A stretch of DNA of 64,000 nt from Muriicola marianensis. Its GTDB lineage: Bacteria > Bacteroidota > Bacteroidia > Flavobacteriales > Flavobacteriaceae. Both the position numbers and the translations under genes were made by a program. How positions within the stretch are numbered: position 1 is the first letter of the stretch; every line of letters starts with the position of its first letter. Shown here one piece after another: positions 1 to 64,000 of the stretch. The notes beneath the pieces are model-generated. The model searched no databases and had not been told where the DNA came from. It worked only from the letters and a program-made list of their open reading frames with translations. The stretch covers positions 434,001 through 498,000 of the forward strand of contig NZ_BMFH01000002.1 of NCBI RefSeq assembly GCF_014638095.1, in the 5' to 3' direction.

Positions 1-608
1 TTGTCGGAAGGGATCGTGCCGTCGTCGTTTATTCGGTATACCTTACCTCCGTCACGGGTTATGTCCTGGGGGTTCACATCCCGGTCGCCCCTTTCGCCAA
101 TAGTGAAATACAGGTAACCGTTATCGTCAAATTCAAGCCGTGAACCAAAATGTTGCCCTCGGGTCGTATTGGGGGTAGCCTTGTACAGAACTTCTACATC
201 AGAAAGGGAATTACCTGTCAGTTTAGCCCTTGCCACTGCGGTGTTTCCACCTTTATCATCCCCTTCGGCAGAGGAATAAGAGAGATAGATCCATCCATTC
301 TCCGCGTAACGAGGGTGTAATTCGATGTCGAGCAGGCCCCCCTGACCCCGGTAATACACGGAAGGAACATTAGTGATCTGGGTTTTTTCACCATCCTTGA
401 AGTGGATGATTTCCCCGGACTTTTCAGTGATCAGCATACTGCCGTCAGGCAGAAAAACAAGTCCCCAGGGAATCTGCAGCCCATCGACGATCAATTCAGC
501 AGAAAAATTGGTTTCCTCGGGAGTTTTGATCCCGTTATCTGACTTTTGGGCACACGAAATGACCGTCAATACAACGAAAAAACAAGTGATGAGGATACTT
601 TTTTGCAT
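1..608 (-). CDS. PQQ-dependent sugar dehydrogenase family lipoprotein (3' end cut by window edge)
   Basis: Reading leftwards from an ATG at 608, the frame stays open to the window edge for about 202 residues. The N-terminus is a lipoprotein signal with lipobox VISC (Cys19). The mature part shows typical blade sequences of the glucose/sorbosone dehydrogenase beta-propeller family: IPWGLVFLPDG, ITEKSGEI, GQGGLLDIELHP and TIGERGDRD. Known members are periplasmic PQQ-dependent or PQQ-like aldose dehydrogenases of about 370-480 residues, so roughly half is present. A TATCTTTG box on the minus strand (651-658) fits a -7 promoter element. Substrate and cofactor use cannot be judged from this part. 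Confidence 0.85.
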   Translation of the reverse strand, partial: MQKSILITCFFVVLTVISCAQKSDNGIKTPEETNFSAELIVDGLQIPWGLVFLPDGSMLITEKSGEIIHFKDGEKTQITNVPSVYYRGQGGLLDIELHPRYAENGWIYLSYSSAEGDDKGGNTAVARAKLTGNSLSDVEVLYKATPNTTRGQHFGSRLEFDDNGYLYFTIGERGDRDVNPQDITRDGGKVYRINDDGTIPSD

Positions 609-650
609 TCCGAGACGTTATTTAATTTAATAATAATATTGGTCTAACAC

Positions 651-658
651 CAAAGATA
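651..658 (-). promoter_or_regulatory. -7 promoter box of the sugar dehydrogenase gene
   Basis: The minus strand reads TATCTTTG, a full match to the Bacteroidota -7 consensus TAnnTTTG, about 43 bp before the start codon. No convincing -33 element is seen. Confidence 0.5.
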
Positions 659-741
659 AAGAGAAAATTATAGAACGATAACTACGCTCTGAATATACTG
701 ATCCCAAATCAACATATTCTTGCCATAACCAGGATTAACCT

Positions 742-3700
742 ATGCTCCCTAAAAAAATCAGGCATTTTTCGTATGCCTTGCTGTGGTTGGCACTTTTTGT
801 AATAGGTACATCTGCCATCGCAAACCCCAGCGTATTAAAACTGGTCTCTTCCCTGGATGGGACATCCCTTTTTGCGGATGTTTCAGAGGAAGCTGCAGCC
901 GTGGAAGAGGTAACAGAGTCAGCAGAATCGCTAGGTCTGTCAGAGGACTTTTTTGCTCCTGCTGCTCCCATGTTTGTCACCATCATTCAGGGTGCCAATG
1001 AGGAGGTTACCTGTCCTAATGACGGGAGCACCCTGGCCAAATTCTTTCTTTGCGGAACCAGCGATGTCCGCACTATCACGTTGAGTCAATCAGGGTCTAG
1101 CTACGAATGGCAAAAGCTAGATCCCAACCGATGTGCCGCATCGGTTATCGAAGATTGCGCAAACACCAACAACACTTGTTATGACACCGTGGGTACGGGA
1201 GCTACCTACAATCTGTCAACCAGCGGGGAATTCAGGGTAAGAGTGGACGGAGGTCAGTATTACTATTTCAAATCCACTTTGAACCCCCTGAATCCCCAGC
1301 TGATCAAGGAAGATATAATATGTGGAAATCCGGGCAGGGTAGAGATCACCAACGTACCTGCAGGTTATGAGTACAGTCTCAACACTCCGGCGGGACCTTA
1401 TCAGGATACACCTTACTTCGACATTACTGCCCCCGGTAGCTATATGGTCTATGTACGGCTCAAGAACGTATCGAGCAGTTCCTGTGTATTTCCTTCCAAT
1501 TCCGTTACCGTACAGGACCTGAACATCAATGTGGATGTAACTGCAAACGACATCCTCTGTAGCGGACAATTGGGGAGCATAGACGTACAGGTAACCGGAG
1601 TTCCGGGTTTTTATACCTACCGCCTTATCAAAAACTCTGTTACGGTAGATACTTTTGGCCCGGATGCAGCGAGCAATTATACCTTCGCCAATGTGAGTCC
1701 GGGTACCTACAGCGTTAGGGTAGAGACGAACAAATGTAATGAGCTTATTACCCTGGATGTCAACTCAGACCCAATCGTCATCGGAAATGGGATCAGTCCG
1801 ATAGCCGTCTCTGCTACGGCTAATGACAGTTTTGGTTGTGGAGCGGCTACTGTAGATGTGACTATCAACACCTCAGGAGGTACGCCGCCTTACCGCTATA
1901 GCTTGGACGGAGGGGGTAGTTTCAGTGCACCTTACGCCAGTACGGCTGTATTTACCGTCACCTCTGCCGGTACATATCCTATTTTGGTAGAAGATGCCAA
2001 TGGTTGCCAGCGATCGGCCAGTGTGGATGTGGAAGACCTTCCTCCACCGGTTTTCACGGTCACCACCCAGGATGCGAATTGCGGGGGAGCCAACGACGGG
2101 CGTATCACGGTGAATGTGACCAATGGCTACGGGTATAACCTGGAATTCAGTAACAATAACGGGGCAAGCTATCAGGGAAGTAACGTATTTAATGGGCTGG
2201 CACCCGGCAGCTACGACGTGATGATCCGTTATCAACAGGGTAGTTTTGTCTGTACCACTCCTGCGACCGCTGAGACAGTTGGTACACCCTCCAATATTAC
2301 TGCCACGGCTACGCCAGACAGTGTTCCCACCTGTCTTAATGAAAATGGAGGCCAAATTACCATTTCAGGGGTATCGGGAGGTACTCCGCCTTATGATTAC
2401 AGCATAGGGGCCGGATTTAGCGCGACCACCGTCTTTACCAATCTGGGGGTAGGTACCTATACCCCTCAGATCAGGGATGCCAACGGATGTGTTCAGAGCC
2501 TGGCGCCCATCGTATTTAATCCCCTCGACAAACCCACGGATATGGATTTTACCATATCTAGCATCGACTGTCTAACGAGCACGGCTTCCGTGACTGTCGC
2601 CGTAACTGATGGTACAGCACCTTTTGTCTATGAGATCATTGCCCCGGCTGCCAGTGCGGTCAATAACGGGAATAATCCTGTGTTCACAGGCCTTGGCCTG
2701 GGAACGTACACATTCAGAGTGACGGATAATGAGGGATGTTCTTATGACGAGGTATTTGCGATCACGGACATCAGTTCGATCTCCGTACAGGCTCAGGCTA
2801 CCAAGGTGGTCACCTGTGTGGGCGACAGCGATGGAGAAGGCCGATTCTTAGTGGATGGTTTCGCGACCACCTATAGTTATAGTATTGATGGAGGACCTTT
2901 GAATACCGGCGAGTCTAATGGGATCATTTCCCTGACCGGACTTAGTGCCGGAAGCTATGTGATCAACGTGACCGATGAGGATACCAACTGTACAGATACG
3001 GCTACCCTGGTCATACAGGAACCCGCAACCGCTTTTGCCATCAGCAGCCTGAACGTGAACCCCATGAGCTGCCAGAATGGGAATATAGGAAGCGTGACCA
3101 TCAATACGGTAGGCGGATGGGGAGGAAACAGGTATACCCTGATTCAACCCGACCTTTCAGTAAGAGGGCCCAAGAACGGTAATACCTTCTCCAACCTCTC
3201 CCAGGATGGCCTGTACCAGGTAAGTGTAACAGACGCGAACGGATGTACGGTAACGGACAGTTTTACACTCACTTCCCTTTCAGCTCCGGTGCTGACCCTG
3301 GATGCAGCCACCGATTACTGCTATGACAATGTGGATGCAGCTACCATAGTCGTTAACGCCGCGGGCGGATTGCCCCCATACGAATTCAGGATCAATGGTG
3401 GTCCCTGGGTTGGAGCCAGTACGTTCAACGGGCTCACACCCAATACGTATACCGTACAGGTGAGGGATGCCAATGATTGCCGGGATGATGTAACGCTTAC
3501 CATCGAGCCTGAGATCTCGGCTACAGCAGTTACCATTACAGAACTCAATTGCGGAGGTCCACCGGCCGAAATTCAGGTATCTATCAGCAATGGTTATCCC
3601 TCGGGTGGAAATTACGATATATATGAAGTAAGCATAGACGGAGCACCCTATACCTCCGATTCGAACCCTATCACAGGAAACTCCTTAGTTTACAGCATTC

Positions 3701-6700
3701 CCAATGACGGTTCTATCACTACTGATACTACTTTCCAGTTTCTGGTAAGTGACAGCCGGGGATGTACCACGGAAACCAATGTAGTGACCATTTCCCCTCC
3801 TGAATCCATCGCGGGTACTGCGGTCCCAACTCATACTACCTGTGGGGACGACAACGGGATCATAACTCTGGTTCCCGACACCAATTTCGGGGTCCCTCCT
3901 TACGAGTTCAGCGACAATGGCGGAGCTACCTTTGGCACCCAGAATGTGTTCTCAGGGTATGCCCCTGGTGTGTACAATACGTTTATGATTCGCGATAGCA
4001 GGGGATGTACCACACCTTTGTTATCTGCAACCATCAATGCAAGCGTACCTGTAGATGCCACCGTGGTGGCCAATGATGCCCTTTGCGCTGCGGGAACGAC
4101 TTTCGGTTCCATTGACGTAACAGCAGTGGCCAATGGAAATCCCGATTATACCTATATAATTCAGGATATTAATGGCGTTACTGTTGCCACGGTAGGTCCT
4201 ACTGCCAGTACCACTGTGAATTTCCCTAACCTGATCCCGGGCACCTATACCGTGATCACCCAGGATGCCTCGGGATGTGAGGACAGGGATACCGTGACCA
4301 TCATACAAAATCAGATAGACCTTGTGCCTGTGGCAACGACCACCCCACCTGATTGTACTACGGCATTTACCTATATCGTTGACATTGTAGGGGGTACCCC
4401 TCCCTATCAGATCGGTCTGCTCGGAGGGCCTTTGGGTCCGCCCAATGTGGATATAGATACCCATGATTTCACGGGCCAGATCGCCTATGGGGTGACCTAT
4501 TTCGTGGAAGTGATCGATGCCCTGGGGTGCCGCTATATTGAACAAATAGATCCTATATTAGGTCCAAACCCTATCTCGGTTGTCGCTACCGCCACATCGG
4601 CAGCCTGTGCGCCCAATGCCGATGGGTCGATCGATTTCCAGGTGGCCGGTATAGGTTCACCGGCCGATATTACCATCCAGTTGCAGGATACCAACACAGG
4701 AGCCATCATCAGCGGGCCTACGGTCCTGAACAATGAACCCATTCCCTATAACGGTAGCTTTACGGGTCTTCCTGCCGGGAATTATCAGGTCCTCGTGGAA
4801 GACAACAACACCAGTTGCCAAGCCAGCACCCTGGTGGACATTGTACCTAATGTGCCTGCCATTGTGATCGACAGCAACCTGCCGGCGACTTGTAATGTAG
4901 GCGCCCTGGTTACTGTCAGAGGTAATGGGGGAACACCTCCTTACGGATTTGCTTACGTGCCTTCAGGAAACCCAGCGCCTGCTGTATTCACCCCACAAAC
5001 CACGTATGAGATTCCCGGGCCTTATCCGGCTAATTATGATTTTTACGTAGAGGACAGTTTTGGATGTACCAGTTTTACCACAGTTACCGTGACAGCAGAA
5101 CCGGGTGTACCTGTACCTACTGTAGACGTCGTAAATCAGTGTACCGCCGTTGCAAATTATACCATCGACGTGACCTCACCCCTGAGTACGGGATCCGGTC
5201 TGCCCGATGAAACCTTCCAGTACGACATTGGAGGAGGATTCCAGACCAGTCCTAATTTTGTGGTCCCGAATCCGGGGGATTATACCATTACCGTGCGAGA
5301 CGGAAACGGATGTACGAACACCGTAATAGCCAGGGTATTTGACTTCTTCGCCATTACGGCTGATGCCACCTCCGAGCCTACCTGTAATGCAGGAGACGGG
5401 GTGATCACGGTGAACACCAGCGGGGGTAGCGGGAATTTCCAGTATGAACTGGACGATGGGATCAATCCGCCCTTAGTGCAGGTCAATGACCCTGTCTTTA
5501 TCAATATAGCGCCGGGTACCTATTCCATCCTGGTCACCGACCTGGATTCTAACACCGTGCCTTTGTGTACGGATACCGCCACGGTAGACGTCACTGTTGT
5601 GACCAATCCGGTTATTTCAGCAACACCCATGGGAGACGTTACCTGTAACGGTGCCAATGACGGATTCATAGATGTGGAGCTCCAGCCGGGAACAGATACC
5701 GACAGTCCGTTTACGTATGTACTGTACGATGGAAGTACGACCACTGTCCTGGCAGGCCCGCAGGGAAGCTCTCTCTTTGATAACCTGTCTCCGGGAACCT
5801 ACCAGGTTGAGGTTATCTCAGACCGGGGATGTACGGACCGATCCGGGGATGTGATCATCACAGAGCCCACCCCACTTCAGATCAATGCCGTGAATACGGA
5901 TTTCACCTGCGATCCCAACAGCAACCGATTTAATACGGCTACCATTACTATCTATACGGATACCAATGGGGACGGGACAGGAGTTGATACGGGAACAGCC
6001 CCTTATACCTACAGTATGAATGACGGTACCCCTGCATTTGACGGGACCAATTTCCAGACCAGCAATACCTTTGAGGTCATTGACAACGGAACCAACCAGA
6101 CCATAATATTGACCGCAAGGGATCAGAACGGATGTGAGATCACCGATACGATCACGATCAATGCACCTACCGACCTGACATTTACTTACAATGTCAATCC
6201 ACTGACCTGTGATGCCAGTGGGGTAGGGGTAAATCCGGGTTCCATCGAGATCATTGTGGATCAGGGACCCGGCAACTACGATGTGGAGATCCTCCCCCTG
6301 GGCTCTGCGGCTGTGCAGAATTCAGGCGGTACAGACCGGGTGATCTGGAGTATTGACACCCCTGGAGACTATATCTTTACCGTGACCGATGTAGGAAACG
6401 CCGGTTGTTCTTACCTCACGGCCGTGGTCAACGTACCGGAATACAACACTATTGACGCTGTCATCGCCGAAGTAAAACCCGTGACCTGTTTTAATGGTAC
6501 AGACGGGGAGATCAGTATTCAGATCAACGACTATACAGGGGTATACAATTACGAGGTCTTTTCACGGGACAATGCAGGGGTGGAGACCAGCACAGGGGTC
6601 ACCGGCACCTTTGACACGGCTGCTCCGGGTCAGAACCCCGGAGTCATCACCGGCTTGCCAGCCGGCAACCTTGTGGTCCACGTGGAAGCCCTGGACGATC

Positions 6701-9081
6701 CCTATTGTGATACGGTCAGTAACGTAGCAACGGTAAGGCAACCCGACAGGGCCCTTACGGTCACTGCCCAGCAGACTGCAGAGGTAACCTGCGCCATACC
6801 CGGGCTGGGAGAGATCTTCCTTACCGGAGATGGGGGATGGGGCGGATTTGAATACCAGGTCATCGCTCCGGACGGCAGTACGATCCTTCAGGATTTCCCG
6901 AGTACGAACAGGACCATTACCGACCTTTCAGACGGGACGTATACCATCAATGTACGGGATGCCGAAGGTTGTACGGCCACCAATACCATCACCCTGTTAT
7001 TGCCCACGCCAATTTATGCGGATATACAGATCACCTCCCCTTTGAGATGTAACAATGACAATGATGCAGTCATCGAAGCCTTTAATGTGAGTGGCGGACA
7101 GGGTCCCGGAAATTATCTGTATCAACTCAACCGTCTTTCCAATGGCACCAGCAGTGGCTTGCAGACCACTCCGTCCTTTGCGAACCTATCTTCCGGGGAC
7201 TACACCATCACGGTGTTTGATGGCTGGTCCTGTAGCTATACGACCATCCCTATCACGATTACCGATCCGGAAGTAGTGGTTGCCGAGCTCGTGGAATTAC
7301 AGCCTCCCGGTTGTGGTGATTTCGGGATCATGGAACTGACTATCACCAATCCGGAACCGGGCGTGAGCTACTTTTACAGGAGATCGGGCACATCGGATCC
7401 TTTCCTGCCCCTGAGCACGGTAGACCCTCTGGCGATCTCTGTTCAGATCACCGAGGATATTACCCTGGATCCGGGTCCATTCCAGTACGATGTACAGAAT
7501 TCTAACGGATGTCCTTTTGAGATTTCTAACCAGATCTCCCTCGATCCTGCGGCACCCCTGGTGATCAATTTGGATCTGACCAATGCCACCATCAATTGTG
7601 CAGGAGAAGCGACTGGGATCATCAGATCTGAGGCATTCGGTGGGATCGGAAATTATGTATATACCTTGCTGAACTCAGATGTACCTCCTGTCCCAACAGC
7701 AGGAAATACGGTTAGATCAGCACAGTCGTCCGGGATCTTCCGGAACCTGGGACCGGGTACCTACTGGGTCTTCGCCCAGAGTGGGGGCTGTACGGCCATT
7801 TCAACACCGATCACAATCGTGGATCCTCCCCCGTTAGTACTGGATTACATAGAGGCAGTGCCAGTCAGCTGTTTCGGTGACGTAGACGGACATTTGATCA
7901 TCGAGGCCAGTGGAGGTACCGGTGTGATCCGATATTCCATCGCAGACCAGCTCAGCGAATTTTTTGAAGGGGATGACCCCATGTTCCCCAACCGCAAGAC
8001 CTTTACCGACCTGGCTCCAAGGAGTTATGAGGTGATCATACAGGACGATCTGGGGTGTACCATCACCCAGACCATAACCATTACAGAACCGACCGAACTG
8101 GTGGCGGGGATAGGGAATTCCATTCCCGAGACCTGTCTCGGCGATGAGGACGGGGCTGTGACCGTCTTTGTGAATGGAGGTACGCCTCCTTATGAATTCG
8201 CCCTGAACTCCAATGACCCGGCCGACTTTGCGCCTAACCCCACCATGACCTTTACCGATCTGAGGGGAGGGGAGACCTATGTGATCTTTATCCGCGATTC
8301 CCGTGGATGTGAGACGAATGTGGTAGTCCCTGTGGATATAGGGGTCGACTTACAACCTGAGGCCGTGGTCAATTATGGTTGTGACGGGATATTCCCTAAC
8401 AATACCGCTGTGGTCAACCTGGCGGATACCTCCCAGTATGCCGATCTGCTCTTTGCACTGGATCCGGCTGATCCCACGGACGCCATCACGGCCCAGGCAG
8501 ATGTGGTCCGAAACTGGGGCGACCTCACGGCAGGAGATCATACGGTGTATATTTACCATTCTAATGGATGCAGCACCTTTGTCGATTTTACCATTGACGC
8601 CTATGATCCATTAACACTCGACCTGTTCAAATCAGGGCCCAATGAGCTTACGGCTACGGCCACGGGAGGATTCGGGGGATACGAATTCTACTTCCAGGGC
8701 GTAAACCAGGGCAGCCTGAACACCTATGAGGTAAACGAGGATGCCACGGTTACGGTACGCGTGGTAGACGCTGGGGGTTGTGAAGCCATCATGTCCATAC
8801 CCTTCGATTTTACAGGTATGCTGGACATCCCCAATTTCTTTACCCCGGATGGAGACAACAACAATGACTTATGGTTCCCGAGGAATCGTGAATTCTTTCC
8901 GAATATAGAGGTAAAGATATACGATCGCTATGGCCGTGTGGTGGCTGTGCTGGACCAGGTTTCGGGTTGGGACGGGACGTACGACGGCCGTGAAGTTCCC
9001 ACTGGGGATTACTGGTATGTGGTCAATGCCAACGACAAGGAAAAACAGCAGTATGTAGGGCATTTCACCCTGTATCGATAA
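742..9081 (+). CDS. SprB-repeat giant adhesin with T9SS type B sorting domain
   Basis: A 2779-residue secreted protein. Residues 1 to about 28 form a signal peptide. The body is a long run of beta-sandwich modules of roughly 80-100 residues, each with a GG(T/S)PPY-(R/E/D)-(Y/F)-S core, a PG(S/T)Y turn and a D-x-x-GC end; these are SprB-type repeats as in the gliding adhesin of Flavobacterium johnsoniae. The last 85 or so residues (IPNFFTPDGDNNNDLW, KIYDRYGRVV, GWDGTYDG, VPTGDYWYVV) are the gliding-motility-associated type B C-terminal domain, which directs export by the type IX secretion system. Likely role: cell-surface adhesion or gliding. Modules are diverged rather than identical. No partner PorP/SprF gene lies next to it. 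Confidence 0.93.
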   Translation: MLPKKIRHFSYALLWLALFVIGTSAIANPSVLKLVSSLDGTSLFADVSEEAAAVEEVTESAESLGLSEDFFAPAAPMFVTIIQGANEEVTCPNDGSTLAKFFLCGTSDVRTITLSQSGSSYEWQKLDPNRCAASVIEDCANTNNTCYDTVGTGATYNLSTSGEFRVRVDGGQYYYFKSTLNPLNPQLIKEDIICGNPGRVEITNVPAGYEYSLNTPAGPYQDTPYFDITAPGSYMVYVRLKNVSSSSCVFPSNSVTVQDLNINVDVTANDILCSGQLGSIDVQVTGVPGFYTYRLIKNSVTVDTFGPDAASNYTFANVSPGTYSVRVETNKCNELITLDVNSDPIVIGNGISPIAVSATANDSFGCGAATVDVTINTSGGTPPYRYSLDGGGSFSAPYASTAVFTVTSAGTYPILVEDANGCQRSASVDVEDLPPPVFTVTTQDANCGGANDGRITVNVTNGYGYNLEFSNNNGASYQGSNVFNGLAPGSYDVMIRYQQGSFVCTTPATAETVGTPSNITATATPDSVPTCLNENGGQITISGVSGGTPPYDYSIGAGFSATTVFTNLGVGTYTPQIRDANGCVQSLAPIVFNPLDKPTDMDFTISSIDCLTSTASVTVAVTDGTAPFVYEIIAPAASAVNNGNNPVFTGLGLGTYTFRVTDNEGCSYDEVFAITDISSISVQAQATKVVTCVGDSDGEGRFLVDGFATTYSYSIDGGPLNTGESNGIISLTGLSAGSYVINVTDEDTNCTDTATLVIQEPATAFAISSLNVNPMSCQNGNIGSVTINTVGGWGGNRYTLIQPDLSVRGPKNGNTFSNLSQDGLYQVSVTDANGCTVTDSFTLTSLSAPVLTLDAATDYCYDNVDAATIVVNAAGGLPPYEFRINGGPWVGASTFNGLTPNTYTVQVRDANDCRDDVTLTIEPEISATAVTITELNCGGPPAEIQVSISNGYPSGGNYDIYEVSIDGAPYTSDSNPITGNSLVYSIPNDGSITTDTTFQFLVSDSRGCTTETNVVTISPPESIAGTAVPTHTTCGDDNGIITLVPDTNFGVPPYEFSDNGGATFGTQNVFSGYAPGVYNTFMIRDSRGCTTPLLSATINASVPVDATVVANDALCAAGTTFGSIDVTAVANGNPDYTYIIQDINGVTVATVGPTASTTVNFPNLIPGTYTVITQDASGCEDRDTVTIIQNQIDLVPVATTTPPDCTTAFTYIVDIVGGTPPYQIGLLGGPLGPPNVDIDTHDFTGQIAYGVTYFVEVIDALGCRYIEQIDPILGPNPISVVATATSAACAPNADGSIDFQVAGIGSPADITIQLQDTNTGAIISGPTVLNNEPIPYNGSFTGLPAGNYQVLVEDNNTSCQASTLVDIVPNVPAIVIDSNLPATCNVGALVTVRGNGGTPPYGFAYVPSGNPAPAVFTPQTTYEIPGPYPANYDFYVEDSFGCTSFTTVTVTAEPGVPVPTVDVVNQCTAVANYTIDVTSPLSTGSGLPDETFQYDIGGGFQTSPNFVVPNPGDYTITVRDGNGCTNTVIARVFDFFAITADATSEPTCNAGDGVITVNTSGGSGNFQYELDDGINPPLVQVNDPVFINIAPGTYSILVTDLDSNTVPLCTDTATVDVTVVTNPVISATPMGDVTCNGANDGFIDVELQPGTDTDSPFTYVLYDGSTTTVLAGPQGSSLFDNLSPGTYQVEVISDRGCTDRSGDVIITEPTPLQINAVNTDFTCDPNSNRFNTATITIYTDTNGDGTGVDTGTAPYTYSMNDGTPAFDGTNFQTSNTFEVIDNGTNQTIILTARDQNGCEITDTITINAPTDLTFTYNVNPLTCDASGVGVNPGSIEIIVDQGPGNYDVEILPLGSAAVQNSGGTDRVIWSIDTPGDYIFTVTDVGNAGCSYLTAVVNVPEYNTIDAVIAEVKPVTCFNGTDGEISIQINDYTGVYNYEVFSRDNAGVETSTGVTGTFDTAAPGQNPGVITGLPAGNLVVHVEALDDPYCDTVSNVATVRQPDRALTVTAQQTAEVTCAIPGLGEIFLTGDGGWGGFEYQVIAPDGSTILQDFPSTNRTITDLSDGTYTINVRDAEGCTATNTITLLLPTPIYADIQITSPLRCNNDNDAVIEAFNVSGGQGPGNYLYQLNRLSNGTSSGLQTTPSFANLSSGDYTITVFDGWSCSYTTIPITITDPEVVVAELVELQPPGCGDFGIMELTITNPEPGVSYFYRRSGTSDPFLPLSTVDPLAISVQITEDITLDPGPFQYDVQNSNGCPFEISNQISLDPAAPLVINLDLTNATINCAGEATGIIRSEAFGGIGNYVYTLLNSDVPPVPTAGNTVRSAQSSGIFRNLGPGTYWVFAQSGGCTAISTPITIVDPPPLVLDYIEAVPVSCFGDVDGHLIIEASGGTGVIRYSIADQLSEFFEGDDPMFPNRKTFTDLAPRSYEVIIQDDLGCTITQTITITEPTELVAGIGNSIPETCLGDEDGAVTVFVNGGTPPYEFALNSNDPADFAPNPTMTFTDLRGGETYVIFIRDSRGCETNVVVPVDIGVDLQPEAVVNYGCDGIFPNNTAVVNLADTSQYADLLFALDPADPTDAITAQADVVRNWGDLTAGDHTVYIYHSNGCSTFVDFTIDAYDPLTLDLFKSGPNELTATATGGFGGYEFYFQGVNQGSLNTYEVNEDATVTVRVVDAGGCEAIMSIPFDFTGMLDIPNFFTPDGDNNNDLWFPRNREFFPNIEVKIYDRYGRVVAVLDQVSGWDGTYDGREVPTGDYWYVVNANDKEKQQYVGHFTLYR

Positions 9082-9107
9082 CACACCGGAACGGGGGACC
9101 TATTGCC

Positions 9108-9881
9108 CTAATGGAAAGATGTCTTTAAAATAGAGCCGTTTTCCAGAAGGATAGGATAGGAGTACCCGCTTCCGAGGTCGACGTTGAGTTGAACCAGAGC
9201 CCTGACAGTAATTGTTTTTCCTTTTTTAACAGGCTCCGAAGTGGTGATCACCAGGTCGTAGCTGTCCTTACTTCCGTCCTGCAGGTGTATCCAGTTCCTG
9301 CCCATGATTCCTTCATTTACCTTGGTGACGGCACCTTTTAGCTCAACTTTTTTACCCTCGTATTTCTCTGGGTTATCCACCAGGTCGGCAATTTTTATTC
9401 GTCCTGAGAAAACGGCTGAACTATCCTGCTGGTCCGCAATACTTTTTTCAATGGTCTTTACCTGTTCCTGGTCGATGGGCGACTTGCTGAATCCGTGCAT
9501 ATCTTGTCCATGGGCTTCTGGAACCAGGGAAGTAACCAGGTAAAGAGTATCAAATACTCTGCTCAATTCCTTGCTTTCGAAATTTGTCTTAAGGATGGAT
9601 TCGTTGAAATAATAAATATCCCCGGTCTTTATTTCCTTTTTCTGGGTGGAGATCCAGAACGAACGGTCATCTTCTTTTACCAGGGCGTAGTTATATTTAT
9701 CCCCCGAAATCACTTCGGTCACTTCTACCTTCCTCATTTCCCGGCTCACATCCGGGTCGAGAATTGACTTGTCCAGGGTTCTGGTAATGGTATAGGGTTC
9801 CTTTGATTTAGGGCCGTCCAGGCAGGAGGTGAAAATAATCAGGGCGATAAAAATTCCCGTGGGTCTCAGTAGGGGTTTCAT
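9108..9881 (-). CDS. Lipoprotein with OB-fold-like C-terminal domain
   Basis: A 257-residue predicted lipoprotein (lipobox FTSC, Cys20). The N-terminal half has short beta segments (YNYALVKEDDRSFWIST, KTGDIYYF). The C-terminal 100 residues (IKIADLVDNPEKYEGKKVELKG, GRNWIHLQDGS, KGKTITVRALVQLN) resemble small periplasmic OB-fold domains that often accompany cytochrome or heme genes. I cannot name a precise family. It is the last gene of the minus-strand respiratory cluster, 37 bp beyond hemA, and converges with the adhesin gene. Confidence 0.65.
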   Translation of the reverse strand: MKPLLRPTGIFIALIIFTSCLDGPKSKEPYTITRTLDKSILDPDVSREMRKVEVTEVISGDKYNYALVKEDDRSFWISTQKKEIKTGDIYYFNESILKTNFESKELSRVFDTLYLVTSLVPEAHGQDMHGFSKSPIDQEQVKTIEKSIADQQDSSAVFSGRIKIADLVDNPEKYEGKKVELKGAVTKVNEGIMGRNWIHLQDGSKDSYDLVITTSEPVKKGKTITVRALVQLNVDLGSGYSYPILLENGSILKTSFH

Positions 9882-9918
9882 GTATGCTCGTTCTTCGGTT
9901 AACTGTGATTTAATAGCC

Positions 9919-11145
9919 TTATGGGGTATCTATGATAGCCTGTTCTATGATCAGGTCCGTGATGTGTTCCTTTGAGGTCGACCTGCACTTCTGGTGATAC
10001 AGTTTTCTCATCACCCGGTTCGTCACGATCTCGACAACTGCCGGGTCTTTGATTTTCAGATTCTGATGGAGGTAGCCCGCCGTATTCTTTCTTACCTGTA
10101 ATTTGTGCTCTCCGAGTAAACGGTGTAAAGCCCTCTCCTCCAGCCAGGAACCATAAGACTGAAGCTCTTCCCTGATGATGTTCCTTACAGATTCCAGGGC
10201 CATAGTCCTTTGCACTCTGTTGTGCTCTAGCTGTGCTGAGATGGCATCGAGGTTAAACAAGGTGATGCCTGACTGATGCGATAGTTCCGGATCCATATTG
10301 GAGGGAAGTCCCAGGTCCAGTAATAATCTGGGTTTGGTACAATCATTTAATTTTTTGACAATATACCTGCTGTTGCCTGCTGCACCAACGATGATGTCAA
10401 AATCTCCAAAATCATTGGCCAGGACCTTATCCCATTCGTAGATCTCACAATTGTACCTCTTTTTGAGAACCATTGCATTCTTTTGGGTCCTGTTACTGAC
10501 CGATATCTTTTTGAATTTGAATTTACCGTTGTATTTGAAAAGTTGTCTTACAATTTCTCCGGCCCCGATAAAGAGCATTTTTTTCTCGTATATGTCTTCC
10601 TCGCTGAAGAACTGAACCATGGTCTTAAGCGACTTGTAGGCCAGGGAGGTGGTCCCATCCCGGAACAGGGTCTCGTTCCTTATCCTTTTGTGATTCCGGA
10701 AGACCATCTGCATGGTCCGTTCGAGGAGGGATCCCTGCAGGTCCATGGCCAAAGAGCTTTGGTAGGCTCGTTTAACCTGGGCGATGATTTCCACATCACC
10801 CAGAACTTTTGAGAGTAAGCCTGATGATACCTTCAGGAGATGCTCGGCCGTTTCCAGGGTATTATTTGTATGGGAGAACAAAGCCGTTTCGCCATGATTC
10901 CTCTTCTCGTTTAAATACGCGAGGAAGAATTCAAGGAATTCGTAGGAATTGGTGGAAGCCGATTCAAAGTAGACCTCTGTCCTGTTGCAGGTTACCAGCA
11001 CCATCAGGCCGCTGACATCCGGAAACCGCTCCACACATATCCCGGCAAAGGCTTTTTTTCCTTCTTCCGGGATATAATATCTCTCACGTTCCCCAACAGG
11101 GGATGTAAGATGGGAGATGCTGATGGATCTCAGGTTGGTATTCAT
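9919..11145 (-). CDS. hemA: Glutamyl-tRNA reductase
   Basis: Catalyses the NADPH-dependent reduction of glutamyl-tRNA to glutamate-1-semialdehyde, the first step of C5-pathway tetrapyrrole synthesis. The catalytic motif VTCNRTEVY places the nucleophile at Cys53, near the usual position 50. The N-terminal SISHLTSPVGERE matches the family start, and IGAGEIVR with SNRT marks the NAD(P)-binding domain. I chose the ATG at 11145; an upstream ATG at 11175 would add ten residues with no family counterpart. At 408 residues the protein is full length. It stands alone from other heme genes and sits 93 bp after a cytochrome c gene, suggesting a copy that raises heme supply when this cytochrome cluster is expressed. 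Confidence 0.93.
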   Translation of the reverse strand: MNTNLRSISISHLTSPVGERERYYIPEEGKKAFAGICVERFPDVSGLMVLVTCNRTEVYFESASTNSYEFLEFFLAYLNEKRNHGETALFSHTNNTLETAEHLLKVSSGLLSKVLGDVEIIAQVKRAYQSSLAMDLQGSLLERTMQMVFRNHKRIRNETLFRDGTTSLAYKSLKTMVQFFSEEDIYEKKMLFIGAGEIVRQLFKYNGKFKFKKISVSNRTQKNAMVLKKRYNCEIYEWDKVLANDFGDFDIIVGAAGNSRYIVKKLNDCTKPRLLLDLGLPSNMDPELSHQSGITLFNLDAISAQLEHNRVQRTMALESVRNIIREELQSYGSWLEERALHRLLGEHKLQVRKNTAGYLHQNLKIKDPAVVEIVTNRVMRKLYHQKCRSTSKEHITDLIIEQAIIDTP

Positions 11146-11238
11146 GTTAATGCTACAGGGGTTCTTTTTGTGCATGGGACCCTTTTTACCGTGCTTTAAA
11201 ACAGGTATTACGGATCACGCTAAGTTTGTGATTTCGTC

Positions 11239-11637
11239 CTATTCCTTGAGCGTACGTATGTAGTTTACCACTAACCATACGTCTTCTTCGTAGGGAATCT
11301 TCTTTTCGAAATTTGGCATATCGTCTCTTCCGATATAGCTTTTGTAGAAGATTTCGCCATCGGTTTGCTCGTGGAATTCCTCAGAGGAGAAATCGCCGAG
11401 ATCTCCCGTCATTTCCGCAGCTTTTGGTCCGTCTCCATATCCTTCTTTCCCATGGCAGGATTTACAGTGCTTGTCATATAAAGACTTCCCGATATTCAGG
11501 TCTTTTTTGGGATCGGTCGGGTTTTTCATGTTGACGTATTTATCCGGCACCACCCATTTTTCCTGAACGATAGTGGTGAAGGAATACAAGGCGAAGGATA
11601 TCACCCCGATGATCATCAATGATTTGATTGTTTTCAT
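11239..11637 (-). CDS. Periplasmic monoheme cytochrome c
   Basis: A 132-residue class I cytochrome c. After an N-terminal signal or anchor (residues 1 to about 23), the heme motif CKSCH lies at Cys58-His62 within LYDKHCKSCHGKEGYGDG. A likely axial Met107 lies in GRDDMPNF, and the C-terminal VWLVVNYIRTL helix is typical. Such proteins shuttle electrons between a membrane complex and a terminal oxidase or reductase. It is the last cytochrome of the NrfD cluster, 9 bp after the anchored beta protein, so it is the natural electron acceptor or donor of the NrfD/ferredoxin module. Confidence 0.88.
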   Translation of the reverse strand: MKTIKSLMIIGVISFALYSFTTIVQEKWVVPDKYVNMKNPTDPKKDLNIGKSLYDKHCKSCHGKEGYGDGPKAAEMTGDLGDFSSEEFHEQTDGEIFYKSYIGRDDMPNFEKKIPYEEDVWLVVNYIRTLKE

Positions 11638-11646
11638 GTTTGTTTA

Positions 11647-12519
11647 TTAAGATTTAGAAATTTTATATAGGTTTCTGATCAGATACACAATTGGTCCCCA
11701 CGTCACAGCAATGAGTAAGATAGTGAAAACAAGAATAAATATCGGTGTTTTGCTTCGCGGCGACCATAGGGTTCTTTCATTAAAACTGGTGTCCAGGACG
11801 ATGGGCTCTCCATAGGGTGCTTCTGTCACAGCCTTTACGGTGCCGTACTCATCACTTTCAGGTAGAACCACCTCAATATTGAGGATGCCTTCCAGTCCGG
11901 GAATACCCGCTTCTACAGGTACAAATACAGTGCCATTCTCATCTGTGTAATTAAATTCCTCACCTATCCTCAGGGGCCGGATCAGGCGCTGTACCTGTAC
12001 CCTAAGGGATACGTCAGTTACCGGAAGTCCTGTACCTACATCCGTAAGGGTAGCCTGAATATAATTGATACTGTCTTTTTGTTCCAGCCTGGTTTCAATA
12101 TGGGCATCCTTGAAACTCGTGGTTCTGGAGCCGCGTTTGAAATCATCATTTCCTCCGAATGACACCCCAACAGTATACATTCCTGTAGAATCAGCTTTCA
12201 TCTCAGATAGAGGAGGTAAAAGAAACCTGCTTTTCCCGCTCATATCCGTCCTGGCTGTTCCAAGAGGGAATTCTTCGTATTCGTATTCGTAGTAAACTTC
12301 AAGGTCAATACCAGGAACATCCACCATTTGCCGATCTATGCGGGAGATCACCTTGATATCGAGATAGCTCTGCCCCTCTATAACCTTGGTATAATCAGCT
12401 TTGATCCTTACACTGTTCTTTTTCTTGTCCTGTGCCTGTATTCCAGAAATCAGGAATACCGAGAGGAAGATCCAGAGCACATAGAATAAACCTGATCTGA
12501 TTCGCGTCTCTGATTTCAT
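11647..12519 (-). CDS. Membrane-anchored beta-rich protein of the NrfD cluster
   Basis: A 290-residue protein with a signal peptide ending near GIQAQ (about residue 30), a beta-rich exoplasmic part with two apparently Ig-like modules (one carrying FLLPPLSEM, one FVPVEAGIPGLEG), and a C-terminal transmembrane helix (IFILVFTILLIAVTWGPIVYLI, about residues 261-282). No cofactor motif is visible. Its start overlaps the end of the NrfD gene by 4 bp (ATGA), so translation is probably coupled. Accessory or structural subunit of the electron-transfer complex is an inference from context only. Confidence 0.6.
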   Translation of the reverse strand: MKSETRIRSGLFYVLWIFLSVFLISGIQAQDKKKNSVRIKADYTKVIEGQSYLDIKVISRIDRQMVDVPGIDLEVYYEYEYEEFPLGTARTDMSGKSRFLLPPLSEMKADSTGMYTVGVSFGGNDDFKRGSRTTSFKDAHIETRLEQKDSINYIQATLTDVGTGLPVTDVSLRVQVQRLIRPLRIGEEFNYTDENGTVFVPVEAGIPGLEGILNIEVVLPESDEYGTVKAVTEAPYGEPIVLDTSFNERTLWSPRSKTPIFILVFTILLIAVTWGPIVYLIRNLYKISKS

Positions 12520-13838
12520 GATGGGATCTTTTTAAATGAGGCTTCCGTATTCATTTCCTGTTCATCTGCTGTTCGCTGGATAGGCACTACGGGCAGGTAC
12601 CGAACCAACAGGGTAATGATCAGCAGGGCCATGGCCAGGGTGGCGATGGTGATGATCCATTCATGGGCACTGGGGAAATAAGATCGCCAGGATTCCGGTA
12701 CTCCCTGAATAGGCATAAAGGGCTCGAGCAGGGTAGGGGTAATGATAATGTAGCGTTTCCACCAGGACCCGATCACAACCACCATTCCAATAAAGAACAT
12801 AGGAAAAGGTTTGCGGCCTTTTTTAAAGAACAATAACAGGACAGGGATCACCAGACCCACAATGGTCACGAACCAGAACAGTCCGGCGTAATGCCCGGTT
12901 AGAAGGGATTCCAAATGTGCGTCTTCTCCTTTTTTGGCTGTAAAGAATGGGACCACATATTCGATAATGTTGAAATACAGGTAAATGATACAGGCTAGCG
13001 CCAGGAGTTTACCCATCTTGTCAAAATGGTATTCAGTGATGTATTCCTCGAGTTTCCGGGTTCTTCTAACAATATAGATGACGGTCACGAGGGCTCCTGT
13101 ACCGGCTACGAAAGCTCCTGAAATAAAGTAGGGCGCCAGGGCCGAGCTGTCCCACCCGATCCTGTAGGTGGTGGAGAATAACCAGGCATCTATGGTCTGT
13201 AGCATGATGCCGGCAAGCAAGAATAGGATGGATAGGACCGTAATGGATTTTGCGTGGATCACTTTTTGTTCCTCACTGCCTTTCCATTTAAGTGAAAGTC
13301 GGCCATACCACCTGCTCAAGCGGGGTTTAGAAGTTTCAAAATGCTTCTTAAGAATCGCAAAATCCGGCAGAAGAGGGAAATACAGCATCAACAGGCTGAT
13401 CACGATAAAGGTGGGGATAATGATGATATCCCAGGTGATGGGCGACTGTAGTCGGGCGTGGATAAACAGGTACATGACCCTGTCTGGCCTGGCCATATCC
13501 AGGGTGATCGTGATCCCGGCCATAATGATACAGGCCAGGGTAATAATCTCCGCGATCCGCACCAGGGGGGTCCGCCAGGAATTGTTGGTCAATCGGAGGA
13601 TGGCCACTGCTGCCGATCCCACAAAACTGGTGGCTACAAAGAAGACAAAATTGGAGATATAGATCCCCCAGAGGGCGTAGTCCCTCATATTGGTTACCTT
13701 CTGCCCCTGAATGACCTGATCTGCATAGGCGATCACACCCAGGATCACAAGTACCACAAGGAACCCTATCCAGATCATTCCGGTCTTCCCGAATTTCCCG
13801 GGAGCCAGATCCGATACGATGTCATCAAACTTTTTCAT
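12516..13838 (-). CDS. NrfD/PsrC-family quinone-interacting membrane subunit
   Basis: A 440-residue integral membrane protein with about ten hydrophobic helices. In the NrfD/PsrC family this subunit exchanges electrons between the quinone pool and a periplasmic ferredoxin-like subunit. Family-like features include LWGIYISNFVFF near the start, the helix WDIIIIPTFIVISLLMLYFPLLPD, and a C-terminal SAHEWIITIATLAMALL. The start codon overlaps the stop of the ferredoxin gene by 4 bp and the end overlaps the next gene by 4 bp, so the three are one translationally coupled unit. No molybdopterin catalytic subunit is encoded nearby. Confidence 0.88.
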   Translation of the reverse strand: MKKFDDIVSDLAPGKFGKTGMIWIGFLVVLVILGVIAYADQVIQGQKVTNMRDYALWGIYISNFVFFVATSFVGSAAVAILRLTNNSWRTPLVRIAEIITLACIIMAGITITLDMARPDRVMYLFIHARLQSPITWDIIIIPTFIVISLLMLYFPLLPDFAILKKHFETSKPRLSRWYGRLSLKWKGSEEQKVIHAKSITVLSILFLLAGIMLQTIDAWLFSTTYRIGWDSSALAPYFISGAFVAGTGALVTVIYIVRRTRKLEEYITEYHFDKMGKLLALACIIYLYFNIIEYVVPFFTAKKGEDAHLESLLTGHYAGLFWFVTIVGLVIPVLLLFFKKGRKPFPMFFIGMVVVIGSWWKRYIIITPTLLEPFMPIQGVPESWRSYFPSAHEWIITIATLAMALLIITLLVRYLPVVPIQRTADEQEMNTEASFKKIPS

Positions 13839-14812
13839 TCTTCAGTGGGTTTTTCAACAGATTCAAATTCCTTGAACTCCGATAATCCATCTTCAAAATC
13901 TACAAGTCGATCCACAGGAGGCAGGTAATATACACTGGGCTCGGTGCCCAGTCCCTCGAGCATTCGGTAACCCGCCTTGTCCTCCAACAGTTTGCTCAGC
14001 CTGAGGGTCTCTTCCCCGTTGGTAACCGTATCTTCGTATTTATCTCCAAAATAGAAGACGCCATTGGGACAAGCGGTGACGCAATGGGGCAGCTCTCCCT
14101 CTTTAACCATATGTGGGCAGAAGTCGCATTTGTCCACTGTACCTTTTAAACTGGGCCTTCCGGCGTATTCAGGAGTAGGCTCTACACCTGTCATATCCAT
14201 GTTCAGCGTAACCTCCTGCCCGGGATCCCCCCAATTGAAAACTCGGGTAGAATAAGGACAGGCAGCCATACAGAAACGACATCCTATACAGCGCTCATTA
14301 TCGATGAGTACCAGGCCGTCCTCTCTCTTAAAAGTGGCATCCACCGGACAAACCGTTACACAGGCCGGCTTATCACAGTGCTGACACATCATAGGCAGCC
14401 AATAGGGTGCAGTATCTGCAGATTCCTGCATTTTATAGACCTTGAGCCATGCGTTCTCTCCTGTTATATAGTGGTTCTTGTTACAGGATTGTTGGCATTT
14501 AAGGGCGTTTTTGCACTTGGCCAGGTCGACAACCATGACGAACTTTCTGTTCGGTATCCCCTCCCTGACGTTGTAGTCCATTGAATAATGGTGATGGTGT
14601 TCCACCTCCATTACCTCTGAGGTATCGACCTCCACGATGGTCCCGTCTGTGGTCATGAGCTCCATGGTCTCACCCGTGGGAGACTTCTCCTCTGAGAATT
14701 TGGCCGAAAGTTTAGAAAGACCTATGCCCCCAAGCACCCCTGCAACCCCCAGTTTCAGGCCCCGGTCCAGGAATTTTCTCCTCGTTTTTTTGTTGTTTTC
14801 GTCCATGATCAA
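13835..14812 (-). CDS. Tat-exported ferredoxin with four cysteine clusters (4Fe-4S dicluster type)
   Basis: A 325-residue DmsB/PsrB/HybA-like subunit. The N-terminus has a Tat motif (TRRKFLDRG) before a hydrophobic helix, placing it in the periplasm. Four Cys groups are visible: CKNALKCQQSC, CQHCDKPACVTVCP, CIGCRFCMAACP and CDFCPH with CVTACP, consistent with four 4Fe-4S clusters forming a wire to the NrfD subunit. Before the first cluster lies a short segment TTDGTIVEV followed by four consecutive histidines (VEHHHHYSM), unusual for the family and possibly metal-binding. The second Met (14806) is an equally good start. Confidence 0.9.
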   Translation of the reverse strand: MIMDENNKKTRRKFLDRGLKLGVAGVLGGIGLSKLSAKFSEEKSPTGETMELMTTDGTIVEVDTSEVMEVEHHHHYSMDYNVREGIPNRKFVMVVDLAKCKNALKCQQSCNKNHYITGENAWLKVYKMQESADTAPYWLPMMCQHCDKPACVTVCPVDATFKREDGLVLIDNERCIGCRFCMAACPYSTRVFNWGDPGQEVTLNMDMTGVEPTPEYAGRPSLKGTVDKCDFCPHMVKEGELPHCVTACPNGVFYFGDKYEDTVTNGEETLRLSKLLEDKAGYRMLEGLGTEPSVYYLPPVDRLVDFEDGLSEFKEFESVEKPTEE

Positions 14813-14820
14813 TAGGGTGA

Positions 14821-15093
14821 TTACATTTTTTTATCCAGCCATTTCCTGAAGGAGGAGTTAGGAATATTTTTTTTGACGACCTTGGAATTCTCCAGGGTAC
14901 GGGCCTTTACCTTTACGATGCTCCCATCGGGTTTTAAGAGGGTTTTGTACTCTTCATCTCCCTCGTTCTTCTTCAATTTGGTCTTTTCTTCAGGTTTTGA
15001 ATACCCCATGAATGGAAGTAGGAGGGTAGTTCCCAGTAGGGGGAGGAGCCCCCTCCTGCTGATGGGGCCGTCTTTTTTTGGTGGATGTGCCAT
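14821..15093 (-). CDS. Small Tat-signal protein of the ferredoxin/NrfD cluster
   Basis: A 90-residue protein of unknown function. It has a Tat-like signal (SRRGLLPLLGTTLLLPF), a charged stretch and then LLKPDGSIVKVKARTLE. That last motif mirrors MTTDGTIVEVDTSEVME in the N-terminal extension of the neighbouring ferredoxin, so both may share a short domain. The gene ends 9 bp before the ferredoxin start and lies 14 bp after the DUF5777 gene. It is too short to bind a cofactor by any motif I can see; it may be a docking or maturation factor. Confidence 0.65.
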   Translation of the reverse strand: MAHPPKKDGPISRRGLLPLLGTTLLLPFMGYSKPEEKTKLKKNEGDEEYKTLLKPDGSIVKVKARTLENSKVVKKNIPNSSFRKWLDKKM

Positions 15094-15106
15094 GGTCGTC
15101 TGAAAG

Positions 15107-15964
15107 TTAGAAGTTATAGAGTCGCGTGATATTGAATCCTATCAGGAAATCCCCTTCAAAGAAATTGTTCTGGTTAAACATGATGTTTTGCTGGGGAACG
15201 ATTCCCTGGTAACTCGACAGGAACAATTGAAATGCGTGAGAGGAGGTCCTGAATTCCACACCTACACTGATTCCTGCTTCGGGATCCATATCCAATTCTG
15301 CACCGTCGAGGTGGTGGATGAAAGGCTGGGTATAATCCACCAGGATAGCCGTTTGAGAACTGATCTTGTACCTGCCTCCCAGGGACATGGCAATGACGTC
15401 ATTACGCATACGCTGGGGAACCAGATTGTAGTGGGATACACTGACGGCACCCTGTAAGGATAGCTTGGAGTCGAATCGCCTGGAGACGATCAGTTGGTTG
15501 AAATAGGAATATCGGTGCTGTTCTACCAGGAAGTTCTCTTTGCCTCTGGCATCGATTACGAAGTTACCGTAATAGGTCACATTCACCGGGATACTTCCGG
15601 ATCGCGTCTGGCGGAGCAGCGCTACTTTCCAGTTAAAATCCTGTAGCCTGTTGAATTTGGAAGTACCAAATCCAAGAGTAAGCCTTTCATGAGGTGCATA
15701 ACTAAGGGCTATGCGGATGTTGGCCGGAGCCCAGATCCCGATAAGGTCGTTAGTGCCCGAATTGACTACCCCGAACCGGTGTGCCATATGCACCTCCAGC
15801 GTATTCTTTATAAAGGTAACGTCAGTGGGATTGTCTATGATATACGAACTCTCAAATGCTGGCCTCTCTGGTCTTTCGACAACCTTTTCCACTATGGTGT
15901 CCTGGGATAACAGGGAGAGTGGGGCTAACAGGAAAGAAACGAATAGGAAGCTGAATTTTTTCAT
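15107..15964 (-). CDS. DUF5777 family outer-membrane beta-barrel protein
   Basis: A 285-residue protein (start MKKFSFLF at 15964; an upstream ATG at 16003 adds an unlikely 13-residue extension that runs into the preceding gene). A signal peptide ends near LLSQ. The rest alternates short amphipathic strands (HMAHRFGVV, ERLTLGFGTSKFN, SLQGAVSVSHYN, AFQLFLSSYQG) and ends in an aromatic residue (TRLYNF), as outer-membrane barrels do. This matches DUF5777 proteins, whose function is not established. It sits between cytochrome and ferredoxin genes, so a role as a barrel partner for electron transfer across the outer membrane is possible but unproven. Confidence 0.75.
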   Translation of the reverse strand: MKKFSFLFVSFLLAPLSLLSQDTIVEKVVERPERPAFESSYIIDNPTDVTFIKNTLEVHMAHRFGVVNSGTNDLIGIWAPANIRIALSYAPHERLTLGFGTSKFNRLQDFNWKVALLRQTRSGSIPVNVTYYGNFVIDARGKENFLVEQHRYSYFNQLIVSRRFDSKLSLQGAVSVSHYNLVPQRMRNDVIAMSLGGRYKISSQTAILVDYTQPFIHHLDGAELDMDPEAGISVGVEFRTSSHAFQLFLSSYQGIVPQQNIMFNQNNFFEGDFLIGFNITRLYNF

Positions 15965-15983
15965 GTTGAAGGGTCTTATCGGT

Positions 15984-16385
15984 TTAATTATTTTCGGCTC
16001 CACGGTCTATCCAGGCCTTGATCAGGGCGATGTCTGCATTGTCCATGACAAATCCAACATCCAGCGGATGTCCGTTCCCGGGAAGTCTTTGATAGAAGGT
16101 ACTGCCCTCAGCGTCTCCGGGTACGATCTGGGAGATGATATCGGCATAGGCGTTCCCTGCCTGTAGGTCAGGGTTGGCGACGTTTCCGTTATGGCAGGCG
16201 GTACAGTCCTTCCCGGATTTCGCAAAAATGGGTTCAATATCTGTACTGAACGAAATGGTCTGATCCACGGGGATATCAGGCAAAGGCTGACTCAGATCGA
16301 TCTCCTGGTCGTAGTAACACGAGAAGTTAAAGAGGATCAGGCTGCTCATCAGGAAGAAGGAGATGCGTTTTTTCATTTTCTTCAT
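15984..16385 (-). CDS. Monoheme cytochrome c-like lipoprotein
   Basis: A 133-residue lipoprotein (lipobox FNFSC, Cys23) with one heme motif CTACH (Cys61-His65) in the context DIEPIFAKSGKDCTACHNG, typical of the small cytochrome modules that begin with 'I.PIF...C..CH'. The C-terminal VGFVMDNADIALIKAWIDRGA is the usual last helix and supplies a candidate axial Met. It precedes the DUF5777 gene by 19 bp. A start at the second Met, three codons in, is also possible. Confidence 0.85.
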   Translation of the reverse strand: MKKMKKRISFFLMSSLILFNFSCYYDQEIDLSQPLPDIPVDQTISFSTDIEPIFAKSGKDCTACHNGNVANPDLQAGNAYADIISQIVPGDAEGSTFYQRLPGNGHPLDVGFVMDNADIALIKAWIDRGAENN

Positions 16386-16484
16386 TTTACTGTTATGGGT
16401 CTCGGGTCTTCTTTTTATGCCTTGTATTCAGTGCAAACTGTCCATCAGTCCATTCCGGCTGGCTCAGAGTTCCCGAAGTGTATT

Positions 16485-16522
16485 TTAAAAAGCCCGGGCA
16501 GGGAATTGGGCCCGGGCTTTAA
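16485..16522 (-). terminator. Rho-independent terminator after the hexaheme cytochrome gene
   Basis: An 11-bp GC-rich inverted repeat (AAAGCCCGGGC / GCCCGGGCTTT) with a 10-nt loop lies 8 bp past the hexaheme stop codon and is followed on the minus strand by TTTTTAAAA. It should separate the hexaheme message, at least in part, from the downstream cluster. Confidence 0.75.
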
Positions 16523-16529
16523 TAGATTC

Positions 16530-17663
16530 CTAATTTTGTAAAGCCTCAATGGAGTTCTTCAGGAGGGCCCTAGAATACGCGGGGTTATGCGTTCCTCTAC
16601 TTTGGTCTTCGAGCAAGGTCTTATAGTTCCAGGCAGCCTGGGCTTCTTGAACAGTGAATATTCCGGAGTTGGAACGATCGGTATTGTCAGGAGCAAAGTC
16701 CACGATTAAACCAACCACAGGAACTCCCGTACCCACAGGATTACCGTCGGCATCATAAACCGGATTTCCGTCGGCATCTTCTTGGAATTCCTCACCCACA
16801 ACGTTTTCCAGGAGGGATTTAAGGGTGATCATATCTTCCGTATAGCCAGCCAATTCAGAAGGAGCACCGTTTGGATGACATTGCAAACATGCGGCCTCGG
16901 TGGTCTTCCAGGAGTGTAAACCTTTGCTTGTATCAGATGATTCCCCCATGTGGCAGGATACACAGGAAGATCCAGTACGGTGGGTGGCAGAAGCCACGGC
17001 AGGATAACCTTCAGAACCTGGGAGGTTGGCCCCCAGAATACCTTCAAGCATGGTGGCTTGCGGCCCGTGGTGTGGTCCAAAACGAGACGTATTCACAACA
17101 TATAACCCACTGGAGTTCGTCGCTGGGATTTCATAAGAGTCGCGTGGTTGGTGGCATGAAATACAATTATTACTGGCGCCTTCAAAATCTAAGGTATAGT
17201 TAGGGTCCAGGAACAATTGCTGCCCGTCCGGGTTCCTTAATGCGTAATCCGGCCCGTCGTTTTCAAAGTCGAATGTTCTATGGCTGTCGTGACAGGTATT
17301 ACAGGAAATTGTATTAGGACTGGTGTAAGGGCCTAGGGCCGCACCGGTTTCCAATAGGTCGATAAATCCATCGCTCCCGTGGCACTGTGCACAACCTATC
17401 CGGGCTTCTGCAAAACCAACGGATCCTGAGGCGTGTGCGGAAAGTTCAAAGGATGCGAAAATGGGCTCTCTTGTAGTATTGGAGTGACAGCTAACGCAGG
17501 AAGCGGTGCCATCGACCCCGTCAACCCCGTCAATTCCGTCCCGCCCATCTGCTCCGGGAGGCCCGACGATGGGATCTGGGATTTCGAGGTCACTGGTACA
17601 CTGGATCATTAAAAATCCTGATGCTATGATCATCAGGCTGCGAAGGAGGTGTGAAGTTTTCAT
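16530..17663 (-). CDS. Hexaheme c-type cytochrome lipoprotein with collagen-like stalk
   Basis: A 377-residue lipoprotein (lipobox MIQC, Cys22). Residues 34-52 are six collagen-like G-x-y triplets (GPPGADGRDGIDGVDGVDG), then come six CxxCH motifs at Cys56, 91, 121, 167, 234 and 259, with additional histidines (GPHHGPQ, SHRTF, GLHSWK) as possible distal ligands. The C-terminal part has no heme site and contains a duplicated ADGNPVYDADGNPV segment. Predicted to be a surface- or periplasm-facing electron carrier tethered by its lipid. It is first in the minus-strand cluster, has its own promoter with a Crp/Fnr-like box, and ends at a terminator. Confidence 0.9.
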   Translation of the reverse strand: MKTSHLLRSLMIIASGFLMIQCTSDLEIPDPIVGPPGADGRDGIDGVDGVDGTASCVSCHSNTTREPIFASFELSAHASGSVGFAEARIGCAQCHGSDGFIDLLETGAALGPYTSPNTISCNTCHDSHRTFDFENDGPDYALRNPDGQQLFLDPNYTLDFEGASNNCISCHQPRDSYEIPATNSSGLYVVNTSRFGPHHGPQATMLEGILGANLPGSEGYPAVASATHRTGSSCVSCHMGESSDTSKGLHSWKTTEAACLQCHPNGAPSELAGYTEDMITLKSLLENVVGEEFQEDADGNPVYDADGNPVGTGVPVVGLIVDFAPDNTDRSNSGIFTVQEAQAAWNYKTLLEDQSRGTHNPAYSRALLKNSIEALQN

Positions 17664-17694
17664 GTAATTCCCAATTAGATATTTAAATTCTGGA

Positions 17695-17702
17695 TGAAAT
17701 TA
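17695..17702 (-). promoter_or_regulatory. Predicted -7 box of the hexaheme cytochrome gene
   Basis: The minus strand reads TAATTTCA, a near match to TAnnTTTG, with the Crp/Fnr-like palindrome centred 29.5 bp upstream. The same spacing is found at five other promoters in this window. Confidence 0.5.
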
Positions 17703-17724
17703 GGAGAGGATTAAGAGGATTCAT

Positions 17725-17738
17725 ATGACATTTGTCAT
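17725..17738 (-). promoter_or_regulatory. Crp/Fnr-like box (ATGACATTTGTCAT) upstream of the hexaheme cytochrome
   Basis: A palindrome ATGA-N6-TCAT with fully symmetric arms ATGACA/TGTCAT. The core TGA-N6-TCA is that of Crp/Fnr-family operators. Its position about 41 bp before the predicted start of transcription fits a class II activator site. Confidence 0.6.
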
Positions 17739-17834
17739 ATTTTAAAATAATCTTAAAGCTCTACCTCATAATCTTAATTTTTTGTTAAAATAAGAATTAA
17801 AAATAAAATTCAAAATGTTGAATTCGTAAAGAAA

Positions 17835-17869
17835 TTGTTACCCTTTTCCGGGAAACTTTTCTATTTTTG
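17835..17869 (+). promoter_or_regulatory. Promoter reading towards the GIY-YIG gene, repeat array and tRNA-Pro
   Basis: TATTTTTG (17862-17869) is a full match to the -7 consensus TAnnTTTG, and a TTG lies at 17835-17837, 24 bp upstream. Transcription would begin just before the tRNA-Pro-like sequence at 17881. No comparable promoter is seen directly before the intact tRNA at 18686, so this one may drive the tRNA as well. Confidence 0.5.
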
Positions 17870-17880
17870 CGCACGCGTTT

Positions 17881-17946
17881 CGGGATGTGGTTTGTTCCTG
17901 AAGATCAGGACAGGCTGGTAGCGTATCCCGCAAGGCGGGATGGTGA
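17881..17946 (+). repeat. Repeat unit 0: tRNA-Pro 5' fragment fused to a tRNA-like repeat
   Basis: The first ten bases, CGGGATGTGG, equal the first ten of the intact tRNA-Pro. Then comes a hairpin with loop AGA (TCCTGA/TCAGGA), the tRNA-like core CTGGTAGCGTA and the ATCCCGC-AAG-GCGGGAT hairpin. It differs from the downstream units in the first hairpin but keeps the pairing. The ATG in its last bases is the first possible start of the GIY-YIG gene. Confidence 0.7.
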
Positions 17947-18194
17947 TGAAGATGGATGATGAATATAAGGTATACGTTCTTTACAGTGAGAAATTAGAGA
18001 AGTATTATGTCGGATTCACTTCTGATCTAACAGAAAGAATAGAAAGGCATAACACAGGTCGAAGCAGATTTACCTCGAGGGGAATCCCTTGGAAACTGAT
18101 CCGGGTTTTTGATTGCGCGTCGCGATTGGAAGCTATTCGTTTAGAAAAGTGTATAAAATCCAGGGGAATTAAAAGATATCTCGAGGAAAATTAG
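17940..18194 (+). CDS. Single-domain GIY-YIG endonuclease
   Basis: An 84-residue protein consisting almost wholly of one GIY-YIG domain: KVYVLYSEKLEKYYVG holds the two signature tripeptides (here VYV and YVG), LTERIERHN holds the conserved Arg, and EAIRLEKCIKSR the metal-binding Glu helix. Such stand-alone domains of 80-100 residues are frequent in Bacteroidota and their role is mostly unknown; related domains cleave branched or specific DNA. The first ATG lies inside repeat unit 0; starts at 17946 or 17952 (MDDEYKVYV) fit the domain better. The gene lies between unit 0 and the 97-bp array, as a transposase lies between its ends. Confidence 0.88.
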   Translation: MVMKMDDEYKVYVLYSEKLEKYYVGFTSDLTERIERHNTGRSRFTSRGIPWKLIRVFDCASRLEAIRLEKCIKSRGIKRYLEEN

Positions 18195-18205
18195 AGGTAT
18201 ATGTG

Positions 18206-18302
18206 GCTTGTTCTCTGCAGAGCAGGACAGGCTGGTAGCGTATCCCGCAAGGCGGGATGGTCGCTGGTTCGGTCCGAACTATTGTATTGAGAATAATATT
18301 GG
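18206..18302 (+). repeat. tRNA-like 97-bp repeat, unit 1
   Basis: First of five tandem units. The unit carries a hairpin with loop AGA, then CTGGTAGCGTA (identical to the D-arm region of the adjacent tRNA-Pro), the hairpin ATCCCGC-AAG-GCGGGAT in place of the anticodon arm, TGGTCGCTGGTTCG (identical to the variable and T-arm region of the tRNA) and the hairpin GTTCGG-T-CCGAAC. The tail is AT-rich. Confidence 0.85.
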
Positions 18303-18399
18303 GCTTGTTCTCTGCAGAGCAGGACAGGCTGGTAGCGTATCCCGCAAGGCGGGATGGTCGCTGGTTCGGTCCGAACTATTGTATTGAGAATAATATTGG
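18303..18399 (+). repeat. tRNA-like 97-bp repeat, unit 2
   Basis: Nearly identical to unit 1 including the AT-rich tail (TATTGAGAATAATATTGGG), so the pair is a recent tandem duplication. The shared core AGGACAGGC starts at 18321, exactly 97 bp after that of unit 1. Confidence 0.85.
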
Positions 18400-18496
18400 G
18401 CTTGTTCGCTGCAGAGCAGGACAGGCTGGTAGCGTATCCCGCAAGGCGGGATGGTCGCTGGTTCGATCGGAACTGTTGAAATGAGAATGAACTTAG
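18400..18496 (+). repeat. tRNA-like 97-bp repeat, unit 3
   Basis: Same core as unit 1 (core start 18418). It differs in the last hairpin, now GTTCGATCGGAAC, and has a different tail (TTGAAATGAGAATGAACTTAGG). The spacing remains exactly 97 bp. Confidence 0.85.
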
Positions 18497-18593
18497 GATT
18501 GTTCTCTGCAGAGCAGGACAGGCTGGTAGCGTATCCCGCAAGGCGGGATGGTCGCTGGTTCGATCGGAACTGTTGAAATGAGAATGAACTTAG
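18497..18593 (+). repeat. tRNA-like 97-bp repeat, unit 4
   Basis: Nearly identical to unit 3 including its tail, so units 3 and 4 are a second duplicated pair. The core starts at 18515. Confidence 0.85.
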
Positions 18594-18660
18594 GCTTGTT
18601 CGCTGCAGAGCAGGACAGGCTGGTAGCGTATCCCGCAAGGCGGGAAGGTCGCTTTGTCTA
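18594..18660 (+). repeat. tRNA-like repeat, unit 5 (truncated)
   Basis: The core starts at 18612, still in the 97-bp register. One base of the anticodon-arm-like hairpin differs (GCGGGAAGG) and the unit breaks off after GGTCGCT, so the T-arm-like part is missing. The intact tRNA-Pro starts 25 bp further on. Confidence 0.8.
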
Positions 18661-18685
18661 ATTGACATATTGAATTATAATTAAT

Positions 18686-18759
18686 CGGGATGTGGCGCAG
18701 TCTGGTAGCGTACGCGCATGGGGTGCGCGTGGTCGCTGGTTCGAATCCAGTCATCCCGA
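18686..18759 (+). tRNA. tRNA-Pro (anticodon GGG)
   Basis: The sequence folds as a cloverleaf: acceptor CGGGATG pairs with CATCCCG, D-stem GCGC/GCGT, anticodon stem CGCGC/GCGCG with loop ATGGGGT (anticodon GGG), T-stem CTGG/CCAG with loop TTCGAAT, and discriminator A. The CCA end is not encoded. The opening CGGGATGTGG and the T-arm match bacterial proline tRNAs. It lies directly after the tRNA-like repeat array and before a terminator. Confidence 0.95.
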
Positions 18760-18770
18760 CAGTAAAGTAG

Positions 18771-18798
18771 AACCATCGTCTTTAGGCGATGGTTTTTT
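18771..18798 (+). terminator. Rho-independent terminator after tRNA-Pro
   Basis: ACCATCG and CGATGGT form a stem around TCTTTAGG, followed directly by a run of six T. It closes the transcription unit 12 bp past the tRNA. Confidence 0.85.
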
Positions 18799-18849
18799 AT
18801 TTTCTATAACCGAGTGGAATATATTCAGATGAGGTTAAGAAAATAAAAA

Positions 18850-18932
18850 AACGAAATGAGCGCAGCGAACAGGTTCACTTTACTGTCTACACCCCCAACT
18901 CTGGATCACGCCGCAGGCGTAATCCAGAAAAG
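18850..18932. repeat. Degenerate palindromic repeat B, copy 1
   Basis: Shares with copy 2 the block ACGAAATGAGC...GCGAA.AGGTTCACTTTACTGTC, then ends with an arm pair CTGGATCACGCC-GCA-GGCGTAATCCAG (18901-18927, one mismatch). Read on the opposite strand, GACAGTAAAGTGAACC resembles the sequence directly 3' of the tRNA (GACAGTAAAGTAGAACC). No coding capacity is evident. Confidence 0.6.
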
Positions 18933-18971
18933 CACCAGAACTTATCTTTTCAATGACATTAGGATGAAATA

Positions 18972-19098
18972 AACGAAATGAGCTCGGCGAAAAGGTTCAC
19001 TTTACTGTCTTCACCCCTCCCGATAGCTATCGGGATCGGATCACGCCCGGAAAGTAGAGCACAGCTCACTTTCGGGGAGCGTAGTCCAGAAAAATCCA
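18972..19098. repeat. Degenerate palindromic repeat B, copy 2
   Basis: Second copy of repeat B. It contains a perfect 16-bp palindrome CCCGATAGCTATCGGG (19019-19034) and a longer imperfect hairpin running from GGATCACGC to GCGTAGTCC. It ends just before the stop of the DedA gene on the other strand and may act in transcript termination. Confidence 0.55.
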
Positions 19099-19105
19099 AG
19101 AGTAA

Positions 19106-19732
19106 TCATTTTACGAAGCGTAGGATCCTCAGGAATAGCTGATAGAGTAGAGGAAGGAGGGTTACCAAAACAAGCCCCAGGAAGATCAATCCGTAATTTT
19201 CTTTAACCCATGGGATCTCACCGGTGATAAACCCCGTAAAAGTAAACAGGCAGACCCAAAGGACAGCTCCCATGATAGATTGCCTTGTAAATAATTGGTA
19301 ATCCATTTTCACTGCGCCTGCGAAAAAAGGGATATAGGTCCTTACCACAGGGAAGAACCTGGAGATGATGACGGCCCTGCTTCCGTATTTCAGCATGAAT
19401 TCGTCCGTTCGTTCCAGTGATCTTCTAAGAAAGCGATTCTCTTTCTTAAATGCCCATCTTCCAAAGAGCGTCCCCATCTTGTAGTTGAATAAGTAGCCCA
19501 ATATAGCGGCGGAGATCAAACAGGGTACAACTATGTAAATATTTAAAGGGGTTACAGCGGCGACCACACCAACAGAAAATAACAATCCATCACCCGGAAG
19601 AAAAGGACAAAAAATGATGCCCGATTCGGAAAATATAATGCTAAACAGGATGAAATAAGTCAGCAGCAGATTCGATTCAACCTGCCGGATCAAAAAATCG
19701 TCCGTGTTGCTGATCAATTCAAATAATTCCAT
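19106..19732 (-). CDS. DedA/VTT-family membrane protein
   Basis: A 208-residue membrane protein of the DedA (SNARE-associated, VTT) family, whose bacterial members act in membrane lipid homeostasis, including lipid carrier flipping. Family hallmarks are FCPFLPGDGLLFSVGVVAA near residues 42-60, and SRFFPVVRTYIPFFAGAVKM, holding the conserved Arg residues and the Pro-rich re-entrant segment. Length is normal. Its 3' end abuts the repeat B region. Confidence 0.92.
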   Translation of the reverse strand: MELFELISNTDDFLIRQVESNLLLTYFILFSIIFSESGIIFCPFLPGDGLLFSVGVVAAVTPLNIYIVVPCLISAAILGYLFNYKMGTLFGRWAFKKENRFLRRSLERTDEFMLKYGSRAVIISRFFPVVRTYIPFFAGAVKMDYQLFTRQSIMGAVLWVCLFTFTGFITGEIPWVKENYGLIFLGLVLVTLLPLLYQLFLRILRFVK

Positions 19733-19915
19733 TATAAAGAAATACGTTTACTTTTTGTACAGGACATCATAATATGGGGTCATGTAGATAATGATACCAG
19801 GATAAAGCAAGATCGTTTTATCTTTTTTTGACATGATCTGGCCACTGAACCTGGAATTCGACAGAGTAAGACACTGGATAAAATCCGGGTAAATACCGCT
19901 TTATTCCTGTGCTCG

Positions 19916-21181
19916 TCATTGTAAAATGTAGACCGCAATACCGGTGAAATAACCGATCAGTGCAAGTATGGAAAAACGTTTCAGGTACCAGAGAAAGTCG
20001 ATATTCAACAACCCCATAGCGGCCACCCCCGCAGCAGAACCAATAATGAGGGTGCTTCCCCCTGTACCCGCACAGTAGGCCAGGAAGGTCCAAAAGGGGT
20101 CATTGACAGGAAAAGTTTCCAGGGAATACATGCCCATCGCCCCAGCTACCAAAGGAACGTTGTCTATGACTGCAGACAACAGCCCGAGGAAGGCATTGGA
20201 GATGTAGAAATTTCCAAAGCTCACTTCCATCATTTTACCAACCTCTTCCAAAATCCCGAGTACTTCAAGAGAAGAAACGGCCAGCAGGATCCCCAGGAAA
20301 AAGAGAACACTGGGAGTATCTATTCGCTGTAAGGTCTGGGCCACGGAAAACTGCCGTTGGACCTCTCTGCTCTTTTTTCGGTGTAGCACCTCTGTGACCA
20401 ACCACAACACGGACAACGCAAAGAGCATTCCCATAAATGGAGGTAGGTGCGTCACGTTCTTGAACACAGGCACAAATAGCAGGAGGAGAACACCAAGGAC
20501 CAGTACGATCCGGCTTTCCCGGGGGTATAGATTTTCCGTAGGTACCTGCTTAAGCTCAACCAACCCCTGAAGAGCCTTCGTCCGGGTAATACTGACCAGT
20601 AACAAGGGAGCCAGGAGGCAGGCCAAACTCGGCAAAATGGCCGTTTTGATGATCTCGACAGAACTGAAGTATCCTGCATTCCAAAGCATGATCGTCGTGA
20701 CATCCCCAATGGGAGACCACGCTCCACCGGCGTTAGAGGCGATGACAATAAAGCCCGCGAAATACCAGAGATCTTCGGTTTTGTCGAACAGCTTTCTCAA
20801 CAGGGCCACCATCACTATGGTGGTGGTCATATTATCCAGGACGGCCGACAGGAAAAAGGCCACAAAGCTCAGGATCCATAAGAGATGTGTTCTTTTTTTG
20901 GTCCTGATCAGGTCCTGAACTATTTCGAATCCGCGATGGGCATCAATGAGTTCAACGATGGTCATGGCCCCAAGCAGAAAAAACAGGATCTGTGCGATCT
21001 GTTCAAAATGCGAGCCGAGCTCTTCGAATACTCCTTCGTGTTCTATGTTGAGAACGAGGATAGTCCACAGGACGACCCCCATGAACAAGGCTGTGGCAGC
21101 CTTGTTCACATGAATCTTGTGTTCTACGGCGATCAGCAGATAGCCTAGCAGAAATATTACGATGATCAGAGTGGTAGCCAT
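19916..21181 (-). CDS. nhaD: NhaD-type Na+/H+ antiporter
   Basis: A 421-residue polytopic membrane protein of the ion transporter superfamily. Recognisable NhaD segments are VNKAATALFMGVVLWTIL near the start, FFLLGAMTIVELIDAH, SAVLDNMTTTIVMV, SNAGGAWSPIGDVTT and SAVIDNVPLVAGAMGM. The paired 'DN(M/V)(T/P)' and 'N.GG..(S/T)P.GD' motifs lie in the two inverted halves. Exchanges sodium for protons, as expected in a marine bacterium. It is flanked by unrelated genes on the same strand. Confidence 0.9.
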   Translation of the reverse strand: MATTLIIVIFLLGYLLIAVEHKIHVNKAATALFMGVVLWTILVLNIEHEGVFEELGSHFEQIAQILFFLLGAMTIVELIDAHRGFEIVQDLIRTKKRTHLLWILSFVAFFLSAVLDNMTTTIVMVALLRKLFDKTEDLWYFAGFIVIASNAGGAWSPIGDVTTIMLWNAGYFSSVEIIKTAILPSLACLLAPLLLVSITRTKALQGLVELKQVPTENLYPRESRIVLVLGVLLLLFVPVFKNVTHLPPFMGMLFALSVLWLVTEVLHRKKSREVQRQFSVAQTLQRIDTPSVLFFLGILLAVSSLEVLGILEEVGKMMEVSFGNFYISNAFLGLLSAVIDNVPLVAGAMGMYSLETFPVNDPFWTFLAYCAGTGGSTLIIGSAAGVAAMGLLNIDFLWYLKRFSILALIGYFTGIAVYILQ

Positions 21182-21201
21182 ATTTAAAAATATGGAAAAA
21201 A

Positions 21202-21711
21202 TCAGGATGCCGACCTGAATGATCCGGGAAGATTACAGTTTTTCTCTATCAATTTTTTCCATTTTTCGGCTCTTTCCACCTCAAAGTCTTGAGAGACCTG
21301 TCCATCTCTGTCATAGAGGTTTAATAGGGTACTCTTCTCTGCCGGTTTTGTATGGATCAGTTCCAGGTCGACCCTGACCAGATCAAAACTTACATTCCCG
21401 TTTGTTTTTCTTCTGTTTCGCTCTATCAGTACATTACATTTCTCAATGGATTCCAAAGGTATTTCTACCTTGAATAACTCCCCTGGCAGAATCCGCATAT
21501 AGATCAATTTCGATCTCGTTCGGTCCAGGCCTATTAAGGTGTTGCCCCAATGTTCGTGCTCATCGAGATAGAAGCCCAATCTCCTGGCCTCCTTTTGAAA
21601 TATCTTGTATTTTTTTTTCGATTGTTGTTTGCCGAGGTAAGCGATATAAAAAAAGGGTAAGAATACGAGGGTGGTCAGGATTGCTGAAACCAGACCCATT
21701 GCATAGTCCAT
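21202..21711 (-). CDS. Membrane-anchored protein of unknown function
   Basis: A 169-residue protein if started at MDYAMGLVSAI (21711). One N-terminal transmembrane helix (LVSAILTTLVFLPFFYIAYL) is followed by a cytosolic domain (KIFQKEARRLGFYLDEHEHWGNTLIGLDRTRSKLIYM...) with the look of a small PH-like beta domain. A reading from an ATG at 21795 would add 28 residues of unlikely composition. I do not recognise a family with certainty. Confidence 0.65.
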   Translation of the reverse strand: MDYAMGLVSAILTTLVFLPFFYIAYLGKQQSKKKYKIFQKEARRLGFYLDEHEHWGNTLIGLDRTRSKLIYMRILPGELFKVEIPLESIEKCNVLIERNRRKTNGNVSFDLVRVDLELIHTKPAEKSTLLNLYDRDGQVSQDFEVERAEKWKKLIEKNCNLPGSFRSAS

Positions 21712-21791
21712 AGTCTGTTGAATTTTAGTGATTGTGATGTGTGTAATTTTATAACCCGGAGGTTTACCCTGAGTGCAAAGGGCTACTCGCA

Positions 21792-22139
21792 TCACAAATG
21801 ACTATGGAAAGGAAAGAGGATCAGTCTTTGAAACTGAAAGTGATAACCGGGAGATGATCCTGGTAAAATATCTTTCGTAAATATTTTTCTGGGATCTGGA
21901 ATTTCAGAGTTTAGGAAGTTGAACAGGATTTGGTTTGTACTGTCCGTTTCTTCCTTGGCTCGAATATAGGTTACCTGAGGATATTGATAAAAGGTGACGT
22001 TTGGATGGTGCTCAGGGAGGTCGTTATCGGTGTATCGATATACCTCATCCGAGGGTAATGACTCCACCGGACATGGCTGGAAGGATGTCCAAAGGAGGAA
22101 GGCATACAGGAGGAGCTTAATGCAACCCATACGGATCAA
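21792..22139 (-). CDS. Small secreted protein of unknown function
   Basis: A 115-residue protein with a signal-like N-terminus (MGCIKLLLYAFLLWTSF). The rest (DEVYRYTDNDLPEHHPNVTF, QILFNFLNSEIPDPRKIF) has no motif I know. Support for the gene: a full TAnnTTTG match (TACCTTTG) lies on the same strand just before the start codon, so the transcript would be almost leaderless. It could also be a chance frame. Confidence 0.45.
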   Translation of the reverse strand: MIRMGCIKLLLYAFLLWTSFQPCPVESLPSDEVYRYTDNDLPEHHPNVTFYQYPQVTYIRAKEETDSTNQILFNFLNSEIPDPRKIFTKDILPGSSPGYHFQFQRLILFPFHSHL

Positions 22140-22149
22140 ATAAACGGGA

Positions 22150-22157
22150 CAAAGGTA
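22150..22157 (-). promoter_or_regulatory. -7 box next to the start of the small secreted protein gene
   Basis: The minus strand reads TACCTTTG, a full TAnnTTTG match, 11 bp before the ATG at 22139. Transcription would begin within a few bases of the start codon. Confidence 0.45.
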
Positions 22158-22264
22158 GATTATTTCCTAACAGCATGATTAAATCGTTAACCCGATTTTG
22201 TTTAAAATCTACTCGAGATTTCATAAATACGTTACATTCGTTCAAATTCTGAATTAATTATTTT

Positions 22265-23206
22265 ATGGTTGGATATCTGGGCTTCCTCATTGCGGCCTAT
22301 GCCGTTATTGCCAATGACATCATACAGACGCTTGGAACTTTCCTGTCTTCGAACCACAAACGGCCCTGGTATGTCCTATGGGGATTCTCCGCGCTTATCC
22401 TTGTGGCGACCCTGGTCTTTGGATGGTACCTGAACCAGGGGGATGTCTCCTATGGCAGATTAGATCTGATCCCATTGCCCGACCCGCTCCATTGGTGGTA
22501 TCTGATCGCCCCTGCCTCTCTGCTGGTCATAACCAGATACGGCATACCGGTAAGTACTACGTTTATGATACTGAGTGTGTTTTCCTCTACCCAGGTGATC
22601 GAAAAGATGCTACTGAAATCCTTAATGGGATATGTGATCGCATTTGTAGCGGCTTTCCTAATCTATATTCTGATCGCCCGGACTTTCGAATCCCGTGCTT
22701 CCCTTCGATTGATGGACATCAAAAAGCAAAAGAAATTCTGGCTTGCAGCCCAGTGGGGATCCACGGCCTTTTTGTGGGCTCAGTGGCTGATCCAGGATTT
22801 TGCGAACATTTTTGTCTTTTTACCACGCAGGCTCGGTCTGAACGAATTACTGCTGTCTCTGACAGTGATCCTTATTTTAATGGCCTACACCTTCCAAAAG
22901 CGGGGCGGGAAGATCCAGGAGCTGGTCAACAAGAAAGCCAATACGCAGAATATCCGGTCGGCAACCCTGATCGATCTCAGTTACGGATTGTTATTGCTGG
23001 GTTTTGGAAATCTCACAAACGTCCCCATGAGCACGACCTGGGCATTTATCGGCATCCTGGCAGGCAGGGAAATGGCCTTGAGTTACAGGCTTAACATAAC
23101 GGAACTGGGAAATACCTACAAGGTCATCGTAAAGGATCTGGCCAAGGTTAATTTTGGTCTGGCGGTCAGTATACTTGTAGCATATATCATCAGGATGCTT
23201 GGGTAA
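22265..23206 (+). CDS. PiT-like inorganic anion permease
   Basis: A 313-residue membrane protein with about eight helices. Two spaced motifs, YAVIANDIIQTLGTF...GIPVSTTFMI and LGFGNLTNVPMSTTWAFIG, echo the duplicated GANDVANA and PVSTTH signatures of PiT phosphate transporters, so it is probably a divergent relative. The family assignment is from these motifs only; the substrate is uncertain, since PiT relatives also carry sulfate. A strong terminator follows. Confidence 0.65.
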   Translation: MVGYLGFLIAAYAVIANDIIQTLGTFLSSNHKRPWYVLWGFSALILVATLVFGWYLNQGDVSYGRLDLIPLPDPLHWWYLIAPASLLVITRYGIPVSTTFMILSVFSSTQVIEKMLLKSLMGYVIAFVAAFLIYILIARTFESRASLRLMDIKKQKKFWLAAQWGSTAFLWAQWLIQDFANIFVFLPRRLGLNELLLSLTVILILMAYTFQKRGGKIQELVNKKANTQNIRSATLIDLSYGLLLLGFGNLTNVPMSTTWAFIGILAGREMALSYRLNITELGNTYKVIVKDLAKVNFGLAVSILVAYIIRMLG

Positions 23207-23249
23207 GTGGATGGGTATTCGATGGTAGGACTTTAGATATGAATCAACA

Positions 23250-23283
23250 AAAAAAGGCCGCGATATACGCGGCCTTTCCTTTT
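23250..23283. terminator. Bidirectional terminator between the permease and DUF6607 genes
   Basis: GGCCGCG-ATATA-CGCGGCC is a perfect 7-bp stem flanked by A-rich sequence on the left and T-rich sequence on the right, so it can stop both converging genes. Confidence 0.85.
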
Positions 23284-23296
23284 GTAGACATGTTTA

Positions 23297-24229
23297 CTAT
23301 CGACTTGCTTCTGATTGCTTGTCGGAATCGTCCTTGACAAATTTCTGAATCACCTTCAGGATCTCATCTTTTTGGGCTCCTTTTTCCTCCAGGGTTTTGA
23401 GATAAACGTAAAAGGGCTTGTCATCTACCTTTCTGGCCAGGGTGAGGGTTCCCTCCCTGTTGTAAACCTCGTCCCAGGCAGCTCGTACTTCGGTCCAGAA
23501 GACCTCGTGGCCCGCCCACCAGTCGAGGGCTACCTTGCACCTTTCATCAGAGACGCGGGTGTAGGCATTCAACCCTTTTTCCTGGGCGAGCAATTTGTCA
23601 GCCTCCCCGTCCTTTCTGATGACCTTGTCATTGTCCTGCTCGTGTACCCAGCCATCAGCGGTGATCTCATGCCGGTTCCCCCTCAGCATCACATTGTAGT
23701 CATCTCTCTTGGTATACTCCCTTCTGGGTAGGGGAGAATCTGTTTTGTTCTCCCAGTAGTGCTTGTCGTCTACATGCACCCAGGATGCGGTCCCCGAATA
23801 CCTGGGGCTGTCATCCACCTGATAGACCAATTGGGTCCACTGGCCCTGCACGTCTTCGGCAGGAAGGGTTCTGAAGGTCCAGGTGTTGTCCTTATCATAG
23901 GTGAAGACCCTGGTGTTCTCAAAAAGCCAATCCTGTCTCCAGTGCTTGATCACGGTGGAGTCATTGACCACCAGGAGATGCTGTATGGAGATCTGGTTAT
24001 CCTCATCTACTATTGGCAATGCCAGTTCAAGGGCACCCGTTTTGTAGTCCGGTCTTTTTTCATATCCCTCCACAGGGGAAAAGGTCTCCGAATACTGGAA
24101 TGAGATCTCGTAACATCCACACATATTCTTAATGGCATTCCGGTCCAGATCCTTTTTGTCCTGCCCTGTCATTACGGTCACGGAAAGAAATGATAACAAT
24201 GAGAAAAGAGTCAATTTTCTGATTTTCAT
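23297..24229 (-). CDS. DUF6607 family secreted protein
   Basis: A 310-residue protein with a signal peptide ending near VMTGQ. The sequence NMCGCYEISFQYSETF, KHWRQDWLFENTRVFTYD, SWVHVDDKHYWENKTDSPLPRREYTKRDDYNVM and WWAGHEVFWTEVR is characteristic of DUF6607. The function is unknown, but such genes commonly stand beside TonB receptors for iron or heme, as here, where it is divergent from a heme receptor gene. The two share a 98-bp intergenic region with a possible iron-responsive operator. Confidence 0.8.
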   Translation of the reverse strand: MKIRKLTLFSLLSFLSVTVMTGQDKKDLDRNAIKNMCGCYEISFQYSETFSPVEGYEKRPDYKTGALELALPIVDEDNQISIQHLLVVNDSTVIKHWRQDWLFENTRVFTYDKDNTWTFRTLPAEDVQGQWTQLVYQVDDSPRYSGTASWVHVDDKHYWENKTDSPLPRREYTKRDDYNVMLRGNRHEITADGWVHEQDNDKVIRKDGEADKLLAQEKGLNAYTRVSDERCKVALDWWAGHEVFWTEVRAAWDEVYNREGTLTLARKVDDKPFYVYLKTLEEKGAQKDEILKVIQKFVKDDSDKQSEASR

Positions 24230-24278
24230 GGGATTGTTTTTTTGGTTAATGAATTCAATAAAATTTTACTTATTCTAA

Positions 24279-24293
24279 TTTAGACTGATTAAA
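24279..24293. promoter_or_regulatory. Candidate operator in the heme-uptake divergent promoter
   Basis: TTTAGACTGATTAAA is an AT-rich imperfect inverted repeat 9 bp upstream of the receptor's -7 box and between two divergent genes. Its position suits a repressor; a metalloregulator is an inference. Confidence 0.35.
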
Positions 24294-24302
24294 AATAACA
24301 AT

Positions 24303-24310
24303 TATATTTG
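24303..24310 (+). promoter_or_regulatory. -7 box of the heme receptor operon
   Basis: TATATTTG is a full match to TAnnTTTG, 17 bp before the ATG of the TonB-dependent receptor. Confidence 0.6.
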
Positions 24311-24327
24311 CGCCAAAATTAAATGGA

Positions 24328-26427
24328 ATGATTCTAAATAAAAATTATTCTGCGATAATTTTTTTCTTTTTTGGCCTGGGTTGGCTTTCCGCCCAGGATC
24401 AGGAAAGACAGGACTCCATTTCCGTAAATCCCCTTGAGGAAGTAGTAGTGACCGCCACGCGAACAGTCAGACAAATGTCCTCACTTCCCTTGCCGATAAC
24501 CCTGGTAGACAGGAAGCAATTAGAGCAAACCGGGGTCACCCGTCTCAATGAGATCCTCAGCGAACAGACGGGGATCGTCATGACCCCCGATGCCACCATA
24601 GGAGGTGGGGAAGGAGTACAGATACAGGGGATCGCCTCAGATTATGTCATGGTTCTGATCGACGGGGTACCCGTGGTCGGGCGGAGTTCAGGTAACCTTG
24701 ATCTGAGTAGGCTGGCCGTTGGTAACATCCGGCAGGTGGAAGTGGTCAAAGGGCCCTCTTCCAGTCTTTTTGGCTCGGAGGCACTGGGTGGAGTGATCAA
24801 TATCATAACAGAGAAACCCTCATCCGATAAAATATCGACCCAACTTTCACATCGAACAGCCACCTTCAACAATCAGAACACAACTGTTAATGTAAGCCAG
24901 AGAAAAGGCGACTTCAGCTATACTTTATTTATAGATCGGCTGAGTACTGATGGATATGACCTGGCCCCGCAGGATGAAGGGCAAACGATCAACCCTTATT
25001 ACAATTATACCCTGAACGGGCGCATGACCTATAAGGTGAACGGGCAGTGGAATATTTTTGCATCCGCCAGGTATTTCTACCAGGAGTTCGATACCTCGCC
25101 GGATGTGAGCCTGGAAACCGACAACAACATCCACGTGCGGGTGGATCACAACCCGGGAGAGAAACACAAACTGCAGTATGAACTCTATTACACCCGGTAT
25201 ACGACTGATGAACGCACTTCAGACCCTATTGATCCGGAACTGTTCGTAGAAAATGATTTTGACCAGCGCTTGTTCCGGCCTGAGATCCGATACAACTTTT
25301 CCCCACGAGATGGCCAGACCCTGACCACAGGGGCAGGATATAACTTCGAGACCCTGGATCGGTCTCTTTTCAGGGAGCAGGTGCGGTTCGACTCCCGATA
25401 CCTGTTTGCTCAATACGATTTTAGTCCTTTCGAGAAGCTCAATGTGATCGCCGGGGCACGTTTTGACAACCACAGTGTCTACAATTCCCAGCTGAGTCCG
25501 AAAATTTCGGCCCGATATACCGTCAGTCCGGCAATTGCCTTAAAAGGATCCGTGGGTTCCGGCTTCAAGGCACCCGATTTCCGACAGCTCTACCTCGATT
25601 TTAACAACGTTTCCGGAGGTGGGTATTCCGTTTTTGGAAAAGAAGTTGAGGCAGCAGGCATACAACGGTTACAGGATAATGGGGAACTGGCTTCCCTGCA
25701 GGTCGATCCTGCAACCCTGGGTGAGCCCCTGGAGGCTGAAAGTTCAACAGGGATCAACCTGGGCGTGGATTATCGAAAAGGGAGTTTCTCTTCTTCCATC
25801 AATTATTTTCAAAATGATTTCAGGGATTTGATCGATACCCGTATCCTGGCGACCAAAACCAGCGGACAGGGAGTATTCGGTTATCTCAACCGGGAAAGGG
25901 TACGGACACAGGGCCTGGAGCTCGACCTGCAATACCGACCTGTGGATCGATTGAAATTCTCAGGGGGATATCAATTCCTCCTGGCTTATGACCGAGAGGC
26001 CCGGGAGGAGGTGGAAAGAGGGGAAGTTTTTACCAGGGACCCAGAGACCAATCGCACCGTCCGCCTGGAACAGGCAGATTACTTCGGACTGGAGAACCGC
26101 TCCCGCCACACCTTTAACCTCAAGGCTTTTTACGAAATCCCTGCCTGGAAGGCGAACACGAACCTTCGGCTGACATACCGAAGTCGGTTTGGGCTCACGG
26201 ATCGCAACGGAAATGGTCTGCTAGACGAATTCGACAATTCTTTTGTTCAGGGCTATGCCCTGGTCAACCTGTCATTTGAAAAGGAATTTTATAAGCATTA
26301 CCGTCTGCAAATAGGGGCTAACAACCTGCTCGATTTTAAGGGCAGAAATCCCCTGGCCGCTCAGGACAGCGAATTGCTGATCAATCCCGGAATACAAATT
26401 TTTTCTAAACTCAATATTCAATTTTAA
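24328..26427 (+). CDS. TonB-dependent outer-membrane receptor, probable heme receptor (HmuR-like)
   Basis: A 699-residue receptor. After a signal peptide ending near LSAQ come the TonB-box-like VNPLEEVVVTATRT, a plug domain (about residues 45-155, with DGVPVVGRSSGNLDLSRL and VKGPSSSLFGSEALGGVINIIT) and a 22-stranded barrel ending NPGIQIFSKLNIQF. The gene is followed 12 bp later by a HmuY-family gene, so heme is the likely ligand; in Porphyromonas gingivalis HmuY delivers heme to HmuR. It imports its ligand using energy from TonB-ExbB-ExbD, which are not in this window. Confidence 0.9.
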   Translation: MILNKNYSAIIFFFFGLGWLSAQDQERQDSISVNPLEEVVVTATRTVRQMSSLPLPITLVDRKQLEQTGVTRLNEILSEQTGIVMTPDATIGGGEGVQIQGIASDYVMVLIDGVPVVGRSSGNLDLSRLAVGNIRQVEVVKGPSSSLFGSEALGGVINIITEKPSSDKISTQLSHRTATFNNQNTTVNVSQRKGDFSYTLFIDRLSTDGYDLAPQDEGQTINPYYNYTLNGRMTYKVNGQWNIFASARYFYQEFDTSPDVSLETDNNIHVRVDHNPGEKHKLQYELYYTRYTTDERTSDPIDPELFVENDFDQRLFRPEIRYNFSPRDGQTLTTGAGYNFETLDRSLFREQVRFDSRYLFAQYDFSPFEKLNVIAGARFDNHSVYNSQLSPKISARYTVSPAIALKGSVGSGFKAPDFRQLYLDFNNVSGGGYSVFGKEVEAAGIQRLQDNGELASLQVDPATLGEPLEAESSTGINLGVDYRKGSFSSSINYFQNDFRDLIDTRILATKTSGQGVFGYLNRERVRTQGLELDLQYRPVDRLKFSGGYQFLLAYDREAREEVERGEVFTRDPETNRTVRLEQADYFGLENRSRHTFNLKAFYEIPAWKANTNLRLTYRSRFGLTDRNGNGLLDEFDNSFVQGYALVNLSFEKEFYKHYRLQIGANNLLDFKGRNPLAAQDSELLINPGIQIFSKLNIQF

Positions 26428-26439
26428 ATCCAATTTTTT

Positions 26440-27324
26440 ATGAAGACTTGTTTTCATCGATTCTGTTTGTTGTTTGTGCTGATCGCAGGGGTATCCTGTA
26501 GCGAAGATGGTACAGAAGAACTCAATGCTTTTAACATTACTGCAGTATCTCCTACTTCTGGGAGTGTAGGAACGGAGATCACCATCAGCGGGAATAATTT
26601 TCCTTCAGAAGCCTCCGATATTGAGCTCACTTTCGGGGGAGTGGCCGCGAACATTACATCCCTGAGCACAACACAGCTCACCACAGTTGTTCCTGCAGGG
26701 GCCACCTCAGGGGAGGTCCGGATCTCCATCCAGGGGACTTCTAAAACGGCCCTGCCCGGGTTTACGGTCCTGGACGAACTGGAGTCGGCCCGTGTTGAAA
26801 ACCTGTTCGCGCCCCAGGAAGGCGGCCAGGGACAGGGGGAGATCGGCGGCCCCTTCACCAAATTCAGCTTCAGGACCGGTGAGGTGACTGATAGCGAAAC
26901 CGAATGGGATATCGCATTCAGAGGCACCACAATCGCCGTTAACGGGGGTAGCGTCACCGGAACCAATGACGAACCGGTACGCAACGGAAATGCGGGTGCT
27001 GCCATTGTCAATGGGATCTATGACGAAATCCTGACTGCTGAGGGCCTGGAATTTGCCCAGGATGCTCAGGGAGCATTTGCCATCCCAACAGGAAGCGACA
27101 ACGGATGGTATAATTATAACTTTATGACCAATGTCGTGAGTCCGATCCCCGGGGTGGTCCTTGTTTTCCGAACTCATGACGGCAGGTATGCGAAAGTGGA
27201 GATCCTGAGCTATTACGAGAATGCTCCCTCTAATCCCGACGGATTTAATGATGCCTCCCGTTATTACACTTTCTCATATGTCTATAATCCCAATGAAGGG
27301 GACACTAACCTGGGTACGCGATGA
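26440..27324 (+). CDS. HmuY-family heme-binding lipoprotein with IPT/TIG domain
   Basis: A 294-residue lipoprotein (lipobox GVSC, Cys20). Residues about 30-110 form an IPT/TIG domain (ITAVSPTSGSVGTEITISGNNF, VVPAGATSGEVRI). Residues about 115-290 form the HmuY domain: FTKFSFRTGEVTDSETEWDIAFRGTTIAVNGG, GWYNYN and VLVFRTHDGRYAKVEILSYY. HmuY-type proteins capture heme at the cell surface and pass it to the TonB receptor encoded upstream. The TIG domain is an added spacer between lipid and heme domain. Its end overlaps the DoxX gene by 4 bp. Confidence 0.88.
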   Translation: MKTCFHRFCLLFVLIAGVSCSEDGTEELNAFNITAVSPTSGSVGTEITISGNNFPSEASDIELTFGGVAANITSLSTTQLTTVVPAGATSGEVRISIQGTSKTALPGFTVLDELESARVENLFAPQEGGQGQGEIGGPFTKFSFRTGEVTDSETEWDIAFRGTTIAVNGGSVTGTNDEPVRNGNAGAAIVNGIYDEILTAEGLEFAQDAQGAFAIPTGSDNGWYNYNFMTNVVSPIPGVVLVFRTHDGRYAKVEILSYYENAPSNPDGFNDASRYYTFSYVYNPNEGDTNLGTR

Positions 27325-27767
27325 GAGGGATTCAATGGATATACATCGCTCTCAGGCTGATTCTTGGGGGATTCATGATCTATGGGGGATTTCAGAAGTT
27401 CGAAGGCCCCACGCCTTCCCCCGTGGCGGTAGTGGAAAAAGCTGAAAATTTTAAGGGTCCCTCCCAGGAAAGCACCCTGCAGAAGATCTTGTATATCAGC
27501 GGGGCAAAGCAAACCGGCTATTTCTGGCAGGTTTTGGGGGTTTGCGAGATACTGTTTGGGGTGTTACTCATTTTGCAGTACACCGGTTTTATCGGAGCTG
27601 TCTTCCTGCTGCCGATCACCCTGCATATCTTTTTGTTCCACGCCTTCCTGGAGCCTGATGAAACAGTTGAGCTCCTACAGACTGCCGGGCTGTTTGGTAT
27701 TAACATCGCCCTGGTACTCAAGGAGAAGAGAATGTGGAAAGACCTCTTGTGGATAAAGCCCGTTTAA
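27321..27767 (+). CDS. DoxX-like membrane protein
   Basis: A 148-residue protein with four hydrophobic helices and the DoxX start (ALRLILGGFMIYGGFQKF), a middle GYFWQVLGVCEILFGVLLIL and LPITLHIFLFHAFLEPD. DoxX-like proteins are small membrane proteins of mostly unknown function. Its start overlaps the HmuY gene by ATGA, so it belongs to the heme operon and may act in heme handling or in balancing redox stress. Confidence 0.75.
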   Translation: MRGIQWIYIALRLILGGFMIYGGFQKFEGPTPSPVAVVEKAENFKGPSQESTLQKILYISGAKQTGYFWQVLGVCEILFGVLLILQYTGFIGAVFLLPITLHIFLFHAFLEPDETVELLQTAGLFGINIALVLKEKRMWKDLLWIKPV

Positions 27768-27892
27768 AGGTGTCCGCATGAAGGAAGCTATCATAGAGGT
27801 GTTCGAGGACTGGGCGGATAAGGTAATGCCCGAATAAAATCACGGGCAAAGGGTTACCGGCTCACGAATGTCTCCGGTTGCTTCAATAAAAT

Positions 27893-27932
27893 AAGGCTCA
27901 AATTGCTGAGAATCCTCAGCGATTTGAGCCTT
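27893..27932. terminator. Long hairpin terminator after the heme operon
   Basis: An 18-bp stem with a single G-T pair (AAGGCTCAAATTGCTGAG / CTCAGCGATTTGAGCCTT), loop AATC. The 3' flank is only moderately T-rich. It stands between the converging heme operon and the DUF4382-like gene. Confidence 0.65.
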
Positions 27933-27982
27933 TCAAGTTATTCTGCCAACCCCTTGGTGAGGAGTGGGGTATTTAAATAAGC

Positions 27983-28756
27983 TTAATCGTCCAGCAGGTC
28001 GATGTGCTGCTTGATGGCGTTGCGGATACTTTGGGCGAGCTCATTGTTGCCATCAGGATCGGTAGGACTGATTTCTATGGTTCCGTCCTGGTTGCCATCA
28101 GTAGCCTGGGTAAGGTCGACCCCGGCTGTGCCGTCAAAGATCAGGCTCAGGTCAAAATCGATAACAATACCCTCGGGGACTTCTGAAATGGTGATATCAA
28201 AATTGGGATCCTCAAAATCCACTTCCACTTCGTCTTCAAAATCATGCCAGAAGATAAATGGAGTACCCTGAACGGTACCCTGGATCAGGACCGATTTGCC
28301 AAAAAGATCACTGTTTGGATCCGTTCCTGCGTCGAACTTGAATTCCAGTTCTTCAAAATTACCCATAGGCATGGTCACATTAAGAAAGCTGATCTGTCCG
28401 GCCATCAGGTCCAGTTCGAAAGGTCCTTCCAGTTCGATCTCATCCTCGAAATCGTAATAGCCATCGTCATCCCAGTCTTCATTTTCGTCCATATCGTAAT
28501 CCTCTCCCGGGTCCTCCATATCGAACTCCAGCTCGAATTCCTTGAGGTTCATGCGGAAATCAGTGATGTCGATGTCGTTGTTGATACTCTTACCACTGGC
28601 CGATTTACCGGTTCCTGTAGTATTGAAAGTGCTTTTGGCGCTGATGCTCAATCGTCCCTCGCCTGCAGGGACTTCATCTTTGGAGCAACCTACCAGGGAA
28701 ATGGCCAGCAGGCTTGCGAATGCAGCGAATAAATTAGTTAATCGAAAATGTTTCAT
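27983..28756 (-). CDS. Acidic DUF4382-like lipoprotein
   Basis: A 257-residue lipoprotein (start MKHFRLTN at 28756; lipobox LVGC, Cys24; an upstream ATG at 28807 gives no better signal). It opens with EGRLSISAKST and ITDFRMNLKEFELEFDME, in the manner of DUF4382 proteins. Then comes a very acidic run rich in Asp, Glu and Tyr (about residues 84-118), possibly calcium-binding, and later FKFDAGTDPN and a final acidic helix. The function is unknown; a surface or periplasmic location is expected. Confidence 0.65.
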   Translation of the reverse strand: MKHFRLTNLFAAFASLLAISLVGCSKDEVPAGEGRLSISAKSTFNTTGTGKSASGKSINNDIDITDFRMNLKEFELEFDMEDPGEDYDMDENEDWDDDGYYDFEDEIELEGPFELDLMAGQISFLNVTMPMGNFEELEFKFDAGTDPNSDLFGKSVLIQGTVQGTPFIFWHDFEDEVEVDFEDPNFDITISEVPEGIVIDFDLSLIFDGTAGVDLTQATDGNQDGTIEISPTDPDGNNELAQSIRNAIKQHIDLLDD

Positions 28757-28974
28757 TTTTAAGAGATTTGGGTTTTTAAAAGAATTAATTGTTTGTCTAT
28801 AAAACAACTCAGGTTAAAAAACTCCTGAAAAATTTCAATTTTTTTAGGGACCCAATTGAAAATCGGGCTATAATATCTTAGTCCCTAACGCACTACAACA
28901 TTCAATAGTATACAAGTCGGCCAGTATAGGGAACAAAAAAGAAGATCAGATAAACATTCAGAAGCTAGGGAGAG

Positions 28975-29015
28975 GGCCGGGATTCACCCATGTAGTTGAG
29001 TCCCGGCCTTGTTTT
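28975..29015. terminator. GC-rich hairpin beyond the DUF5916 gene
   Basis: A 12-bp stem (GGCCGGGATTCA / TGAGTCCCGGCC, one G-T pair) directly after the DUF5916 stop codon. The T-run is on the plus strand (TTGTTTTT), the opposite side from the gene it follows, so it may work as a hairpin barrier rather than a classic terminator for that gene. Confidence 0.5.
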
Positions 29016-31234
29016 TAAAAAATAAAGGTGTGGATGTATTTCACGAGCACCGACTGGTTATTTACCGAAGGCAGATTGGGGAAGGCACTCATGCGATCCG
29101 TGTTGTACCCTGAATTGAGAACGACCCACAGATCCTGTCCCTCCCTGAAGTTGTAGCGGAATCGCGCATTGAGGGAGAAGATGTCCTGGGCCCCGTTGTA
29201 CTGGAACAACCCGTTGAGGGACAGTTTCCGGTCGAGGGCAGTTCCTACCCGGAGTCGTGCAACGTGGAAGTTGAGCCGATCATCCCTGTCGTCGAATCTT
29301 CCATAATTGTACAGGTATTCGAGGTTTAACTGCAGGTGTTTGGAAATATACCATCCCGGACTTATGTTGAGGGTATGCAGCCATCCGTCGTAAAAGCTTC
29401 CGGTCTCGAACTGAACTCCGGTACGCATGGTACGGTCGATGGCCTGATTATACCGGAAATTGATGCGGTAGAAATCGTATTGTCCCACGGGGAGTACGAC
29501 GTCTTGTGCGAGCCCAAACTCCGAGGTCAATCGTTCATAGACGCTGGTAAGCCTGATCCGTCCGCTATCCTGGTTTCTCCTTGTAAAAACCCACTCCAGG
29601 CCGTATTCCGATGAGATCACCTGGTTTTCCCCATTGTCCAAAAAGGTATTCCCAAAAGGCTGTATGGTGTGGAAGATAAAAGGACCCTGCTGGTTCAGCC
29701 ACGTCTGAGAGATCAGGGCGGTGAAATATTTGAAATTCTCCCGGTCCACAAATCCCACCCCCGGATCGTAATTCTCCCCAGAAAAGATGGTTCCCAGGGT
29801 ATATCCCAGACCTTGCCTCCGTCTTCTGGTCATCTCCAGTGCCAGTCGGCCATTCCTGAAATAGTCGGAATATCCCTCTTCCTGCCGGCTGTCAAAGGCC
29901 TGAGCCCATTGCACCGTGAGGTAGTCATCCCCAGATACCCGGATCAACCCGTCCAGGCCATACGCCAGGTTGGTATTGCCATCGGCATCAATCCGGCTTG
30001 TGAACATACCCCCTAAAAAGCTATTCTCATTAAAAACTCTTTTACGCAGGCGGAGCACACCAAAGTTTTCGGAAGGAATAGTATCCAGGGATTGGGTCTG
30101 CATGTCCAGCAGACCAAAATCCCAGTCGGCAGACCTGCCAATCAACCGGATTCCTCCATAAATAGGCACCTGTTCTCCCGTGTTGGTAAGGCCTATGCGT
30201 CTGCTGAAGAAAAGTCGGCTGATCCCTCCGGTACGAAAATCAAAAATCGCTGAACGCTCCTGAAAGAACTGCCGTTTTTCAGGAAAGAACAGGGAGAAAC
30301 GGGTAAGGTTCACCAGCTGGTCATCTGCCTCAGCCTGGGCAAAGTCGGTGTTGATAGTGAAATCGGCTGTCAGGTTGTTCGTAATGGAATATTTCACATC
30401 TCCTCCCACATTCCACTGGGTTTCACTGTTTTCCCGATAGGCATCACCAGTCTCATTCAGGGTGAAATTCCGGTCGTATCCGCCCAGGAGATAGGGAGTA
30501 ACGTACAGCGTTTTACTGGGGCTGATCCCGGTAAATACGATCTTCTGGGCCAGTGAAGGACGCAAAAAAGCCCAGTTGGTGATCGGTGGGACGGCCGGGA
30601 AAACCAGCCTTTCATTTTTATGGGCTACTTTGCGCTGTACGATGATGCCCATGGTTACCTGCCCGTCCATCGACTGGAACCGCAGGCTGGAGAAAGGAAT
30701 GCGCATTTCTGCGGTCCATCCCTGTTCATCTACCACACTTTCCGCATCCCAAAAAGTGTTGAAGTCCCGGTTAAAAGCGCCACCCTGGGTAACGGTACTG
30801 ACGATAGCATCATTGAATACCTCCGCATCATTCCTGATCCCTGTTGGGGTTGTGGTGAAGATATAACCGGTCTGGTTGTCGTTATAAGTGTCAAGGAGGA
30901 TTTCCAGGTGGTCCGATCCGGCGATGCGGTCCCGGTAAAGAGAGGTGGCCCGAATCTCGTTCTCATGGCTTTCAAAGGCGCGTATGGAGACGTAAAAATA
31001 CCTGGCGTCATAGGCCAGGCGGATCTCTGAGCGCTCCGTGGGCGGCTCCCCGGCCCGAGGTTCGTACTGAACCAGGGGCAGGGGTTTAATAGCCTCCCAT
31101 TCCGGCTCATCGACCTTGCCGTCAAAACGTATATTTTCAATCCGGTCAATGAAAATGGGAGGGCCGGCCTGGGCTTTTAGGTCTGCGAAGGCGACCAAAA
31201 GTAATCCGAGAAAGATAAAGCGTCGTAGCTTCAT
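29015..31234 (-). CDS. DUF5916 family protein with CBM9-like domain
   Basis: A 739-residue secreted protein. After the signal peptide, residues about 28-215 form a carbohydrate-binding-family-9-like domain (FDGKVDEPEWEAI, RSEIRLAYDARYFYVSIRAF, SLYRDRIAGSDHLEILLDTYND, WTAEMRIPFSSLRF). The rest is DUF5916 (GGDVKYSITNNLTADFTINTDFAQAEADDQ, RFSLFFPEKRQFFQE), a predicted outer-membrane barrel ending in KYIHTFIF. The family is widespread in Bacteroidota; its function is not established. Confidence 0.85.
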   Translation of the reverse strand: MKLRRFIFLGLLLVAFADLKAQAGPPIFIDRIENIRFDGKVDEPEWEAIKPLPLVQYEPRAGEPPTERSEIRLAYDARYFYVSIRAFESHENEIRATSLYRDRIAGSDHLEILLDTYNDNQTGYIFTTTPTGIRNDAEVFNDAIVSTVTQGGAFNRDFNTFWDAESVVDEQGWTAEMRIPFSSLRFQSMDGQVTMGIIVQRKVAHKNERLVFPAVPPITNWAFLRPSLAQKIVFTGISPSKTLYVTPYLLGGYDRNFTLNETGDAYRENSETQWNVGGDVKYSITNNLTADFTINTDFAQAEADDQLVNLTRFSLFFPEKRQFFQERSAIFDFRTGGISRLFFSRRIGLTNTGEQVPIYGGIRLIGRSADWDFGLLDMQTQSLDTIPSENFGVLRLRKRVFNENSFLGGMFTSRIDADGNTNLAYGLDGLIRVSGDDYLTVQWAQAFDSRQEEGYSDYFRNGRLALEMTRRRRQGLGYTLGTIFSGENYDPGVGFVDRENFKYFTALISQTWLNQQGPFIFHTIQPFGNTFLDNGENQVISSEYGLEWVFTRRNQDSGRIRLTSVYERLTSEFGLAQDVVLPVGQYDFYRINFRYNQAIDRTMRTGVQFETGSFYDGWLHTLNISPGWYISKHLQLNLEYLYNYGRFDDRDDRLNFHVARLRVGTALDRKLSLNGLFQYNGAQDIFSLNARFRYNFREGQDLWVVLNSGYNTDRMSAFPNLPSVNNQSVLVKYIHTFIF

Positions 31235-31319
31235 GACTTTCCATGGTTAGGATTTTATCTGCAGACATAAAAGAAAGGCAAGATTCTATTAAACTTCTAA
31301 GTGCCGTATTATGGGCTTA

Positions 31320-32585
31320 TCAGATCACGGTGCCTTTCGGGATGACTGCATTTTTTTTCAGGACTACTATCCCATCCCTGACCACATAGGTATCCGTCTC
31401 CTTGTCCTCCAGGTGGGATCCCCCTTTGATGGTCACATCGTCCCCGATCCGGCAGTTCTTGTCTACGATGACATTTTCAATATGGCATCGTTCCCCTATG
31501 CCCATCAGAATATCGATATTATTACTTTCGATCTCTTTAAGCGTTTCGTAGTAATCGCTACCCATCACATAGGTGTTGCGCACCACCGAATCCTTTCCGA
31601 TCCTCGCCCGGATCCCGATCACAGATCGCTCAATACTGGCGGCATGGATGATACAACCGTCTGAGATCACAGCCTGGGACATTTTGGTTCCGCTGATCTT
31701 GGTGGTGGGAAGCATCCTTGCCCGGGTATAGATACGGTTGTTCTTGTCATACAGGTTGAATTTCGGGATCTCATCGCAAAGCCCCAGGTTGGCTTCAAAG
31801 AAAGAAGAGATATTTCCGATATCAGTCCAGTAACCCTCAAACGGGTAGCTCATGGTCTTGTGCTTGTGGATGTTCTGAGGGATGATCTCCTTCCCAAAGT
31901 CGACCGTAGACTTATCATCCATCAGTTCGATCAGCAGGTCCCGGTTGAAAATATAGATCCCCATAGAGGCGAGATAGTGTCTTCCCTGGGCCTTCATCTC
32001 CTCGCTGACGTCGGAAGTCCAGTCGGGCAGCAATTCCGTCGCCGGTTTTTCTATAAACGAGGTGATCCTCTGATCCGTGTCGGCTTTCAGAATACCGAAG
32101 GCCGGCGCATCATTCGCGTGAACGGGGATAGTTCCTATGGTGATGGCAGCCCCGCTTTGCACATGGGCCTCGAGCATCAGGTTGTAATCCATCTGATACA
32201 GCTGATCCCCGGAAAGTATAAGCGCGTAATCAAAATCGTGCCTGACAAAATGGTGCATACACTGCCTGACCGCGTCTGCAGTACCCTGGTACCAGGTGGT
32301 GTTCCCTATCGTTTGTTCGGCGGCCAGGATGTCGACAAAGGCCGAGCTGAAGAAACTGAAGTGATAGGTATTCTTGATATGCTTGTTCAGGGATGCCGAG
32401 TTGAACTGGGTCAGGACAAACATCCGTTTGATCTCCGAATTGATACAGTTGGAAATTGGAATGTCTACCAGCCTGTATTTCCCTGCGATGGGAACAGCGG
32501 GTTTAGACCTAGATTCTGTGAGCGGATATAATCGTGTGCCCTGTCCGCCTCCAAGTATGATCGCCAGTGTGTTCGTATTTAGCAT
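31320..32585 (-). CDS. glgC: Glucose-1-phosphate adenylyltransferase
   Basis: Makes ADP-glucose from glucose-1-phosphate and ATP for glycogen synthesis. The start is taken at MLNTNTLAIILGGGQGTRL (32585) because the nucleotide-binding motif follows directly, as in the family; an ATG at 32642 would run into glgA. Visible motifs: GGGQGTRLYPLTESRSKPAVP, YRLVDIPISNCINS, WYQGTADAVRQ, LILSGDQLYQMDY, and a C-terminal left-handed beta-helix. The 421-residue length is normal. It starts 5 bp after the end of glgA. Confidence 0.95.
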   Translation of the reverse strand: MLNTNTLAIILGGGQGTRLYPLTESRSKPAVPIAGKYRLVDIPISNCINSEIKRMFVLTQFNSASLNKHIKNTYHFSFFSSAFVDILAAEQTIGNTTWYQGTADAVRQCMHHFVRHDFDYALILSGDQLYQMDYNLMLEAHVQSGAAITIGTIPVHANDAPAFGILKADTDQRITSFIEKPATELLPDWTSDVSEEMKAQGRHYLASMGIYIFNRDLLIELMDDKSTVDFGKEIIPQNIHKHKTMSYPFEGYWTDIGNISSFFEANLGLCDEIPKFNLYDKNNRIYTRARMLPTTKISGTKMSQAVISDGCIIHAASIERSVIGIRARIGKDSVVRNTYVMGSDYYETLKEIESNNIDILMGIGERCHIENVIVDKNCRIGDDVTIKGGSHLEDKETDTYVVRDGIVVLKKNAVIPKGTVI

Positions 32586-32590
32586 GCTCG

Positions 32591-33793
32591 TCAAATTAAA
32601 GATTGATATAATGTTTTTACCTGTTGGGCGATCGCGGCCCAATCGAAGTGTTCTTCCACCCGTTTGCGACCGTTAACCGCCATTTTGTTTCTAAGGGCTT
32701 CATCCCTGATCAGAGTGTTGATCCCTTCAGCCAAATCCCTCGCAAAAGCATCCGGATCCACGGGTTCAAACGGTGCTGTTTTTTGTTGCTCGAGGGGTAC
32801 AAGGATTCCCGTTTCCCCGGGGATGACCACCTCTTTTATACCCCCGACGGCACTTGCTACCACGGCTGTGTTGCAGGCCATGGCCTCTATATTGATGATC
32901 CCGAATGGTTCGTAGATAGAAGGACAGCAAAAGACATCGGCGTGGGAATAGAGCTGTATGACCGATTTCTTATCCAGCATCTTATCTATCCAGATAACAT
33001 TGTCCCTGGTCTTCCGCACTTCCTCTATACCCTCCTGCATTTCCTGCGCGATCTCTTGGGTATCCGGGGCGCCTGCACATAACACGATCTGCGTATCAGG
33101 GTCGATGTATTTGATGGCGTTCATCAGATGGATGATCCCTTTCTGTCTTGTGATCCTCCCGACAAAAAGTACGTAGGGTTTATCAGGATCCACCCCGTAC
33201 GTGGTAAGGGCCGAGGTATCCTGAGTGACCTGGTATTCCTGCAGGTTGATTCCGTTGTAGATCACACTTATCTTATCTTCATCCACGTCAAAGAATTTCA
33301 GGACATCTTCCTGAGTTTCTTTGGAGACCGCGATAATGGCATCAGCCATCTCAATTGCCGTTTTCTCTATCCAGGAGGAGGCATCGTAGCCCAGGCCCAG
33401 CTGTTCCCTCTTCCATGGTCTCAGGGGTTCCAGGGAATGTATGGTGATCACCAGGGGTTTTCCGTAGCACAGCTTGGCCACGATCCCGGCGAAATGGGCA
33501 TACCAGGTATGGCAATGGACGATATCTGAATCGACCTCATCTGCGTTGAAATGAATACAGGTGCTCAGGGTCTGCAGGACACCTTTTAGTTTGCCATCCG
33601 AGGTATCGAAGACAGGGTTGTCATAGGGGAATCCCTTGACGGCAAGCGAGCCGGAGGTTTCGTCCTGATCGCCAAAACATCGTACATCCACCTCCATCAG
33701 TTTCGATAATTCTGCTGCCAGATATTCAACATGTACCCCTGCGCCCCCGTAGACGTAGGGAGGATATTCTCTGGTAAAAAACTGTACTTTCAT
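32591..33793 (-). CDS. glgA: Glycogen synthase of the short actinobacterial-like type (GT4)
   Basis: A 400-residue glycosyltransferase. The start MKVQFFTREYPPYVYGGAGVHVEYLAAEL and the short length are those of the GlgA/GlgM type first described in corynebacteria, not of the 470-residue E. coli type GT5 enzyme. GT-B features include DIVHCHTWYAHFAG, FVGRITRQKGI and the donor-site EPFGIINIEAMACNTAVVAS. It elongates alpha-glucan or forms maltose-1-phosphate from ADP-glucose, supplied by glgC next door. No branching enzyme gene is in the window. Confidence 0.85.
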   Translation of the reverse strand: MKVQFFTREYPPYVYGGAGVHVEYLAAELSKLMEVDVRCFGDQDETSGSLAVKGFPYDNPVFDTSDGKLKGVLQTLSTCIHFNADEVDSDIVHCHTWYAHFAGIVAKLCYGKPLVITIHSLEPLRPWKREQLGLGYDASSWIEKTAIEMADAIIAVSKETQEDVLKFFDVDEDKISVIYNGINLQEYQVTQDTSALTTYGVDPDKPYVLFVGRITRQKGIIHLMNAIKYIDPDTQIVLCAGAPDTQEIAQEMQEGIEEVRKTRDNVIWIDKMLDKKSVIQLYSHADVFCCPSIYEPFGIINIEAMACNTAVVASAVGGIKEVVIPGETGILVPLEQQKTAPFEPVDPDAFARDLAEGINTLIRDEALRNKMAVNGRKRVEEHFDWAAIAQQVKTLYQSLI

Positions 33794-34037
33794 GCACTAC
33801 TTGATTTCTTAATTTTCAGGCTCTTTTCATTTTGATGGGACCGTCTATTTCCTGCCTCAGCAAAATAATGAAACGCAGACCAGAAAGACGCTCTATTTCC
33901 AAATTATTAATGCAATCATAACCCAATTCTGCCAGCTACCCTCTGAGCAACTCGTCATAAGGACAGAACAGCGGTGATATGGCATTCGATGGTTTTAGCC
34001 GTGATCTACTAAGGTATGAATAACCCGGAACATTCGG

Positions 34038-34051
34038 AATGATAATTATCA
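34038..34051. promoter_or_regulatory. Crp/Fnr-like palindrome ATGATAATTATCAT
   Basis: A perfect 14-bp palindrome matching ATGA-N6-TCAT. It lies about 165 bp before the transporter gene and 245 bp before glgA, and no -7 box occurs at the 29.5-bp spacing seen elsewhere, so its target is unclear. Confidence 0.35.
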
Positions 34052-34185
34052 TTTCACAACCAAAGGCAGAACATGATTTTTTTGTCTCCGAGACACAGCC
34101 AATATTCTGCGGATTTCCTGAGGAAAACGGACATTGGAAACCAAATAAAATACTGAATTACCGGCGCTAAATCGCCGAAATATAG

Positions 34186-34193
34186 TACCTTCA
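34186..34193 (+). promoter_or_regulatory. Probable -7 box of the SLC12-like transporter
   Basis: TACCTTCA, identical to the box found before the Hsp20 gene and close to TAnnTTTG, 23 bp before the ATG. Confidence 0.4.
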
Positions 34194-34215
34194 GTAAGAT
34201 CTTAAAGGGGTTCCC

Positions 34216-36462
34216 ATGAAATCAAAGATGGAAAGATCGCTGTCTGCAACCAAGGCCAATTTCGGGACACTTCCTGTATTCCTGACGGCCATCTCCACCA
34301 TCCTGGGGGCTATTATGTTCCTGCGTTTTGGTTTTGCCGTGGGGTCGGTAGGTTTTGCCGGCACCCTGCTGATTATCATCATAGGACACATGGTGACCAT
34401 TCCCACAGCTATGGCACTGGCTGAGATCGCCACCAACCAGAAAGTGGAGGGTGGGGGCGAGTATTTTATCATTTCCCGCTCCTTTGGTGTGAACATCGGT
34501 GCTGCTATCGGCATTGCCCTTTACCTTTCTCAGGCGATCAGTGTCGCCTTCTATGTTATTGCCTTCGCTGAGGCCTTTGATGCCATTAAACCCTGGGTGG
34601 AAAGCGAACTGGGGTACGTGCTTTACGACAACCGCCTCTTCAGTATCCCGGCTATACTTGGACTCATATGGCTGATGGTAAGCAGGGGGGCCGCCCTTGG
34701 GATGAAGGCCCTCTATGTGGTGGTAACCATCCTGGCGATCTCTCTCGTTTTATTCTTTCTGGGAAATACCGAATATGCCCAGGTCTTTGACAGTTCGCAG
34801 TTGTTTAAAGGCTCTGATTCCGGCTTTAGCTTCTTCTACGTCTTTGCCATCATCTTTCCCGCCTTTACGGGAATGACCGCAGGGGTGGGTCTGTCCGGCG
34901 ACCTGCGGGACCCTAAAAAAGCCATCCCCCTGGGAACGCTCTCTGCTACAATCATAGGAATGATCGTCTATGTCTTTATTGCCTATAAGCTGGCTAGTTC
35001 AGCTTCTCCGGAGGATCTTATTAACGATCAGTTAGTGATGGGAAAGATCGCCCTGTGGGGCCCGATCATTCCTATCGGACTTGCAGCGGCCACTATCTCT
35101 TCCGCCCTGGGTTCTTTTATGGTAGCCCCCAGAACGCTGCAGGCCATAGGAGGAGATAAGGTCTTCCCCAACCGTTTTATAAATCACTGGGTTTCCCGGG
35201 GAAATTTCAAGACCAATGAACCGCGGAATGCTACCATCCTGACCAGTATCATTGCCTTTTTCTTTGTCTTGCTGGGCGATGTAAATGCCGTGGCGGAGAT
35301 CATTTCCATGTTCTTTATGGTCACCTACGGATCCCTTTGCCTGATCTCCTTCCTCCAGCATTTTGCCGCAGACCCGGCCTACAGGCCCTCCTTTAAATCG
35401 AAGTGGTACCTCTCCCTGCTTGGAGCTGTCATGTGCATCTATCTCATGTTCAAGATCAATACTCCCTATGCCTTTGCAGCTATCCTGGTGATGATAGGCC
35501 TGTACTTCTATGTCTCTTCCAGGAGTGATTCCAAAAAAGGTATGGCGAGCATATTCCAGGGAGTGATATATCAGCTTAGCCGTACCCTGCAGGTATTCCT
35601 CCAAAAGGCAGACAAGGCAAAATCTGATGAGGACTGGAGACCAGCTGTTCTGTGCCTGTCGAAGGATTCCTTCGAACGCTATGGGGCACTCGACCTGATG
35701 AAGTGGATCTCCCACCGTTATGGATTTGGCACCTACATACATTTTGAGCATGCTTTCTTTTCCAAAGAGTCCAAATCCGCGGCAGAAGAAAAACTGGAAA
35801 AGCTCATCCATATTGCTTCAGCGAGCAAATCGAACATCTTTCTGGAGACCATCATTTCTCCCTCGAATACAGCAGCCATTGTGCAGGCTATACAGCAACC
35901 TGGTATTTCGGGAAAACCCAACAATATGATGCTCTTCGAGTACAAAAGAGGGGAGAGGGAGTGGTTGTCTAATATCGTGGACAATTACAGTGTCCTCAAG
36001 GCGGCCAACTACGACCTTTGTATCCTGGCCAGTTCTGATCGCGGTTTTGGCTACCACAAAGACATTCATATCTGGATACAGAAAGAGGATTATGAAAATG
36101 CCAGCCTGATGATCCTCCTCTCTTATATCATCCTTGGCCATTCCGATTGGAAACACGGGGAGATTAAGATCTACGCCACCTTCCCCCGGGATCATATGGC
36201 CAGGGAGCAGGAACAACTGATCAAACTCACTTCGAGCGGAAGGTTACCGATCTCGGCCAAGAATATCCGTGTGATCGCCATAGAAGAAGACATGGACCGA
36301 AAACAACTGATCAACGGATATTCCATGGATGCCGACCTTACCCTGATAGGATTCCACGAAGAGAACATTCTTAACGATCATCACCTCGAGGTTTTCTCCG
36401 GGTATGAGCACATGGGCAATATCCTCTTTGTTAACACCCTGACGTCTAAGTTCATTAGATGA
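34216..36462 (+). CDS. SLC12-like (Na-K-Cl cotransporter family) permease
   Basis: A 748-residue protein of the APC superfamily. The N-terminal 440 residues carry twelve helices with the SLC12 core GTLPVFLTAISTILGAIMFLRFGFAVG, the MALAEIATN segment, and FAIIFPAFTGMTAGVGLSGDLRDPKKAIPLGTL, a hallmark of cation-chloride cotransporters. The C-terminal 300 residues form a cytosolic domain with two repeated stress-protein-like lobes (PAVLCLSKDSFERYGALDLM; LCILASSDRGFGYHK). Bacterial members move amino acids, K+ or Cl-; the substrate here is open. Full length for the type. Confidence 0.82.
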   Translation: MKSKMERSLSATKANFGTLPVFLTAISTILGAIMFLRFGFAVGSVGFAGTLLIIIIGHMVTIPTAMALAEIATNQKVEGGGEYFIISRSFGVNIGAAIGIALYLSQAISVAFYVIAFAEAFDAIKPWVESELGYVLYDNRLFSIPAILGLIWLMVSRGAALGMKALYVVVTILAISLVLFFLGNTEYAQVFDSSQLFKGSDSGFSFFYVFAIIFPAFTGMTAGVGLSGDLRDPKKAIPLGTLSATIIGMIVYVFIAYKLASSASPEDLINDQLVMGKIALWGPIIPIGLAAATISSALGSFMVAPRTLQAIGGDKVFPNRFINHWVSRGNFKTNEPRNATILTSIIAFFFVLLGDVNAVAEIISMFFMVTYGSLCLISFLQHFAADPAYRPSFKSKWYLSLLGAVMCIYLMFKINTPYAFAAILVMIGLYFYVSSRSDSKKGMASIFQGVIYQLSRTLQVFLQKADKAKSDEDWRPAVLCLSKDSFERYGALDLMKWISHRYGFGTYIHFEHAFFSKESKSAAEEKLEKLIHIASASKSNIFLETIISPSNTAAIVQAIQQPGISGKPNNMMLFEYKRGEREWLSNIVDNYSVLKAANYDLCILASSDRGFGYHKDIHIWIQKEDYENASLMILLSYIILGHSDWKHGEIKIYATFPRDHMAREQEQLIKLTSSGRLPISAKNIRVIAIEEDMDRKQLINGYSMDADLTLIGFHEENILNDHHLEVFSGYEHMGNILFVNTLTSKFIR

Positions 36463-36589
36463 TCTTTTAGGCTAAAGCGTACCAAGAGAGGTTCTTAAAA
36501 GAAATTCCTGGTCTTTTTTAGCGGTGAGACTTTTAATAATTCCAATTCCTAAACTTTTCACAACCAGGGCAATAAATCCATTTATTTTG

Positions 36590-36597
36590 TAGTTTTG
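36590..36597 (+). promoter_or_regulatory. -7 box of the metal-export gene cluster
   Basis: TAGTTTTG matches TAnnTTTG fully and ends 7 bp before the ATG of the HYC_CC_PP gene, so the transcript has almost no leader. Confidence 0.55.
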
Positions 36598-36604
36598 TAG
36601 GCAT

Positions 36605-37015
36605 ATGAGGGCTGTAACTCAGAAATTAGGAGCCGTTTCACTGGCCTTTTTGGTCCTTTTCGCCACCATGTCCTTTTCCCTGGACATGCATTTTTGTGGT
36701 AAGACCCTGGTGGACCTTAAATTCTATCAGCAGGCCGATTCCTGCGGTATGAACATGGCAGGCATGGAGATGAACTCCGAAGCCATGGAATCCCATTGTT
36801 GCAGTGATGTGGCCCTTGTTATCCCCGGACAGGACGATGTTCAGGCTTCCTTCGACACTCTCACATTTGAACAACAGACCTTCCTGGTCTCTTTCTTGTA
36901 TTCATATCTTCAGCTTATACCTGATTTGGAGGACAAGCACGATCCCTTTAAGGATTATGCTCCGCCTCCTTTGATCCGGGACGTCCAGATCCTGGACCAG
37001 ACCTTCCTTATTTGA
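36605..37015 (+). CDS. HYC_CC_PP family protein
   Basis: A 136-residue secreted protein named for its motifs: HFCG (position usually HYC) after the signal peptide, SHCC in the middle, and APPPLIRDVQILDQTFLI at the end. A Met/Cys/His-rich stretch (DSCGMNMAGMEMNSEAM...HCC) is suited to Cu(I)/Ag(I) binding. Members are found beside copper or heavy-metal RND pumps, as here, so a periplasmic metal-binding or sensing role is likely. It leads the export cluster and has a near-leaderless promoter. Confidence 0.85.
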   Translation: MRAVTQKLGAVSLAFLVLFATMSFSLDMHFCGKTLVDLKFYQQADSCGMNMAGMEMNSEAMESHCCSDVALVIPGQDDVQASFDTLTFEQQTFLVSFLYSYLQLIPDLEDKHDPFKDYAPPPLIRDVQILDQTFLI

Positions 37016-37113
37016 TCAAGGACTTTTGAGATAGACCCCTTTGCGATGCAACAGGGGCAGGGCCATTTGCGGTTCCCGATTACGTCAATTTCAAAGTTTA
37101 ATGATCAAATCTC

Positions 37114-40100
37114 ATGCTTAACAGTAGTATCAAATTCCTAATAGAAAACAAGCTGGTGGCCTTTATCCTACTGGTCTTGTTCCTCGGTTGGGGGGTCGTG
37201 AATGCCCCGTTTAACTGGGATACCGGTATTCTGCCATCGGATCCTGTAGCCGTGGATGCCATCCCGGACATAGGGGAGAACCAGCAGATCGTTTTTACCG
37301 AGTGGGAGGGGCGTTCCCCCCAGGATATAGAAGACCAGGTTACCTACCCCCTAACCAGTTCCCTCCTGGGGATTGCGGGAGTGAAGACCATCAGGAGTAC
37401 CTCCATGTTCGGGTATTCCAGTATTTACATCATATTTGAGGAGGATGTAGAATTCTACTGGTCCCGCAGCAGGATCCTTGAAAAACTGAATTCCCTGCCG
37501 GCCGGGCTGCTTCCCAAGGGTGTGACCCCATCCCTGGGTCCTGATGCCACCGGCCTGGGCCAGATATACTGGTACACCCTGGAAGGAAGGGACCAGGATG
37601 GTAATGTGACTGGTGGATGGGACTTGCAGGAATTGCGCAGCATCCAGGACTTTACCGTGAAATACGCCCTTTCCTCAGCGAGTGGAGTCTCTGAAGTGGC
37701 ATCCATAGGTGGTTTTATCAAGGAATATCAGGTTGACGTCGATCCTGAATTAATGCGTCAATACAACGTAAGCCTGGCCGACATCGCAAGAGCTGTAAGT
37801 CAGAGTAACCAGGATATCGGCGCCCAAACCATTGAGATGAACAGGGCGGAGTACCTGGTCAGAGGCCTGGGATATGTGAAGTCGGTCGCAGACGTCGAAA
37901 ATGCCGTCGTAAGTTCTGAGGAATTTACTTCCATCCGTATAAGGGATGTTGGAAAGGTAACACTGGGTCCGGCCACCCGGAGAGGTGTACTCGACAAAGA
38001 AGGCGCCGAGGTGGTAGGCGGGGTGGTGGTAGCCCGCTATGGTGCCAACCCAATGGAGGTTATTGAGAACGTAAAGGAGCAAATTACTGAAGTGAGTGCA
38101 GGACTCCCCTCCAAGGTATTGGCTGACGGTCGTATATCTAAAGTAACCATCGTTCCCTTTTACGACCGGACAGAGTTGATTGAGGAAACCCTGGGTACAC
38201 TTAACGAGGCCCTTACCTATGAGGTGTTGATCACTATTCTGGTCATCGTCATCATGGTTTTCAACCTACGGGCCTCCTTACTGATCTCAGGCCTATTGCC
38301 CCTGGGTATCCTGATGGTCTTTATCACCATGAAGCTATTTGGGGTGGATGCCAATATCGTGGCCCTTTCCGGAATCGCTATTGCCATTGGGACCATGGTC
38401 GACGTGGGGGTTATCCTGGCGGAAAATGTGATCAGACACATGGAGGATCCGCAATTGAGGAGCAGGGAAGACGGGAAGGAATACAGCATGGACGAGATCG
38501 TCTACAATGCCACCTCCGAGGTATCCGGGGCCATTCTCACGGCCGTCATGACCACGATCATCAGTTTCCTGCCTGTCTTTACCATGATAGGGGCAGAAGG
38601 GAAGTTGTTCAGACCCCTTGCTTTTACCAAGACGATGGCACTGACCGCTTCCCTGGTGATTGCCCTCTTCCTGATTCCGCCCTTTGCCGCAGTGGTGTTT
38701 CGCAAAAGGAAGATGAAAATTCAATTCAAACACATTCTGAATGGTCTGTTGATACTCTTAGGGCTATTCTCCGTCTTTATGGGTTACGGACTTGGGATTT
38801 TTCTGATGGCCTATGGAGGGGCCGGACTCTGGTTCGACAAAAATGAGGACAGGCCCTCTGGGGTCAGCCTTGCCGGTTTTAAGTTTTCCATCACCCGCAA
38901 CGCAGTCCAGATTCTCCTGGTATCCCTGGCGATTGTATTTCTTTTGGCAGAATACTGGAGGCCCCTCGGATTTGATCGGAGTATTGCTGTCAACCTCTTT
39001 TTTGTCGCTCTGATCTGCTTTGGAATTCTGGGGATTTTTGAGGTCTTCAAGAGGTATTATTCCAGGATCCTGACCTGGGCACTTGCCAATAGGATAGTAT
39101 TCCTGATGATTCCTGTTACGGTCCTAGCCCTAGGGACGGGAATCATGATCAACACGGGCAAGGAGTTTATGCCATCCCTGAATGAAGGTACCTTCCTGTT
39201 GATGCCCACTTCCCTTCCGCATGCCGGGACGGAGGAAAACAAAAGGGTCTTGCAACAGCTCGATATGGCCGTTGCCTCCATCCCTGAGATAGAAACCGTG
39301 GTTGGTAAGGCCGGGCGCGCAGAATCAGCCCTGGATCCCGCTCCCCTGTCCATGTACGAGAATGTGATCCAGTACAAGCCGGAATACATGAGAAACTCCG
39401 AAGGGAAACGACAGCGCTACAGGGTTAATGAGGATGGGTTATACGAATTGAAAAACGGGAACCTGGTATGGAATCCAAACCTTACAGCGTCACTGCCTGA
39501 GGTGGATGCTGAAAGGCTCCAGGGAAGTGCCACTCGTGAGGAGTTGATCCCTGACGAAGGGGGTGAGTATTACCGCAACTGGAGACCTGAGATCAGGAAT
39601 CCGGATGATATCTGGAATGAGATCGTCCGCGTGACACGCCTGCCGGGGGTCACTTCTGCCCCAAAACTCCAGCCCATCGAAACCCGTCTGGTCATGTTGC
39701 AGACCGGTATGCGGGCACCCATGGGAATCAAGGTGAAAGGACAGGACCTGGCCGAGATCGAACAATTTGGTCTGCAATTGGAAACCCAGTTGAAACAGGT
39801 CGAGGGAGTGAAGGCCGAAGCTGTCTTTGCCGACAGGATCGTGGGGAAACCCTATTTGCTAATCGATATCAAACGTGACCAGCTGGCCCGTTACGGGATC
39901 ACTGTGATGGACGTGCAGGAGATCCTGCAGGTGGCCGTGGGAGGCATGCCCCTGACACGTACCGTGGAAGGGAGGGAGCGCTATGCCATCCGGGTACGCT
40001 ACCCAAGGGAATTGCGCGACAGTCCTGAGGACCTGAAAAAGATCTATGTCCCGGTGGAGAAAGGAAGTCCCGTTCCCCTGGGTGATCTGGTGGATATCCG

Positions 40101-40896
40101 ATATGAGAAAGGTCCGCAGGAGATAAAGAGCGAGGACAGTTTCCTGGTAGGTTATGTGTTGTTCGATAAACTGGACGGCTTTGCAGAAGTGGACGTGGTT
40201 GAGAACGCTCAAGCCTTTTTAAATAGAAAAATTCAAGAAGGAGAATTAGTTGTTCCGAAAGGGATCAGTTACAGGTTCACGGGCACTTATGAGAATCAGC
40301 TGAGGGCCGAAAAGACCTTATCCGTGGTTGTACCTCTGTGTTTGATCATCATTTTCCTGATCCTGTACTTTCAATTCAGGTCGGTCTCAACATCCTTCAT
40401 GGTCTTTACCGGTATTGCAGTAGCTTTTGCCGGAGGATTTATCATGATCTGGCTCTACGGCCAGGGCTGGTTCCTGAATTTTGAGTTGTTCGGGCAAAAT
40501 GTACGAGAGCTTTTTAACATGAAGACCATCAATCTCAGTGTGGCTGTCTGGGTGGGATTCATTGCCCTGTTTGGGATTGCGACCGATGACGGGGTGGTCA
40601 TGGCCACCTACCTGACACAGACCTTTGATAAAGAAGCGCCATCTGACCTGGCAGGGATACGGCGTTCTGCCCTGGAGGCAGCAGAAAAAAGGATAAGACC
40701 CTGTTTGATGACTACCGTTACCACCATCCTGGCACTCCTGCCGGTGATGACCTCCACAGGGAAGGGAAGCGACATCATGATCCCTATGGCTATTCCCATC
40801 TTCGGAGGAATGGTAATCGATATTACTTCCTACTTCATAGTACCTGTGCTGTACAGCTGGAGGAAGGAACTACAATTAAAACGACTGAAAACATGA
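37114..40896 (+). CDS. CusA/CzcA-type heavy-metal RND efflux pump
   Basis: A 1260-residue inner-membrane proton-driven pump. It starts LIENKLVAFILLVLFLGWGV, contains EWEGRSPQDIEDQVTYPLTSSLLGIAGVKTIRS, TM4 with GIAIAIGTMVDVGVILAENVIRH and the late FGIATDDGVVMATYL, all typical of the heavy-metal group (HME-RND). It is about 200 residues longer than E. coli CusA; the extra sequence includes two or three added helices around residues 530-640 and a soluble insert near 750-810 (YRVNEDGLYELKNGNLVWNP), as in many Bacteroidota homologues. CusA rather than CzcA is favoured by the copper-type neighbours. The end overlaps the TolC gene by 4 bp. Confidence 0.93.
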   Translation: MLNSSIKFLIENKLVAFILLVLFLGWGVVNAPFNWDTGILPSDPVAVDAIPDIGENQQIVFTEWEGRSPQDIEDQVTYPLTSSLLGIAGVKTIRSTSMFGYSSIYIIFEEDVEFYWSRSRILEKLNSLPAGLLPKGVTPSLGPDATGLGQIYWYTLEGRDQDGNVTGGWDLQELRSIQDFTVKYALSSASGVSEVASIGGFIKEYQVDVDPELMRQYNVSLADIARAVSQSNQDIGAQTIEMNRAEYLVRGLGYVKSVADVENAVVSSEEFTSIRIRDVGKVTLGPATRRGVLDKEGAEVVGGVVVARYGANPMEVIENVKEQITEVSAGLPSKVLADGRISKVTIVPFYDRTELIEETLGTLNEALTYEVLITILVIVIMVFNLRASLLISGLLPLGILMVFITMKLFGVDANIVALSGIAIAIGTMVDVGVILAENVIRHMEDPQLRSREDGKEYSMDEIVYNATSEVSGAILTAVMTTIISFLPVFTMIGAEGKLFRPLAFTKTMALTASLVIALFLIPPFAAVVFRKRKMKIQFKHILNGLLILLGLFSVFMGYGLGIFLMAYGGAGLWFDKNEDRPSGVSLAGFKFSITRNAVQILLVSLAIVFLLAEYWRPLGFDRSIAVNLFFVALICFGILGIFEVFKRYYSRILTWALANRIVFLMIPVTVLALGTGIMINTGKEFMPSLNEGTFLLMPTSLPHAGTEENKRVLQQLDMAVASIPEIETVVGKAGRAESALDPAPLSMYENVIQYKPEYMRNSEGKRQRYRVNEDGLYELKNGNLVWNPNLTASLPEVDAERLQGSATREELIPDEGGEYYRNWRPEIRNPDDIWNEIVRVTRLPGVTSAPKLQPIETRLVMLQTGMRAPMGIKVKGQDLAEIEQFGLQLETQLKQVEGVKAEAVFADRIVGKPYLLIDIKRDQLARYGITVMDVQEILQVAVGGMPLTRTVEGRERYAIRVRYPRELRDSPEDLKKIYVPVEKGSPVPLGDLVDIRYEKGPQEIKSEDSFLVGYVLFDKLDGFAEVDVVENAQAFLNRKIQEGELVVPKGISYRFTGTYENQLRAEKTLSVVVPLCLIIIFLILYFQFRSVSTSFMVFTGIAVAFAGGFIMIWLYGQGWFLNFELFGQNVRELFNMKTINLSVAVWVGFIALFGIATDDGVVMATYLTQTFDKEAPSDLAGIRRSALEAAEKRIRPCLMTTVTTILALLPVMTSTGKGSDIMIPMAIPIFGGMVIDITSYFIVPVLYSWRKELQLKRLKT

Positions 40897-42116
40897 GAAG
40901 GCTGATTTATGTATTCTTCGCATTGAATATCTGGGCCATCCCCGAGGTGTTTGCCCAGGACCTGTTGTCTTATATCCGGGAGGCCGAGGCGAACAACCCC
41001 CAGATTCAGGCATTTGAATTGCAGTATAGCATTGCAAAGGAAAAGGTCAACGAGGTGAACACCTTGCCCAACACCACATTCGGAGTCGGGTATTTCGCCA
41101 GTGAACCGGAAACGCGGACCGGAGCTCAAAGGGCCAGGTTCTCTGTAAACCAGATGCTTCCCTGGTTCGGGACTGTAACGGCCAGAGAGAACTACGCAAG
41201 TTCGCTGGCAGAAGCTGAGTATCTGGAAATTGCCATCGCCAAAAGGGAATTGGCCCTTTCTGTAGCCAGGTCTTATTTCGACCTCTATGCCATTCGGGCA
41301 AAACAGGAGGTGCTGGATGCCAGTATGGAGTTGTTGAACACCTATGAGGAACTGGCCCTGCGGTCTGTTGAAGTGGGTCAGGCCTCTGCCGTGGATGTGC
41401 TCCGCCTGCAGATCCGTCAGAATGAACTCAGGCAACAGAAAAGGGTGCTGCAGTCCGCTGATCAGGCTGAACAGGCACAATTCAACAGTCTGAGAAATCA
41501 GAAAGAAAGTCTTTCTGTTGAGGTCGTGAGTGAGTTAGAACTGCCTGAAACCGATCCAATATTGTCTGGTGAGCGACTTGAACTGAACCCTGTTCTGATG
41601 AAATACGACCGTTTGTTCGAATCTGTTGTGCAGTCAGAGGCCCTTAACCAGAAAGAGAGTGCTCCTGATCTGGGGATCGGACTGGATTATGTCCCCGTGT
41701 CCGAAAGGAAGGATCTCGATCTTCCCGATACCGGAAAAGACGTGGTAATGCCCATGGTCTCAGTCTCTATCCCGATCTTTAACAACCGGTACAAATCTGT
41801 CTCCCTTCAGAATGAACTGAAAATGCAGGAGATCCAGTATCAGAAACAGGATCGCTTAAATACCCTGAAAGCGGCCCTGTCACAGGCCCAATCCGCCAGG
41901 GATCAGGCGAGGATCTCCTATGAGACCCAGAAAAAGAACACAAAACAGGCAAGGGATGCCGAAGACATCCTTTCCAAAAGCTATGAAACCGGCACGATCG
42001 ATTTTCGCGATATCCTCGACCTGCAGGAATTGCAGTTAAAATTCCGGATGGAAATGATCGAATCCGCCAGAGCGTATTACATTCAAAGTTCAATCATTAA
42101 TTATTTAATTCAGTAA
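40893..42116 (+). CDS. TolC-family outer-membrane efflux protein (CusC-like)
   Basis: A 407-residue protein with a signal peptide ending near VFAQ and two long coiled-coil halves (IREAEANNPQIQAFELQYSIAKEKVNEVNTLPN; YASSLAEAEYLEIAIAKRELALSVARSYFDLYAIRAKQE; ALSQAQSARDQARISYETQKKNTKQARDAEDILSKSYETG). It forms the outer-membrane channel of the tripartite pump with the adjacent RND and adaptor proteins. Its ATG overlaps the pump gene. Confidence 0.92.
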   Translation: MRRLIYVFFALNIWAIPEVFAQDLLSYIREAEANNPQIQAFELQYSIAKEKVNEVNTLPNTTFGVGYFASEPETRTGAQRARFSVNQMLPWFGTVTARENYASSLAEAEYLEIAIAKRELALSVARSYFDLYAIRAKQEVLDASMELLNTYEELALRSVEVGQASAVDVLRLQIRQNELRQQKRVLQSADQAEQAQFNSLRNQKESLSVEVVSELELPETDPILSGERLELNPVLMKYDRLFESVVQSEALNQKESAPDLGIGLDYVPVSERKDLDLPDTGKDVVMPMVSVSIPIFNNRYKSVSLQNELKMQEIQYQKQDRLNTLKAALSQAQSARDQARISYETQKKNTKQARDAEDILSKSYETGTIDFRDILDLQELQLKFRMEMIESARAYYIQSSIINYLIQ

Positions 42117-42118
42117 AC

Positions 42119-42643
42119 ATGAAAAAAATAGGAATTATTCTGACAGTGATGCTCATGGCATCTATATCTTGTAAGGACAATAAAGACTCAAAGGAAGCAC
42201 CGGCTGATGTTTCGGAAGCTCAGCCCACAATCGAGATGGCTGATGCCTCTTTCTCTTCTACAAGTACAGGTGCAGTCTACCTGGCCTACCAGGAATTGAG
42301 GAAGGCTCTTGTTGCATCCGATGCGGCAGGCGCCCAAAAAGCTGCGGACAGGCTCAGCCAAGCTCTTGAAGACGAACAGGGTGAAGCAGTATCAATCTCC
42401 ACGTCCATGGCCGACACAAGTGATCTGGAAGAGATCAGAAACCTCTTTTCCGATCTCACAGCCTCCCTGGATCCCCTCTTCAGGGAATCGCTGGAAAGTG
42501 GGGAGATCTATCAGCAATTCTGCCCGATGGCCTTTGAGGGGAAAGGTGGGTTCTGGTTTTCCGACAAAGAAGAGATCCGGAATCCTTACTATGGGGATAA
42601 AATGCTGACCTGCGGAAAGGTGACCGAGGTAATAACTCAATAA
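42119..42643 (+). CDS. DUF3347 family lipoprotein of the copper export operon
   Basis: A 174-residue lipoprotein (lipobox SISC, Cys18). The helical DUF3347 domain (AYQELRKALVASDAAGAQKAADRLSQAL) is followed by QQFCPMAFEGKGGFWFSDKEEIRNPYYGDKMLTCGKV. The last motif, with its two Cys and the Met pair, is repeated at the C-terminus of the adaptor protein of the same operon. A periplasmic metal-binding role is likely. It lies 2 bp after the TolC gene and 3 bp before the ATPase gene. Confidence 0.85.
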   Translation: MKKIGIILTVMLMASISCKDNKDSKEAPADVSEAQPTIEMADASFSSTSTGAVYLAYQELRKALVASDAAGAQKAADRLSQALEDEQGEAVSISTSMADTSDLEEIRNLFSDLTASLDPLFRESLESGEIYQQFCPMAFEGKGGFWFSDKEEIRNPYYGDKMLTCGKVTEVITQ

Positions 42644-42646
42644 TAA

Positions 42647-45151
42647 ATGGAACACGACTATCACATTCACGGAATGACCTGCCAGGGATGCAGGAAACAC
42701 GTGGAGGAGCTGCTCTCTGGCGTGGAGGGTGTTTCTTCTGTTTCCGTGGATCTGGAAAAGGCGAAAGCGAGGATTTCCATGGCCTCTCATATCCCCTTAA
42801 ACCAATTTAAAGAGGTCCTGGAAATGGATGGTGGCCGGTACAGCATTCACAAGGAAGGGGAATCCGTCGAACACAGGGCGAAGAAAAAGAAAGAAGCCGA
42901 AGGGAAAGGAACGGGAACGTTCTACTGCCCCATGCAATGTGAAGGGGACAAGACGTATGATGCCCCGGGGGACTGCCCTGTTTGCGGAATGGACCTGGTG
43001 GAAGAAAAACAGTTGTCGGGGTCTTCCTTCTCAGAGGAGTGGACCTGCCCCATGCATCCTGAGGTAGTAAACGATGAGCCGGGCAGTTGCCCGATCTGCG
43101 GGATGGACCTGGTACCTAAGGAACCCGACCTTTCTGCCGAGGAGAAGAGTTACAGGGCCCTCCGTAAGAAACTCTGGTGGTCGGTGGCCTTTACCCTGCC
43201 CATTTTCCTGATCGCTATGAGCGAGATGTTGCCAGGCAATCCCCTCTTCGAACTCATGCATCAGAAATACTGGAATGGGGTGCAATTCGCTCTTTCCCTC
43301 CCCGTAGTTTTCTATACGACGTGGATGTTCTTTGAAAGAGCATATCGCAGCATTCTTACCTGGAATCTCAACATGTTCACCCTGATCGGCATCGGTGCGG
43401 GGGTTGCCTGGTTGTTTAGTGTATTCGGGATGTTGTTCCCGGACATATTTCCGGAGCAATTCAAGACAGAATCCGGGACAGTGCACGTGTATTTTGAAGC
43501 TGCCACTGTGATCCTGACACTGGTCCTGATGGGTCAGGTTCTCGAGGCCCGGGCGCACAGCAAGACGAATTCGGCCGTAAAAGAACTCCTGAAACTCGCC
43601 CCTAACAAGGCTGTTAAAATGGTGGATGGAGAAGAGGTGGTAGTTCGCATAGATGAAATAGAAATCGGGGATATTCTCAAGGTGAAACCGGGAGATAAGA
43701 TCCCTGTGGATGGAAGAATCACAAAAGGCTATAGCGCCTTGGATGAATCCATGATAACCGGCGAACCCATACCGGTAGACAAAGGCGAAGGAGACAGTGT
43801 CAGCAGCGGGACCATCAACGGAAACCAGTCTTTTCTGATGAAGGCTGAAAAGGTAGGCAGTGACACCCTCCTGTCACAGATCATCGCCATGGTCAACCAG
43901 GCGAGCAGGAGTCGGGCCCCTATCCAGAACCTTGCAGACAAGGTCTCAGCTTATTTTGTACCCATAGTGGTCATCGTGGCTGTCATTACTTTCGGCGTAT
44001 GGGCCTTGTGGGGACCGGAACCGGCCTATGTGTACGCCCTGGTGAATGCCATCGCTGTCCTGATCATCGCCTGTCCCTGTGCTCTTGGGCTGGCAACACC
44101 CATGTCTGTCATGGTAGGAGTAGGCAAAGGTGCACAGAACGGGGTGCTGATAAAAAATGCAGAGGCCCTGGAAAAAATGAACAAGGTGGATACCCTGATT
44201 GTGGATAAGACGGGCACAATTACAGAAGGAAAGCCCACGGTTGATACAGTAGATTCTTTGGACAAGTCGTTTACAGAGGATCAGATCCTGAAATTGATCG
44301 TAACCCTCAACAGGAACAGTGAGCACCCTCTGGCCGAAGCTACTGTCAGTTATGGGAAGGAAAAAGGAATAAGCAGCGGAGAAGTTGAGATTTTCAATGC
44401 TGTTTCCGGTAAAGGAGTGGAAGGAAATGTTGATGGCAAACACCTGGCATTGGGCAACCGTAAAATGATGGAACATGCCCGAGCCACCCTGACTGATCAG
44501 ATGGAAAACAAGGCCAGGGAATTTCAAAACACCGGTAAAACCGTATCCTACCTGGCTGCCGATGGGAAGGTGATCGGGTTCGTGGCCCTGGGCGACAAGG
44601 TGAAGTCCAGCAGTATAAAAGCCATCCGTAAATTAAAGGGAATGGGTATAGAGGTCATTATGCTCACCGGGGATAATGAACAAACAGCCCAAGCTGTGGC
44701 CGGAGAACTCAACCTGTCGGATTTTAAAGCAGAGATGTTGCCTGAGGATAAGCTGAAGGAATTAGAACGACTCCAGGCAGAAGGCAGGATAGTGGCTATG
44801 GCGGGTGATGGGATCAATGATGCGCCGGCCCTGGCCAAGAGTGATGTGGGGATTGCTATGGGTACGGGGACCGATGTTGCCATTGAAAGTGCTGCGATCA
44901 CCCTGGTGAAAGGAGACCTGCAGGGGATCGTCAAAGCTCAGAATCTGAGTCGCTCCGTAATGAAGAACATTAAGCAGAATTTGTTCTTTGCGTTGATCTA
45001 TAACACCTTGGGCGTTCCCATTGCTGCTGGGGTTTTATATCCATTTTTCGGCGTCTTGCTTTCCCCTATGATCGCGGCGGTCGCTATGAGCTTCAGTTCT
45101 GTTTCAGTAATTGCCAACGCCCTTCGACTGAGGGCTGTAAACCTCGAATGA
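42647..45151 (+). CDS. Copper-type P1B ATPase with HMA and two heavy-metal-binding domains
   Basis: An 834-residue metal-exporting ATPase. Residues 1-68 form an HMA domain with GMTCQGC. Two HMBD (YHS-like) zinc-ribbon modules follow, FYCPMQCEGDK...CPVCGMDL and WTCPMHPEV...CPICGMDL. The core has eight helices, an actuator TGEP loop, CPC in IIACPCALGLATP (about residue 474), the phosphorylated Asp in DKTGT (about residue 520), HPL in SEHPLAEA, and GDGINDAPAL. The CPC motif with the flanking HMBD indicates export of Cu+ or Ag+. The last codons overlap the PepSY gene by 4 bp. Confidence 0.94.
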   Translation: MEHDYHIHGMTCQGCRKHVEELLSGVEGVSSVSVDLEKAKARISMASHIPLNQFKEVLEMDGGRYSIHKEGESVEHRAKKKKEAEGKGTGTFYCPMQCEGDKTYDAPGDCPVCGMDLVEEKQLSGSSFSEEWTCPMHPEVVNDEPGSCPICGMDLVPKEPDLSAEEKSYRALRKKLWWSVAFTLPIFLIAMSEMLPGNPLFELMHQKYWNGVQFALSLPVVFYTTWMFFERAYRSILTWNLNMFTLIGIGAGVAWLFSVFGMLFPDIFPEQFKTESGTVHVYFEAATVILTLVLMGQVLEARAHSKTNSAVKELLKLAPNKAVKMVDGEEVVVRIDEIEIGDILKVKPGDKIPVDGRITKGYSALDESMITGEPIPVDKGEGDSVSSGTINGNQSFLMKAEKVGSDTLLSQIIAMVNQASRSRAPIQNLADKVSAYFVPIVVIVAVITFGVWALWGPEPAYVYALVNAIAVLIIACPCALGLATPMSVMVGVGKGAQNGVLIKNAEALEKMNKVDTLIVDKTGTITEGKPTVDTVDSLDKSFTEDQILKLIVTLNRNSEHPLAEATVSYGKEKGISSGEVEIFNAVSGKGVEGNVDGKHLALGNRKMMEHARATLTDQMENKAREFQNTGKTVSYLAADGKVIGFVALGDKVKSSSIKAIRKLKGMGIEVIMLTGDNEQTAQAVAGELNLSDFKAEMLPEDKLKELERLQAEGRIVAMAGDGINDAPALAKSDVGIAMGTGTDVAIESAAITLVKGDLQGIVKAQNLSRSVMKNIKQNLFFALIYNTLGVPIAAGVLYPFFGVLLSPMIAAVAMSFSSVSVIANALRLRAVNLE

Positions 45152-45861
45152 CCATGAGTATATCGCGTAAGACCATTAGAAAATTTCGAAAGGCACACCG
45201 TTATCTCGGCGTGTTTCTGGGGATGCAGTTCCTGATGTGGACCGTGAGCGGGATCTATTTTAGCTGGACGGACATAGACGAGATCCACGGTGATCACTTC
45301 AAAAGAGAAATTCCGGTCGTAACCTCCTTCGATAACCTGATCAATCCGGTATCAGACCCCCATCTGAACGAGATCACCTCCCTGGAACTAAGGGATATTG
45401 GGGGCGAACCCTACTACTGGATCAACGACAGTTATCTCCTCAATGCCCAAAATGGTTTAAAGAGAAGTGGGATAACGGAAGAGGAAGCCCTGCTTGTAGC
45501 GGAAGCAAACATGTTGCCGGAGTTGGAAGTGAACTCTGTGGAACGGATTGAGTCTGTTGGTAACCACCACGAATACAGGGAAAAACCCCTCCCGGCCTAT
45601 GTGATCTCATACAAGACACCTAAAGAAGTTAAGGCGTATGTATCTGTCAGGGACGGGGCATTCCAGACGGTCAGGTACCGCGACTGGAGGTGGTTCGATT
45701 TTCTCTGGATGACCCATACCATGGATTATCAGGGGCGGGACGATTTCAATACGACGCTCTTGCGTGGTTTCTCCTTGATGGGACTGATCACGGTACTTAG
45801 CGGATTCATCTTATTTTATCTAACCTCATCTACGATTAGAAATTTAAAACATAAAAAGTAA
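45148..45861 (+). CDS. PepSY-domain membrane protein
   Basis: A 237-residue protein with an N-terminal helix (HRYLGVFLGMQFLMWTVSGIYFSW), a periplasmic PepSY region (GITEEEALLVAEANM, YVSVRDGAFQTVRYRDWRWFDFLWMTHTMDY) and a C-terminal helix (GFSLMGLITVLSGFILFYLT). Related PepSY-associated TM proteins occur with iron and copper systems and may pass electrons or shield metal. Here it is translationally coupled to the ATPase and lies 4 bp before the adaptor gene, so it is part of the metal export unit. Its exact role is not known. Confidence 0.85.
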   Translation: MTMSISRKTIRKFRKAHRYLGVFLGMQFLMWTVSGIYFSWTDIDEIHGDHFKREIPVVTSFDNLINPVSDPHLNEITSLELRDIGGEPYYWINDSYLLNAQNGLKRSGITEEEALLVAEANMLPELEVNSVERIESVGNHHEYREKPLPAYVISYKTPKEVKAYVSVRDGAFQTVRYRDWRWFDFLWMTHTMDYQGRDDFNTTLLRGFSLMGLITVLSGFILFYLTSSTIRNLKHKK

Positions 45862-45865
45862 CCCG

Positions 45866-47596
45866 ATGAAAAAGACTATCATCTATGTGAGCGTTGCGAT
45901 CCTGGCCGGTTTAGGTGCCGGATATCTCATCTTTGGCGACCGTTCAGGCAAAGACTCTACTGAGGAACACATGCATGCGAATGAACAGGGCGAGGTCTGG
46001 ACCTGCTCCATGCATCCGCAGATAAGGCAGCCGGAACCCGGGCAATGTCCTATTTGCGGGATGGATCTGATCCCTTCAGTAACGGACGGTTCAGAGGTGG
46101 GTGTCAATGAGATCAAAATGACAAAAAATGCCATGGCACTGGCTGATATCCAAACCATGGTTGTCAGCGGCAATGGCGAAAAGAGCTCAGCGGAGATCAT
46201 CCTTTCCGGAAAGATCAAAATGAACGAGGAGACCACAGCCATTCAGGCCAGTTATTTTGACGGGCGGATCGAAAAACTCTATGTGGATTTCACCGGCCAG
46301 CAGGTAAGGAAAGGGCAGTTGCTGGCTACGCTCTATTCTCCCAACCTTGTTGCTGCCCAGCAGGAACTGATCACGGCATCTTCCCTGAAGGAGTCGCAGC
46401 CTGCCCTTTATGCCGCAGTCCGTAATAAACTGAAGTTGTGGAAGCTCAATGAGCAACAGATCAACGCCATAGAAACCTCAGGGAGGGTGAAGGAGGAATT
46501 CCCTGTCTACGCCGCTGTGTCGGGAACTGTTTCCGAGAAATTGGCCTCGGAAGGAGATTATGTGCAGCAGGGGCAGCCTATCCTGAAGGTCAGTAATTTG
46601 GGTACGGTTTGGGCCGACTTTGATGCTTACGAATCCCAGGTTGCTAATTTTAAAACAGGTCAGAAGATCACAGTGGTCCCTTCCGCCTATCCTTCGAAGG
46701 AGATCCAAGCCACCATTTCTTTTGTGGATCCGATTCTCGATACCAAAACACGTACGGTCACCGTCAGGGCCCTTTTAAACAATTCGGACGGCACCCTCAA
46801 ACCGGGCATGTTTGTGAAGGGGAAGGTTCAAAGCGGCGTCACAAAGCCTGATGGAGGGGTGGAGATCCCTGCTTCTGCGGTCCTCTGGACGGGAGAACGG
46901 TCGCTGGTTTATATAAAGACAAATCCCTACGAACCAGTTTTTGAAATGAGGGAAGTTGTTCTGGGGAACAGGATGGGAGAGACCTATCCCGTGATTTCCG
47001 GACTCGAAAGTGGGGAAGAGATCGTGATCCATGGAACATTTACCGTGGATGCCGCTGCCCAGTTACAGGGCAAGAGATCCATGATGAACACCACAGGGGG
47101 GAGGACCTCCACAGGCCATGACCATGGGGTAATGAAGGGTAGCATGGGCAGCAATTCCCCTTTGCTTACCGAGGAATCTCAAGCTGAAGCGAATACGCTA
47201 ATCGCTTCCTACATGGAGCTCAAGGATGCCCTTGTGAATTCGGATCCGGCAAAGGTGAAGGAATATTCCGAGAGGGCCTTGGAAAAGCTTATCACCCTGA
47301 GGAACAAATCCGGAAAGGAATCACAGCCCTTTTATGAGAGCCTTCAAAAGAACCTGGATGGGATGATCAAAAGTCCCGATCTGAAAGCACAGCGCGATAC
47401 ATTCGTGGTCCTCTCCGAACAGATGATCAGGGTTGCTATGGAAATTAAAGACAAATCACAGGATCTGTTTGTCCAATACTGCCCCATGGCCAATCAGGAC
47501 AGGGGAGCTCAATGGCTGAGCTGGGAGAAGGAAATCCGCAATCCCTATTACGGGGATGCCATGCTCACCTGCGGAGAGGTGAGGAGAAAGTTCTGA
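45866..47596 (+). CDS. CusB-type RND periplasmic adaptor with HMBD and DUF3347 domains
   Basis: A 576-residue membrane-fusion protein. After an N-terminal anchor comes an HMBD module (WTCSMHPQI...CPICGMDLIPS, about residues 49-72), then the CusB core with barrel-sandwich and beta-barrel parts (SYFDGRIEKLYVDFTGQQVRKGQLLATLYSPNLVAAQQE, VYAAVSGTVSEKLASEGDYVQQGQPILKV). A His/Met-rich linker (STGHDHGVMKGSMGSN) leads to a C-terminal DUF3347 domain ending EIRNPYYGDAMLTCGEV. It joins pump and TolC and probably delivers metal. It is unusual in being last in the operon, after the ATPase. Confidence 0.92.
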   Translation: MKKTIIYVSVAILAGLGAGYLIFGDRSGKDSTEEHMHANEQGEVWTCSMHPQIRQPEPGQCPICGMDLIPSVTDGSEVGVNEIKMTKNAMALADIQTMVVSGNGEKSSAEIILSGKIKMNEETTAIQASYFDGRIEKLYVDFTGQQVRKGQLLATLYSPNLVAAQQELITASSLKESQPALYAAVRNKLKLWKLNEQQINAIETSGRVKEEFPVYAAVSGTVSEKLASEGDYVQQGQPILKVSNLGTVWADFDAYESQVANFKTGQKITVVPSAYPSKEIQATISFVDPILDTKTRTVTVRALLNNSDGTLKPGMFVKGKVQSGVTKPDGGVEIPASAVLWTGERSLVYIKTNPYEPVFEMREVVLGNRMGETYPVISGLESGEEIVIHGTFTVDAAAQLQGKRSMMNTTGGRTSTGHDHGVMKGSMGSNSPLLTEESQAEANTLIASYMELKDALVNSDPAKVKEYSERALEKLITLRNKSGKESQPFYESLQKNLDGMIKSPDLKAQRDTFVVLSEQMIRVAMEIKDKSQDLFVQYCPMANQDRGAQWLSWEKEIRNPYYGDAMLTCGEVRRKF

Positions 47597-47674
47597 GGGA
47601 ATGGCTTTAAAACCCTTATTTTTGGGAGACTGGAAGCTATTCCGAAATTGTCAACAACTCGATTGAAAAAACTT

Positions 47675-48445
47675 ATGAAGATCATCACCTGGAACGTAAA
47701 TGGGATACGGGCTATCGTTAAGAAGAATTTCTTCGAATCCCTGGAGCAAATAGATGCCGATGTGATCTGCCTCCAGGAGACCAAGGCAACCGGAGAAGAG
47801 GTGAAAAAGGCCCTGAAGAATCTCAATGACATTCAGATATATACCAATGAGGCTGAACAAAAGGGATATTCCGGCACTTCTATCCTCAGCAAGTCAGATC
47901 CCCAGGACGTTATAAGGGATATGGGGGTAGAAGAACACGATAAGGAAGGTCGAATCCTTTGTGCGGAATACCCTGGATTTTTTCTGATCAATGTGTATGT
48001 GCCCAATTCGGGTCAGCAGTTAGACAGGCTCGATTACCGCAAGCAGTGGGATGCGGATTTCCTTACCTACATCAAAGAGAAGGAAAAGAGCAAACCTGTG
48101 ATCGTTTGTGGCGATTTTAATGTGGCCCACCGGCCCATCGACCTGAAAAACGATAAATCGAATTACAACAAGACAGCTGGCTACACCCAGGTGGAGATCG
48201 ACGGGATGGACGCATTTACAGAGGCAGGCCTGGTGGATGTTTTTCGCCACTTTTATCCGGAAAAAGTAGCCTATACCTACTGGAGCTACCGCTTTAAGGC
48301 GCGAGAGCGAAACGTGGGCTGGCGAATCGACTATTTTCTGGTCAGCAAATCCCTCATAAAGGACGTAAAAAAAGTGGAGATCCTTGGAGATCACTTGGGA
48401 TCAGACCATTGCCCTGTTCTTCTGGAGGTAGACGCAGGTAATTAG
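47675..48445 (+). CDS. xth: Exodeoxyribonuclease III
   Basis: An AP endonuclease / 3'-5' exonuclease of base excision repair, 256 residues from MKIITWNVNGIRAI (47675; an ATG at 47648 would add nine residues not found in the family). Catalytic motifs: WNVNGIRA, LQETKA (metal-binding Glu), NVYVPNSG, GDFNVAH, and SDHCPVLLE at the end with the catalytic His. No operon link is apparent. Confidence 0.95.
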   Translation: MKIITWNVNGIRAIVKKNFFESLEQIDADVICLQETKATGEEVKKALKNLNDIQIYTNEAEQKGYSGTSILSKSDPQDVIRDMGVEEHDKEGRILCAEYPGFFLINVYVPNSGQQLDRLDYRKQWDADFLTYIKEKEKSKPVIVCGDFNVAHRPIDLKNDKSNYNKTAGYTQVEIDGMDAFTEAGLVDVFRHFYPEKVAYTYWSYRFKARERNVGWRIDYFLVSKSLIKDVKKVEILGDHLGSDHCPVLLEVDAGN

Positions 48446-48513
48446 GGGTGAATTAAAAAGGCACTTCGGCCAAATTCATTGAAATTGACTACTTTAATGC
48501 AAATTGAGTAGTT

Positions 48514-49830
48514 ATGAAAGATCGCAGAGCCTTCCTGAAAGACCTGGGGGTGGCCGCCCTGGCCACCCAGTTGCCCCTGACCCACCTGAATGCTAACAAA
48601 CCCCTGAATCCCCGGGAGGAGATCGGTGTAGGGCTCATAGGAGTTCGCGGCATGGGCTGGGTCGACCTCACTTCTCTGATGAAAAACCCGAATACCCGCT
48701 GTGTGGCTTTGTGTGATGTGGACGCCACCCTTCTGGAAAATCGCGCCGGAGAAGCTGAAATATGGGGAAAAAGACCCCGGACCTATGGCGACCACAGGGA
48801 ATTTTTAAAGAACAAGGACCTGGATGCGGTCATCATCGGCACACCGGACCACTGGCACTGCATCCAAATGACGGATGCCTGTGCGGCAGGTAAGGATGTA
48901 TACGTGGAAAAACCTATCGCCAACAGTATTACCGAGGCCAATTTAATGGTAGAAGCCACCAGGAAATACAAGCGTGTAGTTCAGGTAGGTCAGTGGCAGC
49001 GAAGCGACCCCCACTGGATCAGCGCCCTGGATTATCTCAAGTCGGGTCAACTGGGCAGGATCCGGCAGGTGAAGGCCTGGGCTACCGTAAATTACGGCAA
49101 AGGTTTCGAGGTAGTGCCGGACGGGGAACCTCCGGAGGGAGTCGACTATGATCGCTGGTTGGGTCCGGCCCCGAAACGACCTTTCAACAAGAACCGGTTC
49201 CACGGTTCCTTCCGGTATTTCTGGGATTATGCGGGCGGACTCATGACGGACTGGGGGGTGCATATGCTGGATATAGTCCTGGCGGGAATGCAAGTATCAG
49301 CACCGCACACGGTAACGGCTATGGGGGGTAAGTTCGCTTTTCCCAACAATGCGGCAGAGACACCCGATACCCTCACCACCCTGTACGATTTCGGGGATTT
49401 TAGCCTGGTCTGGGAACAGTTTATCGCTATGGGCACCTCGCCTTACCTGGAAGAATCAGGAGAACCCGGGGTGGCCTTTATCGGGGAGAACGGGATCCTG
49501 GCGATCAACAGAGCGAGCTGGAAGGTACTGCCGTTCCAGGAAGATGGGAAATACCTCCTGGAGGCAATCCCAACACGTCGGCCATCGGTAAATCCTATAG
49601 ACCTGCACACCAAAAACTTCCTGGATTGTATTCGCTCCCGCAAAGATCCCAACTGTACGATTGAAATGGGAAGGGATGCAGCCCTGGTTGCTCACTTAGG
49701 GAATATCGCTTACAGGACGGGGGAGAAACTGACCTGGGATAATGCAAAGGGAGTGATCTCCAATTCAGAGGCAGGCATGTCCTTTCTGACACCTTCTTAC
49801 AGAGCCCCCTGGCAACTCTGGAAAGGATAA
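48514..49830 (+). CDS. Gfo/Idh/MocA-family oxidoreductase with Tat-like signal
   Basis: A 438-residue NAD(P)-dependent oxidoreductase. The first 25 residues (DRRAFLKDLGVAALATQLPL) resemble a Tat signal, a common trait of Bacteroidota members of this family. The Rossmann part has GVGLIGVRGMGW and, further on, IIGTPDHWHCIQMTDACAAGKDVYVEKPIANS with the conserved EKP. The C-terminal half gives WDYAGGLMTDWGVHMLDIV, a standard dimer and substrate domain. It acts on sugars or sugar derivatives, substrate unknown. Monocistronic by position. Confidence 0.9.
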   Translation: MKDRRAFLKDLGVAALATQLPLTHLNANKPLNPREEIGVGLIGVRGMGWVDLTSLMKNPNTRCVALCDVDATLLENRAGEAEIWGKRPRTYGDHREFLKNKDLDAVIIGTPDHWHCIQMTDACAAGKDVYVEKPIANSITEANLMVEATRKYKRVVQVGQWQRSDPHWISALDYLKSGQLGRIRQVKAWATVNYGKGFEVVPDGEPPEGVDYDRWLGPAPKRPFNKNRFHGSFRYFWDYAGGLMTDWGVHMLDIVLAGMQVSAPHTVTAMGGKFAFPNNAAETPDTLTTLYDFGDFSLVWEQFIAMGTSPYLEESGEPGVAFIGENGILAINRASWKVLPFQEDGKYLLEAIPTRRPSVNPIDLHTKNFLDCIRSRKDPNCTIEMGRDAALVAHLGNIAYRTGEKLTWDNAKGVISNSEAGMSFLTPSYRAPWQLWKG

Positions 49831-49995
49831 TCATTTCACAGCCGGCCCAACATCACAGGATTATTCTCGACCACCGGAAATTAGGGTTGTTGTAGTATGT
49901 TGTTAAGGACGACTACCGTACTGGTGCAAGTGTGGTTAAACGTTTATATCTAATCCGATTTTCTTAAGTACACTTCTTTAAGGTCTCAATTTGAC

Positions 49996-50922
49996 CTAGC
50001 TTTCTTGAAGCTCATTGAGATCATTCCAGTTTAAACCGAAGTCAGACCAGGCTTTCATTTCCTCTGCCCGACTACCAGCATCGGACGTATCTCTGACAGC
50101 AAGGAAAGGAATGTTGACATGAAACCCCATATGATCCACATTTTGTCTTTCAAAGATCCGTTCCAGAAGAGGGTGTTTTTTATACATCATGGCCAGCAGA
50201 TCAAAAGGCTCTTTTTTCAAATATTCCAAGACTCCAAACGGCATAATTGCGTGTTCCAGTTCGACAAATATATGCCGTGTATTCTTTAATAGCGCCGCCA
50301 AATAGGACTTGTTAAATCTCTGAACTTCAGATAATTCGGTGGTTTCTTTAATATGCAACACAGTAATCAAAGCATCTTCAGGGACTGCCATCTTCAGAAT
50401 TTGGTGAAGTTCAGATTCTTTGTACATAGACAGGTAGTCCGTCGGGAAAAGGATGTTTTTTACAGGAGAGTAAGAGGTATTATTCGGGATCACCAGCACA
50501 GGGGCAAACGCCTTTCTCAAAACATAGACGGTATTACTGCCAATAAAAACCTCTCTGGCTCCTGTCGCACCTTTGGTACCCATAACAACCAGATCTATCT
50601 TCTTGTTTTCGGTAATATCATTCAGCTCATGACTGAGGATGTTGAAAGCGGAAATGGCTTCAAACCGGTGCCTCGGATTACCGGACATATCTTTCATGTC
50701 TGCCAGGGTCTTTTCTAGGCCTGCTACTGAACGGTTGACCTCCTCATCTGCGATAGCACTGAAGGGAGGTCCTCCCAACATATAATCAATGCGATAAAAG
50801 GCCGGGGTGTAGGTATGCAGTACGTAAAAGGTGCATTCTTCCTCTGCGAACAGGGTCAGGGCATACTTAATGGCGTTCCATGCGGTAGTGGAAAAATCGG
50901 TAGGTAACAGGATCCTTTTCAT
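49996..50922 (-). CDS. Universal stress protein, tandem UspA domains
   Basis: A 308-residue protein of two UspA domains. The first (MKRILLPTDFSTTAWNAIKYAL) has the ATP-binding pattern GTKGATGAREVFIGSNT; the second (VKNILFPTDYLSMYKES) lacks that glycine loop and ends HVNIPFLAVRDT. Such proteins serve in stress, starvation or low-oxygen survival. Its promoter carries a Crp/Fnr-like box with the same geometry as the other stress genes of the region. Confidence 0.9.
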   Translation of the reverse strand: MKRILLPTDFSTTAWNAIKYALTLFAEEECTFYVLHTYTPAFYRIDYMLGGPPFSAIADEEVNRSVAGLEKTLADMKDMSGNPRHRFEAISAFNILSHELNDITENKKIDLVVMGTKGATGAREVFIGSNTVYVLRKAFAPVLVIPNNTSYSPVKNILFPTDYLSMYKESELHQILKMAVPEDALITVLHIKETTELSEVQRFNKSYLAALLKNTRHIFVELEHAIMPFGVLEYLKKEPFDLLAMMYKKHPLLERIFERQNVDHMGFHVNIPFLAVRDTSDAGSRAEEMKAWSDFGLNWNDLNELQES

Positions 50923-50944
50923 TTCGATATAACTTATAGAAACT

Positions 50945-50952
50945 TAAATATA
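50945..50952 (-). promoter_or_regulatory. Predicted -7 box of the first universal stress gene
   Basis: The minus strand reads TATATTTA, one base from TAnnTTTG, 29.5 bp after the centre of the Crp/Fnr-like box and 23 bp before the start codon. Confidence 0.5.
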
Positions 50953-50974
50953 AACCTTCCACGAGTACCATAAA

Positions 50975-50988
50975 ATGATCTTTGTCAG
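50975..50988 (-). promoter_or_regulatory. Crp/Fnr-like box (ATGATCTTTGTCAG) before the universal stress gene
   Basis: One mismatch from ATGA-N6-TCAT; the TGA and TCA cores are intact. It is at activator distance from the -7 box. Confidence 0.5.
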
Positions 50989-51031
50989 CTTGTTGAAAAG
51001 GATTGAATATTGCTAAGTACAACTTGATAAC

Positions 51032-51045
51032 ATGACAAAAATCAT
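51032..51045 (+). promoter_or_regulatory. Crp/Fnr-like box (ATGACAAAAATCAT) before the DUF2267 gene
   Basis: A full match to ATGA-N6-TCAT. The sequence at the standard spacing (51068-51075, GAACTTAA) is only a weak -7 box. Confidence 0.45.
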
Positions 51046-51099
51046 TGGTTAAGACTTTTATTGTACGGAACTTAAGGTTCAACCCTAAAAAGATTTGCG

Positions 51100-51552
51100 A
51101 TGGCACTTGATTTTAACAAATACGCAAAGGAAGGGAACACCTTTATAAAGGAGTATGCCCGTGAAATGAATCTCGGTAAGGACACTGAGAAGGCAGGGAG
51201 GATCTTTTCGGCCATTATGCATGCCCTGAGGGACATTATCACTCCTCAGGAATCGCTGCAACTTGTGGCGCAGATGCCCATGTTCATGAAGTCGGCCTAT
51301 GTGAATGGCTGGACCTTGAAAAAGGAAAAACCCAAGATCAAGCACATGGAGGAATTCGTGGAACTCGTCCGAAAACACGACGGGGTGGCGGCGGTCAATG
51401 ATTTTGGCTATGAGGATGAGCTGGCTGAACGCTACATCGACATCACCTTCATCTACCTGAGGAAATATATCTCCCTGGGTGAATTGGAGGATATACGCGA
51501 TGGTTTGCCCAAGAACCTCAAAAGTATGATCTATACTAATTTGATGTTCTAG
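51100..51552 (+). CDS. DUF2267 family protein
   Basis: A 150-residue helical cytosolic protein: FNKYAKEGNTFIKEYAREM, AGRIFSAIMHALRDIITPQESLQLVAQMPMFMKSAYVNGW and FVELVRKHDG fit DUF2267. The function is unknown, but the family is common in stress clusters with Usp and Hsp20 genes, as in this case. It is divergent from the universal stress gene and has its own Crp/Fnr-like box. Confidence 0.85.
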   Translation: MALDFNKYAKEGNTFIKEYAREMNLGKDTEKAGRIFSAIMHALRDIITPQESLQLVAQMPMFMKSAYVNGWTLKKEKPKIKHMEEFVELVRKHDGVAAVNDFGYEDELAERYIDITFIYLRKYISLGELEDIRDGLPKNLKSMIYTNLMF

Positions 51553-51641
51553 GATGGACAGAGGGCTAAGACCAGAAAAGGTGATCGGATTGTTGATGTT
51601 GATACTTCATCGATAAGCCGACCAAAATTATTATGGGATAG

Positions 51642-51655
51642 ATGATAAATGTCAT
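51642..51655 (+). promoter_or_regulatory. Crp/Fnr-like box (ATGATAAATGTCAT) before the Hsp20 gene
   Basis: A full match to ATGA-N6-TCAT, with its centre 29.5 bp before the TACCTTCA box. Confidence 0.6.
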
Positions 51656-51677
51656 AGGAATTCAATAAGGTGCATTG

Positions 51678-51685
51678 TACCTTCA
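51678..51685 (+). promoter_or_regulatory. Predicted -7 box of the Hsp20 gene
   Basis: TACCTTCA, close to TAnnTTTG, 44 bp before the chosen start codon of the Hsp20 gene. Confidence 0.5.
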
Positions 51686-51728
51686 GCTACGAATATTGAA
51701 CGGATTGTTTAACCTAAATTTCAGGATC

Positions 51729-52199
51729 ATGTCACTTGTTAGATTTAAAAATCGGACTCGCCCCTTTACCGATCTGATTACCTCCGATTTCTTCGACATG
51801 GAAGATTTCTTCGATAATCGATTTTGGAATAAAGGGTTAGTCAACGAAAATTTCTGGAATGGCAGAAAAGGAGAGCCTGCTTTGAACATCAAAGAGGACA
51901 AAGACCATTTCGAAATTGAACTGGCCGCTCCGGGCTTTAGTAAAAAAGATTTTGAAGTATCTATCGAAAACGGCTACCTGACCATCAGGGCCGAGAAGAA
52001 AGATACCGATGAAATCAAAGAAGAGAATTACACAAGGAAAGAGTTTTCCTATAATTCCTTCATGAGAACTTTGTTGTTACCCGAAAATGTTTTGGAAGAT
52101 GAAATCAAAGCCAAATACAATGAGGGTATCCTGCGCTTCAAACTGATGAAAAAGGAAGAAGCCAAAAAAACAAAACCTAAAATGGTGGAAATTGCATGA
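51729..52199 (+). CDS. Hsp20 / alpha-crystallin small heat shock protein
   Basis: A 156-residue chaperone started at MSLVRFKNRTRPF (51729); an ATG at 51675 lies before the predicted transcription start and is rejected. The N-terminal part (FFDMEDFFDNRFW) is aromatic and disordered. The alpha-crystallin domain is clear: PALNIKEDKDHFEIELAAPGFSKKDFEVSIENGYLTIRAEK, then FSYNSFMRTLLLPENV and YNEGILRFKL. It holds unfolding proteins for refolding by other chaperones. Expression is probably tied to the Crp/Fnr-like box upstream. Confidence 0.93.
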   Translation: MSLVRFKNRTRPFTDLITSDFFDMEDFFDNRFWNKGLVNENFWNGRKGEPALNIKEDKDHFEIELAAPGFSKKDFEVSIENGYLTIRAEKKDTDEIKEENYTRKEFSYNSFMRTLLLPENVLEDEIKAKYNEGILRFKLMKKEEAKKTKPKMVEIA

Positions 52200-52251
52200 C
52201 ACATCCCACCCATTAAGGTAGCCCTCCTGCGCTTGATGATTGCTTCCGTAT

Positions 52252-52278
52252 AAAAAGCCCTGCAGGAGGGCTTTTTTT
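52252..52278. terminator. Bidirectional terminator between Hsp20 and slipin genes
   Basis: AAAAGCCCT-GCAGG-AGGGCTTTT, a 9-bp stem with A-run on one side and T-run on the other, between converging genes. Confidence 0.85.
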
Positions 52279-52305
52279 ATACTCATTTATTTTATTGAAG
52301 TCTAT

Positions 52306-53043
52306 TTATTCCTTGGAATTCCGGGGTAACACCTCTTCCGGGAAGGGGAACAGGATGGTGGAATTCTTCTCTGCGGCTATATTGGACAGGGTCTGGTATA
52401 ATCGAAGTTTGATGGCGGAGGGCGACTGGTCGATCTTTTTACCTGCCTGCAGCAACATATCTGCTGCCTGCTCTTCTGCCTGGGCCAGGATAATACGGGC
52501 ACGCCTGGAGCGCTCTGCCTCTGCCTGGTTGGCCATCATCCTCCTCATGTTCTCAGGCAGCTGGATGTCCTTGATCTTCACATCGATGATCTCTATACCC
52601 CATTCACTTGTCTCTGCCTCTACAATCGTCTTGATATTTTTACCCATTTCTTCCCTTTTGGAGAGGATGGTGTCCAGTTCCACTTTACCGCATACATCCC
52701 TGAGGGCCGCCTGAGAAAGCTGGGTGATAGCAAAGGAAAATTCCTCTACTTCAAGAACCGCGCGTTCCGGGTTCTTGATCTGAAAAAACACGACCCCGTC
52801 AATGCTGCAGGGAACGTTGTCCTCGGTCATAACCTCCTGGGAAATAATGTTGATGGTGATCACCCGGATGTCTACCACCTGAATGGTCTCGACGATGGGT
52901 ATGATCCACCGGAAACCCGGGTTCAGGGTCTTGACATACTTTCCAAATCGGAACTTCAGGGCGCGTTTGTATTCAAAGATGATGCGGATCCCTGAGAGCA
53001 GGAAGAGCGCAATGACCAAAAAGAAAATGAGAGTGGGATTCAT
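52306..53043 (-). CDS. Slipin (stomatin-like SPFH protein)
   Basis: A 245-residue SPFH protein. One N-terminal helix (LIFFLVIALFLLSGIRIIF) is followed by the SPFH domain (EYKRALKFRFGKYVKTLNPGFRWIIP, VVDIRVITINIISQEVMTEDNVPCSIDGVVFFQI, AALRDVCGKVELDTILSKREEMG) and a short C-terminal coiled coil. Slipins scaffold membrane microdomains and often stand with NfeD-type proteases; none is seen here. Confidence 0.92.
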   Translation of the reverse strand: MNPTLIFFLVIALFLLSGIRIIFEYKRALKFRFGKYVKTLNPGFRWIIPIVETIQVVDIRVITINIISQEVMTEDNVPCSIDGVVFFQIKNPERAVLEVEEFSFAITQLSQAALRDVCGKVELDTILSKREEMGKNIKTIVEAETSEWGIEIIDVKIKDIQLPENMRRMMANQAEAERSRRARIILAQAEEQAADMLLQAGKKIDQSPSAIKLRLYQTLSNIAAEKNSTILFPFPEEVLPRNSKE

Positions 53044-53153
53044 GATGATATCTTTTACAGGTTTAATTAAGAAATGTTATAGTCTGTAAGGGCCCGATAC
53101 TATTCCGACCTCTTTTAAAGATACGAAAAACCGTTCTTTAATTTAGGTCGATT

Positions 53154-53822
53154 TTAGGTGAAATCGGATTTCTTCAAAGGTTTTAATTTTTTGATCAGAT
53201 TATAATTAAGCCCCGAGAACCATGACAGGCAGAGCACAAAGGTCACTTTCTGGATCAGGGGCAGGGCAGCGATAAAAAGTCCGGTCTCGTAGATGAGATA
53301 ATTGATCAAAAACACAATAAAACAAACATATCCAAGAACACCCAAAGCCCTGTAACCTCCTTTTACCAGGGCCCAGGCACAGGACAAAATAGCTGCAAAA
53401 CCAAAACCACCAGCAAGCCTTACAATGAGGTCGTGGTTCTGGGTTCCCATTAAAAAGATGATAAAAAGGGCTGTGATCCCTGTGATCCACATCAGGAAAT
53501 GTCCGAAATTCTTTTTGTCGAATAGGCGGGGAAGGAAGATCCAGAGCAGGATAAGCCCTGAACAGAGGACGAACAGGGATGCCCGGGCGTAGTACCTCGC
53601 AGAATTCAACTCCCCGTTAATGGCGTATTCGTCCAGCAGGTCGCATAGGTAATTGTTCCAGAAGTCAAATCCGGTATGGGCGGGCTGAGCAGCAGACCCC
53701 CCCGGGTAGGTGATAGCCGCCATCACGTAAAGCACCAAAAAGAACAGGATGCCCACCCCCGGTAACCATAAAACAATGCCGGAGGGCTTGGCTGTTTTGC
53801 TGATCGAGTTAAGATCAATCAT
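53154..53822 (-). CDS. DUF998-like membrane protein
   Basis: A 222-residue protein with six hydrophobic helices. The loop after the first helix (TYPGGSAAQPAHTGFDFWNNYLCDLLDEYAING) resembles that of DUF998-type proteins, which have 'YPGG...F....NYL.DL'. Function unknown. It stands alone between slipin and the P-loop gene. Confidence 0.6.
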   Translation of the reverse strand: MIDLNSISKTAKPSGIVLWLPGVGILFFLVLYVMAAITYPGGSAAQPAHTGFDFWNNYLCDLLDEYAINGELNSARYYARASLFVLCSGLILLWIFLPRLFDKKNFGHFLMWITGITALFIIFLMGTQNHDLIVRLAGGFGFAAILSCAWALVKGGYRALGVLGYVCFIVFLINYLIYETGLFIAALPLIQKVTFVLCLSWFSGLNYNLIKKLKPLKKSDFT

Positions 53823-53892
53823 GTTGCTTAAGCTTTACTTTATGTACAATTAGGCACTTCGGTTGCCAATTACACTTCTTCCGATGATCACC

Positions 53893-54954
53893 TTAAGATA
53901 AAATATTCCGGTGTAGATTATCCGACAAGTTCAACCCCGTTTTTTGAGCGAGGATTTCTCTCAATTCGGTATTGGTCCTGGAGTCGATCAGATTTAATGC
54001 TTTGACCCCACACAGGTCTTTTACCATTTTGATTCCCGCCAGCGTATTCGTCGTGATCCCGCTCACAATGTCCGGGACAATGTTGAACGCCTTCATGAGT
54101 CCATATACGGAGTAAGGGTCCGTAGCACTCAGCACGGTACATCGGATAGTTTTTCCGAGGGCTCTTACGGCAAGATCCCCGTTATAGGGTTCCATAGGGG
54201 AGGCTCCTACTTCCACAATGGCGATATCCGCATTTTGATGAGCTGCCAGGCTTAAAAGCATGCTGACTTTCTTTTGATAGATATCTTTTGCACAAATGGA
54301 GGAAGGCAGACCCACATCCACAAAATCAAAGACCGCATCGGCCCCGACATCCTTTAAAGCCAGGATATCCTTAAAACGCCCGGCACCACTGAGTTTTACA
54401 CCGACCACCTTGTACTTTGCAGATTTAAAGATATTAGTAACGATCCTTGCCGAGGTGGTCTTCCCGGCAGACATGGAAGTGCCTATAAACAATACCACAG
54501 GGGTGTTGAATTCCATGGGCGCCACTTCTGGTAAAAAATGGTCCATAGTGATCTTGTTGCCTTTTCTGATCACGTGACCGGTGTATTTGATCTTCATCAT
54601 GTTGGGCATAAAGGCCGACTTACTGGTGAGTTTGCCAAAGATGCCTCCGCCTGTCAGGATGCTCATTACCCCATCTGAACCTACCTCTTCCCAGGTCCCT
54701 GTGGCTTCGAGAGTGGCAAAGCGCTCTCCCAGAACCCCTACAACATACTCGTCTCCAATGACCCCTCGCATTCTGCCATTTGGGAGTTCAAGGCGCAGCG
54801 AAGTATGTCCAGGGTCAATGATTCGGCAAACTACGTAATCCCCTGTCGACCAGTGGGACCTTGCCAGTTTCTCAAGACCGAATTCCCTTTCTTCCAGGTC
54901 TGAGATTCGCGTGAGGGATGTGAAAATGAAATAAGATGGCATATCTGTTTTCAT
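53893..54954 (-). CDS. DUF1611-like P-loop protein
   Basis: A 353-residue protein if started at MKTDMPSYFIF (54954), 8 bp after the M20 peptidase stop; an ATG at 55080 would lie inside that gene. The N-terminal 130 residues (DYVVCRIIDPGHTSLRLELPNGRMRGVIGDEYVVGVLGERFA) are unassigned. The C-terminal part has a P-loop of DUF1611 form, GTSMSAGKTTSARI, then VVGVKLSGAGRFKDI and DIAIVEVGASPMEPYNGDL, as in DUF1611/DgcN proteins. Known relatives act in D-glutamate metabolism; no such role is shown here. Same operon as the flavin reductase and M20 genes. Confidence 0.65.
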   Translation of the reverse strand: MKTDMPSYFIFTSLTRISDLEEREFGLEKLARSHWSTGDYVVCRIIDPGHTSLRLELPNGRMRGVIGDEYVVGVLGERFATLEATGTWEEVGSDGVMSILTGGGIFGKLTSKSAFMPNMMKIKYTGHVIRKGNKITMDHFLPEVAPMEFNTPVVLFIGTSMSAGKTTSARIVTNIFKSAKYKVVGVKLSGAGRFKDILALKDVGADAVFDFVDVGLPSSICAKDIYQKKVSMLLSLAAHQNADIAIVEVGASPMEPYNGDLAVRALGKTIRCTVLSATDPYSVYGLMKAFNIVPDIVSGITTNTLAGIKMVKDLCGVKALNLIDSRTNTELREILAQKTGLNLSDNLHRNILS

Positions 54955-54961
54955 TTCTTTT

Positions 54962-56113
54962 TTATTTAGGCCCGGCGAGCAGTAAAAGTGCCAGCAGAGC
55001 CGTTCTTTTTGGCAATTGGTCAGTAAAAATAAACTCATGGGTGGCGTGAGCCCCGTCTCCGGGTACGCCAAGGCCATCAAGGGTAGCGGTGTACATACTT
55101 GTGGTATTTCCGTCTGAACCGCCCCCGGCGAGCCCTTCAGACAGGTTCATTCCCAAACACAGTGCTTTTGCTTGAGCCAGTTTCCAAAGCTCCTGATTCC
55201 TTGCATTGCGTTCCATAGGGGGTCTTCCAATCCCGCCTTCGATCTCCAGTTTGACGTCAGGAAGAGAGGGTTTTAAGCCCAGAATCTTCTCTGTGATCCG
55301 GTCCCCGTCTTCAGAATTTTCAACGCGTACATCTACGACCGCCCTGCTTTCCGGGGCGACCACGTTTGCCGAAACTCCGCCTTCTATCATCCCAACGTTG
55401 ACTGTGATACCCTTTTCAAAATCATTCATGGCGTACAATTGCTGTACCTGATGGGATAGTTCCACAATGGCATTGACCCCTTTCCCGGGATCAAGTCCGG
55501 CATGAGCGGCAATCCCATGTACCTTGATAGTGAACCTGCCAAGACCTTTCCGTGCGGTTTTCAGTTTTCCATCCATGTCCAGTGGTGGTTCCAACACATA
55601 GGCCCTTTCTGAGATCCGGGCCAGTTTTTTAATGGCCGGCGTAGATTCTATACTGCCGATCTCCTCGTCGGAATTGAAGAGGACAACAGGGGTCATTGAG
55701 GCCTCCATACCCAATGCCCTTATGGCTTTTAGAGCAAAGATCACCTGGGTGAGTCCTGCTTTCATATCATATACCCCCGGACCCTTCAACTTACCTTCGT
55801 GCTCCATTACTGGCATCTCCGCCAGGGTATTCCTCTTCCAGACGGTATCGCAATGTCCTAATAGCAGCTGTATCGGTTTGTTCTTTTTCCTGTTGTCTGG
55901 ACGTCCGTAAAGAAAGCCTCCGGTATTCCTGCCCGGCATGCGCATGGTGAAGAAACCCAATTCGTTCAGTTCTTTTTCCAGACGGACCAGGATCTGTGTT
56001 TGGGTATTCGGTTCCCTGGATGGACTCTCCATCAGAACCAGGTCCTTCAAAAGGAGTTTCATGGCTGCTTCCTGACTGTTCAGATAATTCAATATGTTGC
56101 CGGCAGTCTTCAC
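54962..56113 (-). CDS. M20 family metallopeptidase (carboxypeptidase G2-like)
   Basis: A zinc-dependent amidohydrolase. I take the GTG at 56113, 4 bp after the preceding stop codon, giving 383 residues and a start (KTAGNILNYLNSQEAAMKLLLKDLVLMESPS) like that of the family; an ATG at 56188 overlaps the flavin reductase gene. Metal and catalytic motifs: LLGHCDTVW, GVYDMKAGL, NSDEEIGS, the dimerisation HGIAAHAGLDPGKGVNAI, and a final GDGAHATHEF. It removes a C-terminal residue, often glutamate, from N-acyl or peptide substrates. The pairing with a DUF1611 P-loop protein may point to a common substrate. Confidence 0.85.
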   Translation of the reverse strand: MKTAGNILNYLNSQEAAMKLLLKDLVLMESPSREPNTQTQILVRLEKELNELGFFTMRMPGRNTGGFLYGRPDNRKKNKPIQLLLGHCDTVWKRNTLAEMPVMEHEGKLKGPGVYDMKAGLTQVIFALKAIRALGMEASMTPVVLFNSDEEIGSIESTPAIKKLARISERAYVLEPPLDMDGKLKTARKGLGRFTIKVHGIAAHAGLDPGKGVNAIVELSHQVQQLYAMNDFEKGITVNVGMIEGGVSANVVAPESRAVVDVRVENSEDGDRITEKILGLKPSLPDVKLEIEGGIGRPPMERNARNQELWKLAQAKALCLGMNLSEGLAGGGSDGNTTSMYTATLDGLGVPGDGAHATHEFIFTDQLPKRTALLALLLLAGPK

Positions 56114-56117
56114 AGGG

Positions 56118-56729
56118 TCACTTTTTAAAATCTTTGGGAAAAGGAAAATTAAAGGTCTCTGAAATCTTTGCATATCTGCCCTGGGCAATGTATCCCAGTA
56201 GTGGATTTTTCATCAATTGTTCCCTTTCATCAACTTCAGAAACTCTCAAATAATCCTTGTCGGCATGAGCCACTCTGATCTTACCCGTGATCAGGCTGTA
56301 ATCGTCAAAACCTTCAATGATCCTGAATAGCTCACACTCCAGGTACAGGTAAGCCCCTGCGATCACCGGGGCTTGCATGGTAGATGCCCGGAACACCGAA
56401 AGGTTCTGAAGTACATCCTTTGCCTTATCGGAACATTGAGATCTGGGGGTTGCACTGAGTGAAGTTTGAACAACCTGATTAGGTTTTGGGAAACTCACGG
56501 TAAATTCCCCTGTCTTTTCAATATTCCTGTAAGTTGAATGCCTGGGGGTACAAACAAAGCCGAAATAATTCCCAAAGCCTAACGGGGTGGCCATATGTTT
56601 AGGCGCCAGGTCATAGGATTCGCCTTCCACTGTTCCAATGATAACAAGGGGCGCTACTGTAAATACTCGATCCCACAGATTTTCAGAGACATCCAGGGGC
56701 CGCAGGTTTTTTGTGCTCAGGGCTTCCAT
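56118..56729 (-). CDS. Flavin reductase-like FMN-binding protein
   Basis: A 203-residue split-barrel flavoprotein: VAPLVIIGTVEGESYDLAPKHMATPLGFGNYFGFVCTP, then TYRNIEKTGEFTVSFPKPNQVVQTSLSA and LYLECELFRIIEGFDDYSLITGKI. This family reduces or binds free FMN. It begins an operon with the M20 and P-loop genes (4 bp and 8 bp gaps) and has a Crp/Fnr-like box at activator distance. Confidence 0.88.
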   Translation of the reverse strand: MEALSTKNLRPLDVSENLWDRVFTVAPLVIIGTVEGESYDLAPKHMATPLGFGNYFGFVCTPRHSTYRNIEKTGEFTVSFPKPNQVVQTSLSATPRSQCSDKAKDVLQNLSVFRASTMQAPVIAGAYLYLECELFRIIEGFDDYSLITGKIRVAHADKDYLRVSEVDEREQLMKNPLLGYIAQGRYAKISETFNFPFPKDFKK

Positions 56730-56746
56730 TTAAAAACGGTTATCAC

Positions 56747-56754
56747 GGAATGTA
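56747..56754 (-). promoter_or_regulatory. Predicted -7 box of the flavin reductase operon
   Basis: The minus strand reads TACATTCC, a partial TAnnTTTG match, at exactly 29.5 bp from the centre of the box upstream and 18 bp before the ATG. Confidence 0.4.
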
Positions 56755-56776
56755 ACCCTCTTAAATGGAAAATGAA

Positions 56777-56790
56777 ATGATATAAGTCAG
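56777..56790 (-). promoter_or_regulatory. Crp/Fnr-like box (ATGATATAAGTCAG) before the flavin reductase operon
   Basis: One mismatch from ATGA-N6-TCAT, with intact TGA and TCA cores. Confidence 0.45.
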
Positions 56791-56858
56791 GTCTTTACAT
56801 TTTTCCCATAAAGTAATGGGAGTACCTTATGACATCCTGGAATGGCCTGTCAAATCCT

Positions 56859-57713
56859 TTAATCAGCAGGGAGATGTTTTTTGTGAAAACTCAGGAGAGG
56901 TCGGTCGAGCTGCATTTTAACTTTTTTAACCGTATCCGTACGCCACAAACGCTGAAACGCATTTGTACTATCGCGTTCGAGCATCACGATGAGGTCTCCG
57001 TCCTCTTCCCGGATATAGTCAAGCAGACTACCGGTAATGTCTTCTGAGAACCGGAGATCGAACAGGACCTTTTTGTAGTCCACCTTGCTTCCGAGCATCT
57101 CCTTGAACCATTCCATCTGGTCTTCCCCGGCGTATTCTTTATTGTGAGTGATGTGTACGAGTTTGATCTCAGCATCGAAAGGATGAGCCAAAGCTACCAG
57201 CTTTCTGACTGCCAGGATATCAGCTTCTTCGAACGCTGTGGCGTATACGATGCTTTTAACAGACCGTACCTCCGCTCCTTCTGGGATGGCCAAAACCGGG
57301 ACATAGGAGTTGTTGATCAGGGCACTGGCCGTACTACCCATGATGAGGTCCTGAAGCACGCTGCTTCCCTTTGTACCGATGATGATCAGGTCTGCGTTGA
57401 GAGATTCTACTTTTTCAAGTATCCCCGCAGATGGAATTCCGTGTTCGTGCACCATCATTTCCATCCCCTCAGGGGATCCATTTTTTAAAGTGTGTTTCTC
57501 ACAGAATTTCTCCAGTTTTTCTACCTGTTCCTTGAGCATGATCTCTTCTCTTTTGGCATAGGTAAGGCTGACCGTGCTGATGAAGGTGGCCTTCATATCG
57601 AAAACGTGAAGTACAAATAGTTTTGCCTTCAGTTGTTTACTCAGCAATTGGGCATAGCGAAATGCCGGAATGGAGTTCTCCGAAAAATCTGTTGCATACA
57701 AAAGGGTTCTCAT
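56859..57713 (-). CDS. Universal stress protein, tandem UspA domains
   Basis: A 284-residue protein of two UspA domains (MRTLLYATDFSENSIPAFRYAQLL and VKSIVYATAFEEADILAVRKLV). The ATP-binding pattern GTKGSSVLQDLIMGSTAS is in the first. It is a paralogue of the other Usp gene 6 kb away but clearly diverged. The promoter carries a Crp/Fnr-like box 54 bp before the start codon. Confidence 0.9.
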   Translation of the reverse strand: MRTLLYATDFSENSIPAFRYAQLLSKQLKAKLFVLHVFDMKATFISTVSLTYAKREEIMLKEQVEKLEKFCEKHTLKNGSPEGMEMMVHEHGIPSAGILEKVESLNADLIIIGTKGSSVLQDLIMGSTASALINNSYVPVLAIPEGAEVRSVKSIVYATAFEEADILAVRKLVALAHPFDAEIKLVHITHNKEYAGEDQMEWFKEMLGSKVDYKKVLFDLRFSEDITGSLLDYIREEDGDLIVMLERDSTNAFQRLWRTDTVKKVKMQLDRPLLSFHKKHLPAD

Positions 57714-57736
57714 GAGGGCGGACTTAGGAATCTATG

Positions 57737-57744
57737 TCAAACTA
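57737..57744 (-). promoter_or_regulatory. Predicted -7 box of the second universal stress gene
   Basis: The minus strand reads TAGTTTGA, similar to TAnnTTTG, 29.5 bp from the centre of the upstream Crp/Fnr-like box. Confidence 0.45.
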
Positions 57745-57766
57745 TTGAAAAATCCGATCTCATACT

Positions 57767-57780
57767 ATGATGATTGTCAT
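57767..57780 (-). promoter_or_regulatory. Crp/Fnr-like box (ATGATGATTGTCAT) before the second universal stress gene
   Basis: A full match to ATGA-N6-TCAT. Its distance to the -7 box on the minus strand equals that of the other sites; no box fits on the plus strand. Confidence 0.55.
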
Positions 57781-57840
57781 ATTCTGCCGGAATGTGAATA
57801 AAATTTATCCCGAACTGATTTTTACCGGGAACCGCTTACT

Positions 57841-57854
57841 GTAACCTAGGTTAC
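57841..57854. promoter_or_regulatory. Palindromic operator GTAACCTAGGTTAC before the TSUP gene
   Basis: A perfect 14-bp palindrome. A copy with three changes (GTAACATAAGTCAC) overlaps the predicted transcription start of the persulfide dioxygenase gene, and the 12 bases after it are also similar (GACGCAGGCCAT / GATGCAGCCCAT). It suits a repressor of sulfur genes; which one is unknown. Confidence 0.5.
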
Positions 57855-57881
57855 GACGCAGGCCATAGGGCCGGTGTAATT

Positions 57882-58706
57882 TTGGACCTCAAAAGTAACA
57901 TCTTGGAAATCACATCAATTCTAGGTTTTATCGGTGCCCTTGTCATAGGGATTGTACTCGGCCTGATCGGCGGTGGAGGATCTATCCTTACGGTGCCAAT
58001 TTTCGTATACCTCCTGGGGATCAATCCTGTAGTGGCCACAGCCTATTCCCTCTTTGTGGTGGGAGTCTCCTCGCTCACAGGAGCTTTGAAGAACATGAAG
58101 AAGAAACTGGTCGACTTCAAAACGGCTATCGTTTTTGCGATTCCGGCCTTTATCGCGGTCTACCTGACTAGGCGGTTTTTGGTCCCCTCCATACCGGAGG
58201 AACTCTTCGAAGTCAACAACTTCCTTGTAACACGGGATATAGGGATCATGATCTTCTTCGCTTTTATCATGCTGTTGGCATCCTATTCGATGATAAGAGG
58301 CAAGTGTGTCAATTGCGACGATGAAGACGCTGAGATCCACTATAACTACCCCATGATACTTCTGGAAGGACTGGTGGTAGGGGTCATCACGGGTATTGTA
58401 GGGGCCGGTGGCGGATTCCTGATCATCCCTGCCCTGGTTATGCTGGCCAAGCTTCCGATGAAGAAAGCAGTAGCCACTTCCCTGCTGATCATTGCCATCA
58501 AATCCCTGATCGGTTTTATAGGTGATGTGGAGACCATGGAGATCGACTGGTACTTCCTGCTCAGTTTCACCGCATTTTCCCTCATAGGTATCCTGGTGGG
58601 GGTATGGCTCAACAAGTTTATAGAAGGGAGCAAACTCAAAAAATCATTTGGCTGGTTTACCCTGCTGATGGGTATTTATATCATTGTTAAGGAGATCTGG
58701 TATTAA
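57882..58706 (+). CDS. TSUP (TauE/SafE) family sulfur-compound exporter
   Basis: A 274-residue membrane protein with eight helices. Both inverted halves show the family loops, LIGGGGSILTVPIFVYLLGINPVVATAYSLFVVG and GAGGGFLIIPALVMLAKLPMKKAVATSLLIIA. There is no ATG at the right place: a TTG at 57882 or, better by family length, a TTG at 57903 begins it. TSUP proteins move sulfite, thiosulfate or other organosulfur anions. Its place before a persulfide dioxygenase and rhodanese genes, and the shared operator, suggest export of sulfite or thiosulfate formed during sulfide detoxification. Confidence 0.9.
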   Translation: MDLKSNILEITSILGFIGALVIGIVLGLIGGGGSILTVPIFVYLLGINPVVATAYSLFVVGVSSLTGALKNMKKKLVDFKTAIVFAIPAFIAVYLTRRFLVPSIPEELFEVNNFLVTRDIGIMIFFAFIMLLASYSMIRGKCVNCDDEDAEIHYNYPMILLEGLVVGVITGIVGAGGGFLIIPALVMLAKLPMKKAVATSLLIIAIKSLIGFIGDVETMEIDWYFLLSFTAFSLIGILVGVWLNKFIEGSKLKKSFGWFTLLMGIYIIVKEIWY

Positions 58707-58718
58707 TTTTTTCAGGAC

Positions 58719-58732
58719 CTGATAAATGTCAT
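58719..58732 (+). promoter_or_regulatory. Crp/Fnr-like box (CTGATAAATGTCAT) before the persulfide dioxygenase gene
   Basis: One mismatch from ATGA-N6-TCAT, with its centre 29.5 bp before the CACTTTTG box. Confidence 0.5.
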
Positions 58733-58754
58733 TGTAAGACTGGTGTCCCGAAAG

Positions 58755-58762
58755 CACTTTTG
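58755..58762 (+). promoter_or_regulatory. Predicted -7 box of the persulfide dioxygenase gene
   Basis: CACTTTTG differs from TAnnTTTG only in its first base. Transcription would start about 80 bp before the ATG, inside the GTAACATAAGTCAC operator. Confidence 0.5.
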
Positions 58763-58775
58763 TAACATAAGTCAC
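58762..58775. promoter_or_regulatory. Operator-like sequence GTAACATAAGTCAC at the persulfide dioxygenase start site
   Basis: Second copy of the palindrome found before the TSUP gene (11 of 14 bases alike). It overlaps the end of the -7 box and the expected start site, a position suited to repression. Confidence 0.45.
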
Positions 58776-58846
58776 GATGCAGCCCATCCGATCTTTCTAA
58801 TTTTAAAGAAGTTAATGTAATTACAAGAATTTAATCACAGTAAAAC

Positions 58847-60262
58847 ATGAAGATAGAACAGATTTATACCGGTTGCCTCGCTCATGCAGCTTATTACCTG
58901 GAAAGCAAGGGTGAGGCTGCTATTTTCGACCCCCTGAGGGAGGTCGGCCCTTATATTGAACGAGCTAATAAAGACAAGGCTGAGATCAAGTATGTCTTTG
59001 AGACGCACTTCCATGCCGATTTTGTAAGCGGACATCTCGACCTTAAGAAAAAGACAGGAGCTGAGATCGTTTTCGGTCCCACCGCTAAGCCCGGCTATGA
59101 AGCCATCGTTGCTGAAGACGGCCAGATCTTCAAAGTGGGCGATTACCAGGTAAAGGTGATCCACACCCCCGGACATACCATGGAGAGCACTACCTATCTG
59201 CTGATAGATGAGAAAGGCAGGGAGCACGGGATCATTACCGGTGATACCCTCTTCATTGGTGATGTGGGTAGACCAGACCTCGCACAGCACGTGATCTCTG
59301 AACTTACGGAAGAGAAGCTGGCCGGCTACCTTTTTGATTCCTTGAGGAACAAGATCATGACCCTGCCCGACCACCTGATCGTCTACCCCAACCACGGAGC
59401 CGGTTCGGCCTGTGGAAAGATGATGAGCAAAGAGACCACTGATACCCTGGGCCACCAGAAAAAAGTGAATTACGCACTTCGTGCAGACATGACCAAAGAG
59501 GAATTCATAGAAGAATTACTGACCGGGCTTACCACGCCTCCCGGATATTTCCCTCAAAACGTGCTTATGAACATCAAAGGGTATGAAAGCCTGGATACTG
59601 TCATGAAGCGGGCAGAGACCCCCATGTCTCCCGAAGCCTTTGAGGCAGCGGCTAATGAGACTGATGCCCTGATGCTCGATACTCGTAACGCGACCGATTT
59701 TGCCCTGGGACATGTGCCTAACAGTATCAATATCGGACTCGAAGGCAGTTTCGCGCAATGGGTAGGGGAGATGATCCCGGATGTGAAGCAACCCATCCTC
59801 CTGATCACCTATCCTGACAAGGAAGAAGAGGCTATCACCCGGCTTTCAAGAGTGGGATATGACAATACCATCGGTTTCCTCAAAGGCGGAATTGATGCAT
59901 GGAAAAAGAGCGGTAAGGAAATTGAGACACAAGGTCGTGTAACGGCTGCCGAACTTGAAAAGGAGTACAGGAATTCTGAACCTATGTTGTTCGATATCAG
60001 GAAGAAGAGTGAATTCGACTCCGAACATGTGATCGGTGCGATCAATATTCCCCTGAATGAGATCAACAGCCATCTGGCACAATTCCCGAAAGATAATCCC
60101 TTTGTCCTTCATTGTGGAAGCGGATATCGCAGCATGATCGCAGCGTCTATGCTTCAGCAAAGGGGATGGAGCAACTTCCGCGATGTCTCCGATGGCTTTG
60201 ACGGAATTAAAGAAACAGGTATCGGGAGATCAGAATATATCTGTCCCACTACCTTATTGTAG
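58847..60262 (+). CDS. Persulfide dioxygenase fused to two rhodanese domains
   Basis: A 471-residue protein. Residues 1 to about 240 form an ETHE1-like metallo-beta-lactamase domain with metal-binding THFHADFVSGH, HTPGHTMEST, GDTLFIGDVGRPD and YPNHGAGSACG; this domain oxidises glutathione-type or other low-molecular persulfides to sulfite. Then come two rhodanese domains. The first (about 255-350) has no Cys at the active-site loop (LLITYPDKEEE) and is probably structural. The second has HCGSGYRSMIA with Cys423 and can move sulfane sulfur. With the TSUP exporter and following rhodanese it forms a sulfide or persulfide detoxification unit. Confidence 0.92.
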   Translation: MKIEQIYTGCLAHAAYYLESKGEAAIFDPLREVGPYIERANKDKAEIKYVFETHFHADFVSGHLDLKKKTGAEIVFGPTAKPGYEAIVAEDGQIFKVGDYQVKVIHTPGHTMESTTYLLIDEKGREHGIITGDTLFIGDVGRPDLAQHVISELTEEKLAGYLFDSLRNKIMTLPDHLIVYPNHGAGSACGKMMSKETTDTLGHQKKVNYALRADMTKEEFIEELLTGLTTPPGYFPQNVLMNIKGYESLDTVMKRAETPMSPEAFEAAANETDALMLDTRNATDFALGHVPNSINIGLEGSFAQWVGEMIPDVKQPILLITYPDKEEEAITRLSRVGYDNTIGFLKGGIDAWKKSGKEIETQGRVTAAELEKEYRNSEPMLFDIRKKSEFDSEHVIGAINIPLNEINSHLAQFPKDNPFVLHCGSGYRSMIAASMLQQRGWSNFRDVSDGFDGIKETGIGRSEYICPTTLL

Positions 60263-60289
60263 AATTAGTTTTTTTGGTTGGATTGTTGA

Positions 60290-60321
60290 GGGGGGCAGTT
60301 CTCGTTATGAGGCTGCCCCCC
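60290..60321 (+). promoter_or_regulatory. Stable hairpin between persulfide dioxygenase and rhodanese genes
   Basis: GGGGGGCAG pairs with CTGCCCCCC around a 14-nt loop. No T-run follows, so it is more likely an mRNA-stabilising or processing hairpin, or a weak attenuator, than a full terminator. Confidence 0.5.
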
Positions 60322-60349
60322 GATATCCAAAAGAGATAAATGAGATACG

Positions 60350-60694
60350 ATGTCTATTATTAACAAATTACTGGGACCTAAGCCCGAGTACTCTGAAAAG
60401 ATAGAAATACTGGGGGTGGAAGAGTACAAAAAGGCGGTGAATAACAATGATGTACAACTGGTAGACGTGAGGACCCCCCGGGAATTCAGGGGAGGGCATA
60501 TCGCCAGAGCTGTCAATATCGATTATTTTAGGGGAGCTGATTTTGAAAAGGCTTTCGAAAAGATGGACAGGAACAAACCGGTTTACCTCTATTGCCGGTC
60601 CGGAAACCGAAGCCTGAAAGCCGCCCGGAAGCTTGTCTCTATGGGATTCGAAAAAGTCTACGACCTTCAGGGAGGCATTTTGAAATGGAAATAA
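60350..60694 (+). CDS. Single-domain rhodanese sulfurtransferase
   Basis: A 114-residue rhodanese with active-site loop YLYCRSGNRS (Cys82) and the usual VDVRTPREFRGGHIARAVNID and VYDLQGGILKW. It carries sulfane sulfur to acceptors such as thiols. It follows the persulfide dioxygenase gene in the same direction after 87 bp with a stable hairpin, so it likely belongs to the same unit. Confidence 0.92.
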   Translation: MSIINKLLGPKPEYSEKIEILGVEEYKKAVNNNDVQLVDVRTPREFRGGHIARAVNIDYFRGADFEKAFEKMDRNKPVYLYCRSGNRSLKAARKLVSMGFEKVYDLQGGILKWK

Positions 60695-60750
60695 CGTCTA
60701 CGGCCTAGGAATTTTACAAAACCGTGCCGGGACTGAAATACTTCTGATAT

Positions 60751-61776
60751 ATGAGAATCTGGATCTTATTGCTCTCTGCCGGTATTTTATTCTCCTGCAA
60801 GGATGGGAAGAAGAATGAGTTGGTTCCCGTGGAGGAAGCCGCCCGGCTTGAGATGGAACAATCCCGTGCTTACGGAAAACAGATCGTAGAAAGAGAGTGC
60901 TACATCTGCCATGATCCATCATCTACCGAAATGTCAATGATCGCTCCTCCCATGGTGGCTGTCAGATCGCATTACATGGATAAGAGAACAAGCCGGGAGG
61001 AGTTCACACAGTCTTTAACGAACTGGCTTAATGATCCACAACCGGAAAAGGTGAAGATGAAGGGTGCATTCAAAAGATTTGGGATCATGCCATATCAACC
61101 CTATTCCGTAGACGATATTCAAGATATCGCTGCCTATCTCTACGATTCGGAGCTTCCCCAACCCGACTGGTATGAGGAACATCGGCGCAATCGTCATGGA
61201 AAGGGGATGGACCAAGCGATGGACCAGGGAGATGAAGAGGAGGATACCCCCTATTTTCCAAATGCCGCCTTTTACCTTGAAAAAGGAAGCGAGATCGCCG
61301 GCCTGGCCCAGGGGGTATTGGGTAAGAACCTGGTCGGAGCCATCGATGAAAAAGGAACCTCCGGAGCTATCTCTTTCTGCAAAATCAGGGCAACGGGGCT
61401 TACGGATAGTGTGGGGATCATGAACAACGCCATCATCAAACGCGTTTCGGACAAACCCAGAAATCCTCAAAACCGCGCTACAGCCGAGGAAACCGGATAT
61501 ATCATCGCCTTCCGGAAACAACTGGAGAACCAGGCTGAAAACAAAGGTCGGATCATACCTATTGTGAAAGAAACGGGTGAGGACGAAGTGTTATATTATT
61601 CACCCATCACGACAAATTCCATGTGCCTGCAATGTCACGGTAAGAGGGAAACGGACATACAGGAACCTGTATTGACCACCCTGAAGGAATTGTATCCGAT
61701 GGATGAGGCGACAGGTTATGAGGCCGGCCAGATCCGGGGGATGTGGAAGATTCAATTCGTGAAGGAAACCCAGTAA
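60751..61776 (+). CDS. c-type cytochrome with C-terminal DUF3365 heme domain
   Basis: A 341-residue lipoprotein (lipobox LFSC, Cys16). The N-terminal module is a monoheme cytochrome c (CYICH at Cys50-His54; FKRFGIMPYQPYSVDDIQDIAAYLY gives the likely axial Met). The C-terminal module is a DUF3365 domain (ISFCKIRATGLTDS, RVSDKPRNPQNRATAEE, VLYYSPITTNSMCLQCHG) with a second heme site at Cys292-His296. Such domains are known as periplasmic heme sensors or carriers. The gene follows sulfur genes and may take electrons from sulfur oxidation; this is inferred from place only. Confidence 0.88.
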   Translation: MRIWILLLSAGILFSCKDGKKNELVPVEEAARLEMEQSRAYGKQIVERECYICHDPSSTEMSMIAPPMVAVRSHYMDKRTSREEFTQSLTNWLNDPQPEKVKMKGAFKRFGIMPYQPYSVDDIQDIAAYLYDSELPQPDWYEEHRRNRHGKGMDQAMDQGDEEEDTPYFPNAAFYLEKGSEIAGLAQGVLGKNLVGAIDEKGTSGAISFCKIRATGLTDSVGIMNNAIIKRVSDKPRNPQNRATAEETGYIIAFRKQLENQAENKGRIIPIVKETGEDEVLYYSPITTNSMCLQCHGKRETDIQEPVLTTLKELYPMDEATGYEAGQIRGMWKIQFVKETQ

Positions 61777-61794
61777 TACAGGTTCATAAGGAAA

Positions 61795-62475
61795 ATGAGA
61801 AAAATAGGACTTATAGGGGGTACTTCATGGCACTCCACCATAGCCTACTACAGGCTGATCAATGAAATGGTAGGGGAGACCCGGGGCACCTGGGCTAATC
61901 CTGAAATGCTGATCTACAGCATTAACATCGAGATCATGAGGGAACAGGATCCGGACAAGATCAATGCCAAATACCTGGAAGTCTCTCAACTCCTCCAGAG
62001 ATCAGGGGCCGAAGCCCTGGTGATCTGTGCCAATACTCCGCATATGGCGTATGATCACGTACAGCCGAAGATAGATATTCCTATTCTTCACATTGCAGAG
62101 GCAACCGGCAGGAAGGCAGCAGATCTCGGTGCCCGAAACCTAGGCTTGCTCGGGAACAAACCCACCATGACCAGGGGGTTTATCCCTGAATATCTCGATC
62201 GGGAATTCGGAATAGAAACGATCATCCCCCAGGGTGAAGCCATTGAGAGGTCGCATCATTTTGTATCCAAAGAACTGACCCAGGGGAAATTCACGGAAGA
62301 GGCGAGGAAATTCTATCTCGGACAGATCTCAGATCTCAAAACCAGGGGGGCAGATGCCATCGTGCTGGGATGTACGGAATTGCCTTTGCTCATCGAGCAG
62401 GACAGCACCGATATTCCATTGCTTCCCACCACACAGTTGCATGCGAGAATGGCCGCAGATTTTATCCTCAGCTGA
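61795..62475 (+). CDS. Aspartate/glutamate racemase family protein
   Basis: A 226-residue protein of the PLP-independent racemase family: MRKIGLIGGTSWHSTIAYYRLINE at the start, catalytic Cys in VICANTPHMAYDHV and second catalytic Cys in VLGCTELPLLI. Length and motifs fit aspartate racemase / YgeA-type amino-acid racemases. It lies 18 bp after the cytochrome gene, in the same direction. Confidence 0.92.
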   Translation: MRKIGLIGGTSWHSTIAYYRLINEMVGETRGTWANPEMLIYSINIEIMREQDPDKINAKYLEVSQLLQRSGAEALVICANTPHMAYDHVQPKIDIPILHIAEATGRKAADLGARNLGLLGNKPTMTRGFIPEYLDREFGIETIIPQGEAIERSHHFVSKELTQGKFTEEARKFYLGQISDLKTRGADAIVLGCTELPLLIEQDSTDIPLLPTTQLHARMAADFILS

Positions 62476-62492
62476 CGGGCATTAAAAATCAA

Positions 62493-63368
62493 TTACTTTT
62501 TAGGCTTTCCAAATCCATAGGCATTCTGGTGCAGGAAATCCTTGGGAAAATTCTCATCTCCCTTAAAACCCAGTTCTATGGTGCCGCTGTCCTCCGGGAT
62601 ATAATTGGTCTTGAAAATATAATCCCATAAACTCAGGCTTATCCCAAAGTTCACTCCATAGGACCCCTTGGGCAAGGTGTAGGCGTGATGGTACAGGTGC
62701 ATCACGGGATTGTTGAACAGATACTTGAACGGTCCCCAGGTGATCTTGATGTTCGAATGGTTGAAATGACCAATGGCGATAGCTGCAAAATGGACGATAT
62801 AGGCCTGTGAAGGTTCGAATCCCCCCAGGATCATCACACCGAAAACTTTCAGCGGTTTGTACAGGATATTTTCCATCCAGTGATACCTCAGATGTGCCGC
62901 AAAGCCCATTTCTTTGACGGAATGATGCACCTTGTGGAAATTCCAAAGGATGGCGTACCTGTGCAGCAGGATGTGCGTAAACCACTGTACAAAATCCAGG
63001 ACCACAAAAAATATAAGTAGTTGCAGCCACATGGGATAAGCCGAGATATCGATAATTGACAGGCTCTTGGCCGTGATTCCAATATCTTTGAAAAAGACCT
63101 CCAGTAATTTATAGAATCCACTGATCGCGATAGAGAACATAAAGAAGTTGAAGAACATATAAAAGGCATCCAGCCAGAAGTCCTTCCGGAAGATCGATTG
63201 ATCTTTCCGCCAGGGGAACAATATCTCGAGTACCCATACAAAGAGGGAAATGGCGATCAGTCCCCAGAAATAATTAGTATACCATGGCACTTCAAAAATG
63301 ATAGATTTCCACGTCCACTGAACGCTGCCATTAAAAGCGCTTACAAAAGCATTCCAGTAATTTTCCAT
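62493..63368 (-). CDS. Sterol desaturase / fatty acid hydroxylase superfamily protein
   Basis: A 291-residue di-iron membrane enzyme with four to five helices and the histidine boxes HILLHR, HKVHHS and HLYHHA, plus YHWMEN. The superfamily inserts hydroxyl groups or double bonds in lipids, sterols or carotenoids. The substrate cannot be told. It lies 3 bp after the sulfurtransferase gene on the same strand. Confidence 0.9.
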   Translation of the reverse strand: MENYWNAFVSAFNGSVQWTWKSIIFEVPWYTNYFWGLIAISLFVWVLEILFPWRKDQSIFRKDFWLDAFYMFFNFFMFSIAISGFYKLLEVFFKDIGITAKSLSIIDISAYPMWLQLLIFFVVLDFVQWFTHILLHRYAILWNFHKVHHSVKEMGFAAHLRYHWMENILYKPLKVFGVMILGGFEPSQAYIVHFAAIAIGHFNHSNIKITWGPFKYLFNNPVMHLYHHAYTLPKGSYGVNFGISLSLWDYIFKTNYIPEDSGTIELGFKGDENFPKDFLHQNAYGFGKPKK

Positions 63369-63371
63369 AGT

Positions 63372-64000
63372 CTATTTTTTTAATAATGTGATCGAATCAG
63401 TTTCAATCGGCAAAAGGTCGTCATAGCTCCATTCCACCCAGGAACCGTCATAATTCAGGACATGCTTGTATCCCAGCAATTCGGTCAGTACAAAGGTAGT
63501 ATGTGAAGAACGAACTCCGCTATGACAATACACCACAATGGTGTCCTCTTTACCGGCCCCGAGTTTTGAGTATATCTTTTCCAGTTCTTCCGTGGGCTTG
63601 AAGGTGTGTGTTCCCGAATAGTCGATGGATTCTGCCCAGTCTATATGGATGCTTCCCGGGATCCTTCCGGCCCTCAAAGCCCCACTTTTCATTTCTTTTC
63701 CGCTGTATTCGTCGGCGCTTCGCGCATCGAGCAGTATGATGCCGGGTACTTCAGAACTGAGGTGTCTGAGCAATTCTTCTTTTTCGATGACCATCGGCTG
63801 ATCCGGCTTATCCGGAAATAGGAAGACGGTAGGCTTGATTTCCGGTACATCCCGGCTGGTCTTTTTTCCCATCTTTTCCCAAAGGCCGAGTCCGCCATCA
63901 AGCAGATATACCTGCTCAAAATTGTATAATTTCAAAAGCCACCAAAAACGGGAAGCATCCGGAGACCCCTTGTCATCATAAACGATGATGGTATGTTGGT
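63372..64000 (-). CDS. Two-domain sulfurtransferase (SseA/TST-like), 5' end cut by window edge
   Basis: The frame is open to the right edge and 209 residues are visible. The end of a first rhodanese domain is seen (IIVYDDKGSPDASRFWWLLKLYNFEQVYLLDGGLGLW), followed by a full second domain with active-site loop VVYCHSGVRSSHT. This is the architecture of thiosulfate or 3-mercaptopyruvate sulfurtransferases (about 280 residues). A TTG at 63935 is not the true start, since the domain continues before it. It adds a fourth rhodanese-type gene product or domain to this sulfur region. Confidence 0.9.
   Translation of the reverse strand, partial: QHTIIVYDDKGSPDASRFWWLLKLYNFEQVYLLDGGLGLWEKMGKKTSRDVPEIKPTVFLFPDKPDQPMVIEKEELLRHLSSEVPGIILLDARSADEYSGKEMKSGALRAGRIPGSIHIDWAESIDYSGTHTFKPTEELEKIYSKLGAGKEDTIVVYCHSGVRSSHTTFVLTELLGYKHVLNYDGSWVEWSYDDLLPIETDSITLLKK

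Follow-up and report, generated by a model that had tools for sequence, protein, structure and literature searches.

The known system closest to the candidate free-standing homing endonuclease described here is SegB of the T-even phages, a free-standing GIY-YIG homing endonuclease that cuts within tRNA genes and drives the tandem amplification of the tRNA-segB unit, with microhomology between the 5′ region of the tRNA and the 3′ region of segB (PMC13096335). For SegB of phage T6, it has been demonstrated experimentally that tandem copies arise through cutting and off-register repair (PMC13096335). A different use of tRNA genes is made by integrative elements with tyrosine integrases, for which these genes serve as the site; a truncated tRNA copy is left behind and the function of the gene is restored (PMC9897764).

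In the locus considered here, from Muriicola marianensis (Flavobacteriaceae), a small GIY-YIG gene stands beside a tRNA-Pro gene and partial copies of it. The window, that is, the whole stretch of DNA analysed, comprises 64,000 nucleotides (contig NZ_BMFH01000002.1, positions 434,001 to 498,000 of the forward strand). An initial annotation, made from the letters of the window, had singled out an array of tandem repeats next to the tRNA-Pro and likened it to tRNA-derived SINEs. The comparisons presented below point to another explanation, which we regard as probable: the locus would be a homing-type, target-restoring GIY-YIG element at tRNA-Pro(GGG), with a mechanism that we infer, and the array would be its ORF-less amplified remnant. 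Throughout the text, G000 is the genome of the window, G001-G008 are its congeners and L numbers are loci examined.

Organization of the Locus

Along the forward strand, the locus is composed of the following features:

17850-17880 (+): leader with the promoter-like stretch CTATTTTTGC, which also precedes the intact tRNA-Pro in G002 and G004
17881-17943 (+): psi0, the first pseudo-tRNA-Pro; fold z -3.35
17940-18194 (+): ORF of the GIY-YIG endonuclease, 84 aa when read from its first ATG; later ATGs at 17946 and 17952
18206-18302 (+): array unit 1 and spacer, an ORF-less pseudo-tRNA-Pro; fold z -3.64
18303-18399 (+): array unit 2, same sequence as unit 1
18400-18496 (+): array unit 3; fold z -2.51
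18497-18593 (+): array unit 4, which agrees with unit 3 at 95/97
18594-18685 (+): array unit 5, diverging past the palindrome and including the spacer into the tRNA; fold z -3.00 (18594-18680)
18686-18760 (+): intact tRNA-Pro (GGG), displaced downstream, some 800 bp from the old promoter
18901-18927 (+): T-arm copy, CTGGATC-palindrome-AATCCAG, with the T stem of the adjoining tRNA
19036-19088 (+): second and larger remnant, similar to a T arm and containing an inserted palindrome; its end, read by eye, is approximate

Tandem Repeats Finder confirms the five-unit array of 97-bp repeats that had been placed at 18206-18660 (by its own limits 18205-18653, with period 97, 4.6 copies and 95% matches) and detects no other array in the window. 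Within it, CTGGTAGCGTA recurs every 97 bp, at 18232, 18329, 18426, 18523 and 18620, and the core starts proposed earlier are the same series, offset by 8 bases; the motif is found again in a sixth copy (17915) and in the tRNA-Pro itself (18702). The second block shared with the tRNA-Pro, TGGTCGCTGGTTCG, lies at 18258, 18355, 18452 and 18549, that is, in units 1-4. In other words, of the two tRNA blocks attributed to every unit, the first is present in five of five and the second is missing from unit 5. The near-identical pairs are as described, with 97 of 97 positions shared by units 1 and 2 and 95 of 97 by units 3 and 4, and the two pairs agree with each other at 87 of 97 (10 differences). 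A recent, stepwise duplication had been read from these pairs, and it fits the identical units 1 and 2, but not the two unit types: unit 1 resembles a unit of G006 (93%) more than it does unit 3 of its own array (87/97), which suggests that both types probably arose before the split between G000 and its sister species G006.

The sixth copy, psi0, had been overlooked. It lies directly 5′ of the GIY-YIG ORF, opens with the first 10 bases of tRNA-Pro and is made of the 5′ acceptor strand, a hairpin instead of the D arm and, for the anticodon arm, the palindrome ATCCCGC-AAG-GCGGGAT, without an anticodon. The stretch preceding it is a putative promoter, judging from the Bacteroidota consensus. The ORF matches PF01541 (E 2.9e-11) and, to judge from the comparison between G000 and G006 (dN/dS 0.136/1.66, about 0.08, with dS near saturation), the gene is under purifying selection; in NCBIfam, its product has no match above the cut-off. 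The tRNA gene reported at 18686 was confirmed as tRNA-Pro(ggg), 18686-18760, and in an Rfam scan of the window it alone passed the gathering scores, weaker matches near the locus being below the cut-off. No Rfam model of a group I intron or of another known RNA family matches the locus above cut-off, and the Rfam tRNA model gave none of the units even at E<=5.

On the 3′ side, T-arm copies bearing palindromes lie downstream of the intact gene, and therefore the window tRNA has remnants on both sides. The T stem of such 3′ copies follows that of the adjoining tRNA, being CTGG/CCAG beside Pro-GGG (G000, G006) and CAGG/CCTG beside Pro-TGG. The 3′ flanks of tRNA-Pro in the genus (18861-19092 in the window; L145, L144, L139) are organized as tandem units about 106-135 bp apart, which carry the palindrome-bearing T-arm copies and of which the marker GGTTCACTTTACTG is found at 18872 and 18994; G002 has four 3′-flank units, about 130 bp apart. 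In addition, the 3′ flank and terminator are common to tRNA-Pro(GGG) (18761-18912) and tRNA-Pro(TGG) (G000:C1:660318-660544, L145), a sharing that is absent in G001, G002 and G004 and that makes gene conversion between the two tRNA-Pro loci of G000 likely.

Descent of the Repeats from tRNA-Pro

The earlier proposals that the units derive from the neighbouring tRNA-Pro and that a GIY-YIG gene is linked to the repeats are both supported, the former by virtue of the first copy of G006 and of the stepwise states in the congeners. Aligned to tRNA-Pro, units 1 and 3 score above all of 1000 shuffles (40 against a maximum of 27, and 42 against a maximum of 28, respectively). Once both shared blocks are masked, they do not exceed chance, as the score is reached by 768 of 1000 shuffles for unit 1 and by 314 of 1000 for unit 3, but psi0 (4/1000) and the first copy of G006 (0/1000) do. 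An alignment better than chance beyond the two blocks is thus found for these two copies and not for units 1 and 3. In the first copy of G006, 27 bases counted from tRNA base 1 are identical, 16 bases of tRNA-Pro are present beyond the two blocks, and ATCCCGC-AGG-GCGGGAT stands for the anticodon arm; since the masked window units are not above chance, this copy offers the best evidence that the copies would descend from tRNA-Pro.

The resemblance to a SINE goes as far as the tandem repeats being derived from a tRNA. A search of the window's own genome for dispersed copies of the array sequence returned two matches, both at this locus (the array and psi0). Among 60 genomes compared, the array is present only in G006, at the same locus, with one worn copy in G005 and matches of 25 and 23 bases in G051 and G058. 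A SINE-like dispersed family, as first proposed, is consequently extremely improbable.

Empty, Filled and ORF-less Sites within the Genus

The site exists in empty, filled and ORF-less form in close relatives. Specifically, in G002 and G004 the promoter-like stretch is followed at once by the intact tRNA-Pro (empty); G003 displays the order copy-ORF-copy-tRNA, and G006 and G000 the order copy-ORF-array-tRNA (filled); in G001 and G005, one copy precedes the tRNA (ORF-less). No match to the locus was found in G007 and G008, which are 68% and 74% complete. Such presence and absence at a fixed site in close kin is expected of a free-standing homing endonuclease element.

The flank upstream of the window locus aligns to that of G002 (70% over 274 columns), G004 (66% over 851), G005, G006 and G003, and more weakly to that of G001 (71% over 103 columns). 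In five of the six congeners it ends with TATTTTTGC and about 10-15 bases, after which the tRNA or the first pseudo-tRNA begins; in G006, about 115 extra bases lie between the TATTTTTGC region and the first pseudo-tRNA. The conserved flank, together with the states observed in the genus, indicates that the first copy sits at the old position of the tRNA and that the complete tRNA has been displaced downstream. The window allele of tRNA-Pro is also found in genomes free of the element, for example G117, G095 and G061, and a recoded rescue tRNA is, as far as tested, not supported.

The ORF of G003 is 74% identical to that of G034, which belongs to another genus, and 56% and 50% identical to those of its congeners, with 56% for G000, so that it is nearer to ORFs of other genera; an AU test on its placement gave p 0.023 against one clade, the group having been chosen after the tree was seen. 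The first pseudo-tRNA of G003 (L146) has a palindrome inside a palindrome, TCCCG[TCCCGATAGCTATCGGGA]TCGGGA.

Recurrence of the Arrangement and Match of Enzyme Lineages to Targets

Relatives of the window protein, counted at E<=1e-8, are encoded in 48 of 149 genomes of the family and 112 of 296 of the phylum. The loci examined were 78 (77 distinct places, mainly from the family search) and, in addition, the 29 best-scoring further loci of the phylum. A tRNA on the same strand lies within 250 bp of the ORF at 61 of the 78 and at 25 of the 29, respectively. Over 106 loci, the 51.5 kb lying 0-250 bp away from the ORF contain 93 tRNAs and the 56.7 kb at 1-1.5 kb contain none. Every one of the 109 tRNAs called by ARAGORN at the loci examined shares the strand of the ORF, two of these calls being spurious (SeC/Stop, on pseudo-tRNAs). 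As a small control, the loci of the three long GIY-YIG genes of the window's own genome have no tRNA. A score for flank repeats, calibrated on random pairs, exceeded the 99% limit of the null at 22 of 78 loci (null maximum 198); because conserved tRNA sequence inflates this null, few loci passed and analyses of tRNA position were used instead.

Usually, the ORF has the intact tRNA on one side and, on the other, a partial copy in which one arm contains a palindrome or is replaced by it. This layout is of two types: in type A the ORF follows a partial 5′ copy and precedes the intact tRNA, and in type B it follows the intact tRNA and precedes a partial 3′ copy. The tRNA is upstream of the ORF at 30 of 61 loci, and tandem ORFs are present at 21 of 78. 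G465, G357 and G132 have four or five near-identical tandem GIY-YIG ORFs beside a tRNA, with periods of 315, 322 and 349 bp. A scan of the whole collection for relatives returned two loci only, both from Patescibacteria; at L025 and L026, from Patescibacteria MAGs, the matched stretch has a same-strand tRNA at a distance of 46 or 13 bp and is accompanied by partial copies of tRNAs and by palindromes.

On a tree of 75 ORFs, built from few columns and with few strongly supported branches, the target label changes 21 times (minimum 15), where 500 shuffles averaged 52.4 changes and never fell below 47; the side of insertion changes 8 times, compared with 23.7 after shuffling. The enzyme lineages follow their targets, as is expected of homing endonucleases. 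The proteins have also kept, as such enzymes do, the GIY-YIG domain (PF01541) and its catalytic residues: Tyr15, Gly17, Arg25 and Glu61 (core numbering), the positions of which correspond to the GIY-YIG catalytic set, are invariant in 75 of 75 relatives.

A few loci have other targets. At L068, L094 and L074 (ORF broken) the ORF precedes an epimerase gene (Pfam Epimerase, E 2.3e-50 at L094), the 5′ end of which is duplicated across the ORF, and L051 is arranged alike, as judged by eye. At L088 the ORF interrupts a gene of the 23S_rRNA_IVP family, apparently, by eye, with no restoration. The ends of the ORF there, ACC(C/T)GTGAAAT...ATTTCACAGGT, form an inverted repeat, and an inverted repeat also bounds the ORFs before the sugar-nucleotide epimerase genes of L068, L074, L094 and L051.

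tRNA genes are prone to recombination. An account without mobility, according to which ordinary recombination duplicated parts of the tRNA and the GIY-YIG gene was caught and duplicated along with them, could build on this property and on the 3′ flank and terminator repeated within single loci (L033, L052, L054). It would nevertheless leave unexplained both the presence of one protein family at so many tRNA genes and the epimerase insertions, and the match of protein clades to targets disfavours it; we consider it quite unlikely.

Palindromes and Arm-Swapped Pseudo-tRNAs

A palindrome flanked by sequence of the parent tRNA, native terminators excluded, is found at 68 of the 88 loci with a nearby tRNA (71 of 88 with terminators included), and 17 of the 88, among them all four tRNA-His loci, have no tRNA-flanked palindrome. 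By strict rules, 48 of 88 loci provide 50 rows, in which the arm affected is the anticodon arm (27), the D arm (12) or the T arm (11). In 21 of the 27 anticodon rows, by our own count, the whole arm is gone, roughly from position 26-29 to position 42-46, and its place is taken by a palindrome, for instance TCCCGA..TCGGGA or TGGCGCC..GGCGCCA; in others, such as the copies of tRNA-Arg(tcg) and tRNA-Leu, the palindrome is inserted in a loop. Which arm is affected varies with target and type, as 43 of 50 rows show the commonest arm of their class (shuffled mean 34, maximum 42, 2000 shuffles). The swapped arm is internal to the copy; bases derived from the tRNA, in the median 13 for type A and 16 for type B, separate it from the side of the ORF.

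The stems of these palindromes vary between species and the pairing is kept. This observation, together with units that fold better than their shuffles (z -2.5 to -3.6), would be accounted for if the pseudo-tRNAs were functional RNAs, namely a leader, an operator or a tRNA mimic controlling the nuclease gene or the tRNA, with hairpins maintained by selection. Against this account, the copy lies 3′ of the ORF in about half of the loci and cannot be a leader there, so that a leader or operator role is unlikely; moreover, the anticodon hairpin of the ORF-less G005 has decayed, though that of the ORF-less G001 is intact, and the same palindromes are dispersed in the genomes, so that pairing need not mean selection on RNA. 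On the whole, we judge a regulatory RNA to be unlikely.

The dispersal of the palindromes raises a further alternative. REP/RAYT systems consist of short dispersed palindromes with a Y1 transposase, and by analogy the GIY-YIG protein could move GC-rich palindromes, for which tRNA arms would merely be frequent landing sites. The density of palindromes, which is 4.43 per kb in the first 100 bp around the ORF groups and 0.33 at 700-1100 bp, would agree with such a role. So would the occurrence of TCCCGA(N3-8)TCGGGA in 124 genomes out of 149, its scrambled version being found in 52, the nested palindrome of G003 and the same type of palindrome in a Patescibacteria locus. By our own tally, one palindrome pattern has 1022 matches in the 149 genomes versus 94 when scrambled. 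The genome-wide correlation of palindromes with nuclease matches (Spearman 0.45), on the other hand, is partly matched by the scrambled control (0.24) and is lost after subtracting two palindromes per match (p 0.16-0.22); the link is therefore not robust, and we regard palindrome mobilization as very unlikely. G119 has 92 copies of TCCCGA(N3-8)TCGGGA in 2.6 Mb and no GIY-YIG match in the family search.

A Probable Target-Restoring Homing Cycle

The explanation preferred here, a homing-type element that restores its target, would operate as follows. The nuclease would cut an unoccupied cognate tRNA gene, and repair would be templated by the element, with the tRNA sequence on either side of the ORF acting as homology arms. 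In this way the ORF would be copied in and a full tRNA retained, and the host would survive. A palindrome in one arm of the leftover copy would abolish the cut site there. If the intact tRNA continued to be cut and the breaks were mended off-register from the leftover copies, tandem copies would arise, and those devoid of the ORF would form the 97-bp array, the end stage of the cycle.

This explanation has on its side the empty, filled and ORF-less states within one genus, the conserved upstream flank, the proximity and strand of the tRNAs, the tRNA-flanked palindromes, the match of tree and targets, the tandem ORFs, the invariant core and the epimerase loci. Against it count an intact tRNA that is not recoded beside the element and whose allele also exists free of it, the 17 of 88 loci lacking a tRNA-flanked palindrome, the masked units scoring at chance level and the weak support of the tree.

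More generally, the GIY-YIG genes adjoining tRNAs look like an undescribed kind of selfish genetic element. We put forward tentatively, with the balance leaning slightly against it, the broader proposal that they are very old and widespread minimal selfish elements of Bacteroidota and at least two Patescibacteria genomes. Each would consist of one small GIY-YIG gene, with lineages that each specialize in one tRNA gene or, in a few cases, in a protein gene, would invade essential genes by cutting, would carry a complete copy of the target and would disarm the leftover by exchanging an arm for a palindrome. If confirmed, essential tRNA genes across a large bacterial phylum would be repeatedly invaded by one-gene elements that spare the tRNA, as a bacterial counterpart of target-restoring homing elements, and many unexplained small GIY-YIG genes and tRNA fragments would be accounted for. 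These enzymes, each with a known short target, would then be a ready set for studies of GIY-YIG specificity, and the testable question would arise of why palindromes replace whole tRNA arms.

Comparison with Known Systems

No account of this arrangement was found in searches of an open-access library, which is weak evidence of novelty. Among proteins of known structure, the best match to the window protein is the UPF0213 protein BH0048 (1zg2), E 1.1e-5, which relates it to the small GIY-YIG proteins of UPF0213; to our knowledge, a placement bracketed by tRNA sequence is not described for them.

As in integrative elements, a tRNA gene serves as the site, a partial copy is left and function is restored. 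Unlike in those elements, no integrase gene was noticed between the tRNA copies in the loci read, the gap being about 250-350 bp, and the truncated copy can be the 5′ part, with a swapped arm. The short dispersed palindromes near a nuclease gene recall REP/RAYT, membership of which is ruled out, as the gene is a GIY-YIG one and no Y1 transposase, and the genome-wide association of palindromes is unsupported. In cleave-and-rescue or homing gene drives, a nuclease is paired with a copy that maintains the function of the essential target. The locus shares with them the nuclease and the working copy of an essential target, but within the comparisons made the restored tRNA shows no recoding, and its allele also occurs free of the element; a natural cleave-and-rescue drive is accordingly not supported.

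In a collection of phages, two records matched the window protein (34.5%). With respect to SegB, the differences are that the putative element is hosted by bacterial chromosomes, that the protein has about 85-130 aa with one tRNA per protein clade, and that an intact tRNA on one side and an arm-swapped partial one on the other typically enclose the ORF. What the two have in common is a GIY-YIG enzyme encoded beside tRNA genes.
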